The notes under the pieces were generated by a model. That model did no database searches and was not told where the DNA came from. It saw only the letters and a list, made by a program, of their open reading frames with translations. Both the position numbers and the translations under genes were made by a program. A stretch of DNA of 64,000 bases, from positions 62,001-126,000 of the IMG/VR virus record IMGVR_UViG_3300042889_001272; one strand, given 5' to 3'. This document shows, in pieces, positions 1 through 64,000 of this stretch (position 1 is the stretch's first letter; every line of letters starts with the position of its first letter). This DNA is from a virus.

Positions 1-1
1 G

Positions 2-1111
2 GGCATTCCTTTACACGAACGTGCCAAACTTGCAGGCGTAGCAGTTGATGCTGTGTTTGACAGTGTCAGTATTGGCACAACATACAAAGCTAAACTAGCA
101 GAAGAAGGAATTATCTTTTGCAGTTTTACAGAAGCAGTACAAGATCATCCGGAACTAGTTAAAGAATATCTAGGATCAGTTGTGCCTCAAGGTGACAACT
201 GGTTTGCCTGCATCAATTCAGCAGTGTTCAGTGATGGTAGTTTTGTATATATTCCTGAAGGTAAACGATGCCCTTTGGAGTTAAGCACTTACTTTAGAAT
301 TAACAGTGCCGGTAGCGGTCAATTTGAACGCACCTTAATTATAGCAGACAAGGATAGTTATGTATCTTACTTGGAGGGATGTACAGCACCCCAACGTGAC
401 GAGAATCAGTTACATGCCGCAGTGGTCGAACTTATTGCCCTTGATAGGGCAGAGATTAAATATTCAACTGTACAAAATTGGTACCCCGGCAACGAACACG
501 GGATTGGCGGAGTCTACAACTTTGTCACAAAACGTGCCCATTGTCGAGGAATTAAAAGTAGAGTTAGTTGGACTCAAGTGGAAACAGGATCAGCCATTAC
601 CTGGAAGTATCCAAGTTGCATATTGCAAGGTGACGGGAGTACCGGAGAGTTTTACTCAGTGGCGGTTACCAAAGGCCATCAACAAGCTGACACTGGTACA
701 AAAATGATTCACATTGGTGCTAATACTCGCAGTAAAATTATCAGCAAGGGTATTAGCATAGGTAACAGCACGATGACTTATCGTGGACTTGTGCGAATGA
801 ATCCCGGTGCTAAAAATGCTCGTAACTATACGCAATGCGATAGTTTGATGATTGGCAATAACAGTCGTAGTAACACTGTGCCTTACACAGATTGCAGAAA
901 TGATTCAGCGCAGATTGAACACGAAGCGACAACTGGCAGAGTAAGTGATGAAGAATTATATTATCTAGCCACTAGAGGATTAGATCCTGAACAGGCAGCA
1001 AGTGCCATTGTAAACGGCTTTTGCCGTAGTGTATTAAACACATTACCTTTAGAATTTGCGGCGGAAGCGAATAAATTACTAGCAGTAACCATGGAAGGAA
1101 GCATAGGATGA
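2..1111 (+). CDS. sufB: SufB, Fe-S cluster scaffold subunit (5' end outside window)
   Basis: Core scaffold of the SufBC2D complex, which builds Fe-S clusters in the cytoplasm. The reading frame is open from base 2, and the codons before the GTG at 53 continue typical SufB sequence ([20 protein letters not shown]), so the gene starts upstream of the window and 53 is not the start. The conserved stretches [46 protein letters not shown] and HEATTG are all present. The cysteine matching the essential Cys405 of E. coli SufB lies in TQCDSLMIG (codon 836-838), and the Glu of IEHEATT is also kept, so it looks functional. It is followed by glutaredoxin, sufC, sufD, sufS and sufE with overlapping ends. 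A complete scaffold gene in a phage is unusual; the family assignment is secure. Confidence 0.96.
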
Positions 1112-1413
1112 ACTTAGAAGAGATTAAACAATTGGTAGAAACAAACAAGGTAGTACTGTTTATGAAAGGTACACCACAATTTCCAGAATGCGGATTTAGT
1201 CAGCAGGCCACAAAAATTTTACGGGCTTGTAATGTTGAACAATTTGAAAGTCGCAATGTTTTAGCCGACGAGGCTTTGAGATCAAACATCAAACAATTCA
1301 GCAATTGGCCCACTGTTCCACAATTATATATCAAGGGCGAATTTATTGGCGGCAGTGATATTATGATGGAAATGTACCAAGCTGGCGAACTGGAAGTTTT
1401 ATTAAATGATTAA
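1108..1413 (+). CDS. grxD: Monothiol CGFS glutaredoxin (Grx4/GrxD type)
   Basis: A 101-residue glutaredoxin with the monothiol CGFS motif at residues 28-31 and the GG-SD glutathione-binding end (IGGSDIM). CGFS glutaredoxins bind a bridging [2Fe-2S] cluster with glutathione and pass it to carriers such as A-type proteins; they are poor disulfide reductases. The gene overlaps the end of sufB (ATGA) and the start of sufC, so it is inserted inside the suf operon and is probably translated with it. Length is normal for the family (about 110). The placement supports a role in Fe-S trafficking rather than in supplying ribonucleotide reductase, which phage glutaredoxins usually do. Confidence 0.93.
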
Positions 1414-2059
1414 AGTAAGCAATCTATCAGCAAGTATCGGCAATAAACAAATTTTAAACAAGATTAGTTTTACAGTAGAACCCGGAGAATGTTTGTTGAT
1501 CACAGGACCAAACGGCAGCGGCAAATCAACCTTGCTACATACTATTATGGGTAGACCAGATATTAATGCCACAGGTAGTATTAAAATTCGCAGTGGAGAA
1601 ATAATTGACATGCTTTGTCATGATCGTAGTCAAGCAGGAGTATTCATGGCGCATCAAAGTCCTCCTGCCATCGATGGTATCAACACTATGACATTGTTTA
1701 AAGAAATACAAAAAGTTCAAAACGTTGCAGGCAGTACCGGTGAATTAATTAAACTTACCAAGTCATTATTTAAATGGATTGGCTTGCCCGAAGGCTGGGA
1801 GAAAAGACAGTTCAATAATGGTGCCAGCGGCGGTGAGCGTAAAAAAAATGAACTCACACAGGCCGTATATCTACAAGGCAAAACACAAGTCTTACTATTG
1901 GACGAACCCGACAGCGGATTAGAACAAAGCAGCCGTCAAAAAATAATTGATTTAATTCAAGAAACTAAAAATCGACGCGGATGTGTATTATTAGTCACAC
2001 ATGATAAAGAACTACAAGAATTATATAGTGCTAACAAATTGGATTTAAGTAATGCGTAA
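1406..2059 (+). CDS. sufC: SufC, ABC-type ATPase of Fe-S assembly
   Basis: Cytosolic ABC ATPase that drives conformational change in SufBC2D. Walker A GPNGSGKST at residues 34-42, the SufC-type signature ASGGERKK at 140-147, Walker B with D-loop VLLLDEPDSGL at 162-172 and the H-loop VTHD ending near residue 200 are all intact. There are no membrane segments. The Q-loop region (MAHQSPPAIDGI) is the form typical of SufC rather than of transporters. At 217 residues it is slightly shorter than bacterial SufC (about 250). The start overlaps glutaredoxin by 8 bases and the end overlaps the small sufD. Confidence 0.96.
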   Translation: MIKVSNLSASIGNKQILNKISFTVEPGECLLITGPNGSGKSTLLHTIMGRPDINATGSIKIRSGEIIDMLCHDRSQAGVFMAHQSPPAIDGINTMTLFKEIQKVQNVAGSTGELIKLTKSLFKWIGLPEGWEKRQFNNGASGGERKKNELTQAVYLQGKTQVLLLDEPDSGLEQSSRQKIIDLIQETKNRRGCVLLVTHDKELQELYSANKLDLSNA

Positions 2060-2483
2060 AGTATATTTAGATGCTGACAGTTTGGATTTAGTATTGGTTC
2101 CTACACGACCCGAGTATGAATTTGTATTCATTCAGACTGAAGGTAAATGTATTGCTAACATCAAACTAAAACCTTTTCCCGATACAAAATTCAAAGTTAA
2201 GATTTATATCTACGCAGAAGGCACCAGCGAAGTAGATTGTGTTTGTACATTAGATGTACCTAAAGATGTCAGCGGAGTTGAAACAGATATTCAAATTCGC
2301 AGTTGGCCTTTTGATAAGAGTAAAATTAAAGCTCGTCCTGAAATGTTTATTGCTAATAGTAATATTATTGCTAATCATGGCAATGCTCTGGGAACATTAA
2401 AACCTGAGGATAATTATTATCTTGCCAGTAGAGGTATCACTGATTACAAAGAATTAGTTAAACAAAGTTTATTAAATGCGTGA
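2052..2483 (+). CDS. sufD: Minimal SufD-like protein (C-terminal part only)
   Basis: At 143 residues this is about a third of normal SufD (about 420). The C-terminal third matches the SufB/SufD pattern: ARPEMFIANSNIIANHGNALGTL followed by YYLASRGI, with His109 at the place of the essential His360 of E. coli SufD. The N-terminal helical domain and most of the beta-helix are missing; residues 1-90 look like a few beta strands. Position between sufC and sufS is exactly that of sufD in bacteria. It may be a reduced SufD that still pairs with SufB and SufC, or a decayed one; the preserved overlaps and reading frame favour function. Confidence 0.75.
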   Translation: MRKVYLDADSLDLVLVPTRPEYEFVFIQTEGKCIANIKLKPFPDTKFKVKIYIYAEGTSEVDCVCTLDVPKDVSGVETDIQIRSWPFDKSKIKARPEMFIANSNIIANHGNALGTLKPEDNYYLASRGITDYKELVKQSLLNA

Positions 2484-3660
2484 ATATTTTCCTTTCTTCA
2501 AACGTAGACAAGATATAATTTATCTCGACAGTGCAGCCACAAGTCAAACTTTGTACACCGTTGTCGAAGATATGCAAGATTTTATGTTGAGTAATAAAAG
2601 CAATGCACATCGAAGCGGCAATAGCATGGGCACTTATGTTGACCAACAATATCAATCTAGCAAAGAACTCATAGGCAAATGGTTAAACATTAACAAACCC
2701 GAACAGCGTATTGTGTTTAACAGTGGCACGACACAGGGATTGAATGATGCCGCGTCAATGATTATGTGTGCAATGTCATCCGGTGTAGTATTTATTGGCA
2801 TCGATAGTCATCACAGTTTAATCTTGCCCTGGACACAGTCTGGTAATTCTAAATGGCGAGTTGTTTTCATTGAGTTAGACAAAGATGGCCGTTTAGATCT
2901 AAATGATTTAAAAACAAAAATTAAAGAAGAACCAATGGCTTTGGCAAAAGTCATTGCTGTAAATGCCGTTAGCAATGTACTTGGCCTAGTCAACGATTTA
3001 GATGGCATTAAAAAGATTGCTTTAGAATATGCCGCAGTAAGTTTAATCGATGCCAGTCAAGTCGTTAGTAAGCGTCGAATAGACATCAGTGGCTTTGATT
3101 TTGTTGCTTGGAGTTGGCACAAAGTTTACGGACCCATGGGTCTAGGATGCTTGCTCATAGACCCAGTGTGGCTAAACTTCAATCCAGTTCGCCCCGGAGG
3201 AGGAACAGTCACCAGTGTAAGCATGGATTCAGTGACTTGGCAAACCAATGCCGGCAAGTTTGAAAGTGGTACACAGAATCTTGCGGCTATTTGCACATTG
3301 CCTAAACTCGTTAATTGGTTAATCGAACATCAAGATGAAATAGAATCTCATGATATTGGACTTGCTAGAATCACTAATGACCACATATCCTTGGCACAAT
3401 TTACTCCGGTTAGTCGAACAGACTCCGGACTGATCTGCTTAGATCCGGTTGTTGGCGCAGTAGAAGATTATACAATGATGTTGGATGCCAAGAACATTAT
3501 GATTCGTAGTGGAAAATTGTGTGCCGAACCACTGATAGCACAAATTAGTAATAATGGCCTGTTAAGACTAAGCTGGGCTTGTTATACCACCAGACAAGAA
3601 ATAGAACAAGCATTTGACAGCTTGGGAGACATACATGCAAGACTTTCAAAACATGTTTAA
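2476..3660 (+). CDS. sufS: SufS, group II cysteine desulfurase
   Basis: PLP enzyme that takes sulfur from cysteine and hands it as persulfide to SufE. A full-length 394-residue protein with the GTTQGLN cofactor loop (84-90), D192 and Q195 of the PLP pocket, the Schiff-base lysine K216 in SWHKVYGPMG and the catalytic Cys349 in RSGKLCAEPL, which corresponds to Cys364 of E. coli SufS. The start ATG overlaps the end of sufD and the end overlaps sufE. All catalytic residues are present, so it should be active. Confidence 0.96.
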   Translation: MREYFPFFKRRQDIIYLDSAATSQTLYTVVEDMQDFMLSNKSNAHRSGNSMGTYVDQQYQSSKELIGKWLNINKPEQRIVFNSGTTQGLNDAASMIMCAMSSGVVFIGIDSHHSLILPWTQSGNSKWRVVFIELDKDGRLDLNDLKTKIKEEPMALAKVIAVNAVSNVLGLVNDLDGIKKIALEYAAVSLIDASQVVSKRRIDISGFDFVAWSWHKVYGPMGLGCLLIDPVWLNFNPVRPGGGTVTSVSMDSVTWQTNAGKFESGTQNLAAICTLPKLVNWLIEHQDEIESHDIGLARITNDHISLAQFTPVSRTDSGLICLDPVVGAVEDYTMMLDAKNIMIRSGKLCAEPLIAQISNNGLLRLSWACYTTRQEIEQAFDSLGDIHARLSKHV

Positions 3661-4009
3661 AGATTTATTTGAACTAGATGATGCCATGGACAAGTACGAA
3701 TGGATCATGGAATATGATGCCATTACCAAACCTGTGTTTACTGTTGTTAAGTCAGATGCAAATTTAGTTCAAGGTTGCACTAGTAATTTATGGGTTGAAA
3801 AGATTGATGAATGTATCTATTGCTATGGCGAAAGTTTAATTGTGCAGGGCATTGCATCAATGATCTGCGATTGGTTCAATCAAGCAAATAAAAAACAACA
3901 AATGGACTTTAGCTTAAATACACTTACTAATATAGGATTAGCACCATTGCTAAGTATGGGTAGACAAAACGGTGTTGCTAATTTAATAGCAAAGATTAAA
4001 ACATTATGA
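3635..4009 (+). CDS. sufE: SufE, sulfur acceptor for SufS
   Basis: Small protein that accepts persulfide sulfur from SufS and delivers it to SufB. The acceptor cysteine is Cys48 in NLVQGCTSNLWV, matching the VPGCQSQVW motif of bacterial SufE. Length 124 from the ATG at 3635, which follows a GGGAG; an upstream ATG at 3614 in the same frame gives seven more residues and is less likely. It overlaps the sufS end by 26 bases and its stop overlaps the next small gene (ATGA). Confidence 0.93.
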   Translation: MQDFQNMFKDLFELDDAMDKYEWIMEYDAITKPVFTVVKSDANLVQGCTSNLWVEKIDECIYCYGESLIVQGIASMICDWFNQANKKQQMDFSLNTLTNIGLAPLLSMGRQNGVANLIAKIKTL

Positions 4010-4185
4010 ACGAACTCGAAACTTTGTTGAAAATGCATGACTGGGGTCATGCGGGATACATTACTCGGCCAGCAGTGGATCAAGCCATGCGAGCTAATGC
4101 AGGTGCAGAAGCCACTGCACTATGGGAAAAATACTGTCCTTGGAGTGAGACTAACGGCGGATACATTGCCTGGAGCAAACAATGA
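4006..4185 (+). CDS. Small hypothetical protein in the suf operon (59 aa)
   Basis: ATG overlaps the sufE stop and its TGA overlaps the sufT ATG, so the 59 codons fill the gap between the two genes exactly. The product begins MNELETLLKMHDWGH and contains one cysteine (KYCPW) and several Trp/His residues. I do not recognise the family. The double ATGA coupling makes it a likely real gene despite its size; a role in Fe-S assembly is only guilt by association. Confidence 0.7.
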   Translation: MNELETLLKMHDWGHAGYITRPAVDQAMRANAGAEATALWEKYCPWSETNGGYIAWSKQ

Positions 4186-4541
4186 ACGAACAAATTGAAC
4201 AAGGTATTGTTGCTGGTTTAAAAACAGTATACGATCCGGAGATCCCAGTAAATATCTATGACTTGGGATTGATATACAAAATTGACGTTGATGATGTCGA
4301 TGTTAAAATTTTAATGACACTGACATCAGCATTTTGTCCCAGTGCGGAAGAGATTCCAGCAGAGGTGCGGGTTGTGGTAGAAAACGCTTTAAAAGAGTTA
4401 AATACTACGAGAACTATTTCAGTAGAAGTAGTGTTTGATCCTCCGTGGACTCCTGAAAGAGTATCCGAAGAGGCAAGATTAGAAATGGGAATGTACGATT
4501 ATGATCAAGAAAATTCTAGCCTGGATCACTGGCAAGAGTGA
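4182..4541 (+). CDS. sufT: SufT-like MIP18/DUF59 Fe-S maturation protein
   Basis: A 119-residue MIP18/PaaD-family (DUF59) protein. Diagnostic features are TVYDPEIPVNIYDLGLIY near residues 16-33, the TSAFCPSAEEIP loop carrying the conserved cysteine, and the closing VEVVFDPPWTPERVSEEAR. Family members (SufT, PaaD, CIA2) help transfer clusters to client proteins. In bacteria sufT commonly closes suf operons, which fits the location. It overlaps the next gene by 41 bases. Confidence 0.9.
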   Translation: MNEQIEQGIVAGLKTVYDPEIPVNIYDLGLIYKIDVDDVDVKILMTLTSAFCPSAEEIPAEVRVVVENALKELNTTRTISVEVVFDPPWTPERVSEEARLEMGMYDYDQENSSLDHWQE

Positions 4542-4866
4542 TACAGCAGTGGCAGAAGCCGCTCCTTATAAAGTTGAAGTAGTTACACCAAAAGCAGAAG
4601 AAATTCCACTTGGTACAGAAGCAACAATTATTGCAGTTTCGCATTCAGACATGCCGATTAATGCTTTAACAGTTGAAGTTGTTCCAAACGCAGTGGTACC
4701 AGCCGCAATTGAAACTTCTACAGTTACAGTTAAAGCAAAATATAAAAAAGCTGACTTGACTGCAATGACTAAAGCACAGTTAATGGAACTTGTTACAAAA
4801 CATGGTGTAGAAGTTAAAGCTCGCAGTACCAAAGAAGAACTAGTAAAAGTATTAGTAAAAGTATGA
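4501..4866 (+). CDS. Hypothetical protein with SAP/HeH-like C-terminus
   Basis: A 121-residue protein with an N-terminal amphipathic segment (MIKKILAWITG), an Ala/Val/Thr-rich middle and a C-terminal helix-extension-helix-like unit (LTAMTKAQLMELVTKHG, then STKEELVKVL). Such SAP/HeH/Rho-N-like units often bind nucleic acid or act as short interaction modules. It overlaps sufT and the A-type carrier and therefore is co-translated with the suf genes. The function is unknown. Confidence 0.65.
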   Translation: MIKKILAWITGKSDTAVAEAAPYKVEVVTPKAEEIPLGTEATIIAVSHSDMPINALTVEVVPNAVVPAAIETSTVTVKAKYKKADLTAMTKAQLMELVTKHGVEVKARSTKEELVKVLVKV

Positions 4867-5192
4867 TAGTTCTCACTGTCACCGACGAAGCCAAGAAGCA
4901 TATTATTGACATGTTGGATCGGTCCAATATGCCAGCAGTTCAGCTTGGTTTAGAAGCTCAGGGTTGTAATGGATACATGTATACCTGGACACCCATTTCT
5001 GATGCCTACGGTGAAGTAATAGAGCTTGACGACACACATAGTATAGTGTATAATAAATCTATTGTGCCACATATCATAGACAGCGTGGTAGAGATTGAAA
5101 AAACTGGATTTAATTCTAGATTAGTTTTGAACAATCCCAACGTTGCTTATGCGTGTGGTTGTGGCGAAAGTGTAAACTTTAAAAATGACTGA
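4863..5192 (+). CDS. sufA: A-type Fe-S carrier (SufA/IscA/ErpA family)
   Basis: A 109-residue A-type carrier with the three ligand cysteines: Cys35 in EAQGCNGY and Cys98/Cys100 in ACGCGESVNF. These bind a [2Fe-2S] or [4Fe-4S] cluster and move it from SufBCD to apo-enzymes. The start overlaps the previous gene and the end overlaps the next (ATGA). A-type carriers are the Fe-S gene most often reported in phages; here it is accompanied by the whole machinery. Confidence 0.93.
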   Translation: MIVLTVTDEAKKHIIDMLDRSNMPAVQLGLEAQGCNGYMYTWTPISDAYGEVIELDDTHSIVYNKSIVPHIIDSVVEIEKTGFNSRLVLNNPNVAYACGCGESVNFKND

Positions 5193-5412
5193 ACCTGATT
5201 TAAACAAACAATTAAATGAGTTGATTGAACGTGAACGTGAGATTCTTAAAAAGATGAATGTTGCACGCCGCGCAGGCGTCAGCGAGGGTATTATCAGTCA
5301 GCTGACATATATGTTAGACGAAGTGCAATTTGCACAACAAGACATTAGAGCCAAGCAGGCTGCTGGCACAGGCAAAGACAATGATTTTGGTAGTTTTATC
5401 AGTATCGGATAA
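5185..5412 (+). CDS. Small hypothetical protein, predicted coiled coil
   Basis: 75 residues beginning MTEPDLNKQLNEL, largely helical and charged (NELIEREREILKKM), ending in a glycine-rich tail (GSFISIG). It overlaps the A-type carrier by 8 bases and abuts the DnaE-like fragment. I recognise no family. Confidence 0.6.
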   Translation: MTEPDLNKQLNELIEREREILKKMNVARRAGVSEGIISQLTYMLDEVQFAQQDIRAKQAAGTGKDNDFGSFISIG

Positions 5413-5891
5413 TGTTAGACAACAAAGGCAATATGTACGTTGAAGAAGATGACATCATTGAATTAATGCTGTTGAATAGGCAAGCAAAAATTCTTCCTCG
5501 CAATATTCAAAGTTTTAAAATATTTGAATCAACTTGTAAATCGTATGGAATTAAAAATCCATTCGAGTTAGACAGTTCCACAGAAGATATAACTTGGAAT
5601 ATGCCCGAAGAGTATCGCAGACTCGATATTAGACAACATATAGAATCTAACTATACGTTGAGTAATATGCAGTTGGCAAGAGTTAATTTAGAATTAGATG
5701 AATTTGAAAAAAGAAACTTAACTGATCTATTAAGATTTTTAGTTTATTTTATCGACACAGTAAGAAAAAACAATATTGTCTATGGTGTTGGCCGAGGTAG
5801 TAGTATCGCAAGTTATGTATTATATTTGCTTAAAGTGCATCGTATAGATAGCATTAAATATAATTTAGATATCAAGGAATTTTTAAAATGA
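5412..5891 (+). CDS. DNA polymerase III alpha-like fragment (GRGS motif)
   Basis: A 159-residue protein whose C-terminus (YGVGRGSSIASYVLYLLKVHRID...YNLDIKEFL) closely resembles the PolIII alpha palm segment [24 protein letters not shown]...FERFLN. The preceding helical part (NLELDEFEKRNLTDLLRFLVYFIDTVRKN) also fits the region just before it. Everything else of DnaE (PHP, catalytic Asp pair, fingers, beta-binding) is absent, and the frame stops right after EFLK. It cannot be a polymerase; it may bind nucleotide/DNA or be a remnant kept for another use. It overlaps the next gene (ATGA). Confidence 0.65.
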   Translation: MLDNKGNMYVEEDDIIELMLLNRQAKILPRNIQSFKIFESTCKSYGIKNPFELDSSTEDITWNMPEEYRRLDIRQHIESNYTLSNMQLARVNLELDEFEKRNLTDLLRFLVYFIDTVRKNNIVYGVGRGSSIASYVLYLLKVHRIDSIKYNLDIKEFLK

Positions 5892-6268
5892 GTAATCATA
5901 GAACAGCCAGAGGTAGAGAATTTAATATGCAGGGTTTTGTCTCAGATAAAGGACAGACAACTGCTGTTGGAAACTCTAATAGAAATGCTCAGGGAGATTT
6001 ACTAGGCCGAGGAGGTAAAATTGTTGCCAACTCGAAAGAAATAACAAACGCTGTCTATAATAATAACAAAAGACCGGCCAGTAAAACAGTGAAGATTAAT
6101 CCCATGGAGCAGGAAATCAGCCGCAAGGATATCATAGGCGCTGACGGTGTTGGCCGTGTTGAAATAACATATGCAGACGGCAGCGTAGAGATTCAAACTA
6201 AAGAAGATGCTGTTGCGCCTTCTAAGCCATTAGATTTTGATTTTAACAATATTAGCAAGGAACTATAA
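5888..6268 (+). CDS. Hypothetical phage protein
   Basis: A 126-residue hydrophilic protein beginning MSNHRTARGREFNMQGF and rich in Asn, Gly and Lys. The end of the protein is acidic (PLDFDFNNISKEL). I recall similar RGR-FNM-type N-termini among marine T4-like phage hypotheticals but cannot assign a function. It is placed between the DnaE-like fragment and the cochaperonin, with overlaps on both sides. Confidence 0.65.
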   Translation: MSNHRTARGREFNMQGFVSDKGQTTAVGNSNRNAQGDLLGRGGKIVANSKEITNAVYNNNKRPASKTVKINPMEQEISRKDIIGADGVGRVEITYADGSVEIQTKEDAVAPSKPLDFDFNNISKEL

Positions 6269-6639
6269 TGAAGGTTAGACCATTACCAGGTAATATTTTT
6301 GCCGTACTAGAACAGGGCGAACGTGTGACTAAAGGCGGTATCGTACTCAAAGACGATAACGGTAAAATGGAAGGTATTCGCCCACGTTGGGGCCGAGTAT
6401 GGCAGGTCTCTGAAGATATCACAGATGTTAAAATTGGTGACTGGATTCTCTGCGAACACGGACGTTGGACCATGACCATTGAAATTAAAGATGATGCTGG
6501 TGAAACATTTAAATTTCAAAAGATTGATCCCAACGGTATTCTTATGGTGTCGGATCATAAACCCAATGATTCAATGTTTGGCGAAGGTTTCGACGCCAGT
6601 GCTCCTGCTCATCGAGCCGAAGACTTCGGCGCTAGATAA
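6268..6639 (+). CDS. GroES/gp31-like cochaperonin
   Basis: A 123-residue Cpn10-fold protein: VRPLPGNIFAVLEQ, then the mobile-loop region ERVTKGGIVLKDDNGK, then WGRVWQVSED and VKIGDWILCEHGRWT, the usual GroES order. T4 gp31 and its marine relatives replace host GroES on GroEL to fold the major capsid protein, and this is the likely role. The C-terminal 30 residues (FGEGFDASAPAHRAEDFGAR) are an extension beyond Cpn10. The start overlaps the preceding stop. Confidence 0.85.
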   Translation: MKVRPLPGNIFAVLEQGERVTKGGIVLKDDNGKMEGIRPRWGRVWQVSEDITDVKIGDWILCEHGRWTMTIEIKDDAGETFKFQKIDPNGILMVSDHKPNDSMFGEGFDASAPAHRAEDFGAR

Positions 6640-6642
6640 GTC

Positions 6643-6671
6643 TTGACATTCGTCAGGGCTTAGTATATAAT
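6643..6671 (+). promoter_or_regulatory. Sigma70-like promoter, leaderless start for gp44
   Basis: TTGACA at 6643-6648, 17-base spacer, TATAAT at 6666-6671. Only six bases (AATACT) separate the -10 box from the ATG at 6678, so +1 should fall on the A of the start codon. Confidence 0.85.
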
Positions 6672-6677
6672 AATACT

Positions 6678-7619
6678 ATGACTACACAAAATTATCTCTG
6701 GGTTGAGAAGTATAGACCCGCCACTATTAAAGACTATGTTTGGATTAATCCTAGTCAAAAACTTATGGTCGAGGGCTGGGTTAAAGATAAAAATATTCCG
6801 CACTTGCTATTAAGCGGACCGCCTGGCACAGGAAAAACTACTTTAGCCAAAGTTCTATGCAATGAACTAGAAGTTCAAAAGGCGGACATCATGTTTATTA
6901 ATGCCAGTCACGAAACTGGTGTTGATAACCTGCGTGAGAAAGTCGGTAACTTCTGTCGCAGTATGAGCTTTGGTGACTTTCGTGTTATTATACTTGACGA
7001 GGCAGATTATCTAAGTCCTAATGCACAGGGTGTACTGCGTGGTATGTTAGAGCAGTACAGTAATGTAGCAAAGTTTATTCTAACTTGCAATATGCCACAT
7101 AAGGTCATGCCAGCGTTGCATAGTCGTTGTCAGGGGTTTAGTTTCAACAACTTAGATGAAACAGATTTTACAGTTAGATTAGGACAAATCCTAGCCGATG
7201 AAGGCTGTGACTTTGATGTAGACACGTTAACTAATTTTGTTAAAGCAACATATCCGGATCTGCGTAAAGCAATTAACACAGCGCAACAATACAGCCGCAG
7301 TGGTAAGTTAGAAATGCCAGGTGCTGGTCAAAGTACAGACAGCAGTGAGTGGAAGTTAGAAGCCATTGCGTTATTTCAAAATGGCAAAGTTAGACAAGCA
7401 CGTGAAATGATCTGTAAGAAAATTACATTAGAGGAATACGAAGAAGTTTATAAGTTCTTGTATCGTAATTTAGCGTTTTGGGGTGACGATGAAGACACAC
7501 AAGATGCAGCCATTATCATCATTAAAGAAGGAATGGTGAATCACAGTTTGTGTGCTGACCCTGAAATCAATTTAAGTGCTACTATTGTCAAACTAGACCG
7601 TATGCGCCGCGGATTATAA
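6678..7619 (+). CDS. 44: Sliding clamp loader ATPase (T4 gp44-like)
   Basis: AAA+ clamp-loader subunit that loads the gp45 clamp for gp43 polymerase. Walker A GPPGTGKT at 47-54, Walker B VIILDEAD at 103-110, sensor 1 TCN at 136-138 and the SRC arginine finger at 149-151 are present. The protein is 313 residues, close to T4 gp44 (319). It has its own promoter with the start codon at the predicted +1, so no ribosome binding site is present. The partner gp62 is not recognisable next to it, unlike in T4. Confidence 0.95.
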   Translation: MTTQNYLWVEKYRPATIKDYVWINPSQKLMVEGWVKDKNIPHLLLSGPPGTGKTTLAKVLCNELEVQKADIMFINASHETGVDNLREKVGNFCRSMSFGDFRVIILDEADYLSPNAQGVLRGMLEQYSNVAKFILTCNMPHKVMPALHSRCQGFSFNNLDETDFTVRLGQILADEGCDFDVDTLTNFVKATYPDLRKAINTAQQYSRSGKLEMPGAGQSTDSSEWKLEAIALFQNGKVRQAREMICKKITLEEYEEVYKFLYRNLAFWGDDEDTQDAAIIIIKEGMVNHSLCADPEINLSATIVKLDRMRRGL

Positions 7620-7659
7620 AGTAAAGTGGACTAACCCCAAGTTAACTATTACTTACAAT

Positions 7660-8385
7660 TTACTCTTCACCGTAAATCTTTAATACCTCAGCTACAGCGG
7701 CGTGGCGTTCTACGTCACATCGCTCGAACTCTACTACACCTATCATCTTTGACGATGATTTCTTTAGTCGTGCAGTAAAATCTCTTAATCCGTTTTCTTC
7801 AAAACCGCGATCATGCTGGGCCAAGTCGCCAGTTGCAAAGATTCTACTTGCATCACCAATACGAGTCAAAAGCATTTTCATTTGACTTGGCGTAGCGTTC
7901 TGCATTTCGTCTGCTAGAATGATTGATTTTTTAAATGTTCTTCCCCTCATGTAGGCTAAAGGAGCTACCTCGATTACATTCTCCTCGATCATATTCTCTA
8001 TGTATTTCGGAGCCCAATATTCTTCGAATACGTCGAATATAGGTCGAGTCCACGGAGCCATCTTTTCGATTAATGTGCCAGGCAAAAAGCCGTGTTGTTC
8101 GTCGACACTGACTGCTGGTCTTGTAATAATAATCTTTTCAATTCTGCCAGCTTTTAGTTCGCGAATAGCCATCATACAAGCTAATAGAGTCTTGCCCGTT
8201 CCGGCAGGACCCACTGCAAATACAATACTTTTTCTTTGATCTTCTAAAAGCGCAAGATAGTCTTCTTGTCTAATATTCTTAGGCAAGATTTCTACATGTC
8301 GACTGCGGTCCTTACGGAACTTTTCAATGTGCAGAACAGATGCGTGTTCTTGTGGTTGAACACGTTTTTGTTGTCGTTTCGTCAT
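7660..8385 (-). CDS. phoH: PhoH-like ATPase
   Basis: A 241-residue PhoH-family P-loop ATPase with Walker A GPAGTGKT at 59-66, ITRPAVS, and the Walker B-type ILADEMQN ending near 163, followed by TRIGDASRIFATGD. It is widespread in marine phages; the role is debated (phosphate stress, RNA handling). The ATG at 8385 is chosen because a strong GGAGG precedes it on the minus strand; the frame is open further upstream to 8484 but without such a site. It is the only gene here read leftward, converging on gp44. Confidence 0.92.
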   Translation of the reverse strand: MTKRQQKRVQPQEHASVLHIEKFRKDRSRHVEILPKNIRQEDYLALLEDQRKSIVFAVGPAGTGKTLLACMMAIRELKAGRIEKIIITRPAVSVDEQHGFLPGTLIEKMAPWTRPIFDVFEEYWAPKYIENMIEENVIEVAPLAYMRGRTFKKSIILADEMQNATPSQMKMLLTRIGDASRIFATGDLAQHDRGFEENGLRDFTARLKKSSSKMIGVVEFERCDVERHAAVAEVLKIYGEE

Positions 8386-8490
8386 TCTAATACCTCCAAT
8401 TTGGATTTGATTAGTTAGACTTGGGGTTTGTTTGTCCACAAAAGTATTTAACCAACTTGTCATTTTGAGCAAAGATATATGCACAAAAAC

Positions 8491-8498
8491 GGTAAATA
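8491..8498 (+). promoter_or_regulatory. T4-type late promoter (GGTAAATA)
   Basis: Late-promoter core TAAATA 20 bases before the fibre gene ATG at 8518, with an AGGA ribosome binding site in between. Confidence 0.55.
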
Positions 8499-8517
8499 CT
8501 AGAAACAGGAATATTCT

Positions 8518-9198
8518 ATGTCATTGATTACAAAAAGCACGTATTTAAGAGGCCCAAAGGGCGATATTGGACTACAAGGACCACGCGGTGACCGCGGTCT
8601 ATCCGGTGCCCTAGGTCCACAAGGCCCACAAGGGGAAACATCCGTTCCCGCTAGCACTGACGATATATTAGAAGGCTTTAATAATCTATTTTTTACCAAC
8701 GAAAGAGCTGATGCAAGAGTTACCATTGGTATTAATAATTTAATCAACAGTGCTCCTAATTCATTAGACACATTAAATGAATTAGCCACTGCTTTAAACA
8801 ATGATTCAAATTTTGGCAGCACAGTTGTTACTAGTTTGGCAGGCAAATTGGCTATTGCAGGCGGCACGATGACTGGTGCATTAATATTAAATGCTGATCC
8901 TATTACAGAATTGGGTGCAGCCACAAAGCAATATGTAGATAATTTATCTACATCAGATATAGCAGAATCAACTAATTTATATTTTACAACGGTACGAGCA
9001 CGTAATAGTATTAATGTCACAGGAAGTTTAAGCTATAACAGCGAAACCGGAATTATTAGCTATGTAACTCCACTTACTGTAGCAAGCATTGGTAATCATA
9101 GCACTTCTGATCTAGCAGAAGGTTCGAATCTGTATTTTACAGAGCAACGAGTACTAAACGTTATAGAACAAGCTAATATGGACGGCGGCGAATATTAA
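8518..9198 (+). CDS. Collagen-like fibre/structural protein
   Basis: 226 residues. Residues about 11-42 are collagen-type G-X-Y triplets (RGPKGDIGLQGPRGDRGL). After that come a module NSAPNSLDTLNELATALNN, GGTMTGALILNADP and TKQYVDN, and two copies of a strand-rich motif (DIAESTNLYFTTVRA and DLAEGSNLYFTEQRV). The same modules occur in the 1132-residue fibre at 14843, so this is probably a short companion fibre or adhesin of the virion. It is preceded by a late promoter. Confidence 0.75.
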   Translation: MSLITKSTYLRGPKGDIGLQGPRGDRGLSGALGPQGPQGETSVPASTDDILEGFNNLFFTNERADARVTIGINNLINSAPNSLDTLNELATALNNDSNFGSTVVTSLAGKLAIAGGTMTGALILNADPITELGAATKQYVDNLSTSDIAESTNLYFTTVRARNSINVTGSLSYNSETGIISYVTPLTVASIGNHSTSDLAEGSNLYFTEQRVLNVIEQANMDGGEY

Positions 9199-9206
9199 TC
9201 TATAAG

Positions 9207-9214
9207 CATAAATA
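9207..9214 (+). promoter_or_regulatory. T4-type late promoter (CATAAATA), leaderless
   Basis: CATAAATA followed by five bases (TTACT) and the ATG at 9220. By T4 late-promoter geometry the +1 is the A of the start codon. Confidence 0.75.
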
Positions 9215-9219
9215 TTACT

Positions 9220-9774
9220 ATGATTGATATCGACACAATATACACAACACTAGACGATGTTTACGGCAGCGAAAACATTCTAGACATTCTCGTTGAATTT
9301 GAACGTATCTTTGATCAACTTGACATCTATGTATTCAAGAATTGGATCAAGGGTGAAATCGTTGAAGGTCCGAAGATCGACCGCTACTGGATTACAGTTA
9401 CATTAATGTATCCTTACAAAATGATGCCAGATCCAGCAGGTGCAGAACGTCTAATGGATCGAGGCTGTAAAGTTTGGTATGGACAGGATACGCTACAGCA
9501 CGTTGCTAACATCCGAGGTCCAGAAAGCTACGAAACAGATGAAGAAGGACACTTAGAGCCAAAGTTAATTAAAAGTCCAGTATGGACAGTTAAAGTAACT
9601 ATGCCACGTCACTTTGTCGATGAAATTCAAACAAACAAAGTTGAAGCAGGTAATCAAACCATTGACATGGATGAAGTAACCAGTGCTTATGACGAAAACT
9701 TAAATGATGCCGAAGTAGCAAAAGGTAATGCCGCAGATGAAACCCAAGAACCAGCACCACAACAACCTCAGTGA
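9220..9774 (+). CDS. Conserved phage hypothetical protein (late)
   Basis: 184 residues, acidic, with no membrane segment. It begins MIDIDTIYTTLDDVYGSEN and includes IDRYWITVTLMYPYKMMPDP and the sequence KVWYGQDTLQHVANIRGPE. The last 40 residues are low-complexity acidic/glutamine. It is expressed from a leaderless late promoter and followed by an overlapping gene of similar style, so a structural or assembly role is plausible. The family has no function I can name. Confidence 0.7.
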   Translation: MIDIDTIYTTLDDVYGSENILDILVEFERIFDQLDIYVFKNWIKGEIVEGPKIDRYWITVTLMYPYKMMPDPAGAERLMDRGCKVWYGQDTLQHVANIRGPESYETDEEGHLEPKLIKSPVWTVKVTMPRHFVDEIQTNKVEAGNQTIDMDEVTSAYDENLNDAEVAKGNAADETQEPAPQQPQ

Positions 9775-10312
9775 AAGCCTATTCGAAGACGACCTTAAAT
9801 GGTTAGTCGACGATGGTGTTCTCATTGACATGCACAAAACTAAATTAGGTGCCAACAAAGATTATATCGTATTGGCTATCATTGTCAATGACAGAACTCC
9901 TGCACATGATCTAGCAAGTTTTATTGAAAACTCTGTGTATGATTTTGAAGATGTAGAAGTCAGCAGTGCCACTGATACAAAAGGTCGATATTTGATTTAT
10001 GTTGAATTAAATCGTGATCCTGGTGCATTTAAAACTATTAACGGTATTTTAAATGACAGTAAAAAATTAACAGGCATTGAAGAATGGAAATTCAAAGGCA
10101 TGGGAATGTCTAACATGGTTCCCTTTGACGAAGAAACATTTAATTCTTCTATTATAGTTGACCCCATTGAATATGATCGACTTCATCCCGAAGTTGAAGA
10201 AACTACAAAAGAAGAACCAAGCACAGAAGCCGAACCCAGCGAAGAAGAAATGCAACAAGAAGCAGTAAGAGAATCTATCAAAAATAGATTAAAATTTTTA
10301 ATGAGTTATTAA
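9728..10312 (+). CDS. Hypothetical protein, acidic C-terminus
   Basis: 194 residues. The core (about 20-150) looks like an alpha/beta domain (DYIVLAIIVNDRTPAHDLASF, GRYLIYVELNRDPGAFKTINGIL), followed by a strongly acidic stretch (VEETTKEEPSTEAEPSEEEM) and a basic helix. It overlaps the previous gene by 47 bases; the ATG at 9728 sits two bases after AAAGG, while an ATG at 9737 has better spacing. The function is unknown. Confidence 0.65.
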   Translation: MPQMKPKNQHHNNLSESLFEDDLKWLVDDGVLIDMHKTKLGANKDYIVLAIIVNDRTPAHDLASFIENSVYDFEDVEVSSATDTKGRYLIYVELNRDPGAFKTINGILNDSKKLTGIEEWKFKGMGMSNMVPFDEETFNSSIIVDPIEYDRLHPEVEETTKEEPSTEAEPSEEEMQQEAVRESIKNRLKFLMSY

Positions 10313-10315
10313 TTA

Positions 10316-10540
10316 ATGAGCAAAGAAGAAACAATTAAACTTGAAGGACAAGTTATAGAATGTTTGCCAAACGCAACATTTAGAGTTAAGTTAAACAGCA
10401 CACAGACAGTTATCACAGCAGTGATCAGTGGCAAGATTAGAAAACATAATATCAATATTTTAAATCTTGATAGAGTGGAAGTAGAAATGAGCCCTTACGA
10501 TTTAACTAAAGGCAGAATTACCTTTAGATTCAAAGGATAA
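10316..10540 (+). CDS. infA: Translation initiation factor IF-1
   Basis: 74 residues matching IF-1 along the whole length: [62 protein letters not shown]. It is the single OB-fold protein that occupies the ribosomal A site during initiation. Bacterial IF-1 is 72 residues, so the gene is complete. It is closely followed by the spanin gene. In a phage it could bias initiation, perhaps toward leaderless or weak-site mRNAs, but that is inference. Confidence 0.93.
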
Positions 10541-10544
10541 ATTT

Positions 10545-11003
10545 ATGTGGATATTTGAATGGTTGCCAGATGCAGTAATTCATACTATATTTCTAGTAGG
10601 AGCAGTTGGCGTATTTGCTGGCTTTATTTTAACATTCATTCCGTTTGTTAAGCAATACAAAATAGCAATACAAATTGCCAGTATCTTTATATTTGCCTTG
10701 GGTGTTTACTTGGAAGGCGGATTAGCAGACAACAAAGAATGGACTGCAAAAGTCAAAGAATTAGAATTAAAAATTGCAGTTGCTGAAGAGAAAAGCAAAA
10801 CTGCCAATGTCATTGTCGAAGAAAAGATTGTTACGAAAACTCAAATCGTCAAACAAAAGGGCAAGGACATTATTCAATATATTGACAGAGAAGTTGTTAA
10901 GAACAACGAAATCATTAAGTATGTTGAGAATTGCCCAGTTCCAAAATCAATTATTGACGCTCACAATCAAGCCGCTACAATGAATCAAGGAGATAAAAAA
11001 TGA
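10545..11003 (+). CDS. Rz: Inner-membrane spanin (Rz-like)
   Basis: 152 residues with two hydrophobic segments (about 12-34 and 42-58) and then a long charged coiled coil (EWTAKVKELELKIAVAEEK through VVKNNEIIKYVENC), ending in a hydrophilic tail. This is the layout of i-spanins, which link inner and outer membranes in Gram-negative lysis. The next gene, overlapping by four bases, is a lipoprotein of o-spanin type, which supports the call. The presence of two rather than one membrane segment is a small departure. Confidence 0.7.
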   Translation: MWIFEWLPDAVIHTIFLVGAVGVFAGFILTFIPFVKQYKIAIQIASIFIFALGVYLEGGLADNKEWTAKVKELELKIAVAEEKSKTANVIVEEKIVTKTQIVKQKGKDIIQYIDREVVKNNEIIKYVENCPVPKSIIDAHNQAATMNQGDKK

Positions 11004-11269
11004 AATACCTAATATTAAGTTTAGCTATTTTATTATCTGCTTGTTCAACGGTGGTTCCAGTCAAGCAAAAGTTTCCAGAAGCACCGGCGAAACTAATGAC
11101 CAAATGCCCGAATCTAAAAACAGTCGAAGGCGATAAAGTGTCAATCACCGACATGCTCAAAGTAGTAGTCGAAAACTATTCTACATATTACCAATGTGCA
11201 GTTGTCACAGACGGTTGGCAGGAATGGTATCAAATACAAAAGATTATTTCCGATCAAGCTGCCAAATAA
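11000..11269 (+). CDS. Rz1: Outer-membrane spanin lipoprotein (Rz1-like)
   Basis: 89 residues with a lipoprotein signal peptide ending in the lipobox LLSAC (Cys15), then a proline-containing linker (VVPVKQKFPEAPAKL) and a compact domain with two further cysteines (KCPNL, YYQCAVV). It overlaps the Rz-like gene. Together they would fuse the two membranes at lysis, which implies a Gram-negative host. Confidence 0.75.
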   Translation: MKYLILSLAILLSACSTVVPVKQKFPEAPAKLMTKCPNLKTVEGDKVSITDMLKVVVENYSTYYQCAVVTDGWQEWYQIQKIISDQAAK

Positions 11270-11308
11270 TATAATAGCACTGAATTAACGTTTCGATATA
11301 TTAAATAG

Positions 11309-11337
11309 TTGACAATAAACTAACTATTTGTTATACT
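11309..11337 (+). promoter_or_regulatory. Sigma70-like promoter of clpA
   Basis: TTGACA at 11309-11314, 17-base spacer, TATACT at 11332-11337. Leader of about 33 bases with AAGGA before the ATG at 11377. Confidence 0.8.
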
Positions 11338-11376
11338 AGTCGTAACACTACGTTTCTGTGCTATTTAAGGATTATT

Positions 11377-13578
11377 ATGGAAGACAATCAACATCACTCA
11401 ATCAATGAGATTTTAGAACAAGCATTTAAACTTGCTCTACATCGCGAACACGAATATGTTACACTGGAACATTTAACTATTGTACTTCTGGAAAATGAAG
11501 AAATTCGAGAATACTGTAAATTGATGACAGCTATTCCAGATGCAATTATAGACGATTTAACAGTGTTTTTAACCGGGCAAGATTATCTAGTAGTTGCCGG
11601 TTTAACTCGTCCACGTAAAACACAAACATTAGAGCGAGCATTTAATCGTGCATTTACACAAGCCATCTTTAATGGTCGTGCAGGTATTGCTCCACAAGAC
11701 ATGTTACTGAGTATTCTCAGTGAACGTAATAGTCATGCCTGCTATTACCTAGCACAGCATAATGTTAGTAAAGAAACATTCTTAGAAGTACTAGGGAAAA
11801 ATGCAAAGCAAGAAACTAAAGTTAAAAATAGTGCTGAAAAGATTTTAAATGAGTTTTGTATTAATTTAAACGAGGAAGCAAAAAATCTAAAAATCGATCC
11901 ATTAATTGGACGTAATCGAGAAGTTGAAAAACTTACACAGATTCTTGCTCGACGTAAAAAAAGAAATGCTATTCTGGTAGGCGAACCTGGTGTGGGTAAG
12001 ACCGCTATTGTAGAAGGTCTTGCTCGCAAGATTCATGAGAAAACTGTGCCGCACACACTCAAGGATTGTATAATTTATAGCTTAGACATGGGCGCATTAA
12101 TGGCAGGCACAAAATATCGAGGTGACTTCGAGGAACGTGTTAAACAAGTTATTGATGCATTAGAATCCCGCACAGATGTAATCTTATTCATTGATGAAAT
12201 TCACACAATGGTAGGCGCTGGTGCCGCTGGAAATAGCAACACGGACATGGCTAACTTGCTTAAACCTGCGCTGACCCGGGGCAAAGTACAGATAGTTGGC
12301 GCCACTACCTACGAAGAATATCGTGAAACAATTGAGCCAGAACGTGCTCTTGCTCGCCGTTTTACCAAACTTGATGTGGAAGAAATGTCACCCGAAGATT
12401 GCAAGAACATGCTTCACTGCATCATGCCCGAATATGAAAAATATCACGACATTGATGTCGACAGTGATGCCATTGACGCAGTAGTTGATTTAACTGTTGA
12501 ACACATGCACGACAAGTATCTGCCTGACAAAGCCATTGATATTTTAGACAGTGCCATGGCTAAAATAAAAGTCGACAGTAGAGAAACTTTAGTAACATTA
12601 TTTCATGTTAAACAAGAAATCAGTGCTCAAGCTAAAGTTCCTATGGAACAACTTAATACTCAAATTGAACCAATGAACTTGGACTATGAATCACAGATCA
12701 AACGGTTTGTTTTTGGACAAGATCAAGCTGTGGAAAAATTATTAGACAGTGTATATATTGCCAAAGCGGGGTTAAAGGATTTAACTAAACCGATGGGTAG
12801 TTATTTGTTTGTGGGACCAACCGGTGTTGGTAAAACAGAACTTGCAAATCAACTTGCATCCAGCTTGGGTATGCATCTTCTTCGCTATGACATGAGCGAG
12901 TACATGGAAAGTCATAAAGTTGCTAGTTTAATTGGTGCGCCGCCGGGCTATGTTGGCTATGGCGAAGGCGGCACAGGTGCAGGTAAACTCATCAATGATT
13001 TAGAAGAACATCCCAGTTCGGTGCTGTTATTAGACGAAGTTGAAAAGGCTCATCCAGATGTTCTTAATATTTTGTTAGGCGTCATGGATAATGGCATGCT
13101 TACCAGTAGTGGTGGCAAGACTGTGAGTTGCCGTAATTTGATTCTTATCATGACCAGTAACTTGGGTGCCCGTGATGGAGAACGAAATAAAATTGGTTTC
13201 AATAACAGCATCAATGGCACAGCCAGCCTTGAAGCAGTTAATAAACACTTTACTCCGGAGTTCCGCAATCGTTTAGATGCTATTATAGAATTTAACAGAC
13301 TTACAACTGAACAAATTACACCAATTGCCATCAAGTTTGTCAATGAGCTCAACGATCTATTGGCTGCTAAAAATATTACTCTTACATTGAATAATTCAGC
13401 GTTAGATCGTTTAGTAGCAGAAGGCTTTGACGAAAAAATGGGGGCCCGTCCAATGAAGCGTTTAATTGCGGATAAAATTAAAAAGCCTTTAAGTAAGCGT
13501 ATTGTCTTTGAAAATCTCAGCAACTGTAGCTTGGTAGTTTCGCACAACGGTGTTGATTATGAACTTAATAATACCTAA
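11377..13578 (+). CDS. clpA: ClpA-type AAA+ unfoldase
   Basis: 733 residues: an N-terminal Clp domain (1 to about 150), NBD1 with Walker A GEPGVGKT (202-209) and Walker B LFIDEIH (270-276), NBD2 with Walker A GPTGVGKT (480-487) and Walker B LLLDEVEKAH (about 549-558). There is no ClpB-type middle coiled coil. The IGF tripeptide at 606-608 lies where ClpA/ClpC/ClpX dock on ClpP, so it could direct host ClpP to chosen proteins. It is full length compared with E. coli ClpA (758). It has its own promoter; no clpP or clpS is visible nearby. Confidence 0.93.
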   Translation: MEDNQHHSINEILEQAFKLALHREHEYVTLEHLTIVLLENEEIREYCKLMTAIPDAIIDDLTVFLTGQDYLVVAGLTRPRKTQTLERAFNRAFTQAIFNGRAGIAPQDMLLSILSERNSHACYYLAQHNVSKETFLEVLGKNAKQETKVKNSAEKILNEFCINLNEEAKNLKIDPLIGRNREVEKLTQILARRKKRNAILVGEPGVGKTAIVEGLARKIHEKTVPHTLKDCIIYSLDMGALMAGTKYRGDFEERVKQVIDALESRTDVILFIDEIHTMVGAGAAGNSNTDMANLLKPALTRGKVQIVGATTYEEYRETIEPERALARRFTKLDVEEMSPEDCKNMLHCIMPEYEKYHDIDVDSDAIDAVVDLTVEHMHDKYLPDKAIDILDSAMAKIKVDSRETLVTLFHVKQEISAQAKVPMEQLNTQIEPMNLDYESQIKRFVFGQDQAVEKLLDSVYIAKAGLKDLTKPMGSYLFVGPTGVGKTELANQLASSLGMHLLRYDMSEYMESHKVASLIGAPPGYVGYGEGGTGAGKLINDLEEHPSSVLLLDEVEKAHPDVLNILLGVMDNGMLTSSGGKTVSCRNLILIMTSNLGARDGERNKIGFNNSINGTASLEAVNKHFTPEFRNRLDAIIEFNRLTTEQITPIAIKFVNELNDLLAAKNITLTLNNSALDRLVAEGFDEKMGARPMKRLIADKIKKPLSKRIVFENLSNCSLVVSHNGVDYELNNT

Positions 13579-14224
13579 ATTTGTCAAGCAATTTTCCATT
13601 GAAAGAAAATACTATAAAAAGTACTTCTATAAAATAGTTCTCAAAGTTGACGAAAGTAAACCCGGAGTTCCTAGGATAAGTCGTCCTTACGGATTTACTG
13701 CATTGTATGGCGCACGTCTGGATCTTTTAAAAGAAATCACTGCCTTGCCAATTCAAGATGCTGATTGTAAAATTCGCAGTGAAAATAAGTGGGTCAGCGT
13801 GTTTACCAATGACACTGAATTCATTGAATTATTATTTAGAGACTTGGGACATCGTATCGCTGAATACCACAGACCTGTCAGCGACGAACACAAAGATGTC
13901 ATAGATCAAAATCGACGGATTCGAGTTAGAAAACGGCTATTCGAAAATGACTTCAAATATAAAGTTTATTTTACTCAAGACTGGAAGTACAGAACAGATC
14001 AGTATGTTGATGTTAAAAATTGGTTGTATGGATTGGATAATACCAATGGTGTTCGCTGGGAAGTCAACAAAACACTAAGACAATATTTTGATAGTATTCC
14101 GGGATATAAGGGTTATACGGCAGCGGTTTATTTAAATGAACCAGAAGACTTGATGATATGTCAAATGCGCTTTCACAGCGAGATTCAATACATCGAGGAA
14201 GCCGTGCTTATTGACAGTTTGTAA
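13559..14224 (+). CDS. Hypothetical protein
   Basis: 221 residues from the ATG at 13559, rich in Lys, Arg and aromatic residues (FSIERKYYKKYFYKIVLKVDE; FTQDWKYRTDQYVDVKNWLYG). It overlaps the end of clpA by 20 bases and is followed by a strong terminator, so the two form one transcription unit. An upstream in-frame GTG at 13550 is a less likely start. I do not recognise the fold; the basic character would suit nucleic-acid contact. Confidence 0.65.
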   Translation: MNLIIPKFVKQFSIERKYYKKYFYKIVLKVDESKPGVPRISRPYGFTALYGARLDLLKEITALPIQDADCKIRSENKWVSVFTNDTEFIELLFRDLGHRIAEYHRPVSDEHKDVIDQNRRIRVRKRLFENDFKYKVYFTQDWKYRTDQYVDVKNWLYGLDNTNGVRWEVNKTLRQYFDSIPGYKGYTAAVYLNEPEDLMICQMRFHSEIQYIEEAVLIDSL

Positions 14225-14245
14225 GCTGATTTTCGTAGAAATACC

Positions 14246-14274
14246 AAAAGGTGTAATTTCGGTTACACCTTTTC
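14246..14274 (+). terminator. Rho-independent terminator after clpA unit
   Basis: Perfect 11-base stem AAAAGGTGTAA/TTACACCTTTT with loop TTTCGG, followed by CTTTTGA. Separates the clpA unit from the late fibre unit. Confidence 0.85.
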
Positions 14275-14279
14275 TTTTG

Positions 14280-14287
14280 ACTAAATA
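14280..14287 (+). promoter_or_regulatory. T4-type late promoter (ACTAAATA)
   Basis: Late core just after the terminator, 17 bases before the ATG at 14305, with GGAG as ribosome binding site. Confidence 0.65.
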
Positions 14288-14304
14288 CTGTAACGGAGAA
14301 TAAA

Positions 14305-14478
14305 ATGGCAAAGATCCAAGAAGAACTAATTGTTATTAAACTTAGCAAACTACACAAGGATAGTCAAACACAAACTTCTAACCTAGCCGGCGACGATGTT
14401 GTTATCGGATTAGAAGCGGTTGTACAGGAATTGGTGGGCGCTGATGTAATTGTAGAGGTCATACAAGACAATGAATAA
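14305..14478 (+). CDS. Small hypothetical protein (57 aa) heading the fibre operon
   Basis: ATG with a GGAG site eight bases upstream and a late promoter before it. The product MAKIQEELIVIKLSKLHKDS... is 57 residues and ends VIVEVIQDNE; the stop overlaps the next ATG by eight bases. It looks like a small alpha/beta protein. The start, coupling and codon pattern support a real gene; function unknown, probably virion-related from its place. Confidence 0.65.
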   Translation: MAKIQEELIVIKLSKLHKDSQTQTSNLAGDDVVIGLEAVVQELVGADVIVEVIQDNE

Positions 14479-14839
14479 TACCACTGTAGCAACATTAATG
14501 TTGGGCGATGACGAAGTCGATCAACTCAGCGATCCACTGCGCGGCGACGGTTATTATGGCTATAGAGATGGCAGTCAAACAATAGCAGTTACTTTTAATA
14601 ATTTTATAGGTAGAATTCAAATCGAAGCAACATTAGAGATTAATCCAACTGAACAAGATTGGTTCCCAGTTTGGATGAATCGTGCGACTCCGTACAAACA
14701 ATATGCAGCCGCTACCAACGGAACCGAAAGCTTCAGTGTTCGCGGTAATTTTGTTTTGATACGATTTAGAAAAATGCGTAGTTATTTGAGCGGCACATCA
14801 TCAGTAGGTGATATTACTAAAGTAATGTTGAGTATTTAA
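14471..14839 (+). CDS. Hypothetical structural protein preceding the long fibre
   Basis: 122 residues, mainly predicted beta (TIAVTFNNFIGRIQIEATLEI, FSVRGNFVLIRFRKMRSYL). It starts with MNNTTVATLMLGDDE and includes WFPVWMNRATPYKQ. Placed in a late operon between a small gene and the 1132-residue fibre, four bases from the latter, it is probably a baseplate or fibre-associated protein. No family recognised. Confidence 0.65.
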   Translation: MNNTTVATLMLGDDEVDQLSDPLRGDGYYGYRDGSQTIAVTFNNFIGRIQIEATLEINPTEQDWFPVWMNRATPYKQYAAATNGTESFSVRGNFVLIRFRKMRSYLSGTSSVGDITKVMLSI

Positions 14840-14842
14840 AAT

Positions 14843-18241
<3,399 letters not shown>

Positions 18242-18250
18242 GGGTAAAAA

Positions 18251-20251
18251 ATGACAATTAATGCTTGGAAAACTAATTTTATAGGATTAAACAAGCCAGC
18301 TAAAGTACTTTCGGGTACTGCGAATTCTGTGGTATCACTGAGTTCGTGGCCATATGCTAACAGCAGTGATGATCCGTATTGGAGTGGTGGTGCTAACCCA
18401 CAATACTATCGCTGGCAAGTTTCTTTTACTGTTGCGGAAAGAACACATGGTAGTAATTTAACTCGTACACCTTTTAGATTTGATGCTCAAGATATTGAAG
18501 TAGGTGACTTTGTTGGAGGAGCCGCGGACGGTAAAGTTCTGCAAATTATGAGTGTTATATCTAAAACAAACAGCGAAGTAGTTGCTGTTGTCGAGGATAG
18601 ACTTCGTTATAATACATTCAGGGATCCAAACGGTTTAGGTATTTTTAACGCACCAGGTCCTGTTATCTTCTTCCAGATCAATGAACTGGGATTCCCAATG
18701 TTGGATCCTATTCCGGGAGATGCTGCCGCAGACTTCTTTACCAACGTAATGAGTAGATTCCAGTACATGAATCCGCTGACAAATTATTTGTTGGAACAGG
18801 CTAATCATAATTTTGAACAAGGTGATGCAATCTGTATCGAAGATGGTGTATTTGCATTAAGCAATGAAGACAATATTGGCAGATTCATTGGTACCGTGAT
18901 ATTTCCAGGCCCTGGACCAGATCAATTTATTCTACGACCAGCCAATGGTATCATTGACTTTGTTCCAGGACTCCCTGGCAACATTGGAGATTATATATAT
19001 CCTAGTTTGAATGGCACAGGAGATTTAACAACCAACGATAACAGTCGTCGTCCAATTTACATGAAGATTGCCGATGCTATTACAACATCAACTACCGGCA
19101 CGGGCATAGATCCCGCTGGTACAGACGGAGATATAGTTGAAATTAACAGAGTTCAAGTTACATTGGCTAGTGGCAATGGTACATATGATGTGGAAGATGC
19201 TGTTACATTAATTAATGCACAAACTACCGAACACAAAGTAACCGCAGTTAAAGTTGGTGCTGCCACCGAAGTATTCAGCGACATAGCCGGACAAGGTAGT
19301 GCATATGGTATTATTGCTGGCTATACTCCTTTCAGCGCAAGTATTAACGGAGTAACAATCAACTTTACAACAACTACCAATGGTAGTGCAGCCTATGGCG
19401 ATCCAATCGTAGCCGATGCCAACGATATGGTCTTTGATATTAATGCTGCCAAGATCACAGACATTGTTGCCAGTGTAGTCAATGGCAGCGATATTAAACT
19501 ACGTCATAATGCAGGCGGCGCAATTACTATTGTAAATATTACACCAGATGTAAGTGGTAATAACTTTGCCGGCGCAGTCTCTTTATCTAGTTTGCCGGAA
19601 AGCACACCTGCAAACACAACAACATCTGCACTGCGATTAATGCGCTTAGATGGTGGCCCTTTAACTATACGAGACTTTGCTGGTTCATTCTTAGACACGG
19701 CAGGAGTGTTAAGTGGACAAAACGGTCGCTATGCACTGGGCCTAAACATTGAACAAGGTCTACGTTCTAGTGGCACTGCGGTTGTTGCAAATATCATGGC
19801 ACGTAATGCATTAAATGCATTGGTCGGAGATAATTGCTATGTCATAGATGATGGCAATGGTGACTGGGCTACATTTACCTATGATGGACAACAATGGATT
19901 AAAGTCGGTGGCGAGCGAAGTGTTGCAACAGATGCAAGAACATTAGTATTAGATGTAGATTTAAGTACAACAACAGGCACACAGAGTATTGGGTTTATCA
20001 CAGCAGACAGAACCGTTATTGGTGTTAGAGTATTAGTGACTACTACTTCACCTTCAGATGCAGAAGTTACTGTAGGAACTAGAGCAAATACTTCGGAATT
20101 TGCACAGCCAAGAGATAGTATATTATCAGAAATTGGACAATATACTACTAACCCAAATTATAGAACAACAGCCTACACAGAAGTCGTAGCAGAAATTACT
20201 AATCCAACACCGGGTGCTGGACAGTTTACAATTATATTAACATACGTATAA
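18251..20251 (+). CDS. Virion structural protein, fibre/adhesin-like
   Basis: 666 residues, low in charge, rich in Gly, Thr, Asn and beta strands. It begins MTINAWKTNFIGLNKPAKVL and ends in TEVVAEITNPTPGAGQFTIILTYV. The middle (about 290-480) contains a Thr/Ser-rich domain (ITTSTTGTGIDPAGTDGDIV). There is no signal peptide. Ten bases separate it from the long fibre and ten from the holin, so it is in the same late unit. It is likely a virion protein attached to the fibre or baseplate. Confidence 0.7.
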   Translation: MTINAWKTNFIGLNKPAKVLSGTANSVVSLSSWPYANSSDDPYWSGGANPQYYRWQVSFTVAERTHGSNLTRTPFRFDAQDIEVGDFVGGAADGKVLQIMSVISKTNSEVVAVVEDRLRYNTFRDPNGLGIFNAPGPVIFFQINELGFPMLDPIPGDAAADFFTNVMSRFQYMNPLTNYLLEQANHNFEQGDAICIEDGVFALSNEDNIGRFIGTVIFPGPGPDQFILRPANGIIDFVPGLPGNIGDYIYPSLNGTGDLTTNDNSRRPIYMKIADAITTSTTGTGIDPAGTDGDIVEINRVQVTLASGNGTYDVEDAVTLINAQTTEHKVTAVKVGAATEVFSDIAGQGSAYGIIAGYTPFSASINGVTINFTTTTNGSAAYGDPIVADANDMVFDINAAKITDIVASVVNGSDIKLRHNAGGAITIVNITPDVSGNNFAGAVSLSSLPESTPANTTTSALRLMRLDGGPLTIRDFAGSFLDTAGVLSGQNGRYALGLNIEQGLRSSGTAVVANIMARNALNALVGDNCYVIDDGNGDWATFTYDGQQWIKVGGERSVATDARTLVLDVDLSTTTGTQSIGFITADRTVIGVRVLVTTTSPSDAEVTVGTRANTSEFAQPRDSILSEIGQYTTNPNYRTTAYTEVVAEITNPTPGAGQFTIILTYV

Positions 20252-20261
20252 GGATTTAATT

Positions 20262-20822
20262 ATGCCAAAAATGGAAGAAGACGATATTATTGACACGGGC
20301 AGATTGCCGCAGATTGCCGCAACTAGAGGACCGCCTGGACCAGAGAGTTCATTCAGTGGAGGATTTGGAGGATCATCAAATGGCTTTGGAAACACATCAT
20401 CGAGCGGGTCTTCAGCATATGGCTCACCTGCGGCAGGAGGATTCGGCTCATCCAGTTCGTATGGTTCATCAGCACCAAGCAACTTTGCATCAGCACCAGT
20501 TAACAATACCAGCGGACAAGCCGCAGGAGCAATGCATGCCGGTGGTGAATCAACTGTTGCCCTAGACAAAGATGCACAAGATTGGATCAACAAAAAATGG
20601 CGACCAGTTATGGGTTGGATCTATATGCTGACTTGTACTATGGACTTTGTTATATTCCCAATCTTATGGAGTTTATTACAAGCTCTAAGTAAAGGTGCAG
20701 TAACAAGTCAATGGCAACCACTGACACTACAAGGTGCTGGACTGTATCACATTGCCATGGGTGCTGTTCTTGGTATTGCCGCTTATGGTCGAACAAAAGA
20801 AAAAGTTGAAGGCAAAGCGTAA
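20262..20822 (+). CDS. Holin-like protein (GTA_holin_3TM type)
   Basis: 186 residues. The first 100 are Gly/Ser-rich and disordered, containing many Ser-Ser-Tyr-Gly-type repeats. The C-terminal 75 residues hold the membrane part: KWRPVMGWIYMLTCTMDFVIFPILWSLL, a loop, then LTLQGAGLYHIAMGAVLGIAAYGRTKEK. The WRP start and the GAxxG close to the final RTxEK match the GTA-type 3TM holins used to breach the inner membrane. The long N-terminal extension is unusual. The spanins lie 9 kb upstream. Confidence 0.75.
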   Translation: MPKMEEDDIIDTGRLPQIAATRGPPGPESSFSGGFGGSSNGFGNTSSSGSSAYGSPAAGGFGSSSSYGSSAPSNFASAPVNNTSGQAAGAMHAGGESTVALDKDAQDWINKKWRPVMGWIYMLTCTMDFVIFPILWSLLQALSKGAVTSQWQPLTLQGAGLYHIAMGAVLGIAAYGRTKEKVEGKA

Positions 20823-20830
20823 GTAACACT

Positions 20831-21187
20831 ATGATAATAGATGAATTTGACCACTACTTTAGATTATGCTTAAATCGAACACTTAGCAGTGAAGAAGCTC
20901 GAGCATATCTAATGGTGGTCAATGAACTTGCGGATGTTGAACCAGAAGATGACGATACTGTAATGGTTTATCATTTAGACGACAAAGAAGAAGATGGCAA
21001 TCCACATTGTTATGATGTTCGATTAGCCGAGAGCATAGACGCAGAGCAAGGAGACCAAATCCTTGCCAGTCTAGAAGAAATGTTCCCTGATGATGATTTC
21101 GACTGTGAAAGCAGTATGGAAACAGTCGAAGAACAAAGTTACTTACACAATGCTGTAATGGAACAATTAAGTAAAAAATTATTCTAA
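20831..21187 (+). CDS. Acidic hypothetical protein
   Basis: 118 residues, very acidic (VEPEDDDTVMVYHLDDKEEDG; FPDDDFDCESSMETVEEQ). It starts nine bases after the holin stop. Could be a DNA mimic or a chaperone-like partner, but nothing in the sequence proves it. No family recognised. Confidence 0.6.
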   Translation: MIIDEFDHYFRLCLNRTLSSEEARAYLMVVNELADVEPEDDDTVMVYHLDDKEEDGNPHCYDVRLAESIDAEQGDQILASLEEMFPDDDFDCESSMETVEEQSYLHNAVMEQLSKKLF

Positions 21188-21202
21188 ATAACGATTCTGC
21201 AT

Positions 21203-21210
21203 TTTAAATA
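21203..21210 (+). promoter_or_regulatory. Late-type promoter (TTTAAATA) near-leaderless
   Basis: Four bases (GTAG) lie between the box and the ATG at 21215; a second copy, TCTAAATA, is at 21183-21190. Confidence 0.45.
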
Positions 21211-21214
21211 GTAG

Positions 21215-21577
21215 ATGGAACGCATCTACGAACTACCTATTTCATTTACATTTGAGCAAGTTATTGCATTTGGAAATCTAACTGGAGATAATAGCCCTGT
21301 TCATAGTATAGATGGAGTTGTACAAGGCGGATTTATTTTAAGTATGTTACCACAATGGTTAAAAATGACCAATGATGGACAGGAATTCATTAAAGATTCA
21401 AAACAAGCTGTAAGCATAATGCTAGATGTTAAATTTAGAAACAAATTAATTTCAAACCAAAATATTTTTGTTAAATTTACATACACTCCAAATACAAGAT
21501 TCACTAAAATACTTTGGAAAATATATGACAACGAAAAAGAGTATTGTAGCGGTAATTGGATAATTCATAAAATTTGA
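21215..21577 (+). CDS. MaoC-like hot-dog dehydratase/hydratase
   Basis: 120 residues with the hot-dog hydratase pattern FGNLTGDNSPVHSID (Asp and His of the R-hydratase D-x4-H active site), then VVQGGFILSMLPQWL, which replaces the usual A-FG-I-hG segment. Family members hydrate enoyl-CoA in fatty acid and polyhydroxyalkanoate pathways. It is a little shorter than PhaJ (about 135). An ANL-type ligase-like gene and a phasin-like gene lie within 4 kb, hinting at a lipid/PHA theme. No clear ribosome binding site is seen. Confidence 0.7.
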   Translation: MERIYELPISFTFEQVIAFGNLTGDNSPVHSIDGVVQGGFILSMLPQWLKMTNDGQEFIKDSKQAVSIMLDVKFRNKLISNQNIFVKFTYTPNTRFTKILWKIYDNEKEYCSGNWIIHKI

Positions 21578-21602
21578 CATAAATTGAATTATAGTGTATA
21601 AT
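21574..21602 (+). promoter_or_regulatory. Sigma70-like promoter of uvsE, near-leaderless
   Basis: TTGACA at 21574-21579, 17-base spacer, TATAAT at 21597-21602; seven bases to the ATG at 21610. Confidence 0.85.
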
Positions 21603-21609
21603 ATATACT

Positions 21610-22629
21610 ATGACTAAACGAATTGGTTTTGCTTGCAAATGGATTGACCACCCAGAACAAGTCGATGGAATTAAACCCAAAGACAATGCTAAAAAATATA
21701 ACACTGGCAGTACTACTATCACTTGGCTTAACCGTCAAACTCGTGAAGTAGCTGAACAAAAGTTATGGGACCTAATGGTTCAAAATCTCGAAGCTACACG
21801 TAAACTCGTAGAAAGAGTAGGACAACTTGAAGAAAATCTTAGGATGGTGCGCCTTGGCAGTGATCAGCTACCTGCTTATACCGAACCCAGCTGGAGTTAT
21901 TTCTGGCGCAGGCCAGATGTTATGGACTACTGTAGTAGAGTTTTTTCGAGTATTGGTGACATTGCTAGGACTACTGCTGTTCGCCTTAGCTTTCATCCTG
22001 GACAGTTTTGTGTTCTTGCTAGCGAAACTCCTGGAATTGTTGACCGGAGCATAGAAGAATTTGAATATCACACAGACATGGCTCGCTACATGGGCTATGG
22101 CCGTACGTTTCAAGACTTTAAGATTAATGTGCATATCGCAGGCCGTCGTGGTCCTCAAGGTATTAAAGATGTTATGCAACGTTTAACACCAGAAGCACGA
22201 AACATGATTACCATCGAGAACGATGAGATTTCTTGGGGCATTGACTCGAGCATAGAATTAGTGGATACTTGTGCATTAGTACTTGACATCCACCACCATT
22301 GGATTAAAACAGGAGAATATATTGAAAACAATGACGACCGTATTAAAAGGATTAGTGATAGCTGGCGCGGTGTGCGCCCTGTTATTCACTATAGTCTCAG
22401 CAGGGAAGATTATCTTGTCGAACACACCCGACACGAACGTCCCGCCTATGATGCGCTGATGGCTAGTGGCTACAAGCGCGGCAAGCTCAGAGCGCACAGT
22501 GATTTCTATTGGAATGACGCAGTAAATAACTGGGCCATAACACACAGCTCATGGGCAGATATTATGTGCGAAGCCAAGGGTAAAAACCTTGCCAGCTTTA
22601 AATTAAAGGAATTATTAAATGGAGTTTAG
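21610..22629 (+). CDS. uvsE: UV damage endonuclease (UvsE/UVDE)
   Basis: 339 residues of the UVDE TIM-barrel family, which nicks DNA 5' of UV photoproducts using metal ions. Typical stretches include RIGFACKW, SFHPGQFCVLAS, INVHIAGRRG, ITIENDEISWG, LVLDIHHHW, VIHYSLSR and AHSDFYWN, which together supply the His/Glu/Asp metal ligands. It has a promoter ending seven bases before the ATG. It would repair sunlight damage to phage DNA, alongside or instead of host excision repair. Confidence 0.93.
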   Translation: MTKRIGFACKWIDHPEQVDGIKPKDNAKKYNTGSTTITWLNRQTREVAEQKLWDLMVQNLEATRKLVERVGQLEENLRMVRLGSDQLPAYTEPSWSYFWRRPDVMDYCSRVFSSIGDIARTTAVRLSFHPGQFCVLASETPGIVDRSIEEFEYHTDMARYMGYGRTFQDFKINVHIAGRRGPQGIKDVMQRLTPEARNMITIENDEISWGIDSSIELVDTCALVLDIHHHWIKTGEYIENNDDRIKRISDSWRGVRPVIHYSLSREDYLVEHTRHERPAYDALMASGYKRGKLRAHSDFYWNDAVNNWAITHSSWADIMCEAKGKNLASFKLKELLNGV

Positions 22630-23932
22630 ATTTGTTATTAGGGACGATATCAATGTTCGAGCAAGATCATTGATTGATTTGAAATATAAAGATTATTCTA
22701 AAGAAGATATAGGTCGTGCTGTGGCATTTTATTTGGACTTGATATTAGATTCCAAATATGAAAAAATAGCAGTTGGATTTGGAAATTTATCTTTACTGTC
22801 AGTGGCATTCATGTTGGCATTGCACAAAAGCGGTAAAGAATATACCATGGTCTATCATGACGGCACATTTAACTTTAATGACTACAGTCATTTATATTCT
22901 CATTTATTTTTTACTGGTGTACCTGATATTAACGGTGTTAAAAAATTAGATGAAATTGTCAAAGATGAAATTATCAAAATTGATCCAAGTAGTATTACAT
23001 TAACTGATTTTTTAGAAAGTTCTGCATTTTCATATTACAAACAAGATGATTTAGTATTTGATTATAACAAGAATAAAAAAGTTAATATTGTCAATCATAT
23101 TAAAGCCAACGATGTTGCATTACTGTATACCACAGAAAAGATAGAAGGCAGTAGCATTTCCGCCGCCATGCAAAATTACTTTATTGAAGACGATTATGTA
23201 GTTATGTTTCGGCCATTTAGTCATTTAGGTGTTGGTACACTGTCTATCTATCCAGCATTTTTTAAAGTTAAAAATATTTCAATATGTACATTTCCTCTTG
23301 ATTGGGCCGAAGAATATCATAAGGCTACTCACATTCATATTGCAAAACAAATGATGGATTATAAATGTGATTTGCCAAAAAAATTAAGAATGCTGACTTC
23401 GGGCGGTTATAATTTTAATTCCGAATGTGTTAACTATGTGACCAGCAGATCAGAAATTGAAAACATTATAGATTGTTTTGGTACTGCTAAATGCCCTCCT
23501 CCGATGGCAATTAGACACACATTAAAAGATACAAACTTTGAATGGATCAATGAATTTATCAGGCTTGGTATTGACGAAGGCACTAATCAATTGATGTTTT
23601 CTGCTGATCAGGACATGGTATTCAATGAAATGCCTGGTTCATTGGGAAATAGTATAACAACTGATGATACCATTGAATTATTGGATAATGGCCGTAGATT
23701 TTCTTTAACTGGAAAGGTAATTCTTACAATAAGAATGGCACATGTATTATATGAGCTTAAAGATTTTGAACGCTTGTTCTCAGAACGCAGTGGCATTGAT
23801 GATTTCAATATAAAATTTGAAGTAATTGACGGATTAAAAAATCCAGTTCTTTATGTAAATGAAAAAGATTTTGATCACGCAAACGCTGTTTTTAATAAAT
23901 TTTTCATCGAATCTAAATTAAAAATTAAATGA
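22619..23932 (+). CDS. ANL-superfamily (acyl-CoA ligase-like) protein, divergent
   Basis: 437 residues. The order of motifs follows AMP-forming ligases: VALLYTTEKIEGSSISAAM at about 163 in place of the P-loop YTSGTTGxPKG, PFSHLGVGTLSIYPAFF, MLTSGGYNFNSECVNYV (the SGGAPLS region), DCFGTAKCPPPM (the GYGxTE region) and a later GNSITTDDTIELLDNG. The Ser/Thr/Gly loop lacks the usual Gly-Lys pair, and the C-terminal lid lysine is not obvious, so catalysis is uncertain. It overlaps uvsE by 11 bases. Confidence 0.6.
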   Translation: MEFRFVIRDDINVRARSLIDLKYKDYSKEDIGRAVAFYLDLILDSKYEKIAVGFGNLSLLSVAFMLALHKSGKEYTMVYHDGTFNFNDYSHLYSHLFFTGVPDINGVKKLDEIVKDEIIKIDPSSITLTDFLESSAFSYYKQDDLVFDYNKNKKVNIVNHIKANDVALLYTTEKIEGSSISAAMQNYFIEDDYVVMFRPFSHLGVGTLSIYPAFFKVKNISICTFPLDWAEEYHKATHIHIAKQMMDYKCDLPKKLRMLTSGGYNFNSECVNYVTSRSEIENIIDCFGTAKCPPPMAIRHTLKDTNFEWINEFIRLGIDEGTNQLMFSADQDMVFNEMPGSLGNSITTDDTIELLDNGRRFSLTGKVILTIRMAHVLYELKDFERLFSERSGIDDFNIKFEVIDGLKNPVLYVNEKDFDHANAVFNKFFIESKLKIK

Positions 23933-24078
23933 CCAACGAACAAGTATTAGAATTGTATTCAGCAATGGAAGCAGAATTTGGTGAGTTGCCAAACTTTGAA
24001 CACTATCCTCGACAATTCATTTATTATTATAAACTTTTTAGATTGATTCAGAATGTTCAAAAACCTAATCCTAAGTAA
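23929..24078 (+). CDS. Small hypothetical protein (49 aa)
   Basis: ATG overlaps the stop of the ANL-like gene (ATGA). The product MTNEQVLELYSAMEAEFGEL... ends VQKPNPK and overlaps the next gene by 26 bases. The helical N-terminus with acidic and aromatic residues is typical of small phage proteins. No function visible. Confidence 0.6.
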   Translation: MTNEQVLELYSAMEAEFGELPNFEHYPRQFIYYYKLFRLIQNVQKPNPK

Positions 24079-24673
24079 TATATTTGACGATTTCGCAGAT
24101 ACACTGCCATCAAAGCGTGGCAAAGAACCTTCATTAAAAAACATTGTAGATACTATTTACAAAGATAGTACACAAGAACAAGGTCCGTGGATTGCCGGCG
24201 GCATGGGACGTCAACTTGCAGTCGATCCCACTTGTCAAGAGTTCGCTGATATTGATGTATGGTTCTCAGGGCCCACTATCTACGAACAATGTATGATTAG
24301 ATTGAACAATACATTTGGTAATTATATGTATGAAACATTTAGCAGTGACAACGCTAAAACATATACAATCGGTGATTATAAAGTTCAGTTAATTCGTAGA
24401 GCATACTATGATAGCCTAGACGATGTGTTTGATAGTTTCGACTTTACCTGCTGTCAAGTTGCTGTGGATCAAAACTTTAAATTGTCTGGGCCTGGATTAG
24501 ATGATGCTAGAAACAATGTTCTTAAACTAAACAAATTGGATCACCGCGGGTTCTTGGCACGTTATGCCAAGTATGTGGGCTATGGCTATGTTATGCCCAA
24601 CGAAGAATTTTTAGACATTATCAACAATGAAGAAATCAATTATGAATTTGACGCAACAACTCTTGGATACTGA
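24053..24673 (+). CDS. Nucleotidyltransferase-like protein
   Basis: 206 residues. WIAGGMGRQLAVDPTCQEFADIDVWF (about 45-70) has the G-G-x-R ... D-x-D pattern of the DNA polymerase-beta/nucleotidyltransferase fold. A further strand (YKVQLIRRAYYDS) and FDFTCCQVAV follow, as in the MNT-type group. The substrate cannot be told; a small-molecule or RNA-modifying transferase is possible. It overlaps its neighbours on both sides. Confidence 0.65.
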   Translation: MFKNLILSNIFDDFADTLPSKRGKEPSLKNIVDTIYKDSTQEQGPWIAGGMGRQLAVDPTCQEFADIDVWFSGPTIYEQCMIRLNNTFGNYMYETFSSDNAKTYTIGDYKVQLIRRAYYDSLDDVFDSFDFTCCQVAVDQNFKLSGPGLDDARNNVLKLNKLDHRGFLARYAKYVGYGYVMPNEEFLDIINNEEINYEFDATTLGY

Positions 24674-25034
24674 GCTAGGGCAAGCGGCTTTAATTAGCAA
24701 ACTTAGCGGCAGGCCTGCCCATGTCTTCGATGATATATTTGCTTGGAACGGTAAAGTTGTAGATCGTGCCACTGCCGTTATTGCTTTATTAAAAGTGTAT
24801 AATCAAGTGCCGGTCAGCGACGGCGTTAAAATAAGTGTATTTGAAAAATACGCAAATAGATTTGATGCTATCAAGGAAAGTGATTTCTTCATTGATGTTT
24901 ATTTTGACGACACTCGCGACCCTACTAGAGAAGCAAAAATCTGGTTTAATAAAGTCTGTACAGCAATCAAAGGAGATGTTACAGAATTATCTTCTGACAA
25001 AATTAAAGATATTTTGGTTACATTACATAGTTAA
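24627..25034 (+). CDS. Hypothetical protein
   Basis: 135 residues (130 if the ATG at 24642 is used; neither start has a good ribosome binding site). Mostly helical: LLDTELGQAALISKLSGRPAHVFDDIF, KYANRFDAIKESDFFIDVYFDD. It overlaps the nucleotidyltransferase gene by 47 bases. Family not recognised. Confidence 0.6.
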   Translation: MKKSIMNLTQQLLDTELGQAALISKLSGRPAHVFDDIFAWNGKVVDRATAVIALLKVYNQVPVSDGVKISVFEKYANRFDAIKESDFFIDVYFDDTRDPTREAKIWFNKVCTAIKGDVTELSSDKIKDILVTLHS

Positions 25035-25071
25035 ATTAGTGATCAATCACTAATAAAGTATGATAAAAATG

Positions 25072-25100
25072 TTGCACTGCCGCATAAATAATGTTATAAT
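25072..25100 (+). promoter_or_regulatory. Promoter of phasin-like gene with embedded late box
   Basis: TTGCAC at 25072-25077, 17-base spacer, TATAAT at 25095-25100. CATAAATA (25083-25090), a late-type box, lies inside the spacer. Leader of about 50 bases ending in AAGGAG. Confidence 0.8.
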
Positions 25101-25159
25101 AAACACATAGCGTCTAAGATAGAGCTATTTTATTACTTGCTTACATTAAGGAGAAAATT

Positions 25160-25435
25160 ATGTTTACAGTAGATCAATCAGTAGATACCATTCAAAATGG
25201 TAAAAAACAATTCGTTAAGACATTTGTTCAGAACGAGACAGCGGCAACAGCGATGAATGAGTTCATTGATGCACAAGCTGATTACACAAAGAAAGCTGCC
25301 AAAGTTGGCATGGATACATTCACAGTATTGGCCAGCGAAACAACTAAAGCCATGCAGAATGCCATGAAATTTGACTACACCAAGTTCGGTGAAGGCATTA
25401 TGAAGGCTTACACAGCTAACACAAATAAGAAATAA
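25160..25435 (+). CDS. Phasin-like protein
   Basis: 91 residues, all helical: FVKTFVQNETAATAMNEFIDAQADYTKKAAKVGMDTF resembles the Phasin_2 pattern of proteins coating polyhydroxyalkanoate granules. It has a strong promoter, an AAGGAG site and a dedicated terminator, so it is a well-expressed single-gene unit. It might act on host carbon granules, or it may be a general amphipathic scaffold. I am fairly sure of the similarity and unsure of the role. Confidence 0.65.
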   Translation: MFTVDQSVDTIQNGKKQFVKTFVQNETAATAMNEFIDAQADYTKKAAKVGMDTFTVLASETTKAMQNAMKFDYTKFGEGIMKAYTANTNKK

Positions 25436-25455
25436 TTAAATTTCACTTTGTGACC

Positions 25456-25493
25456 AATCCTTGCTAAATAACATATTAGCAAGGATTTTTTTT
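25456..25493 (+). terminator. Terminator overlapping a late promoter and ribosome binding site
   Basis: Stem AATCCTTGCTAA/TTAGCAAGGATT (12 base pairs), loop ATAACATA, then a T-tract that runs into the ATG at 25494. The 3' arm carries AAGGA, the ribosome binding site of the next gene. Confidence 0.85.
25463..25470 (+). promoter_or_regulatory. T4-type late promoter (GCTAAATA) inside the terminator
   Basis: Late box in the 5' arm and loop of the hairpin. Predicted +1 is about 25476, so late mRNA would contain only the 3' arm and leave AAGGA free. Confidence 0.7.
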
Positions 25494-27320
25494 ATGCGTT
25501 TTAACGAATTAACAGAACAATCACAATTAGATGAATTTCAATTGAATCCGACTGGTGCATTAGCCAGCATTATTAGATGGGGTGCTGAAAATCCAGCCGT
25601 GCTGGCGGCATTGGGTATTGCAGCCGGCGGCGGCGCATTCGCATTAACAAGTGGTGCAGCCGCACTAGGTCCATTGATGGCTGCTGTTACTTCTATTAAT
25701 GCGGGACAAGGCGCATTAGGTTTACTTAGTCTAGATAAACTCAAAGATTTAATTCAACAAAATCCCAGTCAGGCAGAAGGTTACATTAAAAAGTTAATTT
25801 ACAAATATGTAGGTGATCAATCAGACGTTGAAGAATTTGAAAAACTACACGCACAAACTGCTTATAAAGGTGAAACAGAATTCCGATGGAGAGCAGAAAA
25901 TTGGCCAGTAACAATGGACAAGAATGCCGCCGAAAGTTATTTAGAAAAGAATGACAAATATTGGTTGGATACTTACAATCAACCGCAAGGTGTGGCGGAA
26001 GGCGGCAGCGATTACGAAGAGTTACAGGACAAAATAGAGTGGTTAATGGGTGCGCCAAATTATCTAAAATCTGACGAGGCCAGAGAAACAGCAGCCTATA
26101 CACCAGATACTGATTCTGTCTGGGCCGGTTATCGTGATGACCAATTGACTAAGAAAAATGAATCAGTAACCGAAGCAAAGAGCTTACATAAGCGTGTTAA
26201 AATCGTCAAAGGACCGTATGCCGGAAAGTACGGCTGGATCCGCGAAATCAAACATGGCGCCTACAAAGGTGCGCCAAAAACATATTATGTCGATGTTGAA
26301 GGCGGTGGACAAGCTAACAACTTATCATCAAGTGAGTTGCGTTTGGCAAAAGAGCAAAATGTAACTGAATCCCAAGAAGATATGACTCCGAATTGGGCCA
26401 AGTATGTACTGGATCAAATTTACAACAGTGATGGCGCAGTCACACTGACTGACCTGTTTGACGAAGGTATCCCGGGCTTGCACGACATGTTCATGGCAAC
26501 TGCTAAAGCACATGGCCTTGATCCAGAAGAAGAATTTGAAGATGTTCAACATGAACTAACTGTAGAATTAGAAGATATCATCAAAGGTGGCCATGGATTG
26601 GACGAAGGCTATTACGATCTTAACAGTGATCTTCCAGGAATGGAACCAATTGACTTTTCATCTAATCCAAGTTTTAAAGATCTTATTACTCGTTATACAC
26701 AACTTGTATATCAAGGTCATGCCAGTGAAACAAGCCCAGAAGAAGATCAAGAACACGACGAGATCGAACAGTATGTTGCCAAACGTTTCGGTGAAAAAGG
26801 TTCTGCACATTTACAAAAAGCAGGCGAAGTTAGTTATTGGGGTCGAGATGACGGTAAAGGTAGCGGACACATTCGTTCCAGCAACTTAGGTCGTCCAAAT
26901 CAACCAGGTGGTAATTTCCGCACAACAAAATCAGGCAAGATGCACGGTCAAGATGTTAAAATGATGAAGAACAAAGTTGCAGATAGATTAGGTCGTCATC
27001 CTGAACCATCATTACCAGAAGGTAGATATGATAACCGCGATGCTTATCAACGTGATTATGACAACAGTGTAGCAGGTATGGGCAAGCGCCAATCTTATGC
27101 TTATAGTCAAGACGGCGGTGCCAACGATGAAGGATGGAACAATTATAAAGAACCAGAACCTAAGCGTAAAATTTACTCTTTGCAAATCAACGGAAAAACA
27201 TGGACACAGGATGGCAATACTGTTACGTTCTTTACACGAGAACGTGCAGAATCTGCAAAAAATTCTATACTGAACAAGCGTCCAGAAACAAAAATTGTAG
27301 TAATGGTACAAGAAGTTTAA
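25494..27320 (+). CDS. Putative packaged head protein with KOW-like domain
   Basis: 608 residues from the ATG at 25494 (the frame is open 11 codons further up, through the terminator). The N-terminus MRFNELTEQSQLDEF is the capsid-targeting-like type shared across this region. A hydrophobic Ala/Gly segment lies at about 25-65. Residues about 240-290 (KRVKIVKGPYAGKYGWIREI) look like a KOW domain. QGVAEGG, a candidate prohead protease site coded by the 16-base repeat, lies near residue 167. The C-terminal third is basic and hydrophilic. The function is unknown; injection with the DNA is inferred. Confidence 0.7.
   Translation: MRFNELTEQSQLDEFQLNPTGALASIIRWGAENPAVLAALGIAAGGGAFALTSGAAALGPLMAAVTSINAGQGALGLLSLDKLKDLIQQNPSQAEGYIKKLIYKYVGDQSDVEEFEKLHAQTAYKGETEFRWRAENWPVTMDKNAAESYLEKNDKYWLDTYNQPQGVAEGGSDYEELQDKIEWLMGAPNYLKSDEARETAAYTPDTDSVWAGYRDDQLTKKNESVTEAKSLHKRVKIVKGPYAGKYGWIREIKHGAYKGAPKTYYVDVEGGGQANNLSSSELRLAKEQNVTESQEDMTPNWAKYVLDQIYNSDGAVTLTDLFDEGIPGLHDMFMATAKAHGLDPEEEFEDVQHELTVELEDIIKGGHGLDEGYYDLNSDLPGMEPIDFSSNPSFKDLITRYTQLVYQGHASETSPEEDQEHDEIEQYVAKRFGEKGSAHLQKAGEVSYWGRDDGKGSGHIRSSNLGRPNQPGGNFRTTKSGKMHGQDVKMMKNKVADRLGRHPEPSLPEGRYDNRDAYQRDYDNSVAGMGKRQSYAYSQDGGANDEGWNNYKEPEPKRKIYSLQINGKTWTQDGNTVTFFTRERAESAKNSILNKRPETKIVVMVQEV
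25987..26002 (+). repeat. 16-base coding repeat copy 1 (AAGGTGTGGCGGAAGG)
   Basis: Exact copy, read as (Q)GVAEG in the 608-residue protein. Other copies: 36726, 44414, 44666. Confidence 0.85.
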
Positions 27321-27321
27321 T

Positions 27322-27720
27322 ATGAGACTAAATGAATTCTTAGACAACGATGTTCCTGAAATAGGCGACATTTTAGAAGTAGAGATAGGCGACGAAGTTG
27401 TTGAAACTGTGATCACTGCCATAGACAATGGTGACTACATCTGTGAAACAGACAACAACACTAGTATGTCATTGCTTGAAGCAGAATATCACGGACGCAA
27501 AGTAAAATTGGGCAAACCCATGCCAGGCGATGTTAAAAAATCAAAAGTCTATGTTAGAAATCCTAAAACAGGTAAAGTAATCAAAGTAAACTTTGGTGAT
27601 CCTAATATGCGTATTAAAAAATCTAACCCTGCACGTCGTAAGAGTTTTAGAGCAAGACACAACTGTGCCAATCCCGGGCCGCGAACTAAAGCCCGTTACT
27701 GGAGTTGCAGTAAGTGGTAA
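27322..27720 (+). CDS. Small basic putative packaged protein with Cys/Arg-rich end
   Basis: 132 residues. The N-terminus MRLNEFLDNDVPEIGD is of the shared targeting type, followed by a small beta domain. The second half, PMPGDVKKSKVYVRNPKTG then FGDPNMRIKKSNPARRKSFRARHNC and ARYWSCSKW, is a conserved motif I have seen in many T4-like phage proteins of head-assembly regions. Its two cysteines with the histidine could bind metal. One base separates it from the previous gene. Confidence 0.7.
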   Translation: MRLNEFLDNDVPEIGDILEVEIGDEVVETVITAIDNGDYICETDNNTSMSLLEAEYHGRKVKLGKPMPGDVKKSKVYVRNPKTGKVIKVNFGDPNMRIKKSNPARRKSFRARHNCANPGPRTKARYWSCSKW

Positions 27721-27724
27721 ACAT

Positions 27725-27732
27725 TATAAATA
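27725..27732 (+). promoter_or_regulatory. T4-type late promoter (TATAAATA), leaderless
   Basis: Exact T4 late consensus; five bases (ATACT) then ATG at 27738, placing +1 on the start codon. Confidence 0.85.
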
Positions 27733-27737
27733 ATACT

Positions 27738-28187
27738 ATGAAAAAACTATTAATCTTAACCCTGCTAGCTATTAGCTCATTTGCATTTGCACAAACTGCA
27801 CCTAAAGAAAAACCCATGGTCATATATGACTGGAAAATAAACCGTGTTGTAGATGGTGACACAGTAGAAGTGGCCACACCTTGGGTACCAGATCCATTAC
27901 CTAAAAAGATCAGCATTCGTGTATTTGGGGTAGACACTCCGGAAAAAGGACACAGAGCGTTATGTCCCAGCGAAGCACAGCGTGGCGAAGCCGCCAGTGC
28001 ATTTACTAAAAAAGTTATCACAGAAAGCAAGACTGCCCGAGTGGCAGTCTTGAGCTGGGACAAATACGGTGGCCGTATGCTGGGCGATATCATTTTAGAT
28101 AATAATGTTAGCCTACGTGCGCTATTAATCAAGAATGGTTTTGCTCGAGAATACTATGGCGAAGCCAAGCAAAGTTGGTGTAATTAA
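27738..28187 (+). CDS. Secreted thermonuclease-like nuclease (SNase family)
   Basis: 149 residues. Signal peptide MKKLLILTLLAISSFAFA, then a staphylococcal-nuclease domain: NRVVDGDTVEV, IRVFGVDTPEK, AQRGEAASAFTKK, DKYGGRMLGDIIL, which carry the Asp/Arg/Glu catalytic residues. Being exported and made late, it could degrade DNA in the periplasm or outside the cell, or protect against superinfection. It starts at the +1 of a perfect late promoter; the frame extends eight codons upstream but without a reason to start there. Confidence 0.9.
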   Translation: MKKLLILTLLAISSFAFAQTAPKEKPMVIYDWKINRVVDGDTVEVATPWVPDPLPKKISIRVFGVDTPEKGHRALCPSEAQRGEAASAFTKKVITESKTARVAVLSWDKYGGRMLGDIILDNNVSLRALLIKNGFAREYYGEAKQSWCN

Positions 28188-28199
28188 TTAAAATTTAAC

Positions 28200-28228
28200 T
28201 TGATATTTCATATGCTTTATGTTATAAT
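28200..28228 (+). promoter_or_regulatory. Sigma70-like promoter of fpr
   Basis: TTGATA at 28200-28205, 17-base spacer, TATAAT at 28223-28228. Confidence 0.8.
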
Positions 28229-28234
28229 AGTTGC

Positions 28235-28330
28235 ACGAAACACTCTACCTTAGGACCTTTGCGTTATAAGAGTGTAGGCGGCTGCTGCCTAGAATGTAAG
28301 TTACGCCAGACTTCATTCAAAGTGAGCATT
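28235..28330 (+). promoter_or_regulatory. Structured 5' leader of the fpr gene
   Basis: About 110 bases between promoter and ATG. Two hairpins are evident: ACACTCT/AGAGTGT around 28243-28276, and TAGGC/GCCTA just after with loop GGCTGCT. GCGT in the first loop can pair with ACGC near 28306. No known riboswitch is recognised; a regulatory leader or a small RNA is possible. Confidence 0.4.
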
Positions 28331-28343
28331 AATTTTGGATATT

Positions 28344-29087
28344 ATGTTTACAGAAAAAGTCACTTGGGTTCATCACTGGAGTGATCGTACATTTAGTTTT
28401 AAATGCACTCGCAGTACAGCATTTAGATTTGTTGCCGGCGAATTTGCCATGATTGGCTTAATGATTGATGGCAAACGTGTGATCCGTGCATACAGTATAG
28501 TAAGTCCTCCCTGGAGTGAGGAACTGGAATTTCTCAGTATTAAAATACAAGACGGTGAATTAACCAGCAAACTTCAACACATAGAAGTTGGCAGTGAAGT
28601 CGTAGTCATGCCCAAATGCACAGGCACATTAGTAAATTCTGCATTAACACCTGGCGGAGAATTATGGATGCTGGCCACTGGTACAGGGCTTGCGCCATTC
28701 ATGAGTTTGATTCGTGATTTAGAAACACTGGAAACTTGGACGAAGATTCATATTGTACATAGTGTTAGACATAGTTCAGATTTAGCGTATAATGTAGACT
28801 TATCAACAGCGTTCAAACTTCATCCGGTAGATGGAGAGTTGCACGACTTGGTTGATGCTGTATTGGAATATCATCCTATACTTACTGGGCAAGGTGAACC
28901 CAGAATCGGCTATCAATTAACCACAGGCATGCTAAAGATTAACACTGACATAGATAAAATAATGCTATGCGGCAATTTAGAATTTAATCATCAAGTCTCC
29001 GATTGGTGCGAAGCTCGGGGTATGATGGAAGGAAGTATCCGTGAACCAGGAACATTTGTAGTAGAAAGAGCATTCGTAGAAAAATAA
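28344..29087 (+). CDS. fpr: Ferredoxin/flavodoxin-NADP+ reductase (Fpr type)
   Basis: 247 residues from the ATG at 28344 (TTG at 28335 in frame is less likely). FAD-binding RAYSIVSPPW at 48-57, NADP-binding ATGTGLAPFMSLIRD near 115-129, MLCGN near the end, and the Fpr-type C-terminus GTFVVERAFVEK. It transfers electrons between NADPH and ferredoxin or flavodoxin, which could feed Fe-S assembly, ribonucleotide reduction or radical-SAM enzymes such as QueE. It has its own promoter and a structured leader. An fpr in a phage is uncommon. Confidence 0.9.
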   Translation: MFTEKVTWVHHWSDRTFSFKCTRSTAFRFVAGEFAMIGLMIDGKRVIRAYSIVSPPWSEELEFLSIKIQDGELTSKLQHIEVGSEVVVMPKCTGTLVNSALTPGGELWMLATGTGLAPFMSLIRDLETLETWTKIHIVHSVRHSSDLAYNVDLSTAFKLHPVDGELHDLVDAVLEYHPILTGQGEPRIGYQLTTGMLKINTDIDKIMLCGNLEFNHQVSDWCEARGMMEGSIREPGTFVVERAFVEK

Positions 29088-29089
29088 GC

Positions 29090-29097
29090 AATAAATA
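29090..29097 (+). promoter_or_regulatory. T4-type late promoter (AATAAATA), leaderless
   Basis: Five bases (CTACT) between box and ATG at 29103; +1 on the start codon. Confidence 0.75.
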
Positions 29098-29102
29098 CTA
29101 CT

Positions 29103-29954
29103 ATGAAGACAGCAATCATAGTTAATGGAATGTGTCGACAAACATTAGTATCGTCAATGTCTTGGGACATATTTCCTTTTGAAGCTGATTGGTATCTTAG
29201 TACTTGGGATTACACACAAGAAACATATTTTCCAGACTCATTCACAAGCAAGAAAGAAATCGACAATATTAGGCATTTTTTTAAGCACATAGAAATAAAC
29301 AATTACGAAGAATATTTTACAAATTTTATAATTAAAGGTCGCGTCAACCCAATGTTTCGAAGTTTTAAATTATTAGATTCTATTAGAGATATAATTTTAT
29401 CACAGAAGTATGAAAGAATTATTATATTTCGACCAGATTTATACTTTAAAAAATTAGAACATCTTAATAATAATGACTTTGAAATTAATAATAACACAGT
29501 TAGAATTTTAGGAAGACATGAACCAGATAGTTTCTATGATAGAAAAAGAAGCACAGCAGATGATGTATTTTTTGTAATGCCCACTAATATATTTAAGATG
29601 TATTCAGATTTAAATTATATGTCTGAATTAAATGACAAATTTAATATTAGATCCGATGTACATAAATTAACATTTCATTTTTTCGACTCTTTGGGTTGTA
29701 ATGTAAAACTCATAGAAAAAATTAGATCGACTATTGTACGTAAGGACGCCGGCGACTATTATACAGAACATAACAATATCGATTTTACAATAATTGCAAG
29801 AATATTCGACAAAATGTATGATGAAAAAGATATGACAGGTGTTGGAAAGTTTTGGTGGCAATTTAATAAAATTATTATACATGAGCCAGCAGATCCAGAA
29901 AAGATTAGAATATCACAAGAGACTGGTGGAATTTTGAAATTAAGGAAACAATGA
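29103..29954 (+). CDS. Hypothetical protein, possibly glycosyltransferase-like
   Basis: 283 residues. It starts MKTAIIVNGMCRQTL with an early DWYLSTWDY, and has RIIIFRPDLYFKKLEHL at about 99-115 and a later DDVFFVMP. The IIxRPDLYF plus DDxFF arrangement recalls glycosyltransferase-like proteins in which the Asp residues bind sugar nucleotide, but there is no convincing DxD match. A leaderless late promoter drives it. The codon use is AT-rich even for this genome, which may mean more recent gain. Confidence 0.5.
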   Translation: MKTAIIVNGMCRQTLVSSMSWDIFPFEADWYLSTWDYTQETYFPDSFTSKKEIDNIRHFFKHIEINNYEEYFTNFIIKGRVNPMFRSFKLLDSIRDIILSQKYERIIIFRPDLYFKKLEHLNNNDFEINNNTVRILGRHEPDSFYDRKRSTADDVFFVMPTNIFKMYSDLNYMSELNDKFNIRSDVHKLTFHFFDSLGCNVKLIEKIRSTIVRKDAGDYYTEHNNIDFTIIARIFDKMYDEKDMTGVGKFWWQFNKIIIHEPADPEKIRISQETGGILKLRKQ

Positions 29955-30484
29955 AAACATTGATATTAGTAGCGTTACCGGAAGAGTTAGATAAGAATTT
30001 AGTAGATTGCCCTGTTGTTTATACAGGTGTAGGTGTGGCAAATGCCGCGATGCATACAACGTTGGCTTTACTTAAACATCGCCCTGACTTAGTTATTAAC
30101 TATGGCAGTGCTGGCAGTTTAAAAGGTATCACAGGATTAAACAGCGTAGCCAGTGTTTGTCAACGGGATGCTGATTGCAGTCCACTTCGCCAAAGAGGTT
30201 ACATGTTAGGCGAAAATGTGTTATACTATCACAGTGAAGAAGTAGGCGTTAGAGTAGGAAGTGGTAATAACTTTGTCACAGATCCTGATGCTTGGACACT
30301 TGAGCATTGTGATTTAGTGGACATGGAACTTTGGAGTATTGCTAAAGTCTGCGATCATGTTAAGATACCGTGGATAAGCCGTAAGTGGGTCAGCGACAAT
30401 GCTGACGGAGATGCTGGTGCAACATGGGAAGATGCACTACTAGCTGGACAAACAGAATTTGTTAATTGGTTTAATAACCGTTAA
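29951..30484 (+). CDS. mtnN: MTA/SAH nucleosidase-like (MtnN/Pfs) protein
   Basis: 177 residues, somewhat short (about 230 in E. coli). Core features: VALPEELD with the first catalytic Glu, TGVGVANAAMHTT, VINYGSAGSL, VDMELWSIAKVC with the purine-binding MExxx Glu, and WVSDNADGD with the catalytic Asp. It would cleave S-adenosylhomocysteine or methylthioadenosine, relieving inhibition of methyltransferases or radical-SAM enzymes. It overlaps the upstream gene (ATGA). Confidence 0.8.
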   Translation: MKTLILVALPEELDKNLVDCPVVYTGVGVANAAMHTTLALLKHRPDLVINYGSAGSLKGITGLNSVASVCQRDADCSPLRQRGYMLGENVLYYHSEEVGVRVGSGNNFVTDPDAWTLEHCDLVDMELWSIAKVCDHVKIPWISRKWVSDNADGDAGATWEDALLAGQTEFVNWFNNR

Positions 30485-30499
30485 TAATTACTTTTAATT

Positions 30500-30960
30500 T
30501 ACACATATGTTTGATTAGCGATGGCTAATCCCTATTGAGGTTGTACAGATTGTGCTGTGCCGTCGGAGTCTTAGGTTGTGTACGTCAGGAACTAACGAAA
30601 GGTTCTAAAAGATTGCGGCTCTGTGAAAAAGATACAACCGCAGATATTCACAGTTTCGCTGTATGGGATTGTGGAGTCACCGCTGACAGTCAAGTCTTGA
30701 GTAAGGGGTACCGGTCAACCGCCTCTGTTTTAATTAAATCTCATCAATACAGTATGAAAACGAACTCACGAAATGTTTTTATTTTTTGCCGGTTAACGGC
30801 AAATTATGACTTGAATCTACGAAATATTAAACCAGTGTTAAATCAAAATTCAAAACAATAAAGAGAATAGAAAATTGTTTCGAATACGAAGTATGAAGAA
30901 ACAATGTGCAGAGCACATACTAAGATGCGTGTAATATATGGATAGTTACGACTATCAGAT
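30500..30960 (+). ncRNA. Candidate large structured non-coding RNA
   Basis: No convincing gene in about 500 bases, against near-complete coding elsewhere. Structures: GATTAGC/GCTAATC hairpin (30513-30530); H-type pseudoknot with TGCGG 30614-30618/CCGCA 30638-30642 and CTGTGAA 30621-30627/TTCACAG 30647-30653; TTTGCCG/CGGCAAA (30785-30803); ATTGTTTC/GAAACAAT (30874-30905) with inner ATAC/GTAT; GTGC/GCAC (30906-30916); GATAGT/ACTATC with TACG loop (30941-30956). A possible long-range closure is GGTTG 30539-30543 with CAACC 30716-30720. The late promoter of the next gene follows at once. It is not tRNA or tmRNA by its motifs; a large ornate phage RNA class (GOLLD/ROOL-like) or a new one is possible. 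Confidence 0.6.
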
Positions 30961-30965
30961 AAATA
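30958..30965 (+). promoter_or_regulatory. T4-type late promoter (GATAAATA)
   Basis: 22 bases before the fibre-like gene ATG at 30987, with AGGAG at 30977-30981. Confidence 0.65.
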
Positions 30966-30986
30966 TTCATAATTACAGGAGCTTTT

Positions 30987-32396
30987 ATGTCAACAGATAA
31001 CTTTGGCGCATTAGGCGCAGACTTTTTTATAAGAACATTTGACAAGAGCTCGTTGATGAGTCAGTCAGATCTAGATCAACTCATTCAATATGTACAATTA
31101 ACCACAACGATTATAGCCGTAGGAGAATTTACTCCCGGTGTACAACAAAGTGTTTGGATGATACTTGAACGTGTAGATGTGCCATCAGCGCCAGGATACA
31201 CAGTAACTAACAACACAGAAGTTACAATGACTTCCGGCGGCTTGGTGACAATTGACTCGATACCGTGGACAAAGATAACAGGCAAGCCAAGTATCCCAAC
31301 AGATATTAACGATCTAACAGACACAGGTGGTCTGTTAGCAAATACAGGTGACTTTACATTCACTGGCGGTACTGCTAGTTTGCCGGCAGACAGTACTATG
31401 ATTCTTGATACTTTTCAAGTTGGTGGAAACAAGCAATCTACTTTAACTCTAAGTACTGCTACAATATCCAGTTTAGATGCTGGAAATAATCTAAGACTTA
31501 GAACTGGTTATGGAACTGGATTTGAAAAAGATTGGATACTTGGCGCTGATGGTTCTATTAGATTCCCCGATGCCAGTGTACAGACAACTGCTTATACTGG
31601 CAGTGATCATGCAGCCTATGAAATAACAAACACAAGTCCAGAAGGCTCTATATATTCTGTTAGCGTAGGCACTGATGGCGTTGTTAGTATGGTTACAAGT
31701 CGTGGTGGCATTGAGTTTGGCGCCATGCCAGAAGTTGGCGGACCAACACACTTCCACATTATGCGACCTGCTGGTGATAATGGTACAGACTTGTACTTCG
31801 GTGACGACTACAACTATGTTCTTCAACGCCCATCCGCATACGGCGGCGCCCCAGCATACGGTGTAGAGATTGGTGCCAACGATAATAATGGTGGTGCTCA
31901 ACAGGTATGGCGTTTTGGCACAGACGGCCACTTAACATTGCCAGCAGGTGGCGATATTAAAGACAGTACAGGTGCTAGTGTATTAGGTGGTGGTTTCAGT
32001 GGTGACTATGATGACTTAACCAACAAGCCAACATACAGAATAGCTGTGCCAACTGGCACAGGCCCTGGTGGCAACTTGCAAGCAGATTCACTGGCACTGG
32101 CTGGTCTTAATCCTGTTACAGATATACCATCAACTTGGGGTGGCGACTTGATACTTCAAGGTGGTGTAGGTGGCGCCAACAGCGACTTATATGGTGAAGT
32201 TAGAATCAAAAGCGGCCAGATTGGTGCAAATTATGAATGGCACTTTACCACTGATAAAAAGATTAAACTACCAGCAGGTGGTAGCATTGTTGACAGCACT
32301 GGTGCAAATGTATTTGTTTCTTTGACTACTCTCAAACAAGTTGTTGCAGACAGTACAGACTTTGCTGATTTTCAAACTAGAATTGCAGGTATGTAA
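30987..32396 (+). CDS. Fibre/structural protein
   Basis: 469 residues. After a helical N-terminus (FGALGADFFIRTFDKSSLMSQSDLDQLIQYV) come a baseplate-style beta segment and a Gly-rich repeat: IPWTKITGKPSIPTDINDLTD, then LGADGSIRFPDASVQTTAYTG, TDGHLTLPAGGDIKDSTGASV and a second copy KKIKLPAGGSIVDSTGANV. The GKPS-x-T-D-INDL unit is typical of phage fibres. It is driven by a late promoter and closed by a strong terminator, so it is a unit by itself. Exact position in the virion is not known. Confidence 0.75.
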   Translation: MSTDNFGALGADFFIRTFDKSSLMSQSDLDQLIQYVQLTTTIIAVGEFTPGVQQSVWMILERVDVPSAPGYTVTNNTEVTMTSGGLVTIDSIPWTKITGKPSIPTDINDLTDTGGLLANTGDFTFTGGTASLPADSTMILDTFQVGGNKQSTLTLSTATISSLDAGNNLRLRTGYGTGFEKDWILGADGSIRFPDASVQTTAYTGSDHAAYEITNTSPEGSIYSVSVGTDGVVSMVTSRGGIEFGAMPEVGGPTHFHIMRPAGDNGTDLYFGDDYNYVLQRPSAYGGAPAYGVEIGANDNNGGAQQVWRFGTDGHLTLPAGGDIKDSTGASVLGGGFSGDYDDLTNKPTYRIAVPTGTGPGGNLQADSLALAGLNPVTDIPSTWGGDLILQGGVGGANSDLYGEVRIKSGQIGANYEWHFTTDKKIKLPAGGSIVDSTGANVFVSLTTLKQVVADSTDFADFQTRIAGM

Positions 32397-32412
32397 TAGA
32401 CCCTAGCATAAT

Positions 32413-32436
32413 AAAAGCCCCTTGCGGGGCTTTTTT
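32413..32436 (+). terminator. Rho-independent terminator
   Basis: AAAAGCCCC, loop TTGC, GGGGCTTTTTT. Closes the 469-residue fibre unit. Confidence 0.93.
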
Positions 32437-32473
32437 ACGACTATAATTTATATCAATTAAATGTTTTATTTCT

Positions 32474-32481
32474 AATAAATA
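32474..32481 (+). promoter_or_regulatory. T4-type late promoter (AATAAATA)
   Basis: 22 bases before the ATG at 32504 with TTGGAG as ribosome site; opens the packaged-protein operon. Confidence 0.7.
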
Positions 32482-32503
32482 CTAGTTATATATTGGAGTT
32501 AGT

Positions 32504-33286
32504 ATGATATTAAATGAGGGCGGTGATGTATTTGCAGACACCGAAGAATATGACCAAAAAGAAGCAACCGCTTTACAGGCTGTTGTAGATAAGGAATTAT
32601 CTTCTATTGGTCTATCATCCGTTATGATTGGCAGCGGTTTTCATCCTACTCCTGGACAAATGAGCGGGGATTTGGATCTACAAATAGAATTACAAGATAT
32701 CATTGATCGCTTCGATGTACAACCTGACCCTGCTGTTAAAAAAGATACTATAGAAAATGCTGCCCGCAGAACGCTGGCAGCACATCTACAAAGTAAAGGA
32801 TATCAAACAAAACGAGCAGGTATAAATGTTTTTATTCGTGTTCCTTATCAAGGTAAGTTTTATCAAGTAGACTTGGAATGTATATATAAGGTAGCAAAAG
32901 TAAGCAAATATCATCAGCATAAAATTCCTCAAGGTAGTACATACAAAGGCGTGGGCAAACAAATAATGATATCTATGTTGGCCAAAGAAAAAAATATGAT
33001 GTGGAGTGGTTGGGAAGGTTTATTTCAACGTACTCCTGATAATAAAAAAGGCGACATGGTCGCCGATGACTTTGATGATATAGCAAAAGTATTACTCGGG
33101 CCGCAATATGGTGAAGAAGATTTAGGCAGTGTAGAATCTATATTGGCTGCGCTGCCAAGTGCAAAAGCACAAGATTTATTGGCCAGGGCCAAGGCCGACA
33201 AAGCATGGAAAGAACGTGTGCCACGTGTAGAAAGTCTGCGTGTTGGCACCAATGAATGGTTCCGTAATATGATGAACAAGTTATGA
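32504..33286 (+). CDS. Nucleotidyltransferase-like putative packaged protein
   Basis: 260 residues. SVMIGSGFHPTPGQMSGDLDLQIEL (about 39-63) has the G-S-x(n)-G-D-L-D-L signature of the nucleotidyltransferase fold, with a third acidic residue in FYQVDLECIYK. The very short N-terminus MILNEGG is a weak form of the shared targeting peptide. The end is LRVGTNEWFRNMMNKL. It heads an operon of overlapping genes, each with such an N-terminus. The substrate is unknown; toxin-like MNT or tRNA-modifying activity is possible. Confidence 0.65.
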   Translation: MILNEGGDVFADTEEYDQKEATALQAVVDKELSSIGLSSVMIGSGFHPTPGQMSGDLDLQIELQDIIDRFDVQPDPAVKKDTIENAARRTLAAHLQSKGYQTKRAGINVFIRVPYQGKFYQVDLECIYKVAKVSKYHQHKIPQGSTYKGVGKQIMISMLAKEKNMMWSGWEGLFQRTPDNKKGDMVADDFDDIAKVLLGPQYGEEDLGSVESILAALPSAKAQDLLARAKADKAWKERVPRVESLRVGTNEWFRNMMNKL

Positions 33287-33942
33287 AAATAAACGACATT
33301 TTACGCGAGTACGACCAAGACTCTGCCAATAGTAAACAAATCATAGCAAAGCTGAAACAACTTGGATACAAGAGTGTTGGCAGCGGATATGATGCAACTG
33401 TATGGACCAAAGAAGAAGGCAGTGTTATTAAAATCATTATGCCGCAGGAGTTGTCTCGAGCAGAAGGAGACGCATCGTTTTTAGGGTTTTATGAGTTTTA
33501 TACTACACATAAGAAGTCACCATTCCTGCCAAGATTTATCAGCATTGGTGGCGCCGATCATACTGTGTTTACACTCAATGGAGTAGACTATAGACAAATA
33601 TCAATGGAGAATCTTGAACCCATTGCTAATAACAGCTTTATGGAACAGATGGTGTGGGCACTCAGTGACTTGTCCATTATACCTTTTATGAAATGGAGAG
33701 ACGCTAAAGAGCAACTGCTTAACTCTGAGTTTTGGACAAATTTTGAAGGACCAGGTAGAGAAAGCGACATCGTAAAAGGACTAAGTAATTCGGCAGTAGA
33801 GAAGATGTATGCAAGTTTATTTGCAGTGATGCAAGAGCTTTTTCAATTTGGAAAAAGTCAAGGACTGGGTTGGGATTTACACACTGAAAATGTTATGCGT
33901 CGAGGTGATACACCAGTTATCACTGACCCGTTTACCGGATAA
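33283..33942 (+). CDS. Protein kinase-like putative packaged protein
   Basis: 219 residues. N-terminus MKINDILREYDQDS is the targeting type. Kinase-fold features: glycine-rich loop GSGYDATV (33-40), VIK with Lys50 as the ATP lysine, catalytic-loop-like GWDLHTENV (196-204, Asp198/His200/Asn203) and DPF (215-217) in the place of DFG. The segment between is short, so this is a small kinase, nearer to aminoglycoside/HipA-like forms than to eukaryotic ones. It overlaps the gene before (ATGA) and stops just after DPF. Confidence 0.7.
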   Translation: MKINDILREYDQDSANSKQIIAKLKQLGYKSVGSGYDATVWTKEEGSVIKIIMPQELSRAEGDASFLGFYEFYTTHKKSPFLPRFISIGGADHTVFTLNGVDYRQISMENLEPIANNSFMEQMVWALSDLSIIPFMKWRDAKEQLLNSEFWTNFEGPGRESDIVKGLSNSAVEKMYASLFAVMQELFQFGKSQGLGWDLHTENVMRRGDTPVITDPFTG

Positions 33943-33946
33943 TAGT

Positions 33947-34375
33947 ATGCTAATTAAAGAACTAACAGAAAACGAAGAGCCAACAAGAATCAAACTAGCT
34001 GACAATTCAGCCGCCAAGTCTTGGATTCAAAAAGTCTATAATTTATATCCGCAACAGTTTCAAAACAACCACGTCATGCCCATGGGTGGTCAAGGCGATG
34101 ATCAACAGTTTGCCATGTTTGAACTTGTTCCAAGTTTTAGCAAACGTGGTGCAGTGGAAGTAAAATGGTTTCAAGCATATCCGCTACGTGCAGGAGTAGG
34201 CAGTCGTGCCATGAAAGAATTACAGAGCTTGGCCAGTGAAGATGGTATTTCACTTACATTATTCCCGTGGGATAAAGGACAAGTCAGTCAAAGTAAGCTA
34301 ACCAAGTTCTACCAAGGTCGGGGATTTAAGCCCGCTGTCAAAGGCAGCAAAAGTATGCAATGGAGTCCTGAATGA
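33947..34375 (+). CDS. GNAT acetyltransferase-like putative packaged protein
   Basis: 142 residues from the ATG at 33947; the targeting-like start MLIKELTENEEP favours it over the more upstream in-frame ATG at 33848, which lies inside the kinase gene. PLRAGVGSRAMKELQSLASE (acetyl-CoA binding R/Q-x-x-G-x-G/A loop) and LTKFYQGRGFKP are the GNAT core. Substrate not known. It overlaps the next gene (ATGA). Confidence 0.75.
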   Translation: MLIKELTENEEPTRIKLADNSAAKSWIQKVYNLYPQQFQNNHVMPMGGQGDDQQFAMFELVPSFSKRGAVEVKWFQAYPLRAGVGSRAMKELQSLASEDGISLTLFPWDKGQVSQSKLTKFYQGRGFKPAVKGSKSMQWSPE

Positions 34376-35520
34376 GATTATTGGAACTAAAAGAATTAAT
34401 GGAAGCAGTGGATCCCAAGCTGGGTCGTGCTTTTAATCACTTAGAGGATCTTGTATTCTTCTATGGTAGTGCTGGTACTATTGAAGCATTGGAACATTTA
34501 AAAGATATGAACACAGAACAAGGTAGTTCGAGTGTTCGTATGAAGTGGGACGGCAATCCTCAAATTTACTGGGGTCGTGAGCGTGGTGTATTTGTTCCTC
34601 CGCATGGTCATAATCAGTGGAGTCGAAAAGCAATGCCTGCTAATCCAACGGATGTATCAGACTTTATTATGTCTAGTGGTAAAGCGGTTACTCCGGAAGA
34701 AGTCAGTGCGAGACAACAGTTTGCAGATAAGTTTGCCAGTTTAGCACCATTATTTGAACCAGGCACTCCTGCAGACTTGGATGGCAACAGCACATTCTAT
34801 GTCTATGCTGATGCACTATTCTTATCACCACCCGAGTTAAAGGACGGAGTTTATAGTTTCAATCCTAATCCAAAAAGTCAAACAACATATCATGTGCGAG
34901 CAGACAGTGATCTAGGACGTAGAATTGCAGGTGCAGAAGTTATGGTTGTTGGCCATGCTTACTTTACTGAACACGGCGCACCTGATTCAGCACAAATTCC
35001 TATCAAAGACTTTACAATGTTTAATGCTAATCCAAAACTAATTGTCCTGGGTCCAATATATAATGTAGCACCAGTTAAAGTTGATAATACAATGATTCAA
35101 CAAGTAGAGAATCATATCAAGCAACATGCAAATCAAGTTGATACATTCCTACAAAGTGTTGCAGGTTTAAGTGACTTAAAACAAATCATTTATAACTATG
35201 TAAATCAAAGTGCTAAGGCAAAACAATTAGATAGTTTAAGTGCTAATCACTTCTTCCAATGGATGACTTCAAAAGTCAGTGCTCCGAAACAAGCAAAGAT
35301 CAAAGAATTAAATTCTGCACAGGGCAATGTATTAGAAGAGATATTTAAAATTGTTCGTGCTATACAAATATTAAAAGACAATGTCATTGACCAAATTGAG
35401 TCAGGACCTCGAGCAGATATCTGGGACACCAACGGCGAAGGTCGTGTGCGTTATGCAGATGGAAATAAACAATTCGGCAACGTGAAGTTTGTACCGAGAA
35501 AGCGTTGGACACCACAATGA
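34372..35520 (+). CDS. DUF6267-like protein with ligase-type KxDG motif
   Basis: 382 residues starting MRLLELKELMEAVDP, a clear targeting-type N-terminus. HLEDLVFFYGSAGTIEALEHL followed by SSVRMKWDGNPQIYWG matches a phage family (I recall DUF6267) whose KWDG resembles the adenylation motif of DNA/RNA ligases; further ligase-like parts are FVYAD-type strands and the VKFVPRKRW end. Whether it ligates anything is unknown. It overlaps the HNH gene by four bases. Confidence 0.6.
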   Translation: MRLLELKELMEAVDPKLGRAFNHLEDLVFFYGSAGTIEALEHLKDMNTEQGSSSVRMKWDGNPQIYWGRERGVFVPPHGHNQWSRKAMPANPTDVSDFIMSSGKAVTPEEVSARQQFADKFASLAPLFEPGTPADLDGNSTFYVYADALFLSPPELKDGVYSFNPNPKSQTTYHVRADSDLGRRIAGAEVMVVGHAYFTEHGAPDSAQIPIKDFTMFNANPKLIVLGPIYNVAPVKVDNTMIQQVENHIKQHANQVDTFLQSVAGLSDLKQIIYNYVNQSAKAKQLDSLSANHFFQWMTSKVSAPKQAKIKELNSAQGNVLEEIFKIVRAIQILKDNVIDQIESGPRADIWDTNGEGRVRYADGNKQFGNVKFVPRKRWTPQ

Positions 35521-35915
35521 GAATAAACGAATTAGATACAGCAAAACCAAAGACCAATGCAAAACAATTGCCTGGTTATGATAGTTCCAATCCCTTACAC
35601 TCTACTTGGAGTCGCGTGTACAGTAGGCAAACATATGAAGCTAAAAGAAAAGGTTTTGCAGTGAATATAACAGCAGCCGATGCATGGGAAGTTATTAATA
35701 AACAAGGATGGCGATGTGCTTTAACTGGAGTGGCGTTTGTTCCAGCCGGTGCTGCCAGTCCAAATCAAGCTAGTTTAGATAGAATAAATTCCAACCAAGG
35801 TTACATACATGGTAATATTCGCTATGTAACATATCGTGTAAATATGTTTAAGAAAGATTGGCCGGATGATGTATTTTTTGCTCTTTGCAAACAAATTGCG
35901 GCACACGTAGGATAA
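35517..35915 (+). CDS. HNH (His-Me finger) endonuclease-like putative packaged protein
   Basis: 132 residues with targeting-like MRINELDTAK. The core WRCALTGVAFVP, then ASLDRINSNQGYIHGNIRYVTYRVNMFKKDW, is a phage HNH variant: C-x2-TG, D-R-I-x(3)-Gx(Y)-x-x-G-N-(I/V), with Asn and the final aromatic/KD. It may cut host or competing DNA upon injection, or be a homing-type nuclease. The start ATG at 35517 overlaps the previous stop; an ATG at 35505 is four codons upstream. Confidence 0.8.
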   Translation: MRINELDTAKPKTNAKQLPGYDSSNPLHSTWSRVYSRQTYEAKRKGFAVNITAADAWEVINKQGWRCALTGVAFVPAGAASPNQASLDRINSNQGYIHGNIRYVTYRVNMFKKDWPDDVFFALCKQIAAHVG

Positions 35916-35923
35916 AAGAAATT

Positions 35924-38482
35924 ATGAAAATAAATCAAGTATTAGTAGAATCAGCAAGCGCAACAGTGGCGTTTGCTTTTGGCAGATTTAATCCTGCACA
36001 TCAAGGACATATTGAAGTATGGCGCACAGTGGAACAAGCTGGCGCAAATTGGTTCATTGGAACCAATGCCACTACCATTGGTCCTAATGATCCACTTACA
36101 TTCCAACAAAAATCTGCTTGGATGGAAGAAATTTATCCTCCTATCTCTGGACATATTGTTCCTGAACAAAGCGTATTGACATTGGCAGCTTACATCTTTA
36201 AGAAGACACGTAAGAATGAACGTGCCACGGTAGCTTATATTACTGATGAAACCGATTGGGCTTGGAGTGGTAAGTTATTAAATCAATACAATGGTGTCGA
36301 AGGTGTTCACGGTTATTACAAGTTTGCACAGATTATTCATGAGCCAAGCCCACGTGTAAGTAGTGCCACAGCATTACGTGATGCGGCTCGTGCCGATGAC
36401 AAGGTTGCGTTCTATCATGCCAGTGGAACTGATCCTAAATCAAAGGTCGCTGGACTAACATACTTTGACACAGTTAAACAAGCAGTTGAGAAATATCCAT
36501 TGCCAGTTAAACGTGGACAAAAAGTTAAAGAGCCTATTGTGGCGGAAGGCTCGGACGATGTTGCTAGTGCTACACCAGCAAAAAACGAACGCGGAAGATT
36601 CACGGCGTGGGATGATGATGAACCGATGCGTTTGAAATGTGAAGATGGTGAGTTTAGAACCATACAAGAAATCAATATGCTTAGACAGAAAATAGGAATG
36701 AAACCTTTTTCTATCAAAAGTCAGCAAGGTGTGGCGGAAGGTAACTTAAACGAATTTGCACCTGGTGCTGGCGATGAAGGTGGCGGCGAAGATCCATACA
36801 AGTACCCCAAGCCAGAGCGGTATCGTCGTAGTGTAGATTTCTTTGGTCAGTTTGAAGCAGATCATTTTGATCGTGAAGACATGGATGACGCCAAGGGCGA
36901 GTTCAAAGGCTATTGGGGCAAAGATCAAATTGCCTATTTTAAATTTGATAACCCCAAGCGCACAGGCAGCGATGACCCGGGCATGGGCTGGTACTATGAA
37001 CCCCAGTTGAGCGGTCATGGTGATAATACCAGTGTGACACCTGCTGTTGATAATACCGAACAACGCAAGCAACAAGAATTAAGCATGATTCGTGCGTTTT
37101 TAAAATCTGGCAATCGACCAAATCCAGACAGTCAAATTTATAATTTAATGAAACGACATGGTATAGCGGAAAGCGACGAAGATCGTATAGCATACAAATT
37201 ACAATGGCCCGAACTTGTCAACAAAGTTAACAGTGCAATGAGGGCCATGGGTTGGAAAGGCCAACGTAAAGACGATGGTTCTTTTATGTTCATCACTAAA
37301 GGCCAACTCGACGATGAGTTTTACATTGTTATTATAGACAACAAAGGCAATGACATGTTTACCTATGCATTAGGCACAGTCGAAGAAGGTTCCCCACATA
37401 TCGGCGAACAAGATACATTGCCCAATACAGAAGCTAGCATAAGTGAATTGATGAATTCTATTAGGGAAGGATTTGGATTAAATGAAAATGCTGAACAACC
37501 TAATAATCCATATGGTTACAAAGTAGGTCAAACAGTCAAACTACATAACAAGCTACAGGGTCGTGTAATTGATATTTTCGATGACAGTATCGAAGTATTA
37601 TTAACTGACGGGCGCACTGTTACGGTGAACTTCCGTGACGCTGAAGTTCTAGGAGAGCACAGTGTAGCCGAAGCAGAACAACAAACTGTGGCCAAGACCT
37701 GGGATCAAATGACAAGTCAAGAGAAACTAAGTGGTGTTAAAGGTCGCACAGTATGGAATGAAAAAACACAGAGATATTACACAGTGTTTGATGTTCCAAT
37801 AAAACAGCCCACAGACGAAGCAAGTTTAGCAACTATGCGTGATTACTTTGCTGGTGATCAAAATGCTCAAGATCCTACTACGCTGGCAAAACAACGTACT
37901 TGGTTTGATAAAACTAAAGATAAAAACGGGCGTGCCATTGTAGATAAAAGATTTAGAAGTCCAGAAGAATTTCGACTATGGTTAAAACAAAACAAATTAA
38001 AACAAATTTCCGGCGTTAAAGAAGATGAAGAGCAGGGAGAAGTTGAACAACAAGGACAACTTATTCCATGGCCGGCAGGTACTGCTAAAGTTCATGTCAG
38101 CGATGTATACGATTGGTATAAGCTAGGACAAGTTATCAGTGATTTAGATGATGCTAATCCTGAAGCATTTGGACAAGGTGCTCCGCAGACAGTTATTGCT
38201 TTTGGCAGCGAAGAAGAAGAAAGCAAACTAATGCCAATGTTAAAGCGTTTAGGTCTGCGTATAGATGATATAGATCCTGCGGGCGCCGAATTAGATGAAG
38301 CATATCACGCAGGAGAACTTTATGAATACTTAAAGAAAGTTCATGGCAAGTGGGCATTAGTAAGTAAAAGCAATCCAAAGAAAGTATTACAATACTATCG
38401 TGGCGGAGATGAAAAACCCAGTGATGAATGGGTTAATAAAGTAGAACGTCGTGTACATAGCTTTGAAAGTAAAAAGAAATGA
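35924..38482 (+). CDS. Large protein with N-terminal nucleotidylyltransferase domain
   Basis: 852 residues from the ATG at 35924. It begins MKINQVLVESASATV, then GRFNPAHQGHIEVW at 20-33, the HxGH motif of NMN/cytidylyl transferases, and later RVSSATALRDAA (ISSTxLR motif). Beyond about residue 220 the domain ends and a long modular part follows with several VAEG-type sequences (IVAEGSDD, QGVAEGNLNEF, HGIAESDED, HSVAEAEQQ). Residues about 525-570 (VGQTVKLHNKLQGRVIDIF) look KOW-like. It is likely packaged and cut by the prohead protease; a nucleotide-cofactor role is inferred. Confidence 0.7.
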   Translation: MKINQVLVESASATVAFAFGRFNPAHQGHIEVWRTVEQAGANWFIGTNATTIGPNDPLTFQQKSAWMEEIYPPISGHIVPEQSVLTLAAYIFKKTRKNERATVAYITDETDWAWSGKLLNQYNGVEGVHGYYKFAQIIHEPSPRVSSATALRDAARADDKVAFYHASGTDPKSKVAGLTYFDTVKQAVEKYPLPVKRGQKVKEPIVAEGSDDVASATPAKNERGRFTAWDDDEPMRLKCEDGEFRTIQEINMLRQKIGMKPFSIKSQQGVAEGNLNEFAPGAGDEGGGEDPYKYPKPERYRRSVDFFGQFEADHFDREDMDDAKGEFKGYWGKDQIAYFKFDNPKRTGSDDPGMGWYYEPQLSGHGDNTSVTPAVDNTEQRKQQELSMIRAFLKSGNRPNPDSQIYNLMKRHGIAESDEDRIAYKLQWPELVNKVNSAMRAMGWKGQRKDDGSFMFITKGQLDDEFYIVIIDNKGNDMFTYALGTVEEGSPHIGEQDTLPNTEASISELMNSIREGFGLNENAEQPNNPYGYKVGQTVKLHNKLQGRVIDIFDDSIEVLLTDGRTVTVNFRDAEVLGEHSVAEAEQQTVAKTWDQMTSQEKLSGVKGRTVWNEKTQRYYTVFDVPIKQPTDEASLATMRDYFAGDQNAQDPTTLAKQRTWFDKTKDKNGRAIVDKRFRSPEEFRLWLKQNKLKQISGVKEDEEQGEVEQQGQLIPWPAGTAKVHVSDVYDWYKLGQVISDLDDANPEAFGQGAPQTVIAFGSEEEESKLMPMLKRLGLRIDDIDPAGAELDEAYHAGELYEYLKKVHGKWALVSKSNPKKVLQYYRGGDEKPSDEWVNKVERRVHSFESKKK
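36726..36741 (+). repeat. 16-base coding repeat copy 2 (AAGGTGTGGCGGAAGG)
   Basis: Exact copy encoding QGVAEG; 20 bases are shared with copy 3. Confidence 0.85.
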
Positions 38483-38736
38483 GATCCGTAAATCAAAGTT
38501 ATACAACTATTGATATCATTGTCGATGAATTTGACGAACAAATTATTGATATGTTAAAACAACGGTATCCTGCTTTATCTATTGCAAGAGTAAATGCTAC
38601 TAGATTTAACAAAGATTCTACTAACTTGTTAAAGTTTTATCTATATCATTGGATATTTGATAACTATGAATCTGCTATCGTTGACATTAATAATTATTAC
38701 AATAAATATACTATTAGCACGAAAGTCGTAGCATGA
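38479..38736 (+). CDS. Small hypothetical protein
   Basis: 85 residues beginning MRSVNQSYTTIDIIVDEFDEQII; alpha/beta, Asn/Tyr-rich at the end (NNYYNKYTISTKVVA). It overlaps both neighbours by four bases. A late-type box lies inside its 3' end. No family recognised. Confidence 0.6.
   Translation: MRSVNQSYTTIDIIVDEFDEQIIDMLKQRYPALSIARVNATRFNKDSTNLLKFYLYHWIFDNYESAIVDINNYYNKYTISTKVVA
38701..38708 (+). promoter_or_regulatory. T4-type late promoter (AATAAATA)
   Basis: 25 bases before the amidoligase-like gene; lies within the coding end of the upstream gene. Confidence 0.5.
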
Positions 38737-40949
38737 AATATCTAGAACTAAAAGAACAACTACTCAACGAAATTAATATGAGCCCCAGTGCTTTACGCCG
38801 TGCTGCCAAAGACATTGGTGCTAAGGCAGGCATGGAATTTGAAATGATTGTTCCCGGTGCTGCCGAAAGCGAAGAAGGTGATGACTATCAAGAACCAGAC
38901 TACGACAGTGATGAAAGCATTCGCAGTATTCAAGATGCCTATGATTTCTTCTACGATGGTGATTTTAATAGCCGTAGAGATGCAGAGCGCCTACGTGATC
39001 AAATGACAGACAACTACACTGATTGGCTGGGCACTCAATCTGGGGATCGCTGGGAATCTGATAAAGAAGAAATGATATATGATTGGCTGCGCTACAATGC
39101 CGCGCCCAGCGATGTATTTGGTATACTAGAAGTAGCTGCCAGCGCCAGCGGAGATTATCCTGATCCCTCTAAAGAAGATTACAGAAATGCTGCCGCCAAA
39201 GTAGCTGAAGATAGAATAGATCCATGGTATGACGATGCTTATCAAGATTTTACTGACAATTTCTACAGAGATGCAGACATGGAAAGTGAATGGCTCGAAC
39301 ATGAAGCTATAGAAAGTATGGTCGACGTTGAACAGAATTATAACATTGTTTGGCCACATTATCATAATCCGGATAACTCAGGCGGTGATGTTAGTATACA
39401 AGATGCCGCAGACAGTTTCAGTAATGCCATTGGTAAAGAAGTACAGGCCAGCGACAATTATCACAGTCGTAGTATAACAAGACCCAGTGCCACAGAATTA
39501 CACTATGTTGTGGAACCTGACGGTAGCTTAGAAGCAGATGAACCCGGAGATGGCGGTTTAGAATTTGTCAGTCCAGCATTGCCCATAGATGAATTATTAG
39601 ATGACTTGAAAAAAGTTAAAGCATGGGCAGATAAGTTTGGCTGTTATACAAATGACAGCACAGGTTTGCACATCAACGTCAGTGTTCCAAAATGGCAAGG
39701 TGATTTGCAAAATCTAGACTATGTTAAACTTGCTATTTTAATGGGCGACGAATATGTTTTAGAAAACTTTGGACGCAGTGGTAATACCTATGCCAAAAGC
39801 GCACTAAAGATTGTTAAAGATAATATCACACAGCGTCCAGAAGATGTCAAACGTTTGTTAGACACTATGAAAGAGCACTTAAACACCAGCGCCGCAAAAT
39901 TAATACACAGTGGCGCCACTAGTAAATACACCAGCGTTAATACCAAAGATGGTTACATTGAATTCCGTAGTCCAGGTGGTGATTGGTTAAACAGTAACTT
40001 TGATAAGATTGAATCTACATTATTACGTTTTGTTGTAGCCATGGATGCTGCCGCAGACGAAACAAAATACAAAGAAGAATACGCCAAGAAACTTTATAAG
40101 TTATTAGCAGGCAATGACAAAGATACTACAAATACCATGGTTTACTTTGCCAAATATGCCGCAGGTGAATTGCCTCAGAGCGCATTAAAGAGTTTTATTA
40201 AACAAGCACAGTTTGAACGTAAGGCAGGCAAAGAACCCAATGGTAAAAAAATGTGGTATCGTGTTGACAAAGAAGGACGTGGTAAGAGTGGTGCAAGCAT
40301 TGAAGTTGTTGCTAGATCAAAAGAAGAGGCATTAGAAAAAGCAGCCAGTAATTGGAGTTTAAAGCTAAGTGCATTAACTGCGGCCGCTGTTTATCCAGTT
40401 CGCCCCTATGAAGAGCAACGCTACGAAATATTTAATTTAAACACAAACAATAGCGTAGAAGATGCTGAAGGTATTACTAATGATAGAGATGCATTAGTGC
40501 GTTTGCAGGATTACATTGAACATGGTCCTCACGGATTACAACGTGGACAAGCAACAGATATGTTTGGCATAAGACGAGTTGGCGGAGATGGCGAACCTAT
40601 ACAACCAAATCCAATTCGTGCTACTGTAGGCGCTCCACAACCTGCTGGTAGTGTTGGACAATCAACTCCTAGACCTATTCCCGGTGTTATTGATATTGAG
40701 CCTGATATAGAACAGAACTTTACACCTGTACCAGGTAGCACAACAAACTTACAGCAACAACGTGCAACACCCGGCACGTTTACAGGTGCTTGGAAAGTAA
40801 TGAATGTCGACACTGGACAAGAATTATATAGATTCAGCGGCATTGGTAATTCGCAGTCAGATGCTAATGGTGTCGCTTTACAATGGATAAGACAACATGC
40901 CCCGAACACAGACTTGGTACAAATTGAAGTTGTGCCCATAATGAGCTAA
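38733..40949 (+). CDS. Amidoligase-like putative packaged protein
   Basis: 738 residues. N-terminus MKYLELKEQLLNEI is the targeting type. GMEFEMIVPG near residue 30, then VVEPDGSLEADEPGDGGLEFVSPALPIDELLDDL around 255-290, STGLHINVSVP at about 307 and GYIEFRSPGGDW near 408 follow the Amidoligase_2 family order (ATP-dependent amide ligases related to glutamine synthetase). Two small extra modules follow (MWYRVDKEGRGKSGASI and GAWKVMNVDTGQELYRF). It could modify a host peptide or peptidoglycan component; inferred. Confidence 0.7.
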   Translation: MKYLELKEQLLNEINMSPSALRRAAKDIGAKAGMEFEMIVPGAAESEEGDDYQEPDYDSDESIRSIQDAYDFFYDGDFNSRRDAERLRDQMTDNYTDWLGTQSGDRWESDKEEMIYDWLRYNAAPSDVFGILEVAASASGDYPDPSKEDYRNAAAKVAEDRIDPWYDDAYQDFTDNFYRDADMESEWLEHEAIESMVDVEQNYNIVWPHYHNPDNSGGDVSIQDAADSFSNAIGKEVQASDNYHSRSITRPSATELHYVVEPDGSLEADEPGDGGLEFVSPALPIDELLDDLKKVKAWADKFGCYTNDSTGLHINVSVPKWQGDLQNLDYVKLAILMGDEYVLENFGRSGNTYAKSALKIVKDNITQRPEDVKRLLDTMKEHLNTSAAKLIHSGATSKYTSVNTKDGYIEFRSPGGDWLNSNFDKIESTLLRFVVAMDAAADETKYKEEYAKKLYKLLAGNDKDTTNTMVYFAKYAAGELPQSALKSFIKQAQFERKAGKEPNGKKMWYRVDKEGRGKSGASIEVVARSKEEALEKAASNWSLKLSALTAAAVYPVRPYEEQRYEIFNLNTNNSVEDAEGITNDRDALVRLQDYIEHGPHGLQRGQATDMFGIRRVGGDGEPIQPNPIRATVGAPQPAGSVGQSTPRPIPGVIDIEPDIEQNFTPVPGSTTNLQQQRATPGTFTGAWKVMNVDTGQELYRFSGIGNSQSDANGVALQWIRQHAPNTDLVQIEVVPIMS

Positions 40950-40950
40950 T

Positions 40951-42030
40951 ATGAGACTACTAGAATTAAAAGAAGATAAATCATACCAACCTACTAGCAT
41001 TGATGTAGGTGACGAAGTACTTGTGGGTAAGTTTAAAAATCGCAGAGCAGAAGTTAAAGGGTTTACCACTGATGATAATAATCAGCCTGTGCTAAAAACT
41101 TCCAAAGGTGATCAACATTTATTCAAGCCACGCATTGCTAAACTTATGCCCAACGAGGTTAATGAAGATTCCGGTAACAGCCTTCAAACTATTATTCAAT
41201 CCTTTGTCAATAGTCCTTTAGGACAAAAATATAAACAATACGATTGTAAAACTGTAACCAGAGCATTTGTACAATGGACAGAACAAAATAAGATTTCAAC
41301 GCAGGTAGTTTCATTGGCTCCTCCCAGTGCTGATTTTATTGCAAAGAATCCAAGATATAAAGGCAAGAGTGGACAGGGCGATGGACACATTATGCCTATA
41401 GTAAATGGCAATGCCATTGACTTCACTGTTAGACAATTTGGTGTTAGTAGACCTTTTAACAATCCACTAGTAACGCCAACCAATAGTCTGCCAGCAGTAT
41501 ACGGCAAATTCGGATATTTTACAGACAAGCCTGAATGGTTTTTAGGAGGCAAGTCCCATTGGATTGGTGCATTGAACGCAATACCAAAAGAAATCTTTAA
41601 TCAAAATTTTGGCGATGAAATGTTAGAGCATACTATGACAGAAAACTTTGCCGATGGTCGAGTAAAAGGTAAGAGTAGTCCTGGACGTGTTAAGCGTAGT
41701 GGCGCAAGCTGTGACGGAAGTGTCTCTGATCTAAGATCAAAAGCAAAAGATGCCAGTAGTGAACGTGCTAAAATGTATCACTGGTGTGCTAACATGAAAA
41801 ACGGCCGTGCTAAAAACGAATCAGAAATGTTAGAAGATTTAAACGTTATATGGAAAGATGTATTAGAAGCAGGTGTATATAAAGGTTATCCTTGTACCAA
41901 AGACTGTAGCGGACATGCCGCAGGCGATCGTTGGGCAGATGCTAGAGATATAACAGATCCCAACGAGTGCCCTTACAGTAACAACAGTTTCTGGGAAGGC
42001 TGTCTAGCGCATACCGATGAACAAGAATAA
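40951..42030 (+). CDS. Modular packaged-type protein with cysteine peptidase-like domain
   Basis: 359 residues, MRLLELKEDKSYQP at the start. Residues about 95-160 carry YDCKTVTRAFVQW, DGHIMPIVNG and NAIDFTVRQFG, an order Cys-His-Asp like papain/transglutaminase-type peptidases. The middle, GRVKGKSSPGRVKRSGASC through MYHWCANMKNGR, and the end, GYPCTKDCSGHAAGDRWAD...CPYSNNSFWEGC, are two cysteine-rich modules I know from several marine T4-like phage proteins. Function not established; injection is inferred. Confidence 0.65.
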   Translation: MRLLELKEDKSYQPTSIDVGDEVLVGKFKNRRAEVKGFTTDDNNQPVLKTSKGDQHLFKPRIAKLMPNEVNEDSGNSLQTIIQSFVNSPLGQKYKQYDCKTVTRAFVQWTEQNKISTQVVSLAPPSADFIAKNPRYKGKSGQGDGHIMPIVNGNAIDFTVRQFGVSRPFNNPLVTPTNSLPAVYGKFGYFTDKPEWFLGGKSHWIGALNAIPKEIFNQNFGDEMLEHTMTENFADGRVKGKSSPGRVKRSGASCDGSVSDLRSKAKDASSERAKMYHWCANMKNGRAKNESEMLEDLNVIWKDVLEAGVYKGYPCTKDCSGHAAGDRWADARDITDPNECPYSNNSFWEGCLAHTDEQE

Positions 42031-42032
42031 CG

Positions 42033-42040
42033 AATAAATA
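42033..42040 (+). promoter_or_regulatory. T4-type late promoter (AATAAATA), near-leaderless
   Basis: Seven bases (TACTATT) then ATG at 42048. Confidence 0.7.
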
Positions 42041-42047
42041 TACTATT

Positions 42048-43403
42048 ATGCGATTACTAGACCTTAAACTAACAGAAGCGGCACTTAGTGCAGGCGAACT
42101 AACAAAATACTTTGACTCTGAAACAGAGCCGACAAAGTGGAAACGTCTTAACGTTTTCTTAAACAAAGTCCTACAAAAAGAACCATTCGAATTAGTAGAT
42201 GGCAGCACAGCATTAGTTAATACATCTGAATACAAACGTATAGCAGATATTTTTAATTTAGGAACTGTGCCAAGTAATTTTAAAGTTGACACAGATAAAG
42301 GCCCAATGGGTTTAAGTAAGTTTTTTAAATCAGCAGAACTGGGAGGCAAGGGTGCTGGCGGCGCCGGTTTGTCTAACAAAGGTGAAGTCAGTGAGGGTAT
42401 TCTAGGTGCTAGTTTATTTGCTAAACTTATAGCAAGGACTCGTGGTAAGATTGATATTATCAGTGGTAATGACATTTGGAACGTCATTGACATGTTAAAT
42501 CAAACACAGGAAGATCATTACGGTGTTAAAGTTAAAGATGCTAGTAAATCTGCTGTTAATGATAGTATTCAATATACATTAAAGTTAAAGCCAGGACCAT
42601 ATGCAGACTTAATGGACGAAGCAAAACGAGCATTGTTAAGTGATGTAACTAACAGCGCAGTAGCATATGCTAATAGTGCAGATGCTCAAGCATACTGTGA
42701 ATATTTTTACTTAAATGGTAAGCCGGATATTATTCATGTTATTACAGACGGTATCAGCGGAAGCACTACTAAGAAATCTGACATTGAAGTTGTTGTCACA
42801 GATCCAAAAACTGGTAAAACTACACATCAACAACTTAACATTAGTCTTAAAGCAGGCAGTGACCAAATGGGTCAAGTCGGTCAAGGTGATGTTGGCGAAG
42901 AATTTGATGCTCAGAAGAAACTATGGAACTCTTTTGGCATTGACATCGAATCAAGCAGAGCTGAATTTAATAAAGTATTAGAGAAAAAAGGTTTAATAGC
43001 AGCCATAGAATCTATCTATCGTGATGCTGCCACATTCCTTCAAGACTTGTTAGCAGGCAGTTTTGATGATGCCGAATACTTGTTTTTAAAAGACTTGGTA
43101 AAAGGCATTGACTATTTTGCTACATTAAACGATCCCTCAGTTATTTTAGTTAGTTTAGAGCGCGGAACTTATGAAGTTATGAGCTTTGCTAACTTAGAAA
43201 AACAATTAAATAACATTGATTTAGACGCTAGTTATAACGAAAACTCTGCTACTCCTCAGATAGAAATATTTGATAAAAATAGTGGCAGTCAGTTATTTAG
43301 AATAAGAACAAAACGTGAAACTAAAAAGGGCGGTGGCATTTATGTCCGTAATTACATTGAAAAAGGTCCTTTGTTAAAACAGTTGACCAGCATCAAGAAG
43401 TAA
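42048..43403 (+). CDS. Putative nuclease-like packaged protein
   Basis: 451 residues. MRLLDLKLTEAALS at the N-terminus, then a helical part with a Gly-rich patch (GGKGAGGAGLSNKG). Residues about 245-275, KSDIEVVVTD...HQQLNISLKAGSDQMGQV, show the D-x(n)-(S)LK arrangement of PD-(D/E)XK restriction-like nucleases, with Glu residues shortly before. The rest is helical. I regard it as a possible packaged endonuclease with moderate doubt. It starts almost at the +1 of a late promoter. Confidence 0.5.
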   Translation: MRLLDLKLTEAALSAGELTKYFDSETEPTKWKRLNVFLNKVLQKEPFELVDGSTALVNTSEYKRIADIFNLGTVPSNFKVDTDKGPMGLSKFFKSAELGGKGAGGAGLSNKGEVSEGILGASLFAKLIARTRGKIDIISGNDIWNVIDMLNQTQEDHYGVKVKDASKSAVNDSIQYTLKLKPGPYADLMDEAKRALLSDVTNSAVAYANSADAQAYCEYFYLNGKPDIIHVITDGISGSTTKKSDIEVVVTDPKTGKTTHQQLNISLKAGSDQMGQVGQGDVGEEFDAQKKLWNSFGIDIESSRAEFNKVLEKKGLIAAIESIYRDAATFLQDLLAGSFDDAEYLFLKDLVKGIDYFATLNDPSVILVSLERGTYEVMSFANLEKQLNNIDLDASYNENSATPQIEIFDKNSGSQLFRIRTKRETKKGGGIYVRNYIEKGPLLKQLTSIKK

Positions 43404-43426
43404 TACGTTATATTGACATAAATTGG

Positions 43427-43434
43427 CATAAATA
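43427..43434 (+). promoter_or_regulatory. T4-type late promoter (CATAAATA), leaderless
   Basis: Five bases (AACAT) then ATG at 43440; +1 on the start codon. Confidence 0.75.
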
Positions 43435-43439
43435 AACAT

Positions 43440-43649
43440 ATGAAAATAAAAGAACTTATCAGCGAAGACGGCAGCGCAGGCGGTATTAGCAGTGGCGCTA
43501 TAGCTTCTGCTCCAGCCAGCAATTTGTTTGCTGTACCTATGAAACGCAATATGGCAATGACTCGCAAGCGACCTAAAAAGGAAGCTGAAGAATTTAAAAC
43601 TAAAAAAGATAAGTCTAATGTTTTAGAAAATGGAACTAACAATGGATAA
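43440..43649 (+). CDS. Small putative internal head protein
   Basis: 69 residues: targeting-like MKIKELISEDGSAGG, then an Ala/Ser-rich part and a basic region (KRNMAMTRKRPKKEAEEFKTKK). Short, basic and late, it resembles T4 internal proteins (IPI-IPIII) in make-up, not in sequence. It has a leaderless late promoter. Confidence 0.65.
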   Translation: MKIKELISEDGSAGGISSGAIASAPASNLFAVPMKRNMAMTRKRPKKEAEEFKTKKDKSNVLENGTNNG

Positions 43650-45024
43650 GCAAAGAGCCAGACAGCTTTATGAACTAGCAGATCGTTTAAGCAAGCTAGA
43701 CATTAATTCGCTGTCAGAACAACAATTAGAACAACGTAATACAATGATTTCTAAGTTGCAAGAAGAAGTTAAAACAATTAAAGAGTTTGCTCCTGACGAT
43801 GGCGACGATGGCGCAGGTGGCGAAGAAGATACATTACACAAATATGCCCGTATGTGGTATAATGGCAATGAAACTACACAACAACAAGTTGAAAAAATAT
43901 TAGACCGTATGGGTTGGGAAATTGGCGAATTAGAATCAGAAGAAGGTGGCGCTTTTGTTGTACAATCAGGTGACGAAAATGGTAATAGTTATATTGGCTT
44001 TGCAGTCGCTGACTTGTTAGAAGGTATTACTGATAATAAAGACGCTGGCGAATATGATCAAGAAGGCGATATGGCTCGTCAAGATCTTGCCACTGCCGCT
44101 AATGCCGCAGAAGAATTACGCAGTATTTTAGACAGCGATGAGAACTTGCCAGAATGGGTTCAATCAAAGATTACTAAAGCAGTTGACTATTTAGATACTG
44201 TTCGTGATTATATGAAAAGTAAAGATCAAGATGTAACAGAAGCTTCACAGCGAGTTGATTCACTGGTCACTGACGCATTAAAAATAATGCGTGGTTCATC
44301 AATGAATGATGCTGTTCAAGCATTAAAGACTGTGCTTGGTGATAGAGAATACAATGGCCGACGCAATCATTACAATTTCTATGTTAGACAAATCATGGAT
44401 ATGTATAGTCAGCAAGGTGTGGCGGAAGGCGTTGAGGAATCCAATGTAAAGATTTTACAAAAGTTGCTTGCAGACGAAGGTTACACTTATCCAATTGGAA
44501 TACTAAGTCGAAGATTAAAACTTCTTTCCACAAATCAATCAAAAGTGCTTGCGAGATTGTTTGTGAATGCTCAAAGGGCACAAGATGAAGAATTAAAACT
44601 TGAATTGATTGATAAAATTGATGGTGTAATTTCCAGGGAAGCAGAGAGAAGAAGCGATCCATGGAAAGGTGTGGCGGAAGGCGTTGCAGAAACTTTGTCA
44701 ATGGACGAAGCCAAAAAAGTGCTACGTCATTATGGTGCTGATAATTTCAAAACAACCAGCAACGAATTGCATTTTTATAAAAACGGCCGCCCATTCAGTG
44801 TTGACTTGATCATGAACGATGATGCAACTCGCAGTGTAAGTCTAAGCCAGTTAAATTCAGCTACTCGTAGATTAAAAGGCCAAGGTGTGACTGAAACTAA
44901 AAAGACAAGCCCAAAACTCACGCCAGTTAATATCAAAAAAACTGACCCAGTCAGTGAAGAAATAAATACAGAAGCATACGAAAGACTACAAAAGGTTTTC
45001 GCATTTAAGAATTATGAAAGTTAA
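43642..45024 (+). CDS. Multi-segment putative packaged protein with two VAEG repeats
   Basis: 460 residues from the ATG at 43642 (an in-frame ATG lies at 43630). A helical N-terminus (DKQRARQLYELADRLSKL) carries no typical targeting sequence. It contains QQGVAEGVEE (about residue 258) and KGVAEGVAET (about 342), both from the 16-base repeat, dividing the protein into three segments. The last segment, SMDEAKKVLRHYGADNFKTTSNEL, is a small alpha/beta domain. If the repeats are cut by the prohead protease, three separate peptides result. Function unknown. Confidence 0.65.
   Translation: MDKQRARQLYELADRLSKLDINSLSEQQLEQRNTMISKLQEEVKTIKEFAPDDGDDGAGGEEDTLHKYARMWYNGNETTQQQVEKILDRMGWEIGELESEEGGAFVVQSGDENGNSYIGFAVADLLEGITDNKDAGEYDQEGDMARQDLATAANAAEELRSILDSDENLPEWVQSKITKAVDYLDTVRDYMKSKDQDVTEASQRVDSLVTDALKIMRGSSMNDAVQALKTVLGDREYNGRRNHYNFYVRQIMDMYSQQGVAEGVEESNVKILQKLLADEGYTYPIGILSRRLKLLSTNQSKVLARLFVNAQRAQDEELKLELIDKIDGVISREAERRSDPWKGVAEGVAETLSMDEAKKVLRHYGADNFKTTSNELHFYKNGRPFSVDLIMNDDATRSVSLSQLNSATRRLKGQGVTETKKTSPKLTPVNIKKTDPVSEEINTEAYERLQKVFAFKNYES
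44414..44429 (+). repeat. 16-base coding repeat copy 3
   Basis: Part of a 21-base sequence (to 44434) identical to that at 44666-44686. Confidence 0.85.
44666..44681 (+). repeat. 16-base coding repeat copy 4
   Basis: Same frame as copy 3, 252 bases downstream, reading KGVAEGV. Confidence 0.85.
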
Positions 45025-45026
45025 TT

Positions 45027-46433
45027 ATGAAACTATTTGAACTATATCAACAAAATACCCTACAAGGTACTAATAACTTAAAACAGATCTCAGAAGCTGT
45101 GGCCAATAAGACTGGTGCAGTTATTACTGTAGGTAACACTCAAGTTAGACTTGGCATTAACAGTGCTAAGTACGTTCTTGGTTTATATGAAACCGCAGTT
45201 GCCAATGGCACCAGCGAACAATTCTTAGAAGGCCTGGCCAATCTAAATCCAACAATGGTCATGGAAAACGATAACACAATGCGTCACATTGTCAGCAAGT
45301 TCAAGCATGAAGTTAAAAACTTCTTAGCTGGTGATGATATGAGCGATGACTTATATCATGCATTGTATGACTACTACAGCGACCACGGTGAAATGCCATA
45401 TGGTATTGCTAAAGCTCGCGACGGTGATCCTTATGAATGGGTTCACATGAGATTCGATCGTGATGTACATGATTACGTTGGCGGCAACAATCCAGATGTT
45501 CCAGCATTACCACAAGCAAATATGTCAATGATGCCGCGTCAAGAAAGCATGTACGAAGCATCTACTATCAATGGTAAAGTACAAGACCCTAAAAGCCTAA
45601 CTTGGAAACAAACTAGTATGAGCTATGAAAAAGCTGTAGAAAAATACGGTAAAGACAAAGTCAGAAAAGAAGGTAAAAATCGTATAGGCAACGAAGTAAT
45701 TGCAGTACATGTTCCGCTAGAGGAAAGCAATATGTATGAATCTAAGAAAACAAAGATGAAAGAAGGATGGGATGAGATGATGGCCGCCGTTCGAGCCAGT
45801 GCTCAAGATGAAAAAAGTGCTACTGGTAAGTTTTCCAGATCAAAGAATCCTGACTCAGGCGGAACAGTTTATAGCCGCAAATATAATGCAGACACGGGTC
45901 AATCCATTGAGCCAACTAAAGATCCAGAAGGTAAATCTCCTATCAAGCGTAGTGTAGGTCGTCCTAATGCTGGAGTTACAGGCTCAGATGAAGCAGGAAC
46001 TAAATTTGGCGATTATTCAAGCTGGTATCATAAATCCAAACGCACACACGGCGATCGTAAAATTGTTGGCGGTAGAACTGGTGCTATGGCAGTTATTGAA
46101 AAAGGTAAAAAATATCTAGTAGTCGGTAAGTGGGAAAACGACGAAGGTGTTATGTTTGATAAACCCAGTGAATTGGTTACATTAGATGCATTGAAATCTT
46201 ACAAAAGCGGTAAAGGTCGTCCGAAGAAAGTTCGTGAATGGATTGAAACTCTGCGTTTTGTATCTGAGGGTGAAACAACTAAAACAGCAACTGGTATTAA
46301 ACATAGTGCTAAAGGCAAATATGGCGCCAGTGAGGAAGAAGAAAAAGAACCGGAAAGTCTAAACAAAAGTTTGACCAGCAAGTTAGATAAGAGTATGGGC
46401 ATTAAACACGATCACGGAAATAAAAAGAAATGA
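45027..46433 (+). CDS. Putative packaged protein, unknown function
   Basis: 468 residues. MKLFELYQQNTLQ with ISEAVAN later in the N-terminus gives a targeting-like start. Residues about 50-155 form a helical domain (SAKYVLGLYETAVANG, MRHIVSKFKHEVKNFL, DLYHALYDYYSDHG). The second half is hydrophilic and basic with Gly/Lys repeats and ends in KHDHGNKKK. A central segment SLTWKQTSMSYEKAVEKYG is a small helical module. No catalytic motif is visible. Confidence 0.65.
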   Translation: MKLFELYQQNTLQGTNNLKQISEAVANKTGAVITVGNTQVRLGINSAKYVLGLYETAVANGTSEQFLEGLANLNPTMVMENDNTMRHIVSKFKHEVKNFLAGDDMSDDLYHALYDYYSDHGEMPYGIAKARDGDPYEWVHMRFDRDVHDYVGGNNPDVPALPQANMSMMPRQESMYEASTINGKVQDPKSLTWKQTSMSYEKAVEKYGKDKVRKEGKNRIGNEVIAVHVPLEESNMYESKKTKMKEGWDEMMAAVRASAQDEKSATGKFSRSKNPDSGGTVYSRKYNADTGQSIEPTKDPEGKSPIKRSVGRPNAGVTGSDEAGTKFGDYSSWYHKSKRTHGDRKIVGGRTGAMAVIEKGKKYLVVGKWENDEGVMFDKPSELVTLDALKSYKSGKGRPKKVREWIETLRFVSEGETTKTATGIKHSAKGKYGASEEEEKEPESLNKSLTSKLDKSMGIKHDHGNKKK

Positions 46434-46810
46434 AAATTGCTGAAATTCTTAGTGAGATGAAATGTTGGCCTGGACATCGAAAAGTCGGCACACAACCTGG
46501 CACAGGTAAGAATAAAGGCAAGCGTGTCAACGACTGCGAAAAGATCAAAGAAGAATTAGATGACGATCAAAAGCGTGTAGGACAAGTCGGTGCAAAAGAA
46601 AAAGCAAAAAAGATTGGAACAGTATTAGGCACAGCTCCTAAGCAACATTCATTTAAAGGTCGATTAGTAGGTGAGTCTGAAATAAAAGAAGTTGCTCCTC
46701 CTGGTATGGAAGACTGGATCAAAGATCGTAAAGCAGACTTCAAAAAGCGTTATGGCGATAAGTGGGAAGAACGTTTATACGCCACTGCTTGGAAACAGCA
46801 TAATAAGTAA
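46430..46810 (+). CDS. Small basic putative packaged protein with CWPG motif
   Basis: 126 residues. MKIAEILSEM is targeting-like, followed by KCWPGHRKVGTQPGTGKNKGKRVNDC, a motif (C-W-P-G-x-K-x-x-G-T ... V-x-N-C) seen in numerous marine phage virion-region proteins. The end WIKDRKADFKKRYGDKWEERLYATAWKQH is a strong basic helix. Two cysteines framing the Gly/Lys loop may bind metal or form a disulfide. It overlaps the previous gene. Confidence 0.65.
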   Translation: MKIAEILSEMKCWPGHRKVGTQPGTGKNKGKRVNDCEKIKEELDDDQKRVGQVGAKEKAKKIGTVLGTAPKQHSFKGRLVGESEIKEVAPPGMEDWIKDRKADFKKRYGDKWEERLYATAWKQHNK

Positions 46811-47221
46811 ATGACACATTGGCAAGAATACATTCGCAGTAGTTATGAATTGATTCTTGACGCAGAGGGTAAGACTGCTACTTACTTAAACGAACCGTTA
46901 GAATACTATCTAGTTAACTTAATGGCCAAGTGGTTTGACAAACCTAATATTCCTCCCGATACTCCTGTGGCAATACTAATGCTCACTGCCATGCAAAATC
47001 CTAGAAAAGAAAACTTATCGGAAGTGGCAGATATTTGTTTATTCTACGACAGCTTTAAAATAAAACAACGCAAATGGCCTACGCTTAAATACTACAAAGA
47101 CATGGGTACTACGGCATACGGAATGGCTTATGTTGCTAGCAATGATAATGTATACAGTCAACTAGAAAACAGCTTTGATATGTGTAGTAGGATTTTATCT
47201 AATACTATTAAACAAGTCTAA
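46811..47221 (+). CDS. Hypothetical protein
   Basis: 136 residues, helical (MTHWQEYIRSSYELILDAEGK; YYLVNLMAKWFDKP). It starts directly after the previous stop, lacks the targeting peptide, and ends the packaged-protein operon. I recognise no family; the acidic/aromatic helical pattern may point to a small adaptor. Confidence 0.6.
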   Translation: MTHWQEYIRSSYELILDAEGKTATYLNEPLEYYLVNLMAKWFDKPNIPPDTPVAILMLTAMQNPRKENLSEVADICLFYDSFKIKQRKWPTLKYYKDMGTTAYGMAYVASNDNVYSQLENSFDMCSRILSNTIKQV

Positions 47222-47280
47222 CTATAGTATGAGTCAATTTTATATAAAAAACTTTAAGTATTTAAGTATTAGTCAATAGA

Positions 47281-47288
47281 ACTAAATA
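47281..47288 (+). promoter_or_regulatory. T4-type late promoter (ACTAAATA) of dps
   Basis: 20 bases before the ATG at 47309, with a weak TAGGA site. Confidence 0.6.
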
Positions 47289-47308
47289 TACTTATAGGAT
47301 AACATATC

Positions 47309-47749
47309 ATGGATGAATTAGTACAATCAATGAAAAAGGCACTGGCAGATACATTTGCCTTTTATTTAAAAGCACACGGCTTTCACTGGAACGTAGAAGG
47401 TCGCACATTCTGTCAAGACCACCAAATGTTTAGTAACATCTACGAAGAAGTATACGGCAGCATCGATCAATTCGCAGAAGAAATTCGTGCTATGGATGCT
47501 TATGCTCCGGCAAGTTTTGTTCGCTTCAGTGAACTAACTAGTATCGAAGACGAAGTTAAAATTCTTAATGCCCAGGGTATGTTCGAGAAATTACTAGCAG
47601 ATAACTCCGTTGTATTAGCCAGTGTTGAACAAGCATACGCATTAGCTGAAGCAGCCGGTAATCATGGATTGAGCAACTTCTTAGCAGAGCGCCAAGATGC
47701 ACATGCCAAACATGGTTGGATGTTGAGATCTACACTAAAACAAAGATAA
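47309..47749 (+). CDS. dps: Dps/ferritin-like iron-storage protein
   Basis: 146 residues: KAHGFHWNVEGRTFCQDHQMF and GSIDQFAEEIRAMD give His26, His38, Asp53 and Glu57 of the inter-subunit ferroxidase site; the usual fourth acidic ligand after the second His appears replaced by Ser42. Dps forms a 12-subunit shell that oxidises Fe(II), stores Fe(III) and may protect DNA. It has its own late promoter. It may protect virion DNA or hold iron released during infection. Confidence 0.9.
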   Translation: MDELVQSMKKALADTFAFYLKAHGFHWNVEGRTFCQDHQMFSNIYEEVYGSIDQFAEEIRAMDAYAPASFVRFSELTSIEDEVKILNAQGMFEKLLADNSVVLASVEQAYALAEAAGNHGLSNFLAERQDAHAKHGWMLRSTLKQR

Positions 47750-47995
47750 ATGAATCCTACAATCAAAGAGTTAGTTCGGACTGAGCTAACTAAAAATCAA
47801 ATCCTTGCCCTTGAGTCTTTTATTTCAGATCGGGGCGAGGAAATTTTCAAAAACAGCAATCTACTCAAAGTCATTAACCGCAGTGACTTTGATGCTGTGC
47901 CCAACGAATTGGCAAAATGGGTCGTAGACAATGGAAAACGTTGTCCCGAACTTGCCGAACTTCGTGAAAAAGAAATATCCTTGTTTACCAAATAA
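47750..47995 (+). CDS. Lysozyme (GH24) C-terminal half-like protein
   Basis: 81 residues. LTKNQILALESFISDRGEEIFKNSNLLKVINRSDFDAVPNELAKWV...GKRCPELAELREKEISLF aligns with the C-terminal lobe of T4/P22-type phage lysozymes (TxNQFDAL-SF-FN-G--F--STLLKKLN-GDYDAVP-E---W--G--- GL--RR--E--LF). The N-terminal lobe with the catalytic Glu-Asp-Thr is absent, and upstream bases belong to dps. So it cannot cut peptidoglycan alone. It begins directly after the dps stop. It may be a remnant or a binding domain. Confidence 0.65.
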   Translation: MNPTIKELVRTELTKNQILALESFISDRGEEIFKNSNLLKVINRSDFDAVPNELAKWVVDNGKRCPELAELREKEISLFTK

Positions 47996-47998
47996 CAC

Positions 47999-48027
47999 TT
48001 GACTGATGATGCGTGATACTATATAAT
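47999..48027 (+). promoter_or_regulatory. Sigma70-like promoter of dsbA-like gene
   Basis: TTGACT at 47999-48004, 17-base spacer, TATAAT at 48022-48027. AAGGAG precedes the ATG at 48057. Confidence 0.85.
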
Positions 48028-48056
48028 AGTATAACACATTTTATTAAGGAGTGTTT

Positions 48057-48314
48057 ATGGAACCGCGTATGTTTTCTGGCGATGAGAAAGCCAAAATTAA
48101 AAAACTATTTGCTGAAGGCATTCAAGTCTTGAGTGAAGTTAATGCACTCAACGAAGGACTAACTGAAACTATCAAAGCCATTGCTGAAGAACTTGATATG
48201 AAACCCAGTGTACTTAAAAAAGCATTGCGTATCGCTTACAAAAATGAGTTTGCAAAAGAACAAGATGCATTCACTGAAGTAGAAGAAGTATTGCAAGTAG
48301 CAGGCCATCTTTGA
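48057..48314 (+). CDS. dsbA: DsbA-like double-stranded DNA-binding protein
   Basis: 85 residues from the ATG at 48057 after AAGGAG; GTG at 48051 is in frame. Size and helical pattern (DEKAKIKKLFAEGIQVLSEVNALNEGL... AIAEELDMKPSVLKKALRIAYKNEF) agree with T4 DsbA, which binds DNA and assists late transcription. It lies just before the DNA polymerase gene behind a strong promoter. The similarity is of pattern more than of identity. Confidence 0.6.
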   Translation: MEPRMFSGDEKAKIKKLFAEGIQVLSEVNALNEGLTETIKAIAEELDMKPSVLKKALRIAYKNEFAKEQDAFTEVEEVLQVAGHL

Positions 48315-48598
48315 TCAAATTCCTAAAAGAACAAACGTGGCAGTTCTGGTTTGAATGGATTGCCACAGCTATATTAATAATTGGTGTTTACCAATCTTCT
48401 TTTAATATATTTCCATCTTACTTATGGTTTTCTTTTGTAGGAAACTTGTGTTGGATGGTGCTAGGAATTGTTTGGAAAAAATGGAGTTTGTTTGTTGTTG
48501 AATTGATCATTGTTGGTATATACTTTGTAGGATTAGTAAATGAATACTTAAAGGACGAAGTAGAAATGATTATGGCATTGATTAGGACTGTAATATGA
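48311..48598 (+). CDS. Small membrane protein
   Basis: 95 residues with three hydrophobic stretches (about 15-32, 38-56 and 62-79). It starts at TTG (48311), which overlaps the dsbA stop; no other in-frame start lies close. It overlaps the gp43 start. The function is unknown; a nicotinamide-transporter-like or inhibitory membrane role cannot be judged. Confidence 0.55.
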   Translation: MIKFLKEQTWQFWFEWIATAILIIGVYQSSFNIFPSYLWFSFVGNLCWMVLGIVWKKWSLFVVELIIVGIYFVGLVNEYLKDEVEMIMALIRTVI

Positions 48599-51240
48599 GT
48601 TATGTTGACGCAGTTTATGTAAAAGATAAAGACCTTATCAATGTCGTAGAGCGAGTTGACGGTGTGAGAAAGTTTAAAAGTTTCCCGGCACATTACTTGT
48701 TTTACTATCAAGACAACAAAGGTCAATACATGGGTATTGATGGCAAGAGACTGACTAAAGTTGCTGTAAATAGCAACAAGGCCTTTGAAAAAGAAAAGCG
48801 TATTTACGGACATAAACAACTTTATGAAAGTGATATCAAACCTGTTAACCGTTGTTTGGAAACAAATTATCTAAACAGTGATGCGCCAAAAGTCAACAAG
48901 GCATTCTTCGACATTGAAGTTGCTTATAATAAGATCAAGGGCTTTGCTGATCCCAGCGATCCTTTTAATCCCATCACTGCTATCTCTGTACACTGCGGCT
49001 GGCTAGACAAACTAATCACTTTAGTTATTAAGCCAGACAAAATGGCACAAGATCAAGCAGAAGCTATTGTAGCTCGCTTTGATAACACTATTCTTTGTAG
49101 CACTGAAGAAGAAATGTTGGACATGTTTCTAAGTCTAATTGAAGACGCCGATATTGTCAGTGGTTGGAACAGTGGCGGATATGACATTCCTTACACAGTG
49201 AATCGTGTTATCAAACTAATGGGCTCTGATCATAGTCGTAGATTTTGTTTGTGGAATGCCAAACCTAAAAAGCGTGAATATGAACGCTATGGCAAAATCA
49301 GTGCTACATACGATCTCATTGGTCGTGTGCATTTAGACTATCTTGATTTATATCGCAAGTTTACATATCACGAACTTCATACATATCGTCTTGACTATGT
49401 AGGTGAGATTGAATTAGGTGAAAATAAAATTCAGTATGAAGGCACATTGGATCAACTGTATAACAATGACTTTGAAAAGTTCATTGCTTATAATAGACAA
49501 GATACTATGTTACTGTACAAGATGGATGCCAAGCTACAATATATTGACTTGGTTAATGTATTGGCACATGCGAATACCGTTACGTTCCTTACCACAATGG
49601 GTGCGGTTGCTATGACCGACCAAGCTATTATCAATGAAGCTCACGGAAGAGGAGTAATGGTAATGGATCGTAAGCGTGGTGATGGCATTGAAACACAAGC
49701 GGCAGGTGCGTATGTTGCTTACCCAGAAAAAGGTGTTCATGACTGGATCGGTAGCATGGACTTGAACAGTCTGTATCCAAGTTTGATTCGTGCTCTTAAT
49801 ATGAGTCCAGAAACAATTATTGGACAAGTGCGCCAACAACAAACTAAACCAGAAATTAAAGCATGGTTAGACAGTGGTAAAGGCTTTGCTGACTATTGGG
49901 ATGGTAAGTTTGCTGTTCACGAGTACAATGAGATTGTTGCCAAGAACAAAGGCTACAACATTGTCATCGACTGGGAGAATGGTACTAGCACAGAACTCAG
50001 TGCGGCAGAAGCATATGACTTGATTTACTTGCAAGGCAATCCTTGGATGCTAACTGCCAATGGTACAATCTTTACCTACGAGAACCAAGGAGTTATTCCC
50101 GGATTGCTGACTCGTTGGTATGCCGAACGTAAAGAACTACAAGCAAAAGCCAAAGAAGCATATGGCACTGATATGTTCGAGTATTGGGACAAGCGACAGT
50201 TAGTTAAGAAAATTAATTTGAACTCGTTGTATGGCGCTTTGCTTAATGCAGGAAGTAGGTTTTTCGATCTTCGTCTTGGACAAAGTACAACGTTGCTAGG
50301 TCGTAGTGTTGCTCGACACATGGCGGCCCAAGTTAATGCCGTATTTGATGGTGACTACAATCATAAAGGTCGAACTATTATCTATGGTGACACTGACAGT
50401 TGTTACTTTAGTGCTTATCCTGTGTTCAAAGGTCAAATTGACAGAGGTGAAATTGATTGGACTCGTGATAAGATCATTGAGCTATATGACATGGTTGCCG
50501 ACGAAGTCAATGCCACCTTTCCACAGTTTATGAACACAGCATTTAACTGTCCCACTAACTTGGGCGAGATTATCAAAGCTGGTCGAGAAGTTGTTGCTAG
50601 TAAAGGCTTGTTCATTACTAAAAAGCGTTATGCTGTTCTTATCTATGATAAAGAAGGTAAACGCAAAGACAAAGATGGAAGCCTTGGCGAGATCAAAGCC
50701 ATGGGTCTTGACTTAAAGAGAGCAGATACTCCTGAATTTATGCAACGGTTCTTGGAAACAATTCTTCTAATGGTTCTTAACGGACAGGACAAGCAAGACG
50801 TTATTGATGCTATCAATGAATTCAGAACGGCATTTAAAAGTCGTCCGGGCTGGGAGAAAGGTACACCCAAGCGTGTTAACAACTTAACTAAACATACTGA
50901 AGTCTTTGAAAAGACTGGCAAGTGCGGAGTTGGACATGCTATGGCAGCTATCAATTGGAATAGATTTAAGAAGGCACATGGTGACCAAGCAAGTTTGGAT
51001 ATTACAGATGGTATGAAAGTTATTGTCTGCAAGTTAAAATCTAACCCCATGGGCATCACAAGTATTGCTCATCCAATTGACGAAATGAGATTGCCAGAAT
51101 GGTTTAAGGACATGCCTTTCGACCATGGCGCAATGGAAGAAACAATCATCAACAATAAAGTGGAAAACTTAATTGGTGTTCTTGATTGGGATATTCGAGC
51201 AAGTGATCAAACAAACACCTTCGAAAGTTTGTTTGCGTAA
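48595..51240 (+). CDS. 43: DNA polymerase, family B (T4 gp43-like)
   Basis: 881 residues (T4 gp43: 898). Exonuclease motif FFDIE at 104-108; later SGWNSGGYDIPY (Exo II) and FIAYNRQDTMLL (Exo III). Polymerase motifs: SMDLNSLYPSLIRALNMSPET (about 386-406), KINLNSLYGALLNAGSRF (motif B, about 540) and IYGDTDSCYF (motif C, about 595), with KKRYAVL following. The C-terminal end FESLFA is the clamp-binding peptide as in T4. The replicative polymerase with proofreading; the clamp gene follows. Confidence 0.97.
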   Translation: MSYVDAVYVKDKDLINVVERVDGVRKFKSFPAHYLFYYQDNKGQYMGIDGKRLTKVAVNSNKAFEKEKRIYGHKQLYESDIKPVNRCLETNYLNSDAPKVNKAFFDIEVAYNKIKGFADPSDPFNPITAISVHCGWLDKLITLVIKPDKMAQDQAEAIVARFDNTILCSTEEEMLDMFLSLIEDADIVSGWNSGGYDIPYTVNRVIKLMGSDHSRRFCLWNAKPKKREYERYGKISATYDLIGRVHLDYLDLYRKFTYHELHTYRLDYVGEIELGENKIQYEGTLDQLYNNDFEKFIAYNRQDTMLLYKMDAKLQYIDLVNVLAHANTVTFLTTMGAVAMTDQAIINEAHGRGVMVMDRKRGDGIETQAAGAYVAYPEKGVHDWIGSMDLNSLYPSLIRALNMSPETIIGQVRQQQTKPEIKAWLDSGKGFADYWDGKFAVHEYNEIVAKNKGYNIVIDWENGTSTELSAAEAYDLIYLQGNPWMLTANGTIFTYENQGVIPGLLTRWYAERKELQAKAKEAYGTDMFEYWDKRQLVKKINLNSLYGALLNAGSRFFDLRLGQSTTLLGRSVARHMAAQVNAVFDGDYNHKGRTIIYGDTDSCYFSAYPVFKGQIDRGEIDWTRDKIIELYDMVADEVNATFPQFMNTAFNCPTNLGEIIKAGREVVASKGLFITKKRYAVLIYDKEGKRKDKDGSLGEIKAMGLDLKRADTPEFMQRFLETILLMVLNGQDKQDVIDAINEFRTAFKSRPGWEKGTPKRVNNLTKHTEVFEKTGKCGVGHAMAAINWNRFKKAHGDQASLDITDGMKVIVCKLKSNPMGITSIAHPIDEMRLPEWFKDMPFDHGAMEETIINNKVENLIGVLDWDIRASDQTNTFESLFA

Positions 51241-51280
51241 CTAAATAGAATACGCGACATGCTTGGCGCATGTCGTATCA
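51241..51280 (+). other. Hairpin after gp43 with adjoining late-type box
   Basis: CTAAATA at 51241-51247 and a stem GACATGC/GCATGTC (51256-51262 with 51268-51274), extended by TAC/GTA. No T-tract follows, so it is either a weak terminator or an RNA processing/stability element between gp43 and gp45. Confidence 0.4.
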
Positions 51281-51325
51281 AAGGTCAACTTAATCGTGTT
51301 TTGGTAACATGGATAGTTATAATAG

Positions 51326-51354
51326 TTGACACTACAACCTAAATACGCTATACT
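51326..51354 (+). promoter_or_regulatory. Promoter of gp45 with embedded late box
   Basis: TTGACA at 51326-51331, 17-base spacer, TATACT at 51349-51354; CCTAAATA at 51338-51345 lies in the spacer. Confidence 0.8.
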
Positions 51355-51373
51355 AGCGTATAGGAGAGAAATA

Positions 51374-52111
51374 ATGAAAGACGCAATTTTTGATATCGTG
51401 CGACACACAGCCAGCCTCGGCTTCTTTGACTTGGCAAAGATCACAGGCACTGATGCTAGCACAGAAATATGGACCTGTGACGAAAAACGTAACGTAGTCC
51501 TTGAAGCCGAATTAAAGAATCCAGTGGCATCCTTGATTGGTGAAGTTGGTTTAGGTAATTTAAGTTTCTTAAATGGTTTAACTGGTCTTTATAATAAAGA
51601 TGGCGTTGAAGTCGAAGTATCTACAGTAAGTAAAAATGGTGCAGAGATTCCAGATTACTTTATCTTTAAAGATGCTGATGGCAACAACGACAAGTATCGT
51701 TTGATGAGTAAAGAAATCATCGACACACAACTGCAACAAAGCAAGTTTAAAGGTGTTAAGTGGGATATTAGCTTTGAACCAAAGAAAAGTAAAGTAAGTG
51801 AAATGAGTCAGAAGGCAGGTATCTATTCTGCATTAGAGCCTACATTTACTGTTAAGACAGAAAACAATGATCTTGTTTTCATCTTCGGTAGTGACACAGG
51901 TGGCAGTCACTTTGGACGTATGACCTTTGCAAGTAATGTAACAGGCTCTATGAAAGAAGGTTATTCTTGGCCCATTGACAAGTTTTTGAGTATTCTTAAA
52001 CTTGGTATGAGTGGCGAATGTAAAGTACAATTCTGTCAAGTGGCTTGTATGATTACCATTGACAGCGGCACTGGTGTTTATAACTACATCTTGCCGGGAC
52101 ATACTCGTTAA
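51374..52111 (+). CDS. 45: Sliding clamp (T4 gp45-like)
   Basis: 245 residues from the ATG at 51374, which follows AGGAG; T4 gp45 has 228. The acidic two-domain clamp pattern is visible: NLSFLNGLTGLYNKDGVEVEV, SKEIIDTQ, SFEPKKSKVSEMSQKAGIYSALEPTF and the closing FLSILKLGMSGECKVQF...GVYNYILPG. It tethers gp43 to DNA and in T4 also activates late transcription. The frame is open 16 codons upstream through the promoter, which is not expected to be translated. Confidence 0.92.
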   Translation: MKDAIFDIVRHTASLGFFDLAKITGTDASTEIWTCDEKRNVVLEAELKNPVASLIGEVGLGNLSFLNGLTGLYNKDGVEVEVSTVSKNGAEIPDYFIFKDADGNNDKYRLMSKEIIDTQLQQSKFKGVKWDISFEPKKSKVSEMSQKAGIYSALEPTFTVKTENNDLVFIFGSDTGGSHFGRMTFASNVTGSMKEGYSWPIDKFLSILKLGMSGECKVQFCQVACMITIDSGTGVYNYILPGHTR

Positions 52112-52120
52112 GGAATTATT

Positions 52121-52348
52121 ATGGTTACTAAAAAACTTACCCCAGTTAAACCAGAAGCATCAGAACCTGATTCGATTCAGGCGGCAATGTTATTAGAACT
52201 GCAAAAGCACACCGAATACATGCATCGCATGGATTGGAAACTATGGATGATTATGAATATGTTTCGTACTATCGGTGAAGAAAATGGTTATACATTCAGT
52301 GTTGTACACAGGGACGAAGACGACATAGATCCACGTCGAGAGGTATAA
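52121..52348 (+). CDS. Small hypothetical protein, paralogue of next gene
   Basis: 75 residues. LLELQKHTEYMHRMDWKLWMI is a helical motif repeated, in altered form, in the next gene. The start is eight bases after AAGGA. It belongs to the gp45 transcription unit. No function recognised. Confidence 0.6.
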   Translation: MVTKKLTPVKPEASEPDSIQAAMLLELQKHTEYMHRMDWKLWMIMNMFRTIGEENGYTFSVVHRDEDDIDPRREV

Positions 52349-52349
52349 T

Positions 52350-52631
52350 ATGACAGATAATCAAACAGAAAAAATTATATCCCTTCTTGAAAATATAGAA
52401 AAGCATCTTCAAGCAATCGATTGGAAATTTTGGAATTTGCATCAACAGTTTGATAAAGAGAAAACAAATCTCGATGTGGAAAATACTGAAAAACCAATCG
52501 AAGAAATAATTGTCAACGATGAACTAGAAAGTCTTGCAGAAATAGTCAGTGCTCCGGCCACTGTTCCTGAGCCTGAAAGACCTGTAGTAAAGCACACGCT
52601 GAAATATCCAAGTATCGAGGTTTTGAAATGA
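52350..52631 (+). CDS. Small hypothetical protein, paralogue of previous gene
   Basis: 93 residues. LLENIEKHLQAIDWKFWNLHQQF parallels LLELQKHTEYMHRMDWKLWMI upstream, suggesting tandem duplication of a helical domain with a DWK-W core. The rest is acidic and Pro/Val-rich (APATVPEPERPVVKH). It overlaps the QueD-like gene (ATGA). Confidence 0.6.
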   Translation: MTDNQTEKIISLLENIEKHLQAIDWKFWNLHQQFDKEKTNLDVENTEKPIEEIIVNDELESLAEIVSAPATVPEPERPVVKHTLKYPSIEVLK

Positions 52632-53002
52632 AAAAAATGATTTGGGTTACCTTTCAAAAAGAAGGCATACACAAGTATCCAGCAGCTCTAACTGATCCTA
52701 ACTTGGCTACTGGCGATGAATATGATGTCAGCTTTCTTGGCTATCCCCACAGACATACATTTCATTTCAAAGTATCCATTGAAGTATTTCATGATGATCG
52801 TGACATTGAATTTATTCAATTCAAACGCTGGTTGGAAAATCTTTATAAAGGTGCTATACTAGCATTAGACTTTAAAAGTTGCGAGATGATCGCAGAAGAT
52901 TTGTACACACAAATTAATGCTCGCCATCCCGGTAGAGCAGTGACAATAGAAGTAAGTGAGGACGGTGAAAATGGATGCTACATTCAATTTGAACAGAAGT
53001 AA
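52628..53002 (+). CDS. queD: QueD-like 6-pyruvoyltetrahydropterin synthase homologue
   Basis: 124 residues. GYPHRHTFHFKVSIEVFHDD gives histidines 41, 43 and 46 resembling the HxH-type zinc site of QueD/PTPS, followed by IEFIQFKRWLENLY, CEMIAEDLYTQI (the TAE(N/D)LA helix) and VTIEVSEDGENGCYIQF. It may make 6-carboxytetrahydropterin for preQ0, together with FolE and QueE found further on. The active-site Cys is not obvious, so it is a divergent member; similar short proteins occur in T4-like phages. Confidence 0.55.
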   Translation: MKKMIWVTFQKEGIHKYPAALTDPNLATGDEYDVSFLGYPHRHTFHFKVSIEVFHDDRDIEFIQFKRWLENLYKGAILALDFKSCEMIAEDLYTQINARHPGRAVTIEVSEDGENGCYIQFEQK

Positions 53003-53372
53003 GGTGAGAACAGTGCATAACAATAATAATTCTTATGTTAGTCGTGCTATGATCAATATCAACGATATCAAATATGATTTGTTGAAGATCAGTGAAATGT
53101 ACGATGGAGTGTTACAAGATGGTCTTGGACACATTGCCGCAGACATGTTCTGGAAATATCTACAAGATATGTGTGACCAACGTTGGATGCACAGTTTCGA
53201 AATTACAGAGATTGTGTTGAAAGAACACAGTTACACATACGACATTAATATCCAAATTACTAATGATCGTACTCCAAAGAAATTAAAGATCCATGTGGGT
53301 CTTTATAAGAGTGCATGGTTTGACTTGTCTAAGTCAATGAAAAATACAGCAAACGGTTACGTAAATGCTTAA
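52971..53372 (+). CDS. Hypothetical protein
   Basis: 133 residues from the ATG at 52971 (GAGG upstream); a further in-frame ATG is at 53049. The product contains NDIKYDLLKISEMYDGVLQDGLGHIAADMFWKYLQ and ends near SMKNTANGYVNA. It overlaps the QueD-like gene by 32 bases and the DpdA-like gene by eight. No family recognised. Confidence 0.55.
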   Translation: MDATFNLNRSKVRTVHNNNNSYVSRAMININDIKYDLLKISEMYDGVLQDGLGHIAADMFWKYLQDMCDQRWMHSFEITEIVLKEHSYTYDINIQITNDRTPKKLKIHVGLYKSAWFDLSKSMKNTANGYVNA

Positions 53373-54927
53373 TCATAAAACCCGTGTAGATTTAAAAACT
53401 CGCAATAAAGACTATGCAGTCTTTTTGCCAAGTATCAGCGGGTTCTATCAAACCTTTATTAGTAAACAACAAAAAGAAGAATTCGTTCCTTTGAATAGAA
53501 TTCCAAAAGAGTTTGAAAACGGTATTGAAGGTATGAACTTCCTTAACAAGGAACAGGCATATTTTTACTACCCCGATGCGCTATATTCTGCAGGTCACGC
53601 ACAGTTAGATGTGACCAAAAGCTATGTTGAAGAATCCATGGTTCAACAACGTGATAAAACTAACCCCGATAGTTTTATCCTTGGCGACAGTGGCGGGTTC
53701 CAGATTGGTAAAGGTGTTATTAACTTTGACTGGCAGCACTTCTGGGAGAAGCAGGGCGATGCAGGTTATGTAGGTGCCGCGGATAAAACCCGTATGGCAA
53801 TTCTTAACTGGCTAGAGTTCACTGCTGATTATAGCATGGTACTTGACTTGCCAACTTGGAGTGCCGCGCCTATTAACCAAGCACGTACAGGACTTAAAGA
53901 CTTTGGCGATTGCCTACGTGGAACATTGTTTAACAACGATTTCTTCTTAAAACATCGTCAGGGTAAGACTAAGTTCCTAAACGTGCTACAAGGTGGTACT
54001 AATGAGGATGCTGACACTTGGTATGAAGCTGTCAAGCATTATCCATTTGAAGGCTGGGCCATGGGTGGTAATAACATGAAGGACGCAGACTTGATGTTAC
54101 GTAGACTTGTCAAACTACGTGATGAAAAATTACTGGAACCAGGACGCGATGTTATTCACTTCTTGGGTACTAGTAAACTTGAATTGGCTTGTTTGTTAAC
54201 TGCGGTTCAACGCAATTTACGTGAGCACGTTAATCCTAATATGAAGATTACGTTTGACTGTGCTAGTCCATTTTTAGCCACTGCTTATGGTCAGGCTTAC
54301 ACACAGCACGTTCATCGTAATAATCGTTTTAGTTACATTATGGATAAGGCCATTGATGACAGACGTCTTGCTGGTAGTGATACGCCATGGCCTTGGAATA
54401 GTCCTGTGGGCGAGCGTATGACCATGGGCGATGCTTGTTACTATAAGCCAGGTGATTTGAATAAGTTGGGTAAAGAAAGTAGAACATCTTGGGATAGTTT
54501 TGCTTACTTCTTAATGATGGGACATAACGTGTATCAACACATTGAATCAGTGCAACGTGCCAATGCGTTAAATGATACTGCCTGTGTTTTACATAAACCT
54601 GACCCTGGACATTGGCATCCTACTAAAGGCACCAACGGTGAACTTAGTAACTGGGTTCCACGCAATGTTATCTACATCACAGAATTAGTTAATCGTGTGT
54701 TTACCAGTGAAACACCTTTTACTGAACTTGATAGAGCTTCTAAGTTACTTGCCGACTTTAACAATAAGAAAACTCTTAAGACCAATGCCAAAGCCAACAA
54801 CATGCTTTTCGAAATTAAAGATTCGAAAACAGGCGAAAAGATCATTGACAAAGGCAGCGACAACGATTCTGCCATCGTTGATGACTGGGATCTAACCGAA
54901 GCCGAAAATATTTTAAAAGCCGCATAA
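53365..54927 (+). CDS. dpdA: DpdA-like DNA transglycosylase (TGT family)
   Basis: 520 residues. ILGDSGGFQIGKG at 105-117 carries the TGT-family nucleophile-support Asp108 (DSGGF), FLNVLQGGTNEDADTWY is the VQGG strand, WAMGGNNMKDADLMLRRL equals the GYAIGGLS region, and TFDCASPFLATA near 297 bears the second Asp. In phages, DpdA swaps guanine in DNA for a 7-deazaguanine base. QueE, QueD-like and FolE genes in this window supply the precursor. It lacks the tRNA-TGT zinc motif in the usual place, which supports the DNA type. A tRNA-directed role remains possible. Confidence 0.8.
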   Translation: MLNHKTRVDLKTRNKDYAVFLPSISGFYQTFISKQQKEEFVPLNRIPKEFENGIEGMNFLNKEQAYFYYPDALYSAGHAQLDVTKSYVEESMVQQRDKTNPDSFILGDSGGFQIGKGVINFDWQHFWEKQGDAGYVGAADKTRMAILNWLEFTADYSMVLDLPTWSAAPINQARTGLKDFGDCLRGTLFNNDFFLKHRQGKTKFLNVLQGGTNEDADTWYEAVKHYPFEGWAMGGNNMKDADLMLRRLVKLRDEKLLEPGRDVIHFLGTSKLELACLLTAVQRNLREHVNPNMKITFDCASPFLATAYGQAYTQHVHRNNRFSYIMDKAIDDRRLAGSDTPWPWNSPVGERMTMGDACYYKPGDLNKLGKESRTSWDSFAYFLMMGHNVYQHIESVQRANALNDTACVLHKPDPGHWHPTKGTNGELSNWVPRNVIYITELVNRVFTSETPFTELDRASKLLADFNNKKTLKTNAKANNMLFEIKDSKTGEKIIDKGSDNDSAIVDDWDLTEAENILKAA

Positions 54928-55811
54928 TGAAAGCACTTATAATTGGTCTAGGTTTCGGCCAGGCTGTTTATCTGCCTGTGCTAACTCAACTTGGTTATGA
55001 AGTAATTACTGTTGACATGGATACATCTAAAGGTGCTGATTTTTCAGACATTGAAGATGCTATTCGTGTTCACAGTAAATTTGATACTGTGAACATATGT
55101 ACTCCAAACTTTACGCATATCAAATTAGCAAGAGCTGTGGCTCCTCACGCGAATATTGTATTTGTTGAAAAGCCAGGTGTTGTTAACAGCGAAGCATGGC
55201 GATGGCTTTGTGCTGATTATCCCGGGACTCGTTTTATGATGGTAAAGAATAATCAATATCGTGATACTATTACACAGTTTAAAACACTTGCAGATCAAAG
55301 TCATACTGTTAGGGTTGTTTGGAATAATAAAAATCGTATTCCAAATCCAGGTAGTTGGTTTACTACAAAGGAACTGGCCTTTGGTGGTGTTAGTCGAGAT
55401 TTGATACCTCATATGTTAAGTTACTATGTAGCATTGACAGACTACACAAAAGGTAATAAACTATATGGTAACGCAACACAAAGACATGAACTCAAAGATC
55501 TTATTGATACTGATTATGGTAGCGTCAATCATGATGGCACTTACAATGTCGACGACTTCTGTGAATTTGAATTCAAAAACGGAGATACTACTTGGATATT
55601 AACTGCCAATTGGAAAGATGACAAAGCAGATGATGTTTATATTAGTTTTGACATGAAGAATTCTGCTGTTAGACATAAGTTAGGATTATGTCCAGAATCT
55701 GCATACAAAGCAATGATAGAAAACGCTGTTACAAACCTAAATAATGATATGTTCTGGAAAGAACAATTACAACAGGATCTTTGGATTCACCGACAAATAG
55801 AAAACTTATGA
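54927..55811 (+). CDS. Gfo/Idh/MocA-type NAD-dependent oxidoreductase
   Basis: 294 residues with the N-terminal Rossmann start MKALIIGLGFGQAVYLPVL, TVNICTPNFTHIKLARAV and the IVFVEKPGV motif of the family, followed by a C-terminal alpha/beta domain. These enzymes oxidise or reduce sugars and sugar nucleotides. It begins the surface-sugar-like cluster (54.9-61.9 kb) and overlaps DpdA by one base and the SulP gene by four. Confidence 0.85.
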   Translation: MKALIIGLGFGQAVYLPVLTQLGYEVITVDMDTSKGADFSDIEDAIRVHSKFDTVNICTPNFTHIKLARAVAPHANIVFVEKPGVVNSEAWRWLCADYPGTRFMMVKNNQYRDTITQFKTLADQSHTVRVVWNNKNRIPNPGSWFTTKELAFGGVSRDLIPHMLSYYVALTDYTKGNKLYGNATQRHELKDLIDTDYGSVNHDGTYNVDDFCEFEFKNGDTTWILTANWKDDKADDVYISFDMKNSAVRHKLGLCPESAYKAMIENAVTNLNNDMFWKEQLQQDLWIHRQIENL

Positions 55812-56956
55812 ACGCACGATCAATAACACGTAATACTCTAGCTGGTATTACTACTAGTCTTGCTATGGTGCCGGAAGTTGTTGCCTTTGCGCTGTTAGCA
55901 CACGTCAATCCTTTAGTGGGATTATATGCCGCAGTAATACTGGGATTAGTCACTGCTATATTTGGCGGACGTCCCGGACTTATCAGTGGAGGCGCCGGTA
56001 GCCTTGCAGTTGTCAGCGTGGCATTAGTAATCACACACGGAGTTGAATATCTATTTGCTTGTATTGTACTCATGGGCATTATACAATTCGCATTTGGTGC
56101 ATTTAAGTTAGGCAAGTTAATTAAATTAGTTAGTCCTAGTGTAATGACTGGTTTTGTCAACGGCTTGGCACTAGTAATTTTTACAGCACAGTTTCATCAA
56201 ATTCCTACACAAGGATTTGAATTGTATTATATGTTAGGTTTAATTGTAGTTACAATAGTTGGCGTAATTGTTGCTCCTATGATTACACGACATATTCCTG
56301 GTAGTTTGTTGGGCATTGTTCTTGTAACTGCTGTGGTATATATCTTTGGTATCAGTACAAAGACAGTGGGAGACATTGCACATATCAGCGGAGCATTACC
56401 TAGTTTCCATTTGCCCGATGTTCCTTTTACATTAGAAACACTACAGATAGTATTACCTTATAGTTTGATCCTTGCGGCAATTGGTTTGATTGAAACTTTA
56501 CTCACTGCTAACTTAGTAGATAAGACAATTGGCGGAGTTAATCAACCCAATAAAGAAAGCATAGCACAAGGTGCAGGTAATGTGTTGACAGGCCTGTTTG
56601 GTGGTATGGGAGGTTGTGCTATGATTGGACAAACAGTTATTAATTTAGAAGCCGGTGGACATCAGCGTTTGGCAGGGGTGGTTGAAGCATTAGCTATTCT
56701 TGCTTACATTGTATTTGCTAGTTTTATAATTGAATCGATTCCTATTGCGGCTTTAATTGGTGTAATGTGTGTGGTATGTTATCATACATTTGATTGGAAC
56801 AGTTTGAACTTTAAGGACAAACCTAAAGAAGATATTGCTGTCATGCTAACTGTCACTGTAACTACATTTATATTCAATTTGGCTTTTGCCGTTTTGTTAG
56901 GCATTTTGCTAACAAGTATGTTATACTACTGGAAACACGTTAAAGAAGCAACATGA
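55808..56956 (+). CDS. SulP-family anion transporter
   Basis: 382 residues from the ATG at 55808 that overlaps the previous stop (an in-frame ATG at 55781 is less likely). About ten or more membrane segments; the SulP signature region TSLAMVPEVVAFALLAHVNPLVGLYAAV with GRPGLISGGAGSLAVVSVAL near the start, and NKESIAQGAGNVLTGLFGGMGGCAMIGQTVINLEAGG (residues about 250-285). The cytosolic STAS domain is missing. Members carry sulfate or bicarbonate. In a phage with Suf genes sulfate import is attractive but unproven. Confidence 0.9.
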   Translation: MNARSITRNTLAGITTSLAMVPEVVAFALLAHVNPLVGLYAAVILGLVTAIFGGRPGLISGGAGSLAVVSVALVITHGVEYLFACIVLMGIIQFAFGAFKLGKLIKLVSPSVMTGFVNGLALVIFTAQFHQIPTQGFELYYMLGLIVVTIVGVIVAPMITRHIPGSLLGIVLVTAVVYIFGISTKTVGDIAHISGALPSFHLPDVPFTLETLQIVLPYSLILAAIGLIETLLTANLVDKTIGGVNQPNKESIAQGAGNVLTGLFGGMGGCAMIGQTVINLEAGGHQRLAGVVEALAILAYIVFASFIIESIPIAALIGVMCVVCYHTFDWNSLNFKDKPKEDIAVMLTVTVTTFIFNLAFAVLLGILLTSMLYYWKHVKEAT

Positions 56957-57858
56957 CAAGAATATTACAAACAACAGGCACTGGCAATTTTACAGAAACA
57001 ACTTGGATTAATCCAAAATGCAGTGACGATGAAATTACTGTACAAAGTATTATGACCGGTGTATGTCGCAGTGACATTGATATGATGGAAGGCAACTTCG
57101 GTCCTTTGCCAATTAATATGCAAGGGCACGAAGGCTTGGGTCGAGTAATTAAAGTAGGTAAAAACATTGAAGATGTAGTTGTAGGGGATATCGTAGCTAC
57201 TAGAGGTGAACCTGCGTATGCAGACAAATACAATGTTCGTAATAGAGAATATGTTGTTGTGCCAGAAGCACATCCAAAATATATATTAGAACCAGTTGCC
57301 TGCGGGATTAATATTATCCAGCAGCCTATTAGAGAAATTGCAGAACGTGCTGGATCAACTAAACGTTTACTGATACTGGGCAGTGGTTTCCTTGCGTGGG
57401 TTGCTTTCAACACTATTCTAATACATCACTTGGATTTTGAAATCACAGTAGTAGGTAACAGCAATAAAGAACTATGGGGAGAAATCCTGCATCAAAACTA
57501 TCAAGGTACTTTTGATGTCATTATTGACTTGAGCAGTAAGATGGATGTTTTTGAGAAACCTATTCTAAATAATGAAGCATTAGTGGTGTTTGGAAGTCAA
57601 AAACAAGTTAGCACAGACTTCAGTAATTTACTTTGGAAGGCTTGTACAATGATATTCCCAAGTCCGAGAACCGAAAACTTTTATCATCGCATGAAAGATG
57701 CGGCTTACTGGATTGAGCAAGGTGATATTGTAGTTGACAGCTTCTGGACTCGAGCGTATAATAGAGACACTGAATGGCAACAAGCATTTGCTGATGGCCT
57801 TGACCGCCCTGCTGGTTATAGCAGGGGATACATTTATTGGAACGAAAATGGCAATTGA
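56953..57858 (+). CDS. Medium-chain alcohol dehydrogenase-like (GroES-fold) protein
   Basis: 301 residues with TGVCRSDIDMMEG (catalytic Cys-x-SD), GHEGLGRVIKVGKNIEDVVVGDIVA and a Rossmann part LLILGSGFLAWVAFN. The structural zinc loop appears absent, and total length is below the usual 340. It may oxidise a polyol or a sugar derivative in the same cluster. Overlaps with SulP (ATGA) and the next gene. Confidence 0.8.
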   Translation: MTRILQTTGTGNFTETTWINPKCSDDEITVQSIMTGVCRSDIDMMEGNFGPLPINMQGHEGLGRVIKVGKNIEDVVVGDIVATRGEPAYADKYNVRNREYVVVPEAHPKYILEPVACGINIIQQPIREIAERAGSTKRLLILGSGFLAWVAFNTILIHHLDFEITVVGNSNKELWGEILHQNYQGTFDVIIDLSSKMDVFEKPILNNEALVVFGSQKQVSTDFSNLLWKACTMIFPSPRTENFYHRMKDAAYWIEQGDIVVDSFWTRAYNRDTEWQQAFADGLDRPAGYSRGYIYWNENGN

Positions 57859-58357
57859 CACAATGGGCCGTAAGGCAACAACTTATTTTATTGGCACGGA
57901 AGTAGAACGTACTGCTATGTATGGCGAACGTACATTGTTCGTAGTGGGCGTTCAGCCTGTGGATAAAATTGTTAGTCTACTCAATGAACATAAGTTACGT
58001 CATGTTTATCTTGGTACAAGTCAAAGTTTTACTCCCACAGACTACGATGACTGGAAAGCCTGGGATAAGATGATCATCGAATTGTTAGATGCAGGTTACT
58101 GGGTAACTCTTGACTTTGGAGTAGAATATGCTGATACTTTTAACGAAGAAGGTTGGAGTGAGTACAATACGTTTATTCCTATGATCAGTGTTAAACTTCC
58201 GTATATTAAATTATATAACTATAACGCTACACTAAAGATTGATGACACTACTTGGGGTCATAGCAATCCAGGTGTATGGTGTCATAGTCTGCACGACTTA
58301 ATGGACAGAAAAGTTTACACAGACTGGAAGGATTATGTCGGAGACGAAAATGTCTAA
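57848..58357 (+). CDS. Conserved phage hypothetical protein
   Basis: 169 residues from the ATG at 57848. MAIDTMGRKATTYFIGTEVERTAMYGERTLFVVGVQ, then a likely TIM/Rossmann-type core (HVYLGTSQSF, YWVTLDFGVEYADTF). I recall near-identical starts among T4-like cyanophage/pelagiphage hypotheticals. Function unknown. It lies between the dehydrogenase-like and glycosyltransferase genes with overlap on both sides. Confidence 0.7.
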   Translation: MAIDTMGRKATTYFIGTEVERTAMYGERTLFVVGVQPVDKIVSLLNEHKLRHVYLGTSQSFTPTDYDDWKAWDKMIIELLDAGYWVTLDFGVEYADTFNEEGWSEYNTFIPMISVKLPYIKLYNYNATLKIDDTTWGHSNPGVWCHSLHDLMDRKVYTDWKDYVGDENV

Positions 58358-59423
58358 AGTATTTTTAGTTGATTTAGAAGCAGTTAGCACTCGCTATACT
58401 GGACAGTGGAAAGATCACGTTCCACAATTACTTAAAGAGGCAGGACACGATGTCAACATTATATCAGGTCCTACGGACATTCCTAGTGCTACCACTCCTG
58501 GGGCATTTCTCAACTTTGGCGGAACTAATATCTACAAGGCTAGTCAAGTTGAACAATTGGGTCGTTTATTTTGTAACGGAACCATTCGCTCAGGTGATCA
58601 CTTTATCTTTACTGATGCTTGGCATCCGGGCATTATAAATCTAAAGTACATGAGTGAGTTGTTGGGTATTCCAGTAACCACACATGGACTGTGGCATGCT
58701 GGCAGTTATGATCCTCAAGACTTTCTCGGACGCTTAGTTGGAGATAAACCTTGGGTAAGGCATGCAGAGAAAAGTTTTTACCATGCGTTTGATCACAACT
58801 ACTTTGCCACAGACTTTCACATTGATATGTTCTGCTTAAATCTATTACGAACCTCATCGGGTTTTTATAAAGACTGGATCAATAGTGGAAAGATTGTTCG
58901 TACCGGTTGGCCCATGGAGTATATGGAAGATACGTTAACAATGTATAAGAACATGACCAAACGTGATCTTATTTTGTTTCCACATCGCATTGCTCCAGAA
59001 AAACAAGTTGAGATATTCCGAGACTTAGCTACACACTTACCACAATATGAATTTGTAGTGTGTCAAGATCAGCAACTTACCAAGCACCAGTACCATACAT
59101 TATTGAGTCAAGCTAAGATGGTGTTTAGTTGTAGTCTACAAGAGACATTAGGCATTGGATGTTACGAAGGTGCTGTAGTAGATGCTATCCCAATGGTACC
59201 AGATAGACTTAGTTATACAGAAATGTATTTTGATACATTTAAATATAAGAGTGAATGGACAGAGTCTTGGGATGCTTACAATGTCTATCGTCCAGACTTA
59301 TGTCGTGCTATTATTACCCACATGGATTATTACAATACTAGATTACAGCAACTTAAAGAACAAGCAAGTTATTTGACTATGAATTTCTTTAGCGCGAAAG
59401 ATTTATTAAATAATTTAAAATGA
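58350..59423 (+). CDS. Glycosyltransferase, GT-B fold
   Basis: 357 residues; ATG at 58350 preceded by CGGAGA, preferred over 58335. An N-terminal domain with FIFTDAWHPGIINLKYM and a C-terminal domain with LILFPHRIAPEKQVEIFRDL, FVVCQDQQ and VFSCSLQETLGIGCYEGAVVDAIPMVPDRLSY, typical of GT4-like E-x7-E sugar-nucleotide binding. It may modify phage DNA, virion, or host surface sugars. Its cluster setting suggests surface or nucleotide-sugar chemistry. Confidence 0.8.
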   Translation: MSKVFLVDLEAVSTRYTGQWKDHVPQLLKEAGHDVNIISGPTDIPSATTPGAFLNFGGTNIYKASQVEQLGRLFCNGTIRSGDHFIFTDAWHPGIINLKYMSELLGIPVTTHGLWHAGSYDPQDFLGRLVGDKPWVRHAEKSFYHAFDHNYFATDFHIDMFCLNLLRTSSGFYKDWINSGKIVRTGWPMEYMEDTLTMYKNMTKRDLILFPHRIAPEKQVEIFRDLATHLPQYEFVVCQDQQLTKHQYHTLLSQAKMVFSCSLQETLGIGCYEGAVVDAIPMVPDRLSYTEMYFDTFKYKSEWTESWDAYNVYRPDLCRAIITHMDYYNTRLQQLKEQASYLTMNFFSAKDLLNNLK

Positions 59424-60328
59424 TTTATACTAGCCAAGATAATTGGTATAAATGGAGTTATGGCGACACTCTTTGGGGCAGGCAAGTCGGCAACTTAAAA
59501 TGGAATACCAGTTACAAATGTACAAATGTACAGCATGTTGGTTCGTTTAAAGAAGAAATGTTGGCGGCTGCTCGCAGTACAATGGACCACTTTAGTGGAT
59601 TAAAGCCATGTGTACATTTTAGTGGAGGCTTGGATAGTGAGTTGGTGTTACGTTCATATATCAATATAGGTGCTGATCCTATTGTAAACATCTTTAGGTT
59701 TGAAGATCACATCAATGAATATGACGTAAGTTATGCTATTGTTATATGCGAAATACTTGACGTAAAGTATAATATTATTGATTTTAATATTAAAAAGTTT
59801 TTTGAAAATGATGCTGAATCTATTAGTGATATATCGCAAATAGACAGGCCACGGGGACTTCCTCAATTAAAGTTTTTAGATTATACTGAAGGATTTTCTG
59901 TTTTAGGTATTGGCGATCCGAGATGGACTCGTAGTGTAAAAGATAATACTCCTTGGATATTACTCGATCAAGAGCATGATACTGGATGGGACAAATATAT
60001 TTTATACAAAGACATTCCTGCTATTGCACAATGGTTTAAATGGACTCCTGAATTGGTACTAGCATATACTGAACTAGATTGGTTTAAGAATCTTGTGATA
60101 AACAACAAGTGGACAGGCAGAGAAGGTGTGACATCTACTAAGATCACAGGATACCGAGAAGCATATCCTGACTTATTACAACGAGATAAAAAAACTGGTA
60201 TGGAACCCGTTGACATTTTAATAAATGAGTTTGAGAAATTTCTAGAAAAGAAAAATAATGGACTGATTTATAGGCAAGTAGTACCCAGGACATTAGAAGA
60301 ACTTAGGAAAGAAATATTAAATGATTAA
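59420..60328 (+). CDS. PP-loop ATPase (asparagine synthase-like)
   Basis: 302 residues. VHFSGGLDSELVLRSYI (about 73-89) is the SGGxDS pyrophosphatase loop of N-type ATP-PPases, in the asparagine-synthase C-terminal domain style. No N-terminal glutaminase domain is present. These proteins amidate or ligate ammonium groups to sugars or amino acids in glycan pathways, or act in tRNA thiolation. The cluster points to sugar amidation. It overlaps its neighbours. Confidence 0.8.
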   Translation: MIYTSQDNWYKWSYGDTLWGRQVGNLKWNTSYKCTNVQHVGSFKEEMLAAARSTMDHFSGLKPCVHFSGGLDSELVLRSYINIGADPIVNIFRFEDHINEYDVSYAIVICEILDVKYNIIDFNIKKFFENDAESISDISQIDRPRGLPQLKFLDYTEGFSVLGIGDPRWTRSVKDNTPWILLDQEHDTGWDKYILYKDIPAIAQWFKWTPELVLAYTELDWFKNLVINNKWTGREGVTSTKITGYREAYPDLLQRDKKTGMEPVDILINEFEKFLEKKNNGLIYRQVVPRTLEELRKEILND

Positions 60329-60641
60329 AATACAAAGTTATGGACCAGTGCCGAGCTGGTATCAAGTTGATCAAAGTTATAACCTTCCTAGCATTACCGG
60401 AGTAGTTCAATGGAATGGTGCTAGCAAATGTTTTGAAGTTAGCAACGGTGTTAGTTGGCAACGAATAGATAATACTGTACAAATTAGCAATACTTATGAT
60501 ATGAGTATGATTGCTCAATGGGCAATGAAGAAGATGCAAGAGGAAGAAGAAACTAAGAAACTGCGTAGTAAATACCCAGCACTAGATGAAGCATACAATC
60601 ACTTAGATTTGATTAAAGCATTAGTTACAGAACAAAAATGA
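60321..60641 (+). CDS. Hypothetical phage protein
   Basis: 106 residues. A Trp/Asn-rich N-terminal domain (SITGVVQWNGASKCFEVSNGVSWQRI) and a C-terminal helix (QEEEETKKLRSKYPALDEAYNHLDLIKALV). The SKYP...A...I-L helix recurs in the collagen-like protein at 62981. This design is common in marine T4-like phages, probably of small fibre accessory proteins. Confidence 0.65.
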   Translation: MIKIQSYGPVPSWYQVDQSYNLPSITGVVQWNGASKCFEVSNGVSWQRIDNTVQISNTYDMSMIAQWAMKKMQEEEETKKLRSKYPALDEAYNHLDLIKALVTEQK

Positions 60642-61108
60642 TATTCAATAAAGTTAAAGACTTAAAAGCCAAGGGACTAAAGATAGGAATTACCTTTAGT
60701 ACCTTTGACTTGCTTCACGCTGGACATATTGCTATGTTAGCTGAAGCAAAGAATCACTGCGATTATTTAATCTGCGGCATTCAAACTGACCCTACTATTG
60801 ATAGACCCGACAGCAAGAATCCTCCTGTTCAGAGTATTGTCGAAAGACAAATACAGTTGTCGGCAGTTCGCTATGTTGATGAAACTGTAGTATATCAAAC
60901 TGAAAAAGATTTAGAAGATATTTTACTTACATTGCCTATCGATGTTCGTATCCTAGGCATCGAATACGAACAAAAAGACTTTACTGGTAGAGATATTTGT
61001 TATGATAGAGGCATCGAGTTAATATTCAACAAACGAGATCATAGCTTCAGTTCGAGTAATTTGCGGAAACGTGTAGCACAGGCAGAACTAATCAAGGAAA
61101 TAAAATGA
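60638..61108 (+). CDS. Cytidylyltransferase-like protein (TagD type)
   Basis: 156 residues with GITFSTFDLLHAGHIAML (HxGH at residues about 26-29), SSSNLRKRV near the end (the ISSTxxR motif) and RPDSKNPPVQSIVERQIQL. Matches glycerol-3-phosphate/phosphocholine-like cytidylyltransferases, giving CDP-activated alcohols. Complete, with expected length. Overlaps both sides (ATGA). Confidence 0.88.
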   Translation: MIFNKVKDLKAKGLKIGITFSTFDLLHAGHIAMLAEAKNHCDYLICGIQTDPTIDRPDSKNPPVQSIVERQIQLSAVRYVDETVVYQTEKDLEDILLTLPIDVRILGIEYEQKDFTGRDICYDRGIELIFNKRDHSFSSSNLRKRVAQAELIKEIK

Positions 61109-61905
61109 AAATTGGTATTATAGGACATGGATTTGTAGGCAGAGCTATTGCCAATGCACATGATCGGGACAACTTGTTGATCAATGATCCAAAACTATTT
61201 GACAGTGCCAGTATTGAAGAAATCAAAGATAACACAGACTGGATATACATTGCGGTGCCTACACCTATGTCAGACGCAGGTGAATTGGACACTAGTATAT
61301 TAGAAACAGTGCTAGACAGTTTAATTGATTATAAAGGTCTGGTTATTTCTAAATGCACTGCATTGCCTGACTATTACATTTCAGCTAAAAAGCATTATAA
61401 TTTTAGACTCGTGCATGTGCCTGAATTTTTAACTGCTGCCAATGCCAACATAGACTATATGACTCCAGAGATGATTGTCATGGGCGGCGGCATCGACGAC
61501 TGTCATTATTATAAAGACGTTGTGGTACAAGCAGATAAAACAAATACCATGGCAACTAAATTCATTGCCACTGACATTGGAACAGCAAGCGCCATGAAAT
61601 ATTATGCCAATAGTTTCCTAGCAACTAAAGTTGTATTCAACAATCAATTTGCGGCATGGTGTACTAGTCAAGGTATCGATTGGAACAACTTATCTGCTAT
61701 TAGCAAATTAGATAAAAGATTGGGTAATACACATTGGGCGGTGCCGGGCCCTGACGGCATGTTTGGTTATGGCGGATATTGTTTCCCAAAAGATGTCAGT
61801 GCGCTAACACACAGTGAACACGGCGAATCATTGTCTTTATTAAAACATCAATTCGAAGTAAACGAAAAAATTAGGTCTATTAAATCGTTGACAGAACCTA
61901 AATAA
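61105..61905 (+). CDS. UDP-sugar dehydrogenase-like protein, short form
   Basis: 266 residues versus 390-450 in UDP-glucose/GDP-mannose dehydrogenases. MKIGIIGHGFVGRAI is the NAD Rossmann start; YIAVPTPMSDAG, KCTALPDYY, EFLTAANANIDY and FGYGGYCFPKDVSAL with catalytic Cys follow. The C-terminal UDP-binding domain is missing, so the substrate may differ or the enzyme may work with a partner. It is the last gene of the sugar cluster. Confidence 0.85.
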   Translation: MKIGIIGHGFVGRAIANAHDRDNLLINDPKLFDSASIEEIKDNTDWIYIAVPTPMSDAGELDTSILETVLDSLIDYKGLVISKCTALPDYYISAKKHYNFRLVHVPEFLTAANANIDYMTPEMIVMGGGIDDCHYYKDVVVQADKTNTMATKFIATDIGTASAMKYYANSFLATKVVFNNQFAAWCTSQGIDWNNLSAISKLDKRLGNTHWAVPGPDGMFGYGGYCFPKDVSALTHSEHGESLSLLKHQFEVNEKIRSIKSLTEPK

Positions 61906-61916
61906 TACTGTATAAT
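61888..61916 (+). promoter_or_regulatory. Promoter of folE with embedded late box
   Basis: TTGACA at 61888-61893, 17-base spacer, TATAAT at 61911-61916; CCTAAATA at 61897-61904 within. AGGAG lies upstream of the ATG at 61964. Confidence 0.8.
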
Positions 61917-61963
61917 AATACAATATGGCAACTACCTCTGCCTTAACATAGGAGAAAATTATA

Positions 61964-62794
61964 ATGACAGCAACATTCAAAAAAAACGAATCCATTCATG
62001 GAACTTCCTTTGCGTTTAAAAAAGACAATATTGTCGACTCTACGGAAATCACAACCGTGAATGAAACAGGTCTGGACGCAATGGCAGGCGATGGTGGATA
62101 CCAAGAAGCGTATCTCGGTGATCATCTTCGATTTAAGATGAAACGTGAGGGCAAACGTTTTTGGGCAGGCGATAACATCAGCGATTACCTGCACGAAGGC
62201 GATATAGAAAAACTAATCGACGAAGCAACTCCAGCATTTGAACAAGTGCTAGATAGTTTGCTAATTGATCGTGAGAATGATCCTAACAGTAAAGGTACTG
62301 CAAGACGACTTGCTAAAATGTACTTTAATGAAATTATGGCAGGAAGATATGAACAAGCTCCAGACGCAACAGCATTTCCAAATGATTCGGCAGACCGTTA
62401 TGAAGGCATGCTCGTGGTTCGCAGTGAACTTCGTAGTATGTGTAGTCATCATCACCAACCCGTTACTGGGGTTGCTTATATTGGCATTATCGCGGCAGAG
62501 AAACTGATCGGTCTTAGCAAGTACACTCGTATCGCACAATGGTGTGCTAGGCGTGGTACTTTACAAGAAGAACTTTGCAATGACATTGCCCGTGAGATTA
62601 GCAAAGCTACTGATTCGGAAAACGTAGCTGTGTATATCCAGGCTGTTCATGGATGCTGTGAGAATAGGGGTATTATGGCACATAGCAGTTTGACTCAAAC
62701 TACTGTACTTAAAGGATTCTTTAAAGAAGATCCGGGTGCAAAGAAAGAATTCTTTGATAATATTAAACTACAACAGGAGTTTGCACCAAGATGA
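61964..62794 (+). CDS. folE: GTP cyclohydrolase I (FolE)
   Basis: 276 residues. SMCSHHHQPVTGVAYIG (about 158-174) holds the zinc cysteine and histidines, KLIGLSKYTRIAQWCARR follows, and HGCCENRGIMAHSS near 227 has the second Cys pair. It has an N-terminal extension of about 70 residues over E. coli FolE. It converts GTP to dihydroneopterin triphosphate, the first step to preQ0/7-deazaguanine as well as folates. Its promoter and the nearby queE point to DNA-base synthesis. Confidence 0.95.
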   Translation: MTATFKKNESIHGTSFAFKKDNIVDSTEITTVNETGLDAMAGDGGYQEAYLGDHLRFKMKREGKRFWAGDNISDYLHEGDIEKLIDEATPAFEQVLDSLLIDRENDPNSKGTARRLAKMYFNEIMAGRYEQAPDATAFPNDSADRYEGMLVVRSELRSMCSHHHQPVTGVAYIGIIAAEKLIGLSKYTRIAQWCARRGTLQEELCNDIAREISKATDSENVAVYIQAVHGCCENRGIMAHSSLTQTTVLKGFFKEDPGAKKEFFDNIKLQQEFAPR

Positions 62795-62994
62795 AAGATC
62801 CAGTAATAGAATCCAAAGCCAATGAATTAAAGTCGTTGGTTGATCAAGTTAATCAAATTATGAGTGATCTACAAGACATGAATGTAGAAGTTAGAATTGC
62901 ATATATTGATAAAAATGAACATAATCCTACTAATGAAAAATTAAGACAGGGCATCAAACTTTGGCGAGTAGAAGAGCACAATGGCTACCTCTAA
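62791..62994 (+). CDS. Small hypothetical protein
   Basis: 67 residues starting MKDPVIESKANELKSLVDQVNQIM, a coiled-coil-like helix, then EVRIAYIDKN and a tail. It overlaps folE (ATGA) and the next gene by 14 bases. No function visible; it looks like a small phage accessory protein. Confidence 0.6.
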   Translation: MKDPVIESKANELKSLVDQVNQIMSDLQDMNVEVRIAYIDKNEHNPTNEKLRQGIKLWRVEEHNGYL

Positions 62995-63346
62995 TCCAGG
63001 TTACGGTGCTATTCCACCTGGGCCACCTGGGCCACCTGGGCCACCTGGGCCGCAAGGATTAAGCGGACAGATTCTAACTGCTAATGGTATGAATGGTAGT
63101 AATTGGTCGCCGCAACATACTAATGCTGTTCAAATTGGTAGTCCTGATCCTGTTATTACATTTAAATTAGACGGTGACATCGTAACCAAAGCAGGAACTA
63201 TTACAGCAGATGATTGGATTTCTGTTATCAAAGTTATGAAACAGTTGATCATGGATATGAGCCAAGATGAGGAATTAGTATCTAAATATCCATATATACG
63301 AGATGCGGCACATATATGGATGATTAACAAACTTAAAGGAGAATAA
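62981..63346 (+). CDS. Small collagen-like protein
   Basis: 121 residues. IPPGPPGPPGPPGPQGLSG (about 11-29) is a pure collagen tract, encoded by four exact nine-base repeats. A linker VVSPQHTNAVQIG-like part and a C-terminal helix ending SKYPYIRDAAHIWMINKLKG follow. It is likely a minor virion fibre or accessory protein that trimerises through the tract. Confidence 0.7.
   Translation: MATSNPGYGAIPPGPPGPPGPPGPQGLSGQILTANGMNGSNWSPQHTNAVQIGSPDPVITFKLDGDIVTKAGTITADDWISVIKVMKQLIMDMSQDEELVSKYPYIRDAAHIWMINKLKGE
63014..63049 (+). repeat. Four tandem CCACCTGGG repeats
   Basis: Exact nine-base units coding PPG collagen triplets; prone to slippage in steps of three residues. Confidence 0.9.
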
Positions 63347-63347
63347 T

Positions 63348-63608
63348 ATGGCAACACGCAAAAAGAAATCAGACAGTATTACTTTAGAAATGCCCGGCAC
63401 TATTGGGGGTGCAAAAATAGTATTTGCAGAACCCACAGTGGTCAAAGGTAGTCATTTAACTGTTACTACTCACTCAGATGGCAAAACTACACTGGCGTGG
63501 GATGACGAAGCATTGCTTAATGATGTACGTGCGGCATTACTAAAAGCAGAGAGTACCATTCCTGCAACCACAGAAACTACACCAAAGCGATCTAAAAAAT
63601 CAAAATAA
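63348..63608 (+). CDS. Small hypothetical basic protein
   Basis: 86 residues: MATRKKKSDSITLEMPGTIGGAKIVFAEPTVVKGSHLTV... with a basic start and end (TPKRSKKSK) and a compact beta core (LTVTTHSDGKTTLAWDDEALL). Perhaps a small DNA- or virion-associated protein. No family recognised. Confidence 0.6.
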   Translation: MATRKKKSDSITLEMPGTIGGAKIVFAEPTVVKGSHLTVTTHSDGKTTLAWDDEALLNDVRAALLKAESTIPATTETTPKRSKKSK

Positions 63609-63609
63609 A

Positions 63610-63879
63610 ATGCCAGCGGTAAAACATCAGCAGATGAAAACACAACAACTGATTTCTCTTAATTTTTGGGAATCTAAACAATTAGAATATTGGCTGGCTG
63701 ACAATTTTCCAGATTGTCGAGTTCGTTGCCTTTATGATACTTGGTCCGGACATCCAGAAGTAGTCGAATGGTATGCCATAGAAGGTGATATAACAGTTGA
63801 CATGGAGTGCCTTCTGAAGTTAAAATACGGTAACAAATTAAAAAGCTCAAACGCAGGAATAAGACATGGACAAAATTAA
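63610..63879 (+). CDS. Hypothetical protein upstream of queE
   Basis: 89 residues. [48 protein letters not shown] is a small alpha/beta domain; similar short proteins sit next to queE/queC in marine phages as far as I recall. It overlaps the queE start by 14 bases. Confidence 0.55.
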
Positions 63880-64000
63880 AGTAAGCGAAATATTTTACAG
63901 CGCACAAGGCGAAGGTCGCTTTATTGGCGTACCCAGTGTGTTCTTTAGAACATTCGGCTGTAACTTTAAATGTGGCGGCTTTGGCTTGCCCGTAGGTCAA
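63866..64000 (+). CDS. queE: 7-carboxy-7-deazaguanine synthase QueE (3' end outside window)
   Basis: The visible 45 codons read [18 protein letters not shown], then [27 protein letters not shown]. The IFYSxQGEG start and FRTxGCNFxC radical-SAM cysteine region are typical of QueE, in the phage form where GFGLP/GMP follows the second cysteine. It makes the 7-deazaguanine ring carboxylate from the FolE/QueD product. The gene continues past base 64000. Confidence 0.85.

Follow-up and report, generated by a model that had tools for sequence, protein, structure and literature searches.

The window analysed here, a stretch of 64,000 nucleotides, corresponds to bases 62001-126000 of a 235,561-base virus record. 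Its largest gap between open reading frames (30485-30986, 502 bases) separates a nucleosidase gene of the PNP_UDP family from a fibre-like gene, and is followed in size by gaps of 147, 125 and 107 bases. An earlier note, made from the letters of the window, had singled out this gap for its size and its hairpins, both of which we recovered, and had proposed that it encodes a large structured RNA. It had also taken the only reading frame in the gap, 30535-30861, to be spurious, and had named conservation of this frame as protein as evidence against an RNA. We looked for such conservation and it is absent. Substitutions in 11 close homologues show no preference for the third codon position (counts at positions 1/2/3 are 9/6/4 in L005, 18/15/16 in L015 and 15/11/16 in L020), and single-base indels disrupt the frame, e.g. 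in L015 and L021. The 108-residue ORF was rejected as a protein gene on these two grounds.

Taken alone, the sequence of the gap does not fold better than chance: its folding energy has z = -1.4, with 9 of 100 shuffles equally stable, and the opposite strand gives z = -2.2. Since the single-sequence fold was unconvincing, we turned to the homologues, from which the evidence for the predicted structure comes. A scan with the upstream nucleosidase gave 22 loci; in 13 of these the gap sequence is present, 81-100% identical over 425-502 nt.

Structure of the conserved RNA

The RNA gene aligns with 11 relatives at 81-92% identity over 425-487 nt. Its features, numbered on the window, are as follows.

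30500-30918, plus strand: RNA gene, approximate limits set by conserved helices, from the 5' helix strand to the terminal hairpin
30500-30582, plus strand: 5' domain, with outer helix UACACA (30500-30505)/UGUGUA (30577-30582)
30513-30530 and about 30544-30562, plus strand: two hairpins enclosed by the 5' outer helix
30588-30606, plus strand: hairpin GGAAC..GUUCU, loop UAACGAAAG; two pairs show compensatory changes
30614-30642, plus strand: helix PA with a conserved GAAAAAG loop, nearly invariant across lineages
30643-30678, plus strand: long hairpin PB, 13 pairs, 12 of them with two-sided changes
30659-30664, plus strand: 5' strand of pseudoknot B, in the PB loop; pairs and covaries with 30747-30752
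30682-30687, plus strand: 5' strand of pseudoknot A, the CCGUUGNN element; pairs with 30714-30719, 94.4% of cells paired
30698-30743, plus strand: helix PD, UGAG (30698-30701) with CUCA (30740-30743)
30705-30725, plus strand: block of highest conservation, GGGGUACCGGUCAACCGCCUC; contains helix PC and, at 30714-30719, the 3' strand of pseudoknot A
30747-30752, plus strand: 3' strand of pseudoknot B; pairs with 30659-30664
30765-30775, plus strand: twin loop 1, C[UC-ACGAAAU]G; word at 30768-30774, the same as in twin loop 2
30786-30802, plus strand: hairpin between the twin loops, with covarying pairs
30814-30828, plus strand: twin loop 2, U[CU-ACGAAAU]A; word at 30819-30825
30874-30905, plus strand: 3' hairpin AUUGUUUC..GAAACAAU, enclosing a AUACGAAGUAU hairpin; the alignment of 12 sequences shows compensatory pairs
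30904-30918, plus strand: terminal hairpin AUGUGCAGAGCACAU; in many relatives U runs follow the equivalent hairpin

The covariation for which the earlier note had called is present in the homologues, and strong. Among 12 close relatives RNAalifold predicts 118 pairs, 25 of them with compensatory change; in the 5' outer helix, for instance, C-G becomes U-A and A-U becomes U-A. We then have the wider evidence of 30 diverse members, in which a structure of 54 pairs is paired in 75.5% of cases against 68.0% in shuffled controls (0 of 500 as high), and in which sliding the partners by 1-3 columns brings pairing down to 40-54%. Two-sided changes occur in 35 of these 54 pairs; helix PD is paired at 98.3% and shows them at all four of its pairs. 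A mutual-information scan of 172 sequences (effective number 33) sees the helices and both pseudoknots, and its top Watson-Crick covarying pair, 30686-30715, belongs to pseudoknot A. This pseudoknot joins CCGUUGNN to the NNCAACCG of the conserved block, while pseudoknot B joins the loop of the long hairpin to a stretch 3' of helix PD. Alignment-free comparisons agree: for the PB hairpin region and the downstream stretch, the longest complement averages 7.9 bp within a member and 6.0 between members, and for pseudoknot A complements of at least 6 bp occur in 44% of comparisons within a member vs 19% between members.

The covariance model R1, built from 30 sequences including the window copy, recognises 92 of 92 tested members, left-out lineages included (E from 1e-57 to 2e-9), and matches none of eight sources lacking an expected copy. 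It scores the window copy, itself among the 30, at 197 bits (E 6e-55). It is nearly certain that the gap holds a real structured non-coding RNA gene, and the members of the class share its two-pseudoknot core. The local details first described in the gap had mixed fates. The 7 bp of the H-type pseudoknot CUGUGAA/UUCACAG (30620-30654) can form in the window copy but in none of the other lineages tested. The hairpin with a GAUG loop keeps its stem in the relatives but not its loop. The RNA is about 420 bases long and ends near 30918, which leaves the last ~65 bases of the gap outside it; these include the UACG hairpin (30941-30956), whose stretch is the start of a downstream gene in relatives.

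In L005 and L007, similar stretches of ~50 bases flank a gene for 188 amino acids between the RNA and the fibre-like gene (L005:6165-6218 and 6762-6829). The window has a single such stretch, at 30912-30981, and lacks the gene, as if recombination between repeats had removed it; the UACG hairpin lies inside this remnant.

Distribution of the class and its catalogued fragment

A search for AAGGGGTACNGGTCAACCGCC, the block of highest conservation, gave at least 120 viral stretches and no match in 84,980 prokaryote genomes. Relaxed pattern searches gave 32 stretches (some already known, two or three of them chance) and, in a further round, at least 120. A relaxed scan of prokaryote genomes gave 30 matches, all apparently by chance except L205, a genuine marine-type copy on a 7.5-kb contig of a Pacearchaeota MAG (ARS103), which is probably a misbinned contig of a marine phage. 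Three pattern matches, L153 (on a 561-kb contig), L162 and L167, were discarded as unsupported by the covariance model. In total, at least 289 loci carry a copy, with at least 225 distinct cores. The class is widespread in T4-like phages of fresh water and the sea that are represented by uncultured contigs. Five different members, used as blastn queries, had no match among 50,697 phage records. Nine loci have the nucleosidase with no RNA detected beside it (L006, L010, L014, L016-L019, L022, L023), and for L010, L014 and L019 the covariance model detects none in the records, which are 75-142 kb long.

In L005, L007 and L011 an insert splits the RNA from the nucleosidase, which suggests that the RNA is a unit of its own. 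Its neighbours vary, and the genes downstream differ in identity, many lying on the opposite strand. In most lineages the RNA stands between T4 gp46/gp47-like genes and portal or head genes, as identified by inspection of the sequences. At the 3' end of many members stands a hairpin resembling a terminator, with U after it. Immediately before the RNA in L021 we read TTGACT-16-TATAAT, a single match where shuffles average 1.4, and in the window copy no promoter stands above chance. The L021 match and the terminator-like ends fit a stand-alone gene; neither is proof of one.

Model R1 also reveals that this phage has a second, diverged copy of the RNA, located at record positions 217146-217381 (46.7 bits, E 1.6e-11) and absent from the 30 training sequences of the model. 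This copy (G000:C1:217146-217381 = L337:1501-1736) lies outside the window. The 142 bases immediately 5' of its core match the Rfam model of the Polynucleobacter-1 motif (RF01718) at 77.2 bits. In all six matching records (this second copy, G007, G011, G014, L142 and L149) the core follows Polynucleobacter-1 on the same strand, 8-33 bases downstream. Hence, Polynucleobacter-1 is the 5' domain that this larger RNA has in one of its clades, and the published range of the motif, Burkholderiales and fresh water or estuary, agrees with this. It had been judged a probable RNA and a probable cis-regulator ('cis-reg: y') by Weinberg et al. 2010 (PMC2864571). Yet, as catalogued it is a motif of 141 nt without the two-pseudoknot core, the twin loops and the 3' hairpins, and its model misses the window copy and most tested members. 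The window copy has no match to RF01718 either at the gathering score or at E <= 10, and most other records searched with both models have one copy of the core and no match to Polynucleobacter-1. That the gap belongs to a large class of phage RNAs, of which only the 5' domain of one clade had been catalogued before, is close to certain.

No Rfam model identifies the window copy, for which matches at E <= 10 are short and at chance level. The earlier suggestion of a large structured phage RNA is upheld by the strong covariation, and the RNA is probably an undescribed one; the association with GOLLD or ROOL is not upheld: the Rfam models of both fail to match the window copy or the other members tested, and we reject this identity. 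The RNA resembles these two in being a large, ornate, multi-pseudoknotted phage RNA of unknown function (PMC12286853). It differs from them in being smaller (about 420 nt) and in having another conserved core. We know of no report of twin identical words in ROOL or GOLLD. Group I and group II introns were also rejected, given the absence of an Rfam intron match and the position of the RNA between complete genes. The UGCGG..CCGCA hairpin with its GAAAAAG loop recalls a group I intron by resemblance alone; it has no model match and is not within a gene.

Identity of the twin loops

Two hairpins 3' of the conserved block flank a third one and carry 9-nt loops, made of UC plus a 7-nt word in the first and CU plus a word in the second. 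Within a member both loops carry one and the same word, which varies between members: ACGAAAU in the window, and elsewhere GGAUAAU, AGAUGAU, ACCACAG, AGCACAU, AAAUGAA, AACAAAA and others. Identity between equivalent positions of the two loops (X1[i]=X2[i]) gives the six highest covariation scores of the whole RNA, from 41 to 63, against 40 for the best Watson-Crick pair. It covers exactly seven positions and ends on both sides. A best-match search recovers it in 234 of 238 cases; with the flanks anchored, a member's own loops have at least 6 nt in common in 89% of lineages, vs 9% for loops compared across lineages. On the tree of the rest of the RNA the shared word changed about 39 times, a count made on a set of equal words pre-selected for at least 6 identical nt.

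Loops that are identical rather than complementary, and that change together, suggest one partner read twice. A slowly evolving host RNA is a poor candidate for this partner, given that the word varies among close relatives. We found no complement of the word within the RNA or within 5 kb on either side, and no enrichment of complements at gene starts in nine phage genomes and the window. Among the nine genomes, the best family with an orthologous complement site includes six genomes, a number equalled in 3 of 30 permutations. Anticodon loops and box C/D-like motifs were set aside by reasoning, as their sequences do not fit the twin loops across lineages.

Candidate functions and their implications

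We favour the view that the RNA is a stand-alone, trans-acting molecule showing its twin word to a fast-changing partner, and give it a probability of roughly 0.55. It is likely that the RNA works in trans as a bivalent recognition scaffold. Its compact core would hold both loops outward, and one partner, or two copies of a partner, would be gripped at two identical sites. The partner would change fast, as might a co-inherited RNA-binding protein or a host factor engaged in an arms race, and would not be a stable host RNA such as rRNA or tRNA. The RNA would be the whole unit, and the sigma-70-type promoter readable in L021 would suggest transcription early in infection by the host RNA polymerase. 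Several observations stand against this proposal: the two words of the second copy, [C/U]GACA[G/A]G, are identical at only five of seven positions and unlike the word of the window, no complement pointing to a partner was found, and the window copy has no promoter above chance.

The closest known logic may be that of boxB in the nutL and nutR sites of lambdoid phages, where two loops are alike within a phage, differ between phages, and are bound by one co-inherited protein. The boxB sites, however, lie in two separate transcripts and are bound by a short arginine-rich peptide, whereas both twin loops are within one compact RNA and no such protein was identified here. More tentatively, the twin word might be an address particular to each lineage, displayed twice to a partner that co-evolves rapidly, e.g. 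a decoy for a host-defence RNase or RNA-binding protein, or a tag telling self from rival phages. As the two copies carry different words (ACGAAAU and [C/U]GACA[G/A]G), one phage may field two specificities.

One might instead speculate that the RNA forms an oligomer or cage of RNA only, like GOLLD, ROOL and OLE, in which the twin words would serve to join one chain to another and not as sites for an external partner. These RNAs assemble through kissing loops, A-minor contacts and an A-A helix, and give a precedent for such assembly (PMC12286853); a large multi-pseudoknotted phage RNA with no known protein partner would suit it. But kissing loops require complementary loops, and the RNA contains no complement of the word; moreover, a contact between like chains would have to tolerate at least 22 different words. 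An unusual loop-loop contact within an oligomer could also keep the words alike, and yet we regard this alternative as unlikely.

Somewhat more doubtful is the idea that the RNA is homing cargo, travelling with a free-standing GIY-YIG endonuclease (SegE-type) that cuts genomes lacking the RNA, with the RNA serving to mark or shield the site. About 182 of the 289 loci have a GIY-YIG gene (Pfam SegE_GIY-YIG, PHROG 447) no more than 1.5 kb from the RNA, pointing in either direction; such a gene adjoins the RNA in most lineages, and the second copy of this phage directly follows one (216536-216955). Yet no such gene adjoins the RNA in the window or in the lineage of the window copy, the gene occurs in cultured phages without the RNA (R1, run without a positive control, found no match in five phages with the gene), and homing leaves the conserved fold and the twin words unexplained. 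The label 'NAD synthetase' of PHROG 447 looks like a mis-annotation, the Pfam family being SegE_GIY-YIG (loci L024-L330). In HEARO and OMEGA RNAs, too, a structured RNA adjoins a nuclease gene. Here, in contrast, the neighbour is a SegE-type GIY-YIG enzyme also found without the RNA, and no IscB, IsrB or TnpB was noted among the recurrent families of neighbours.

Finally, a cis-regulatory leader of the downstream gene, as held probable for Polynucleobacter-1 on the published 'cis-reg: y' (PMC2864571), would agree with the position of the RNA upstream of genes, but is very improbable, since the motif covers no more than the 5' part of it, no consistent same-strand gene follows (identity and often strand vary) and a terminator-like hairpin ends many members.

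These results turn an orphan Rfam entry of 141 nt into the 5' end of an RNA class of ~420 nt, of which only a small corner had been catalogued. The identity of the twin words is a covariation signal that tools seeking complementary pairs do not report. The words also offer a direct experimental handle, as one or both can be altered, or exchanged between lineages. Should the partner prove to be a host defence factor, the word would be a record of the arms race between these phages and their hosts.
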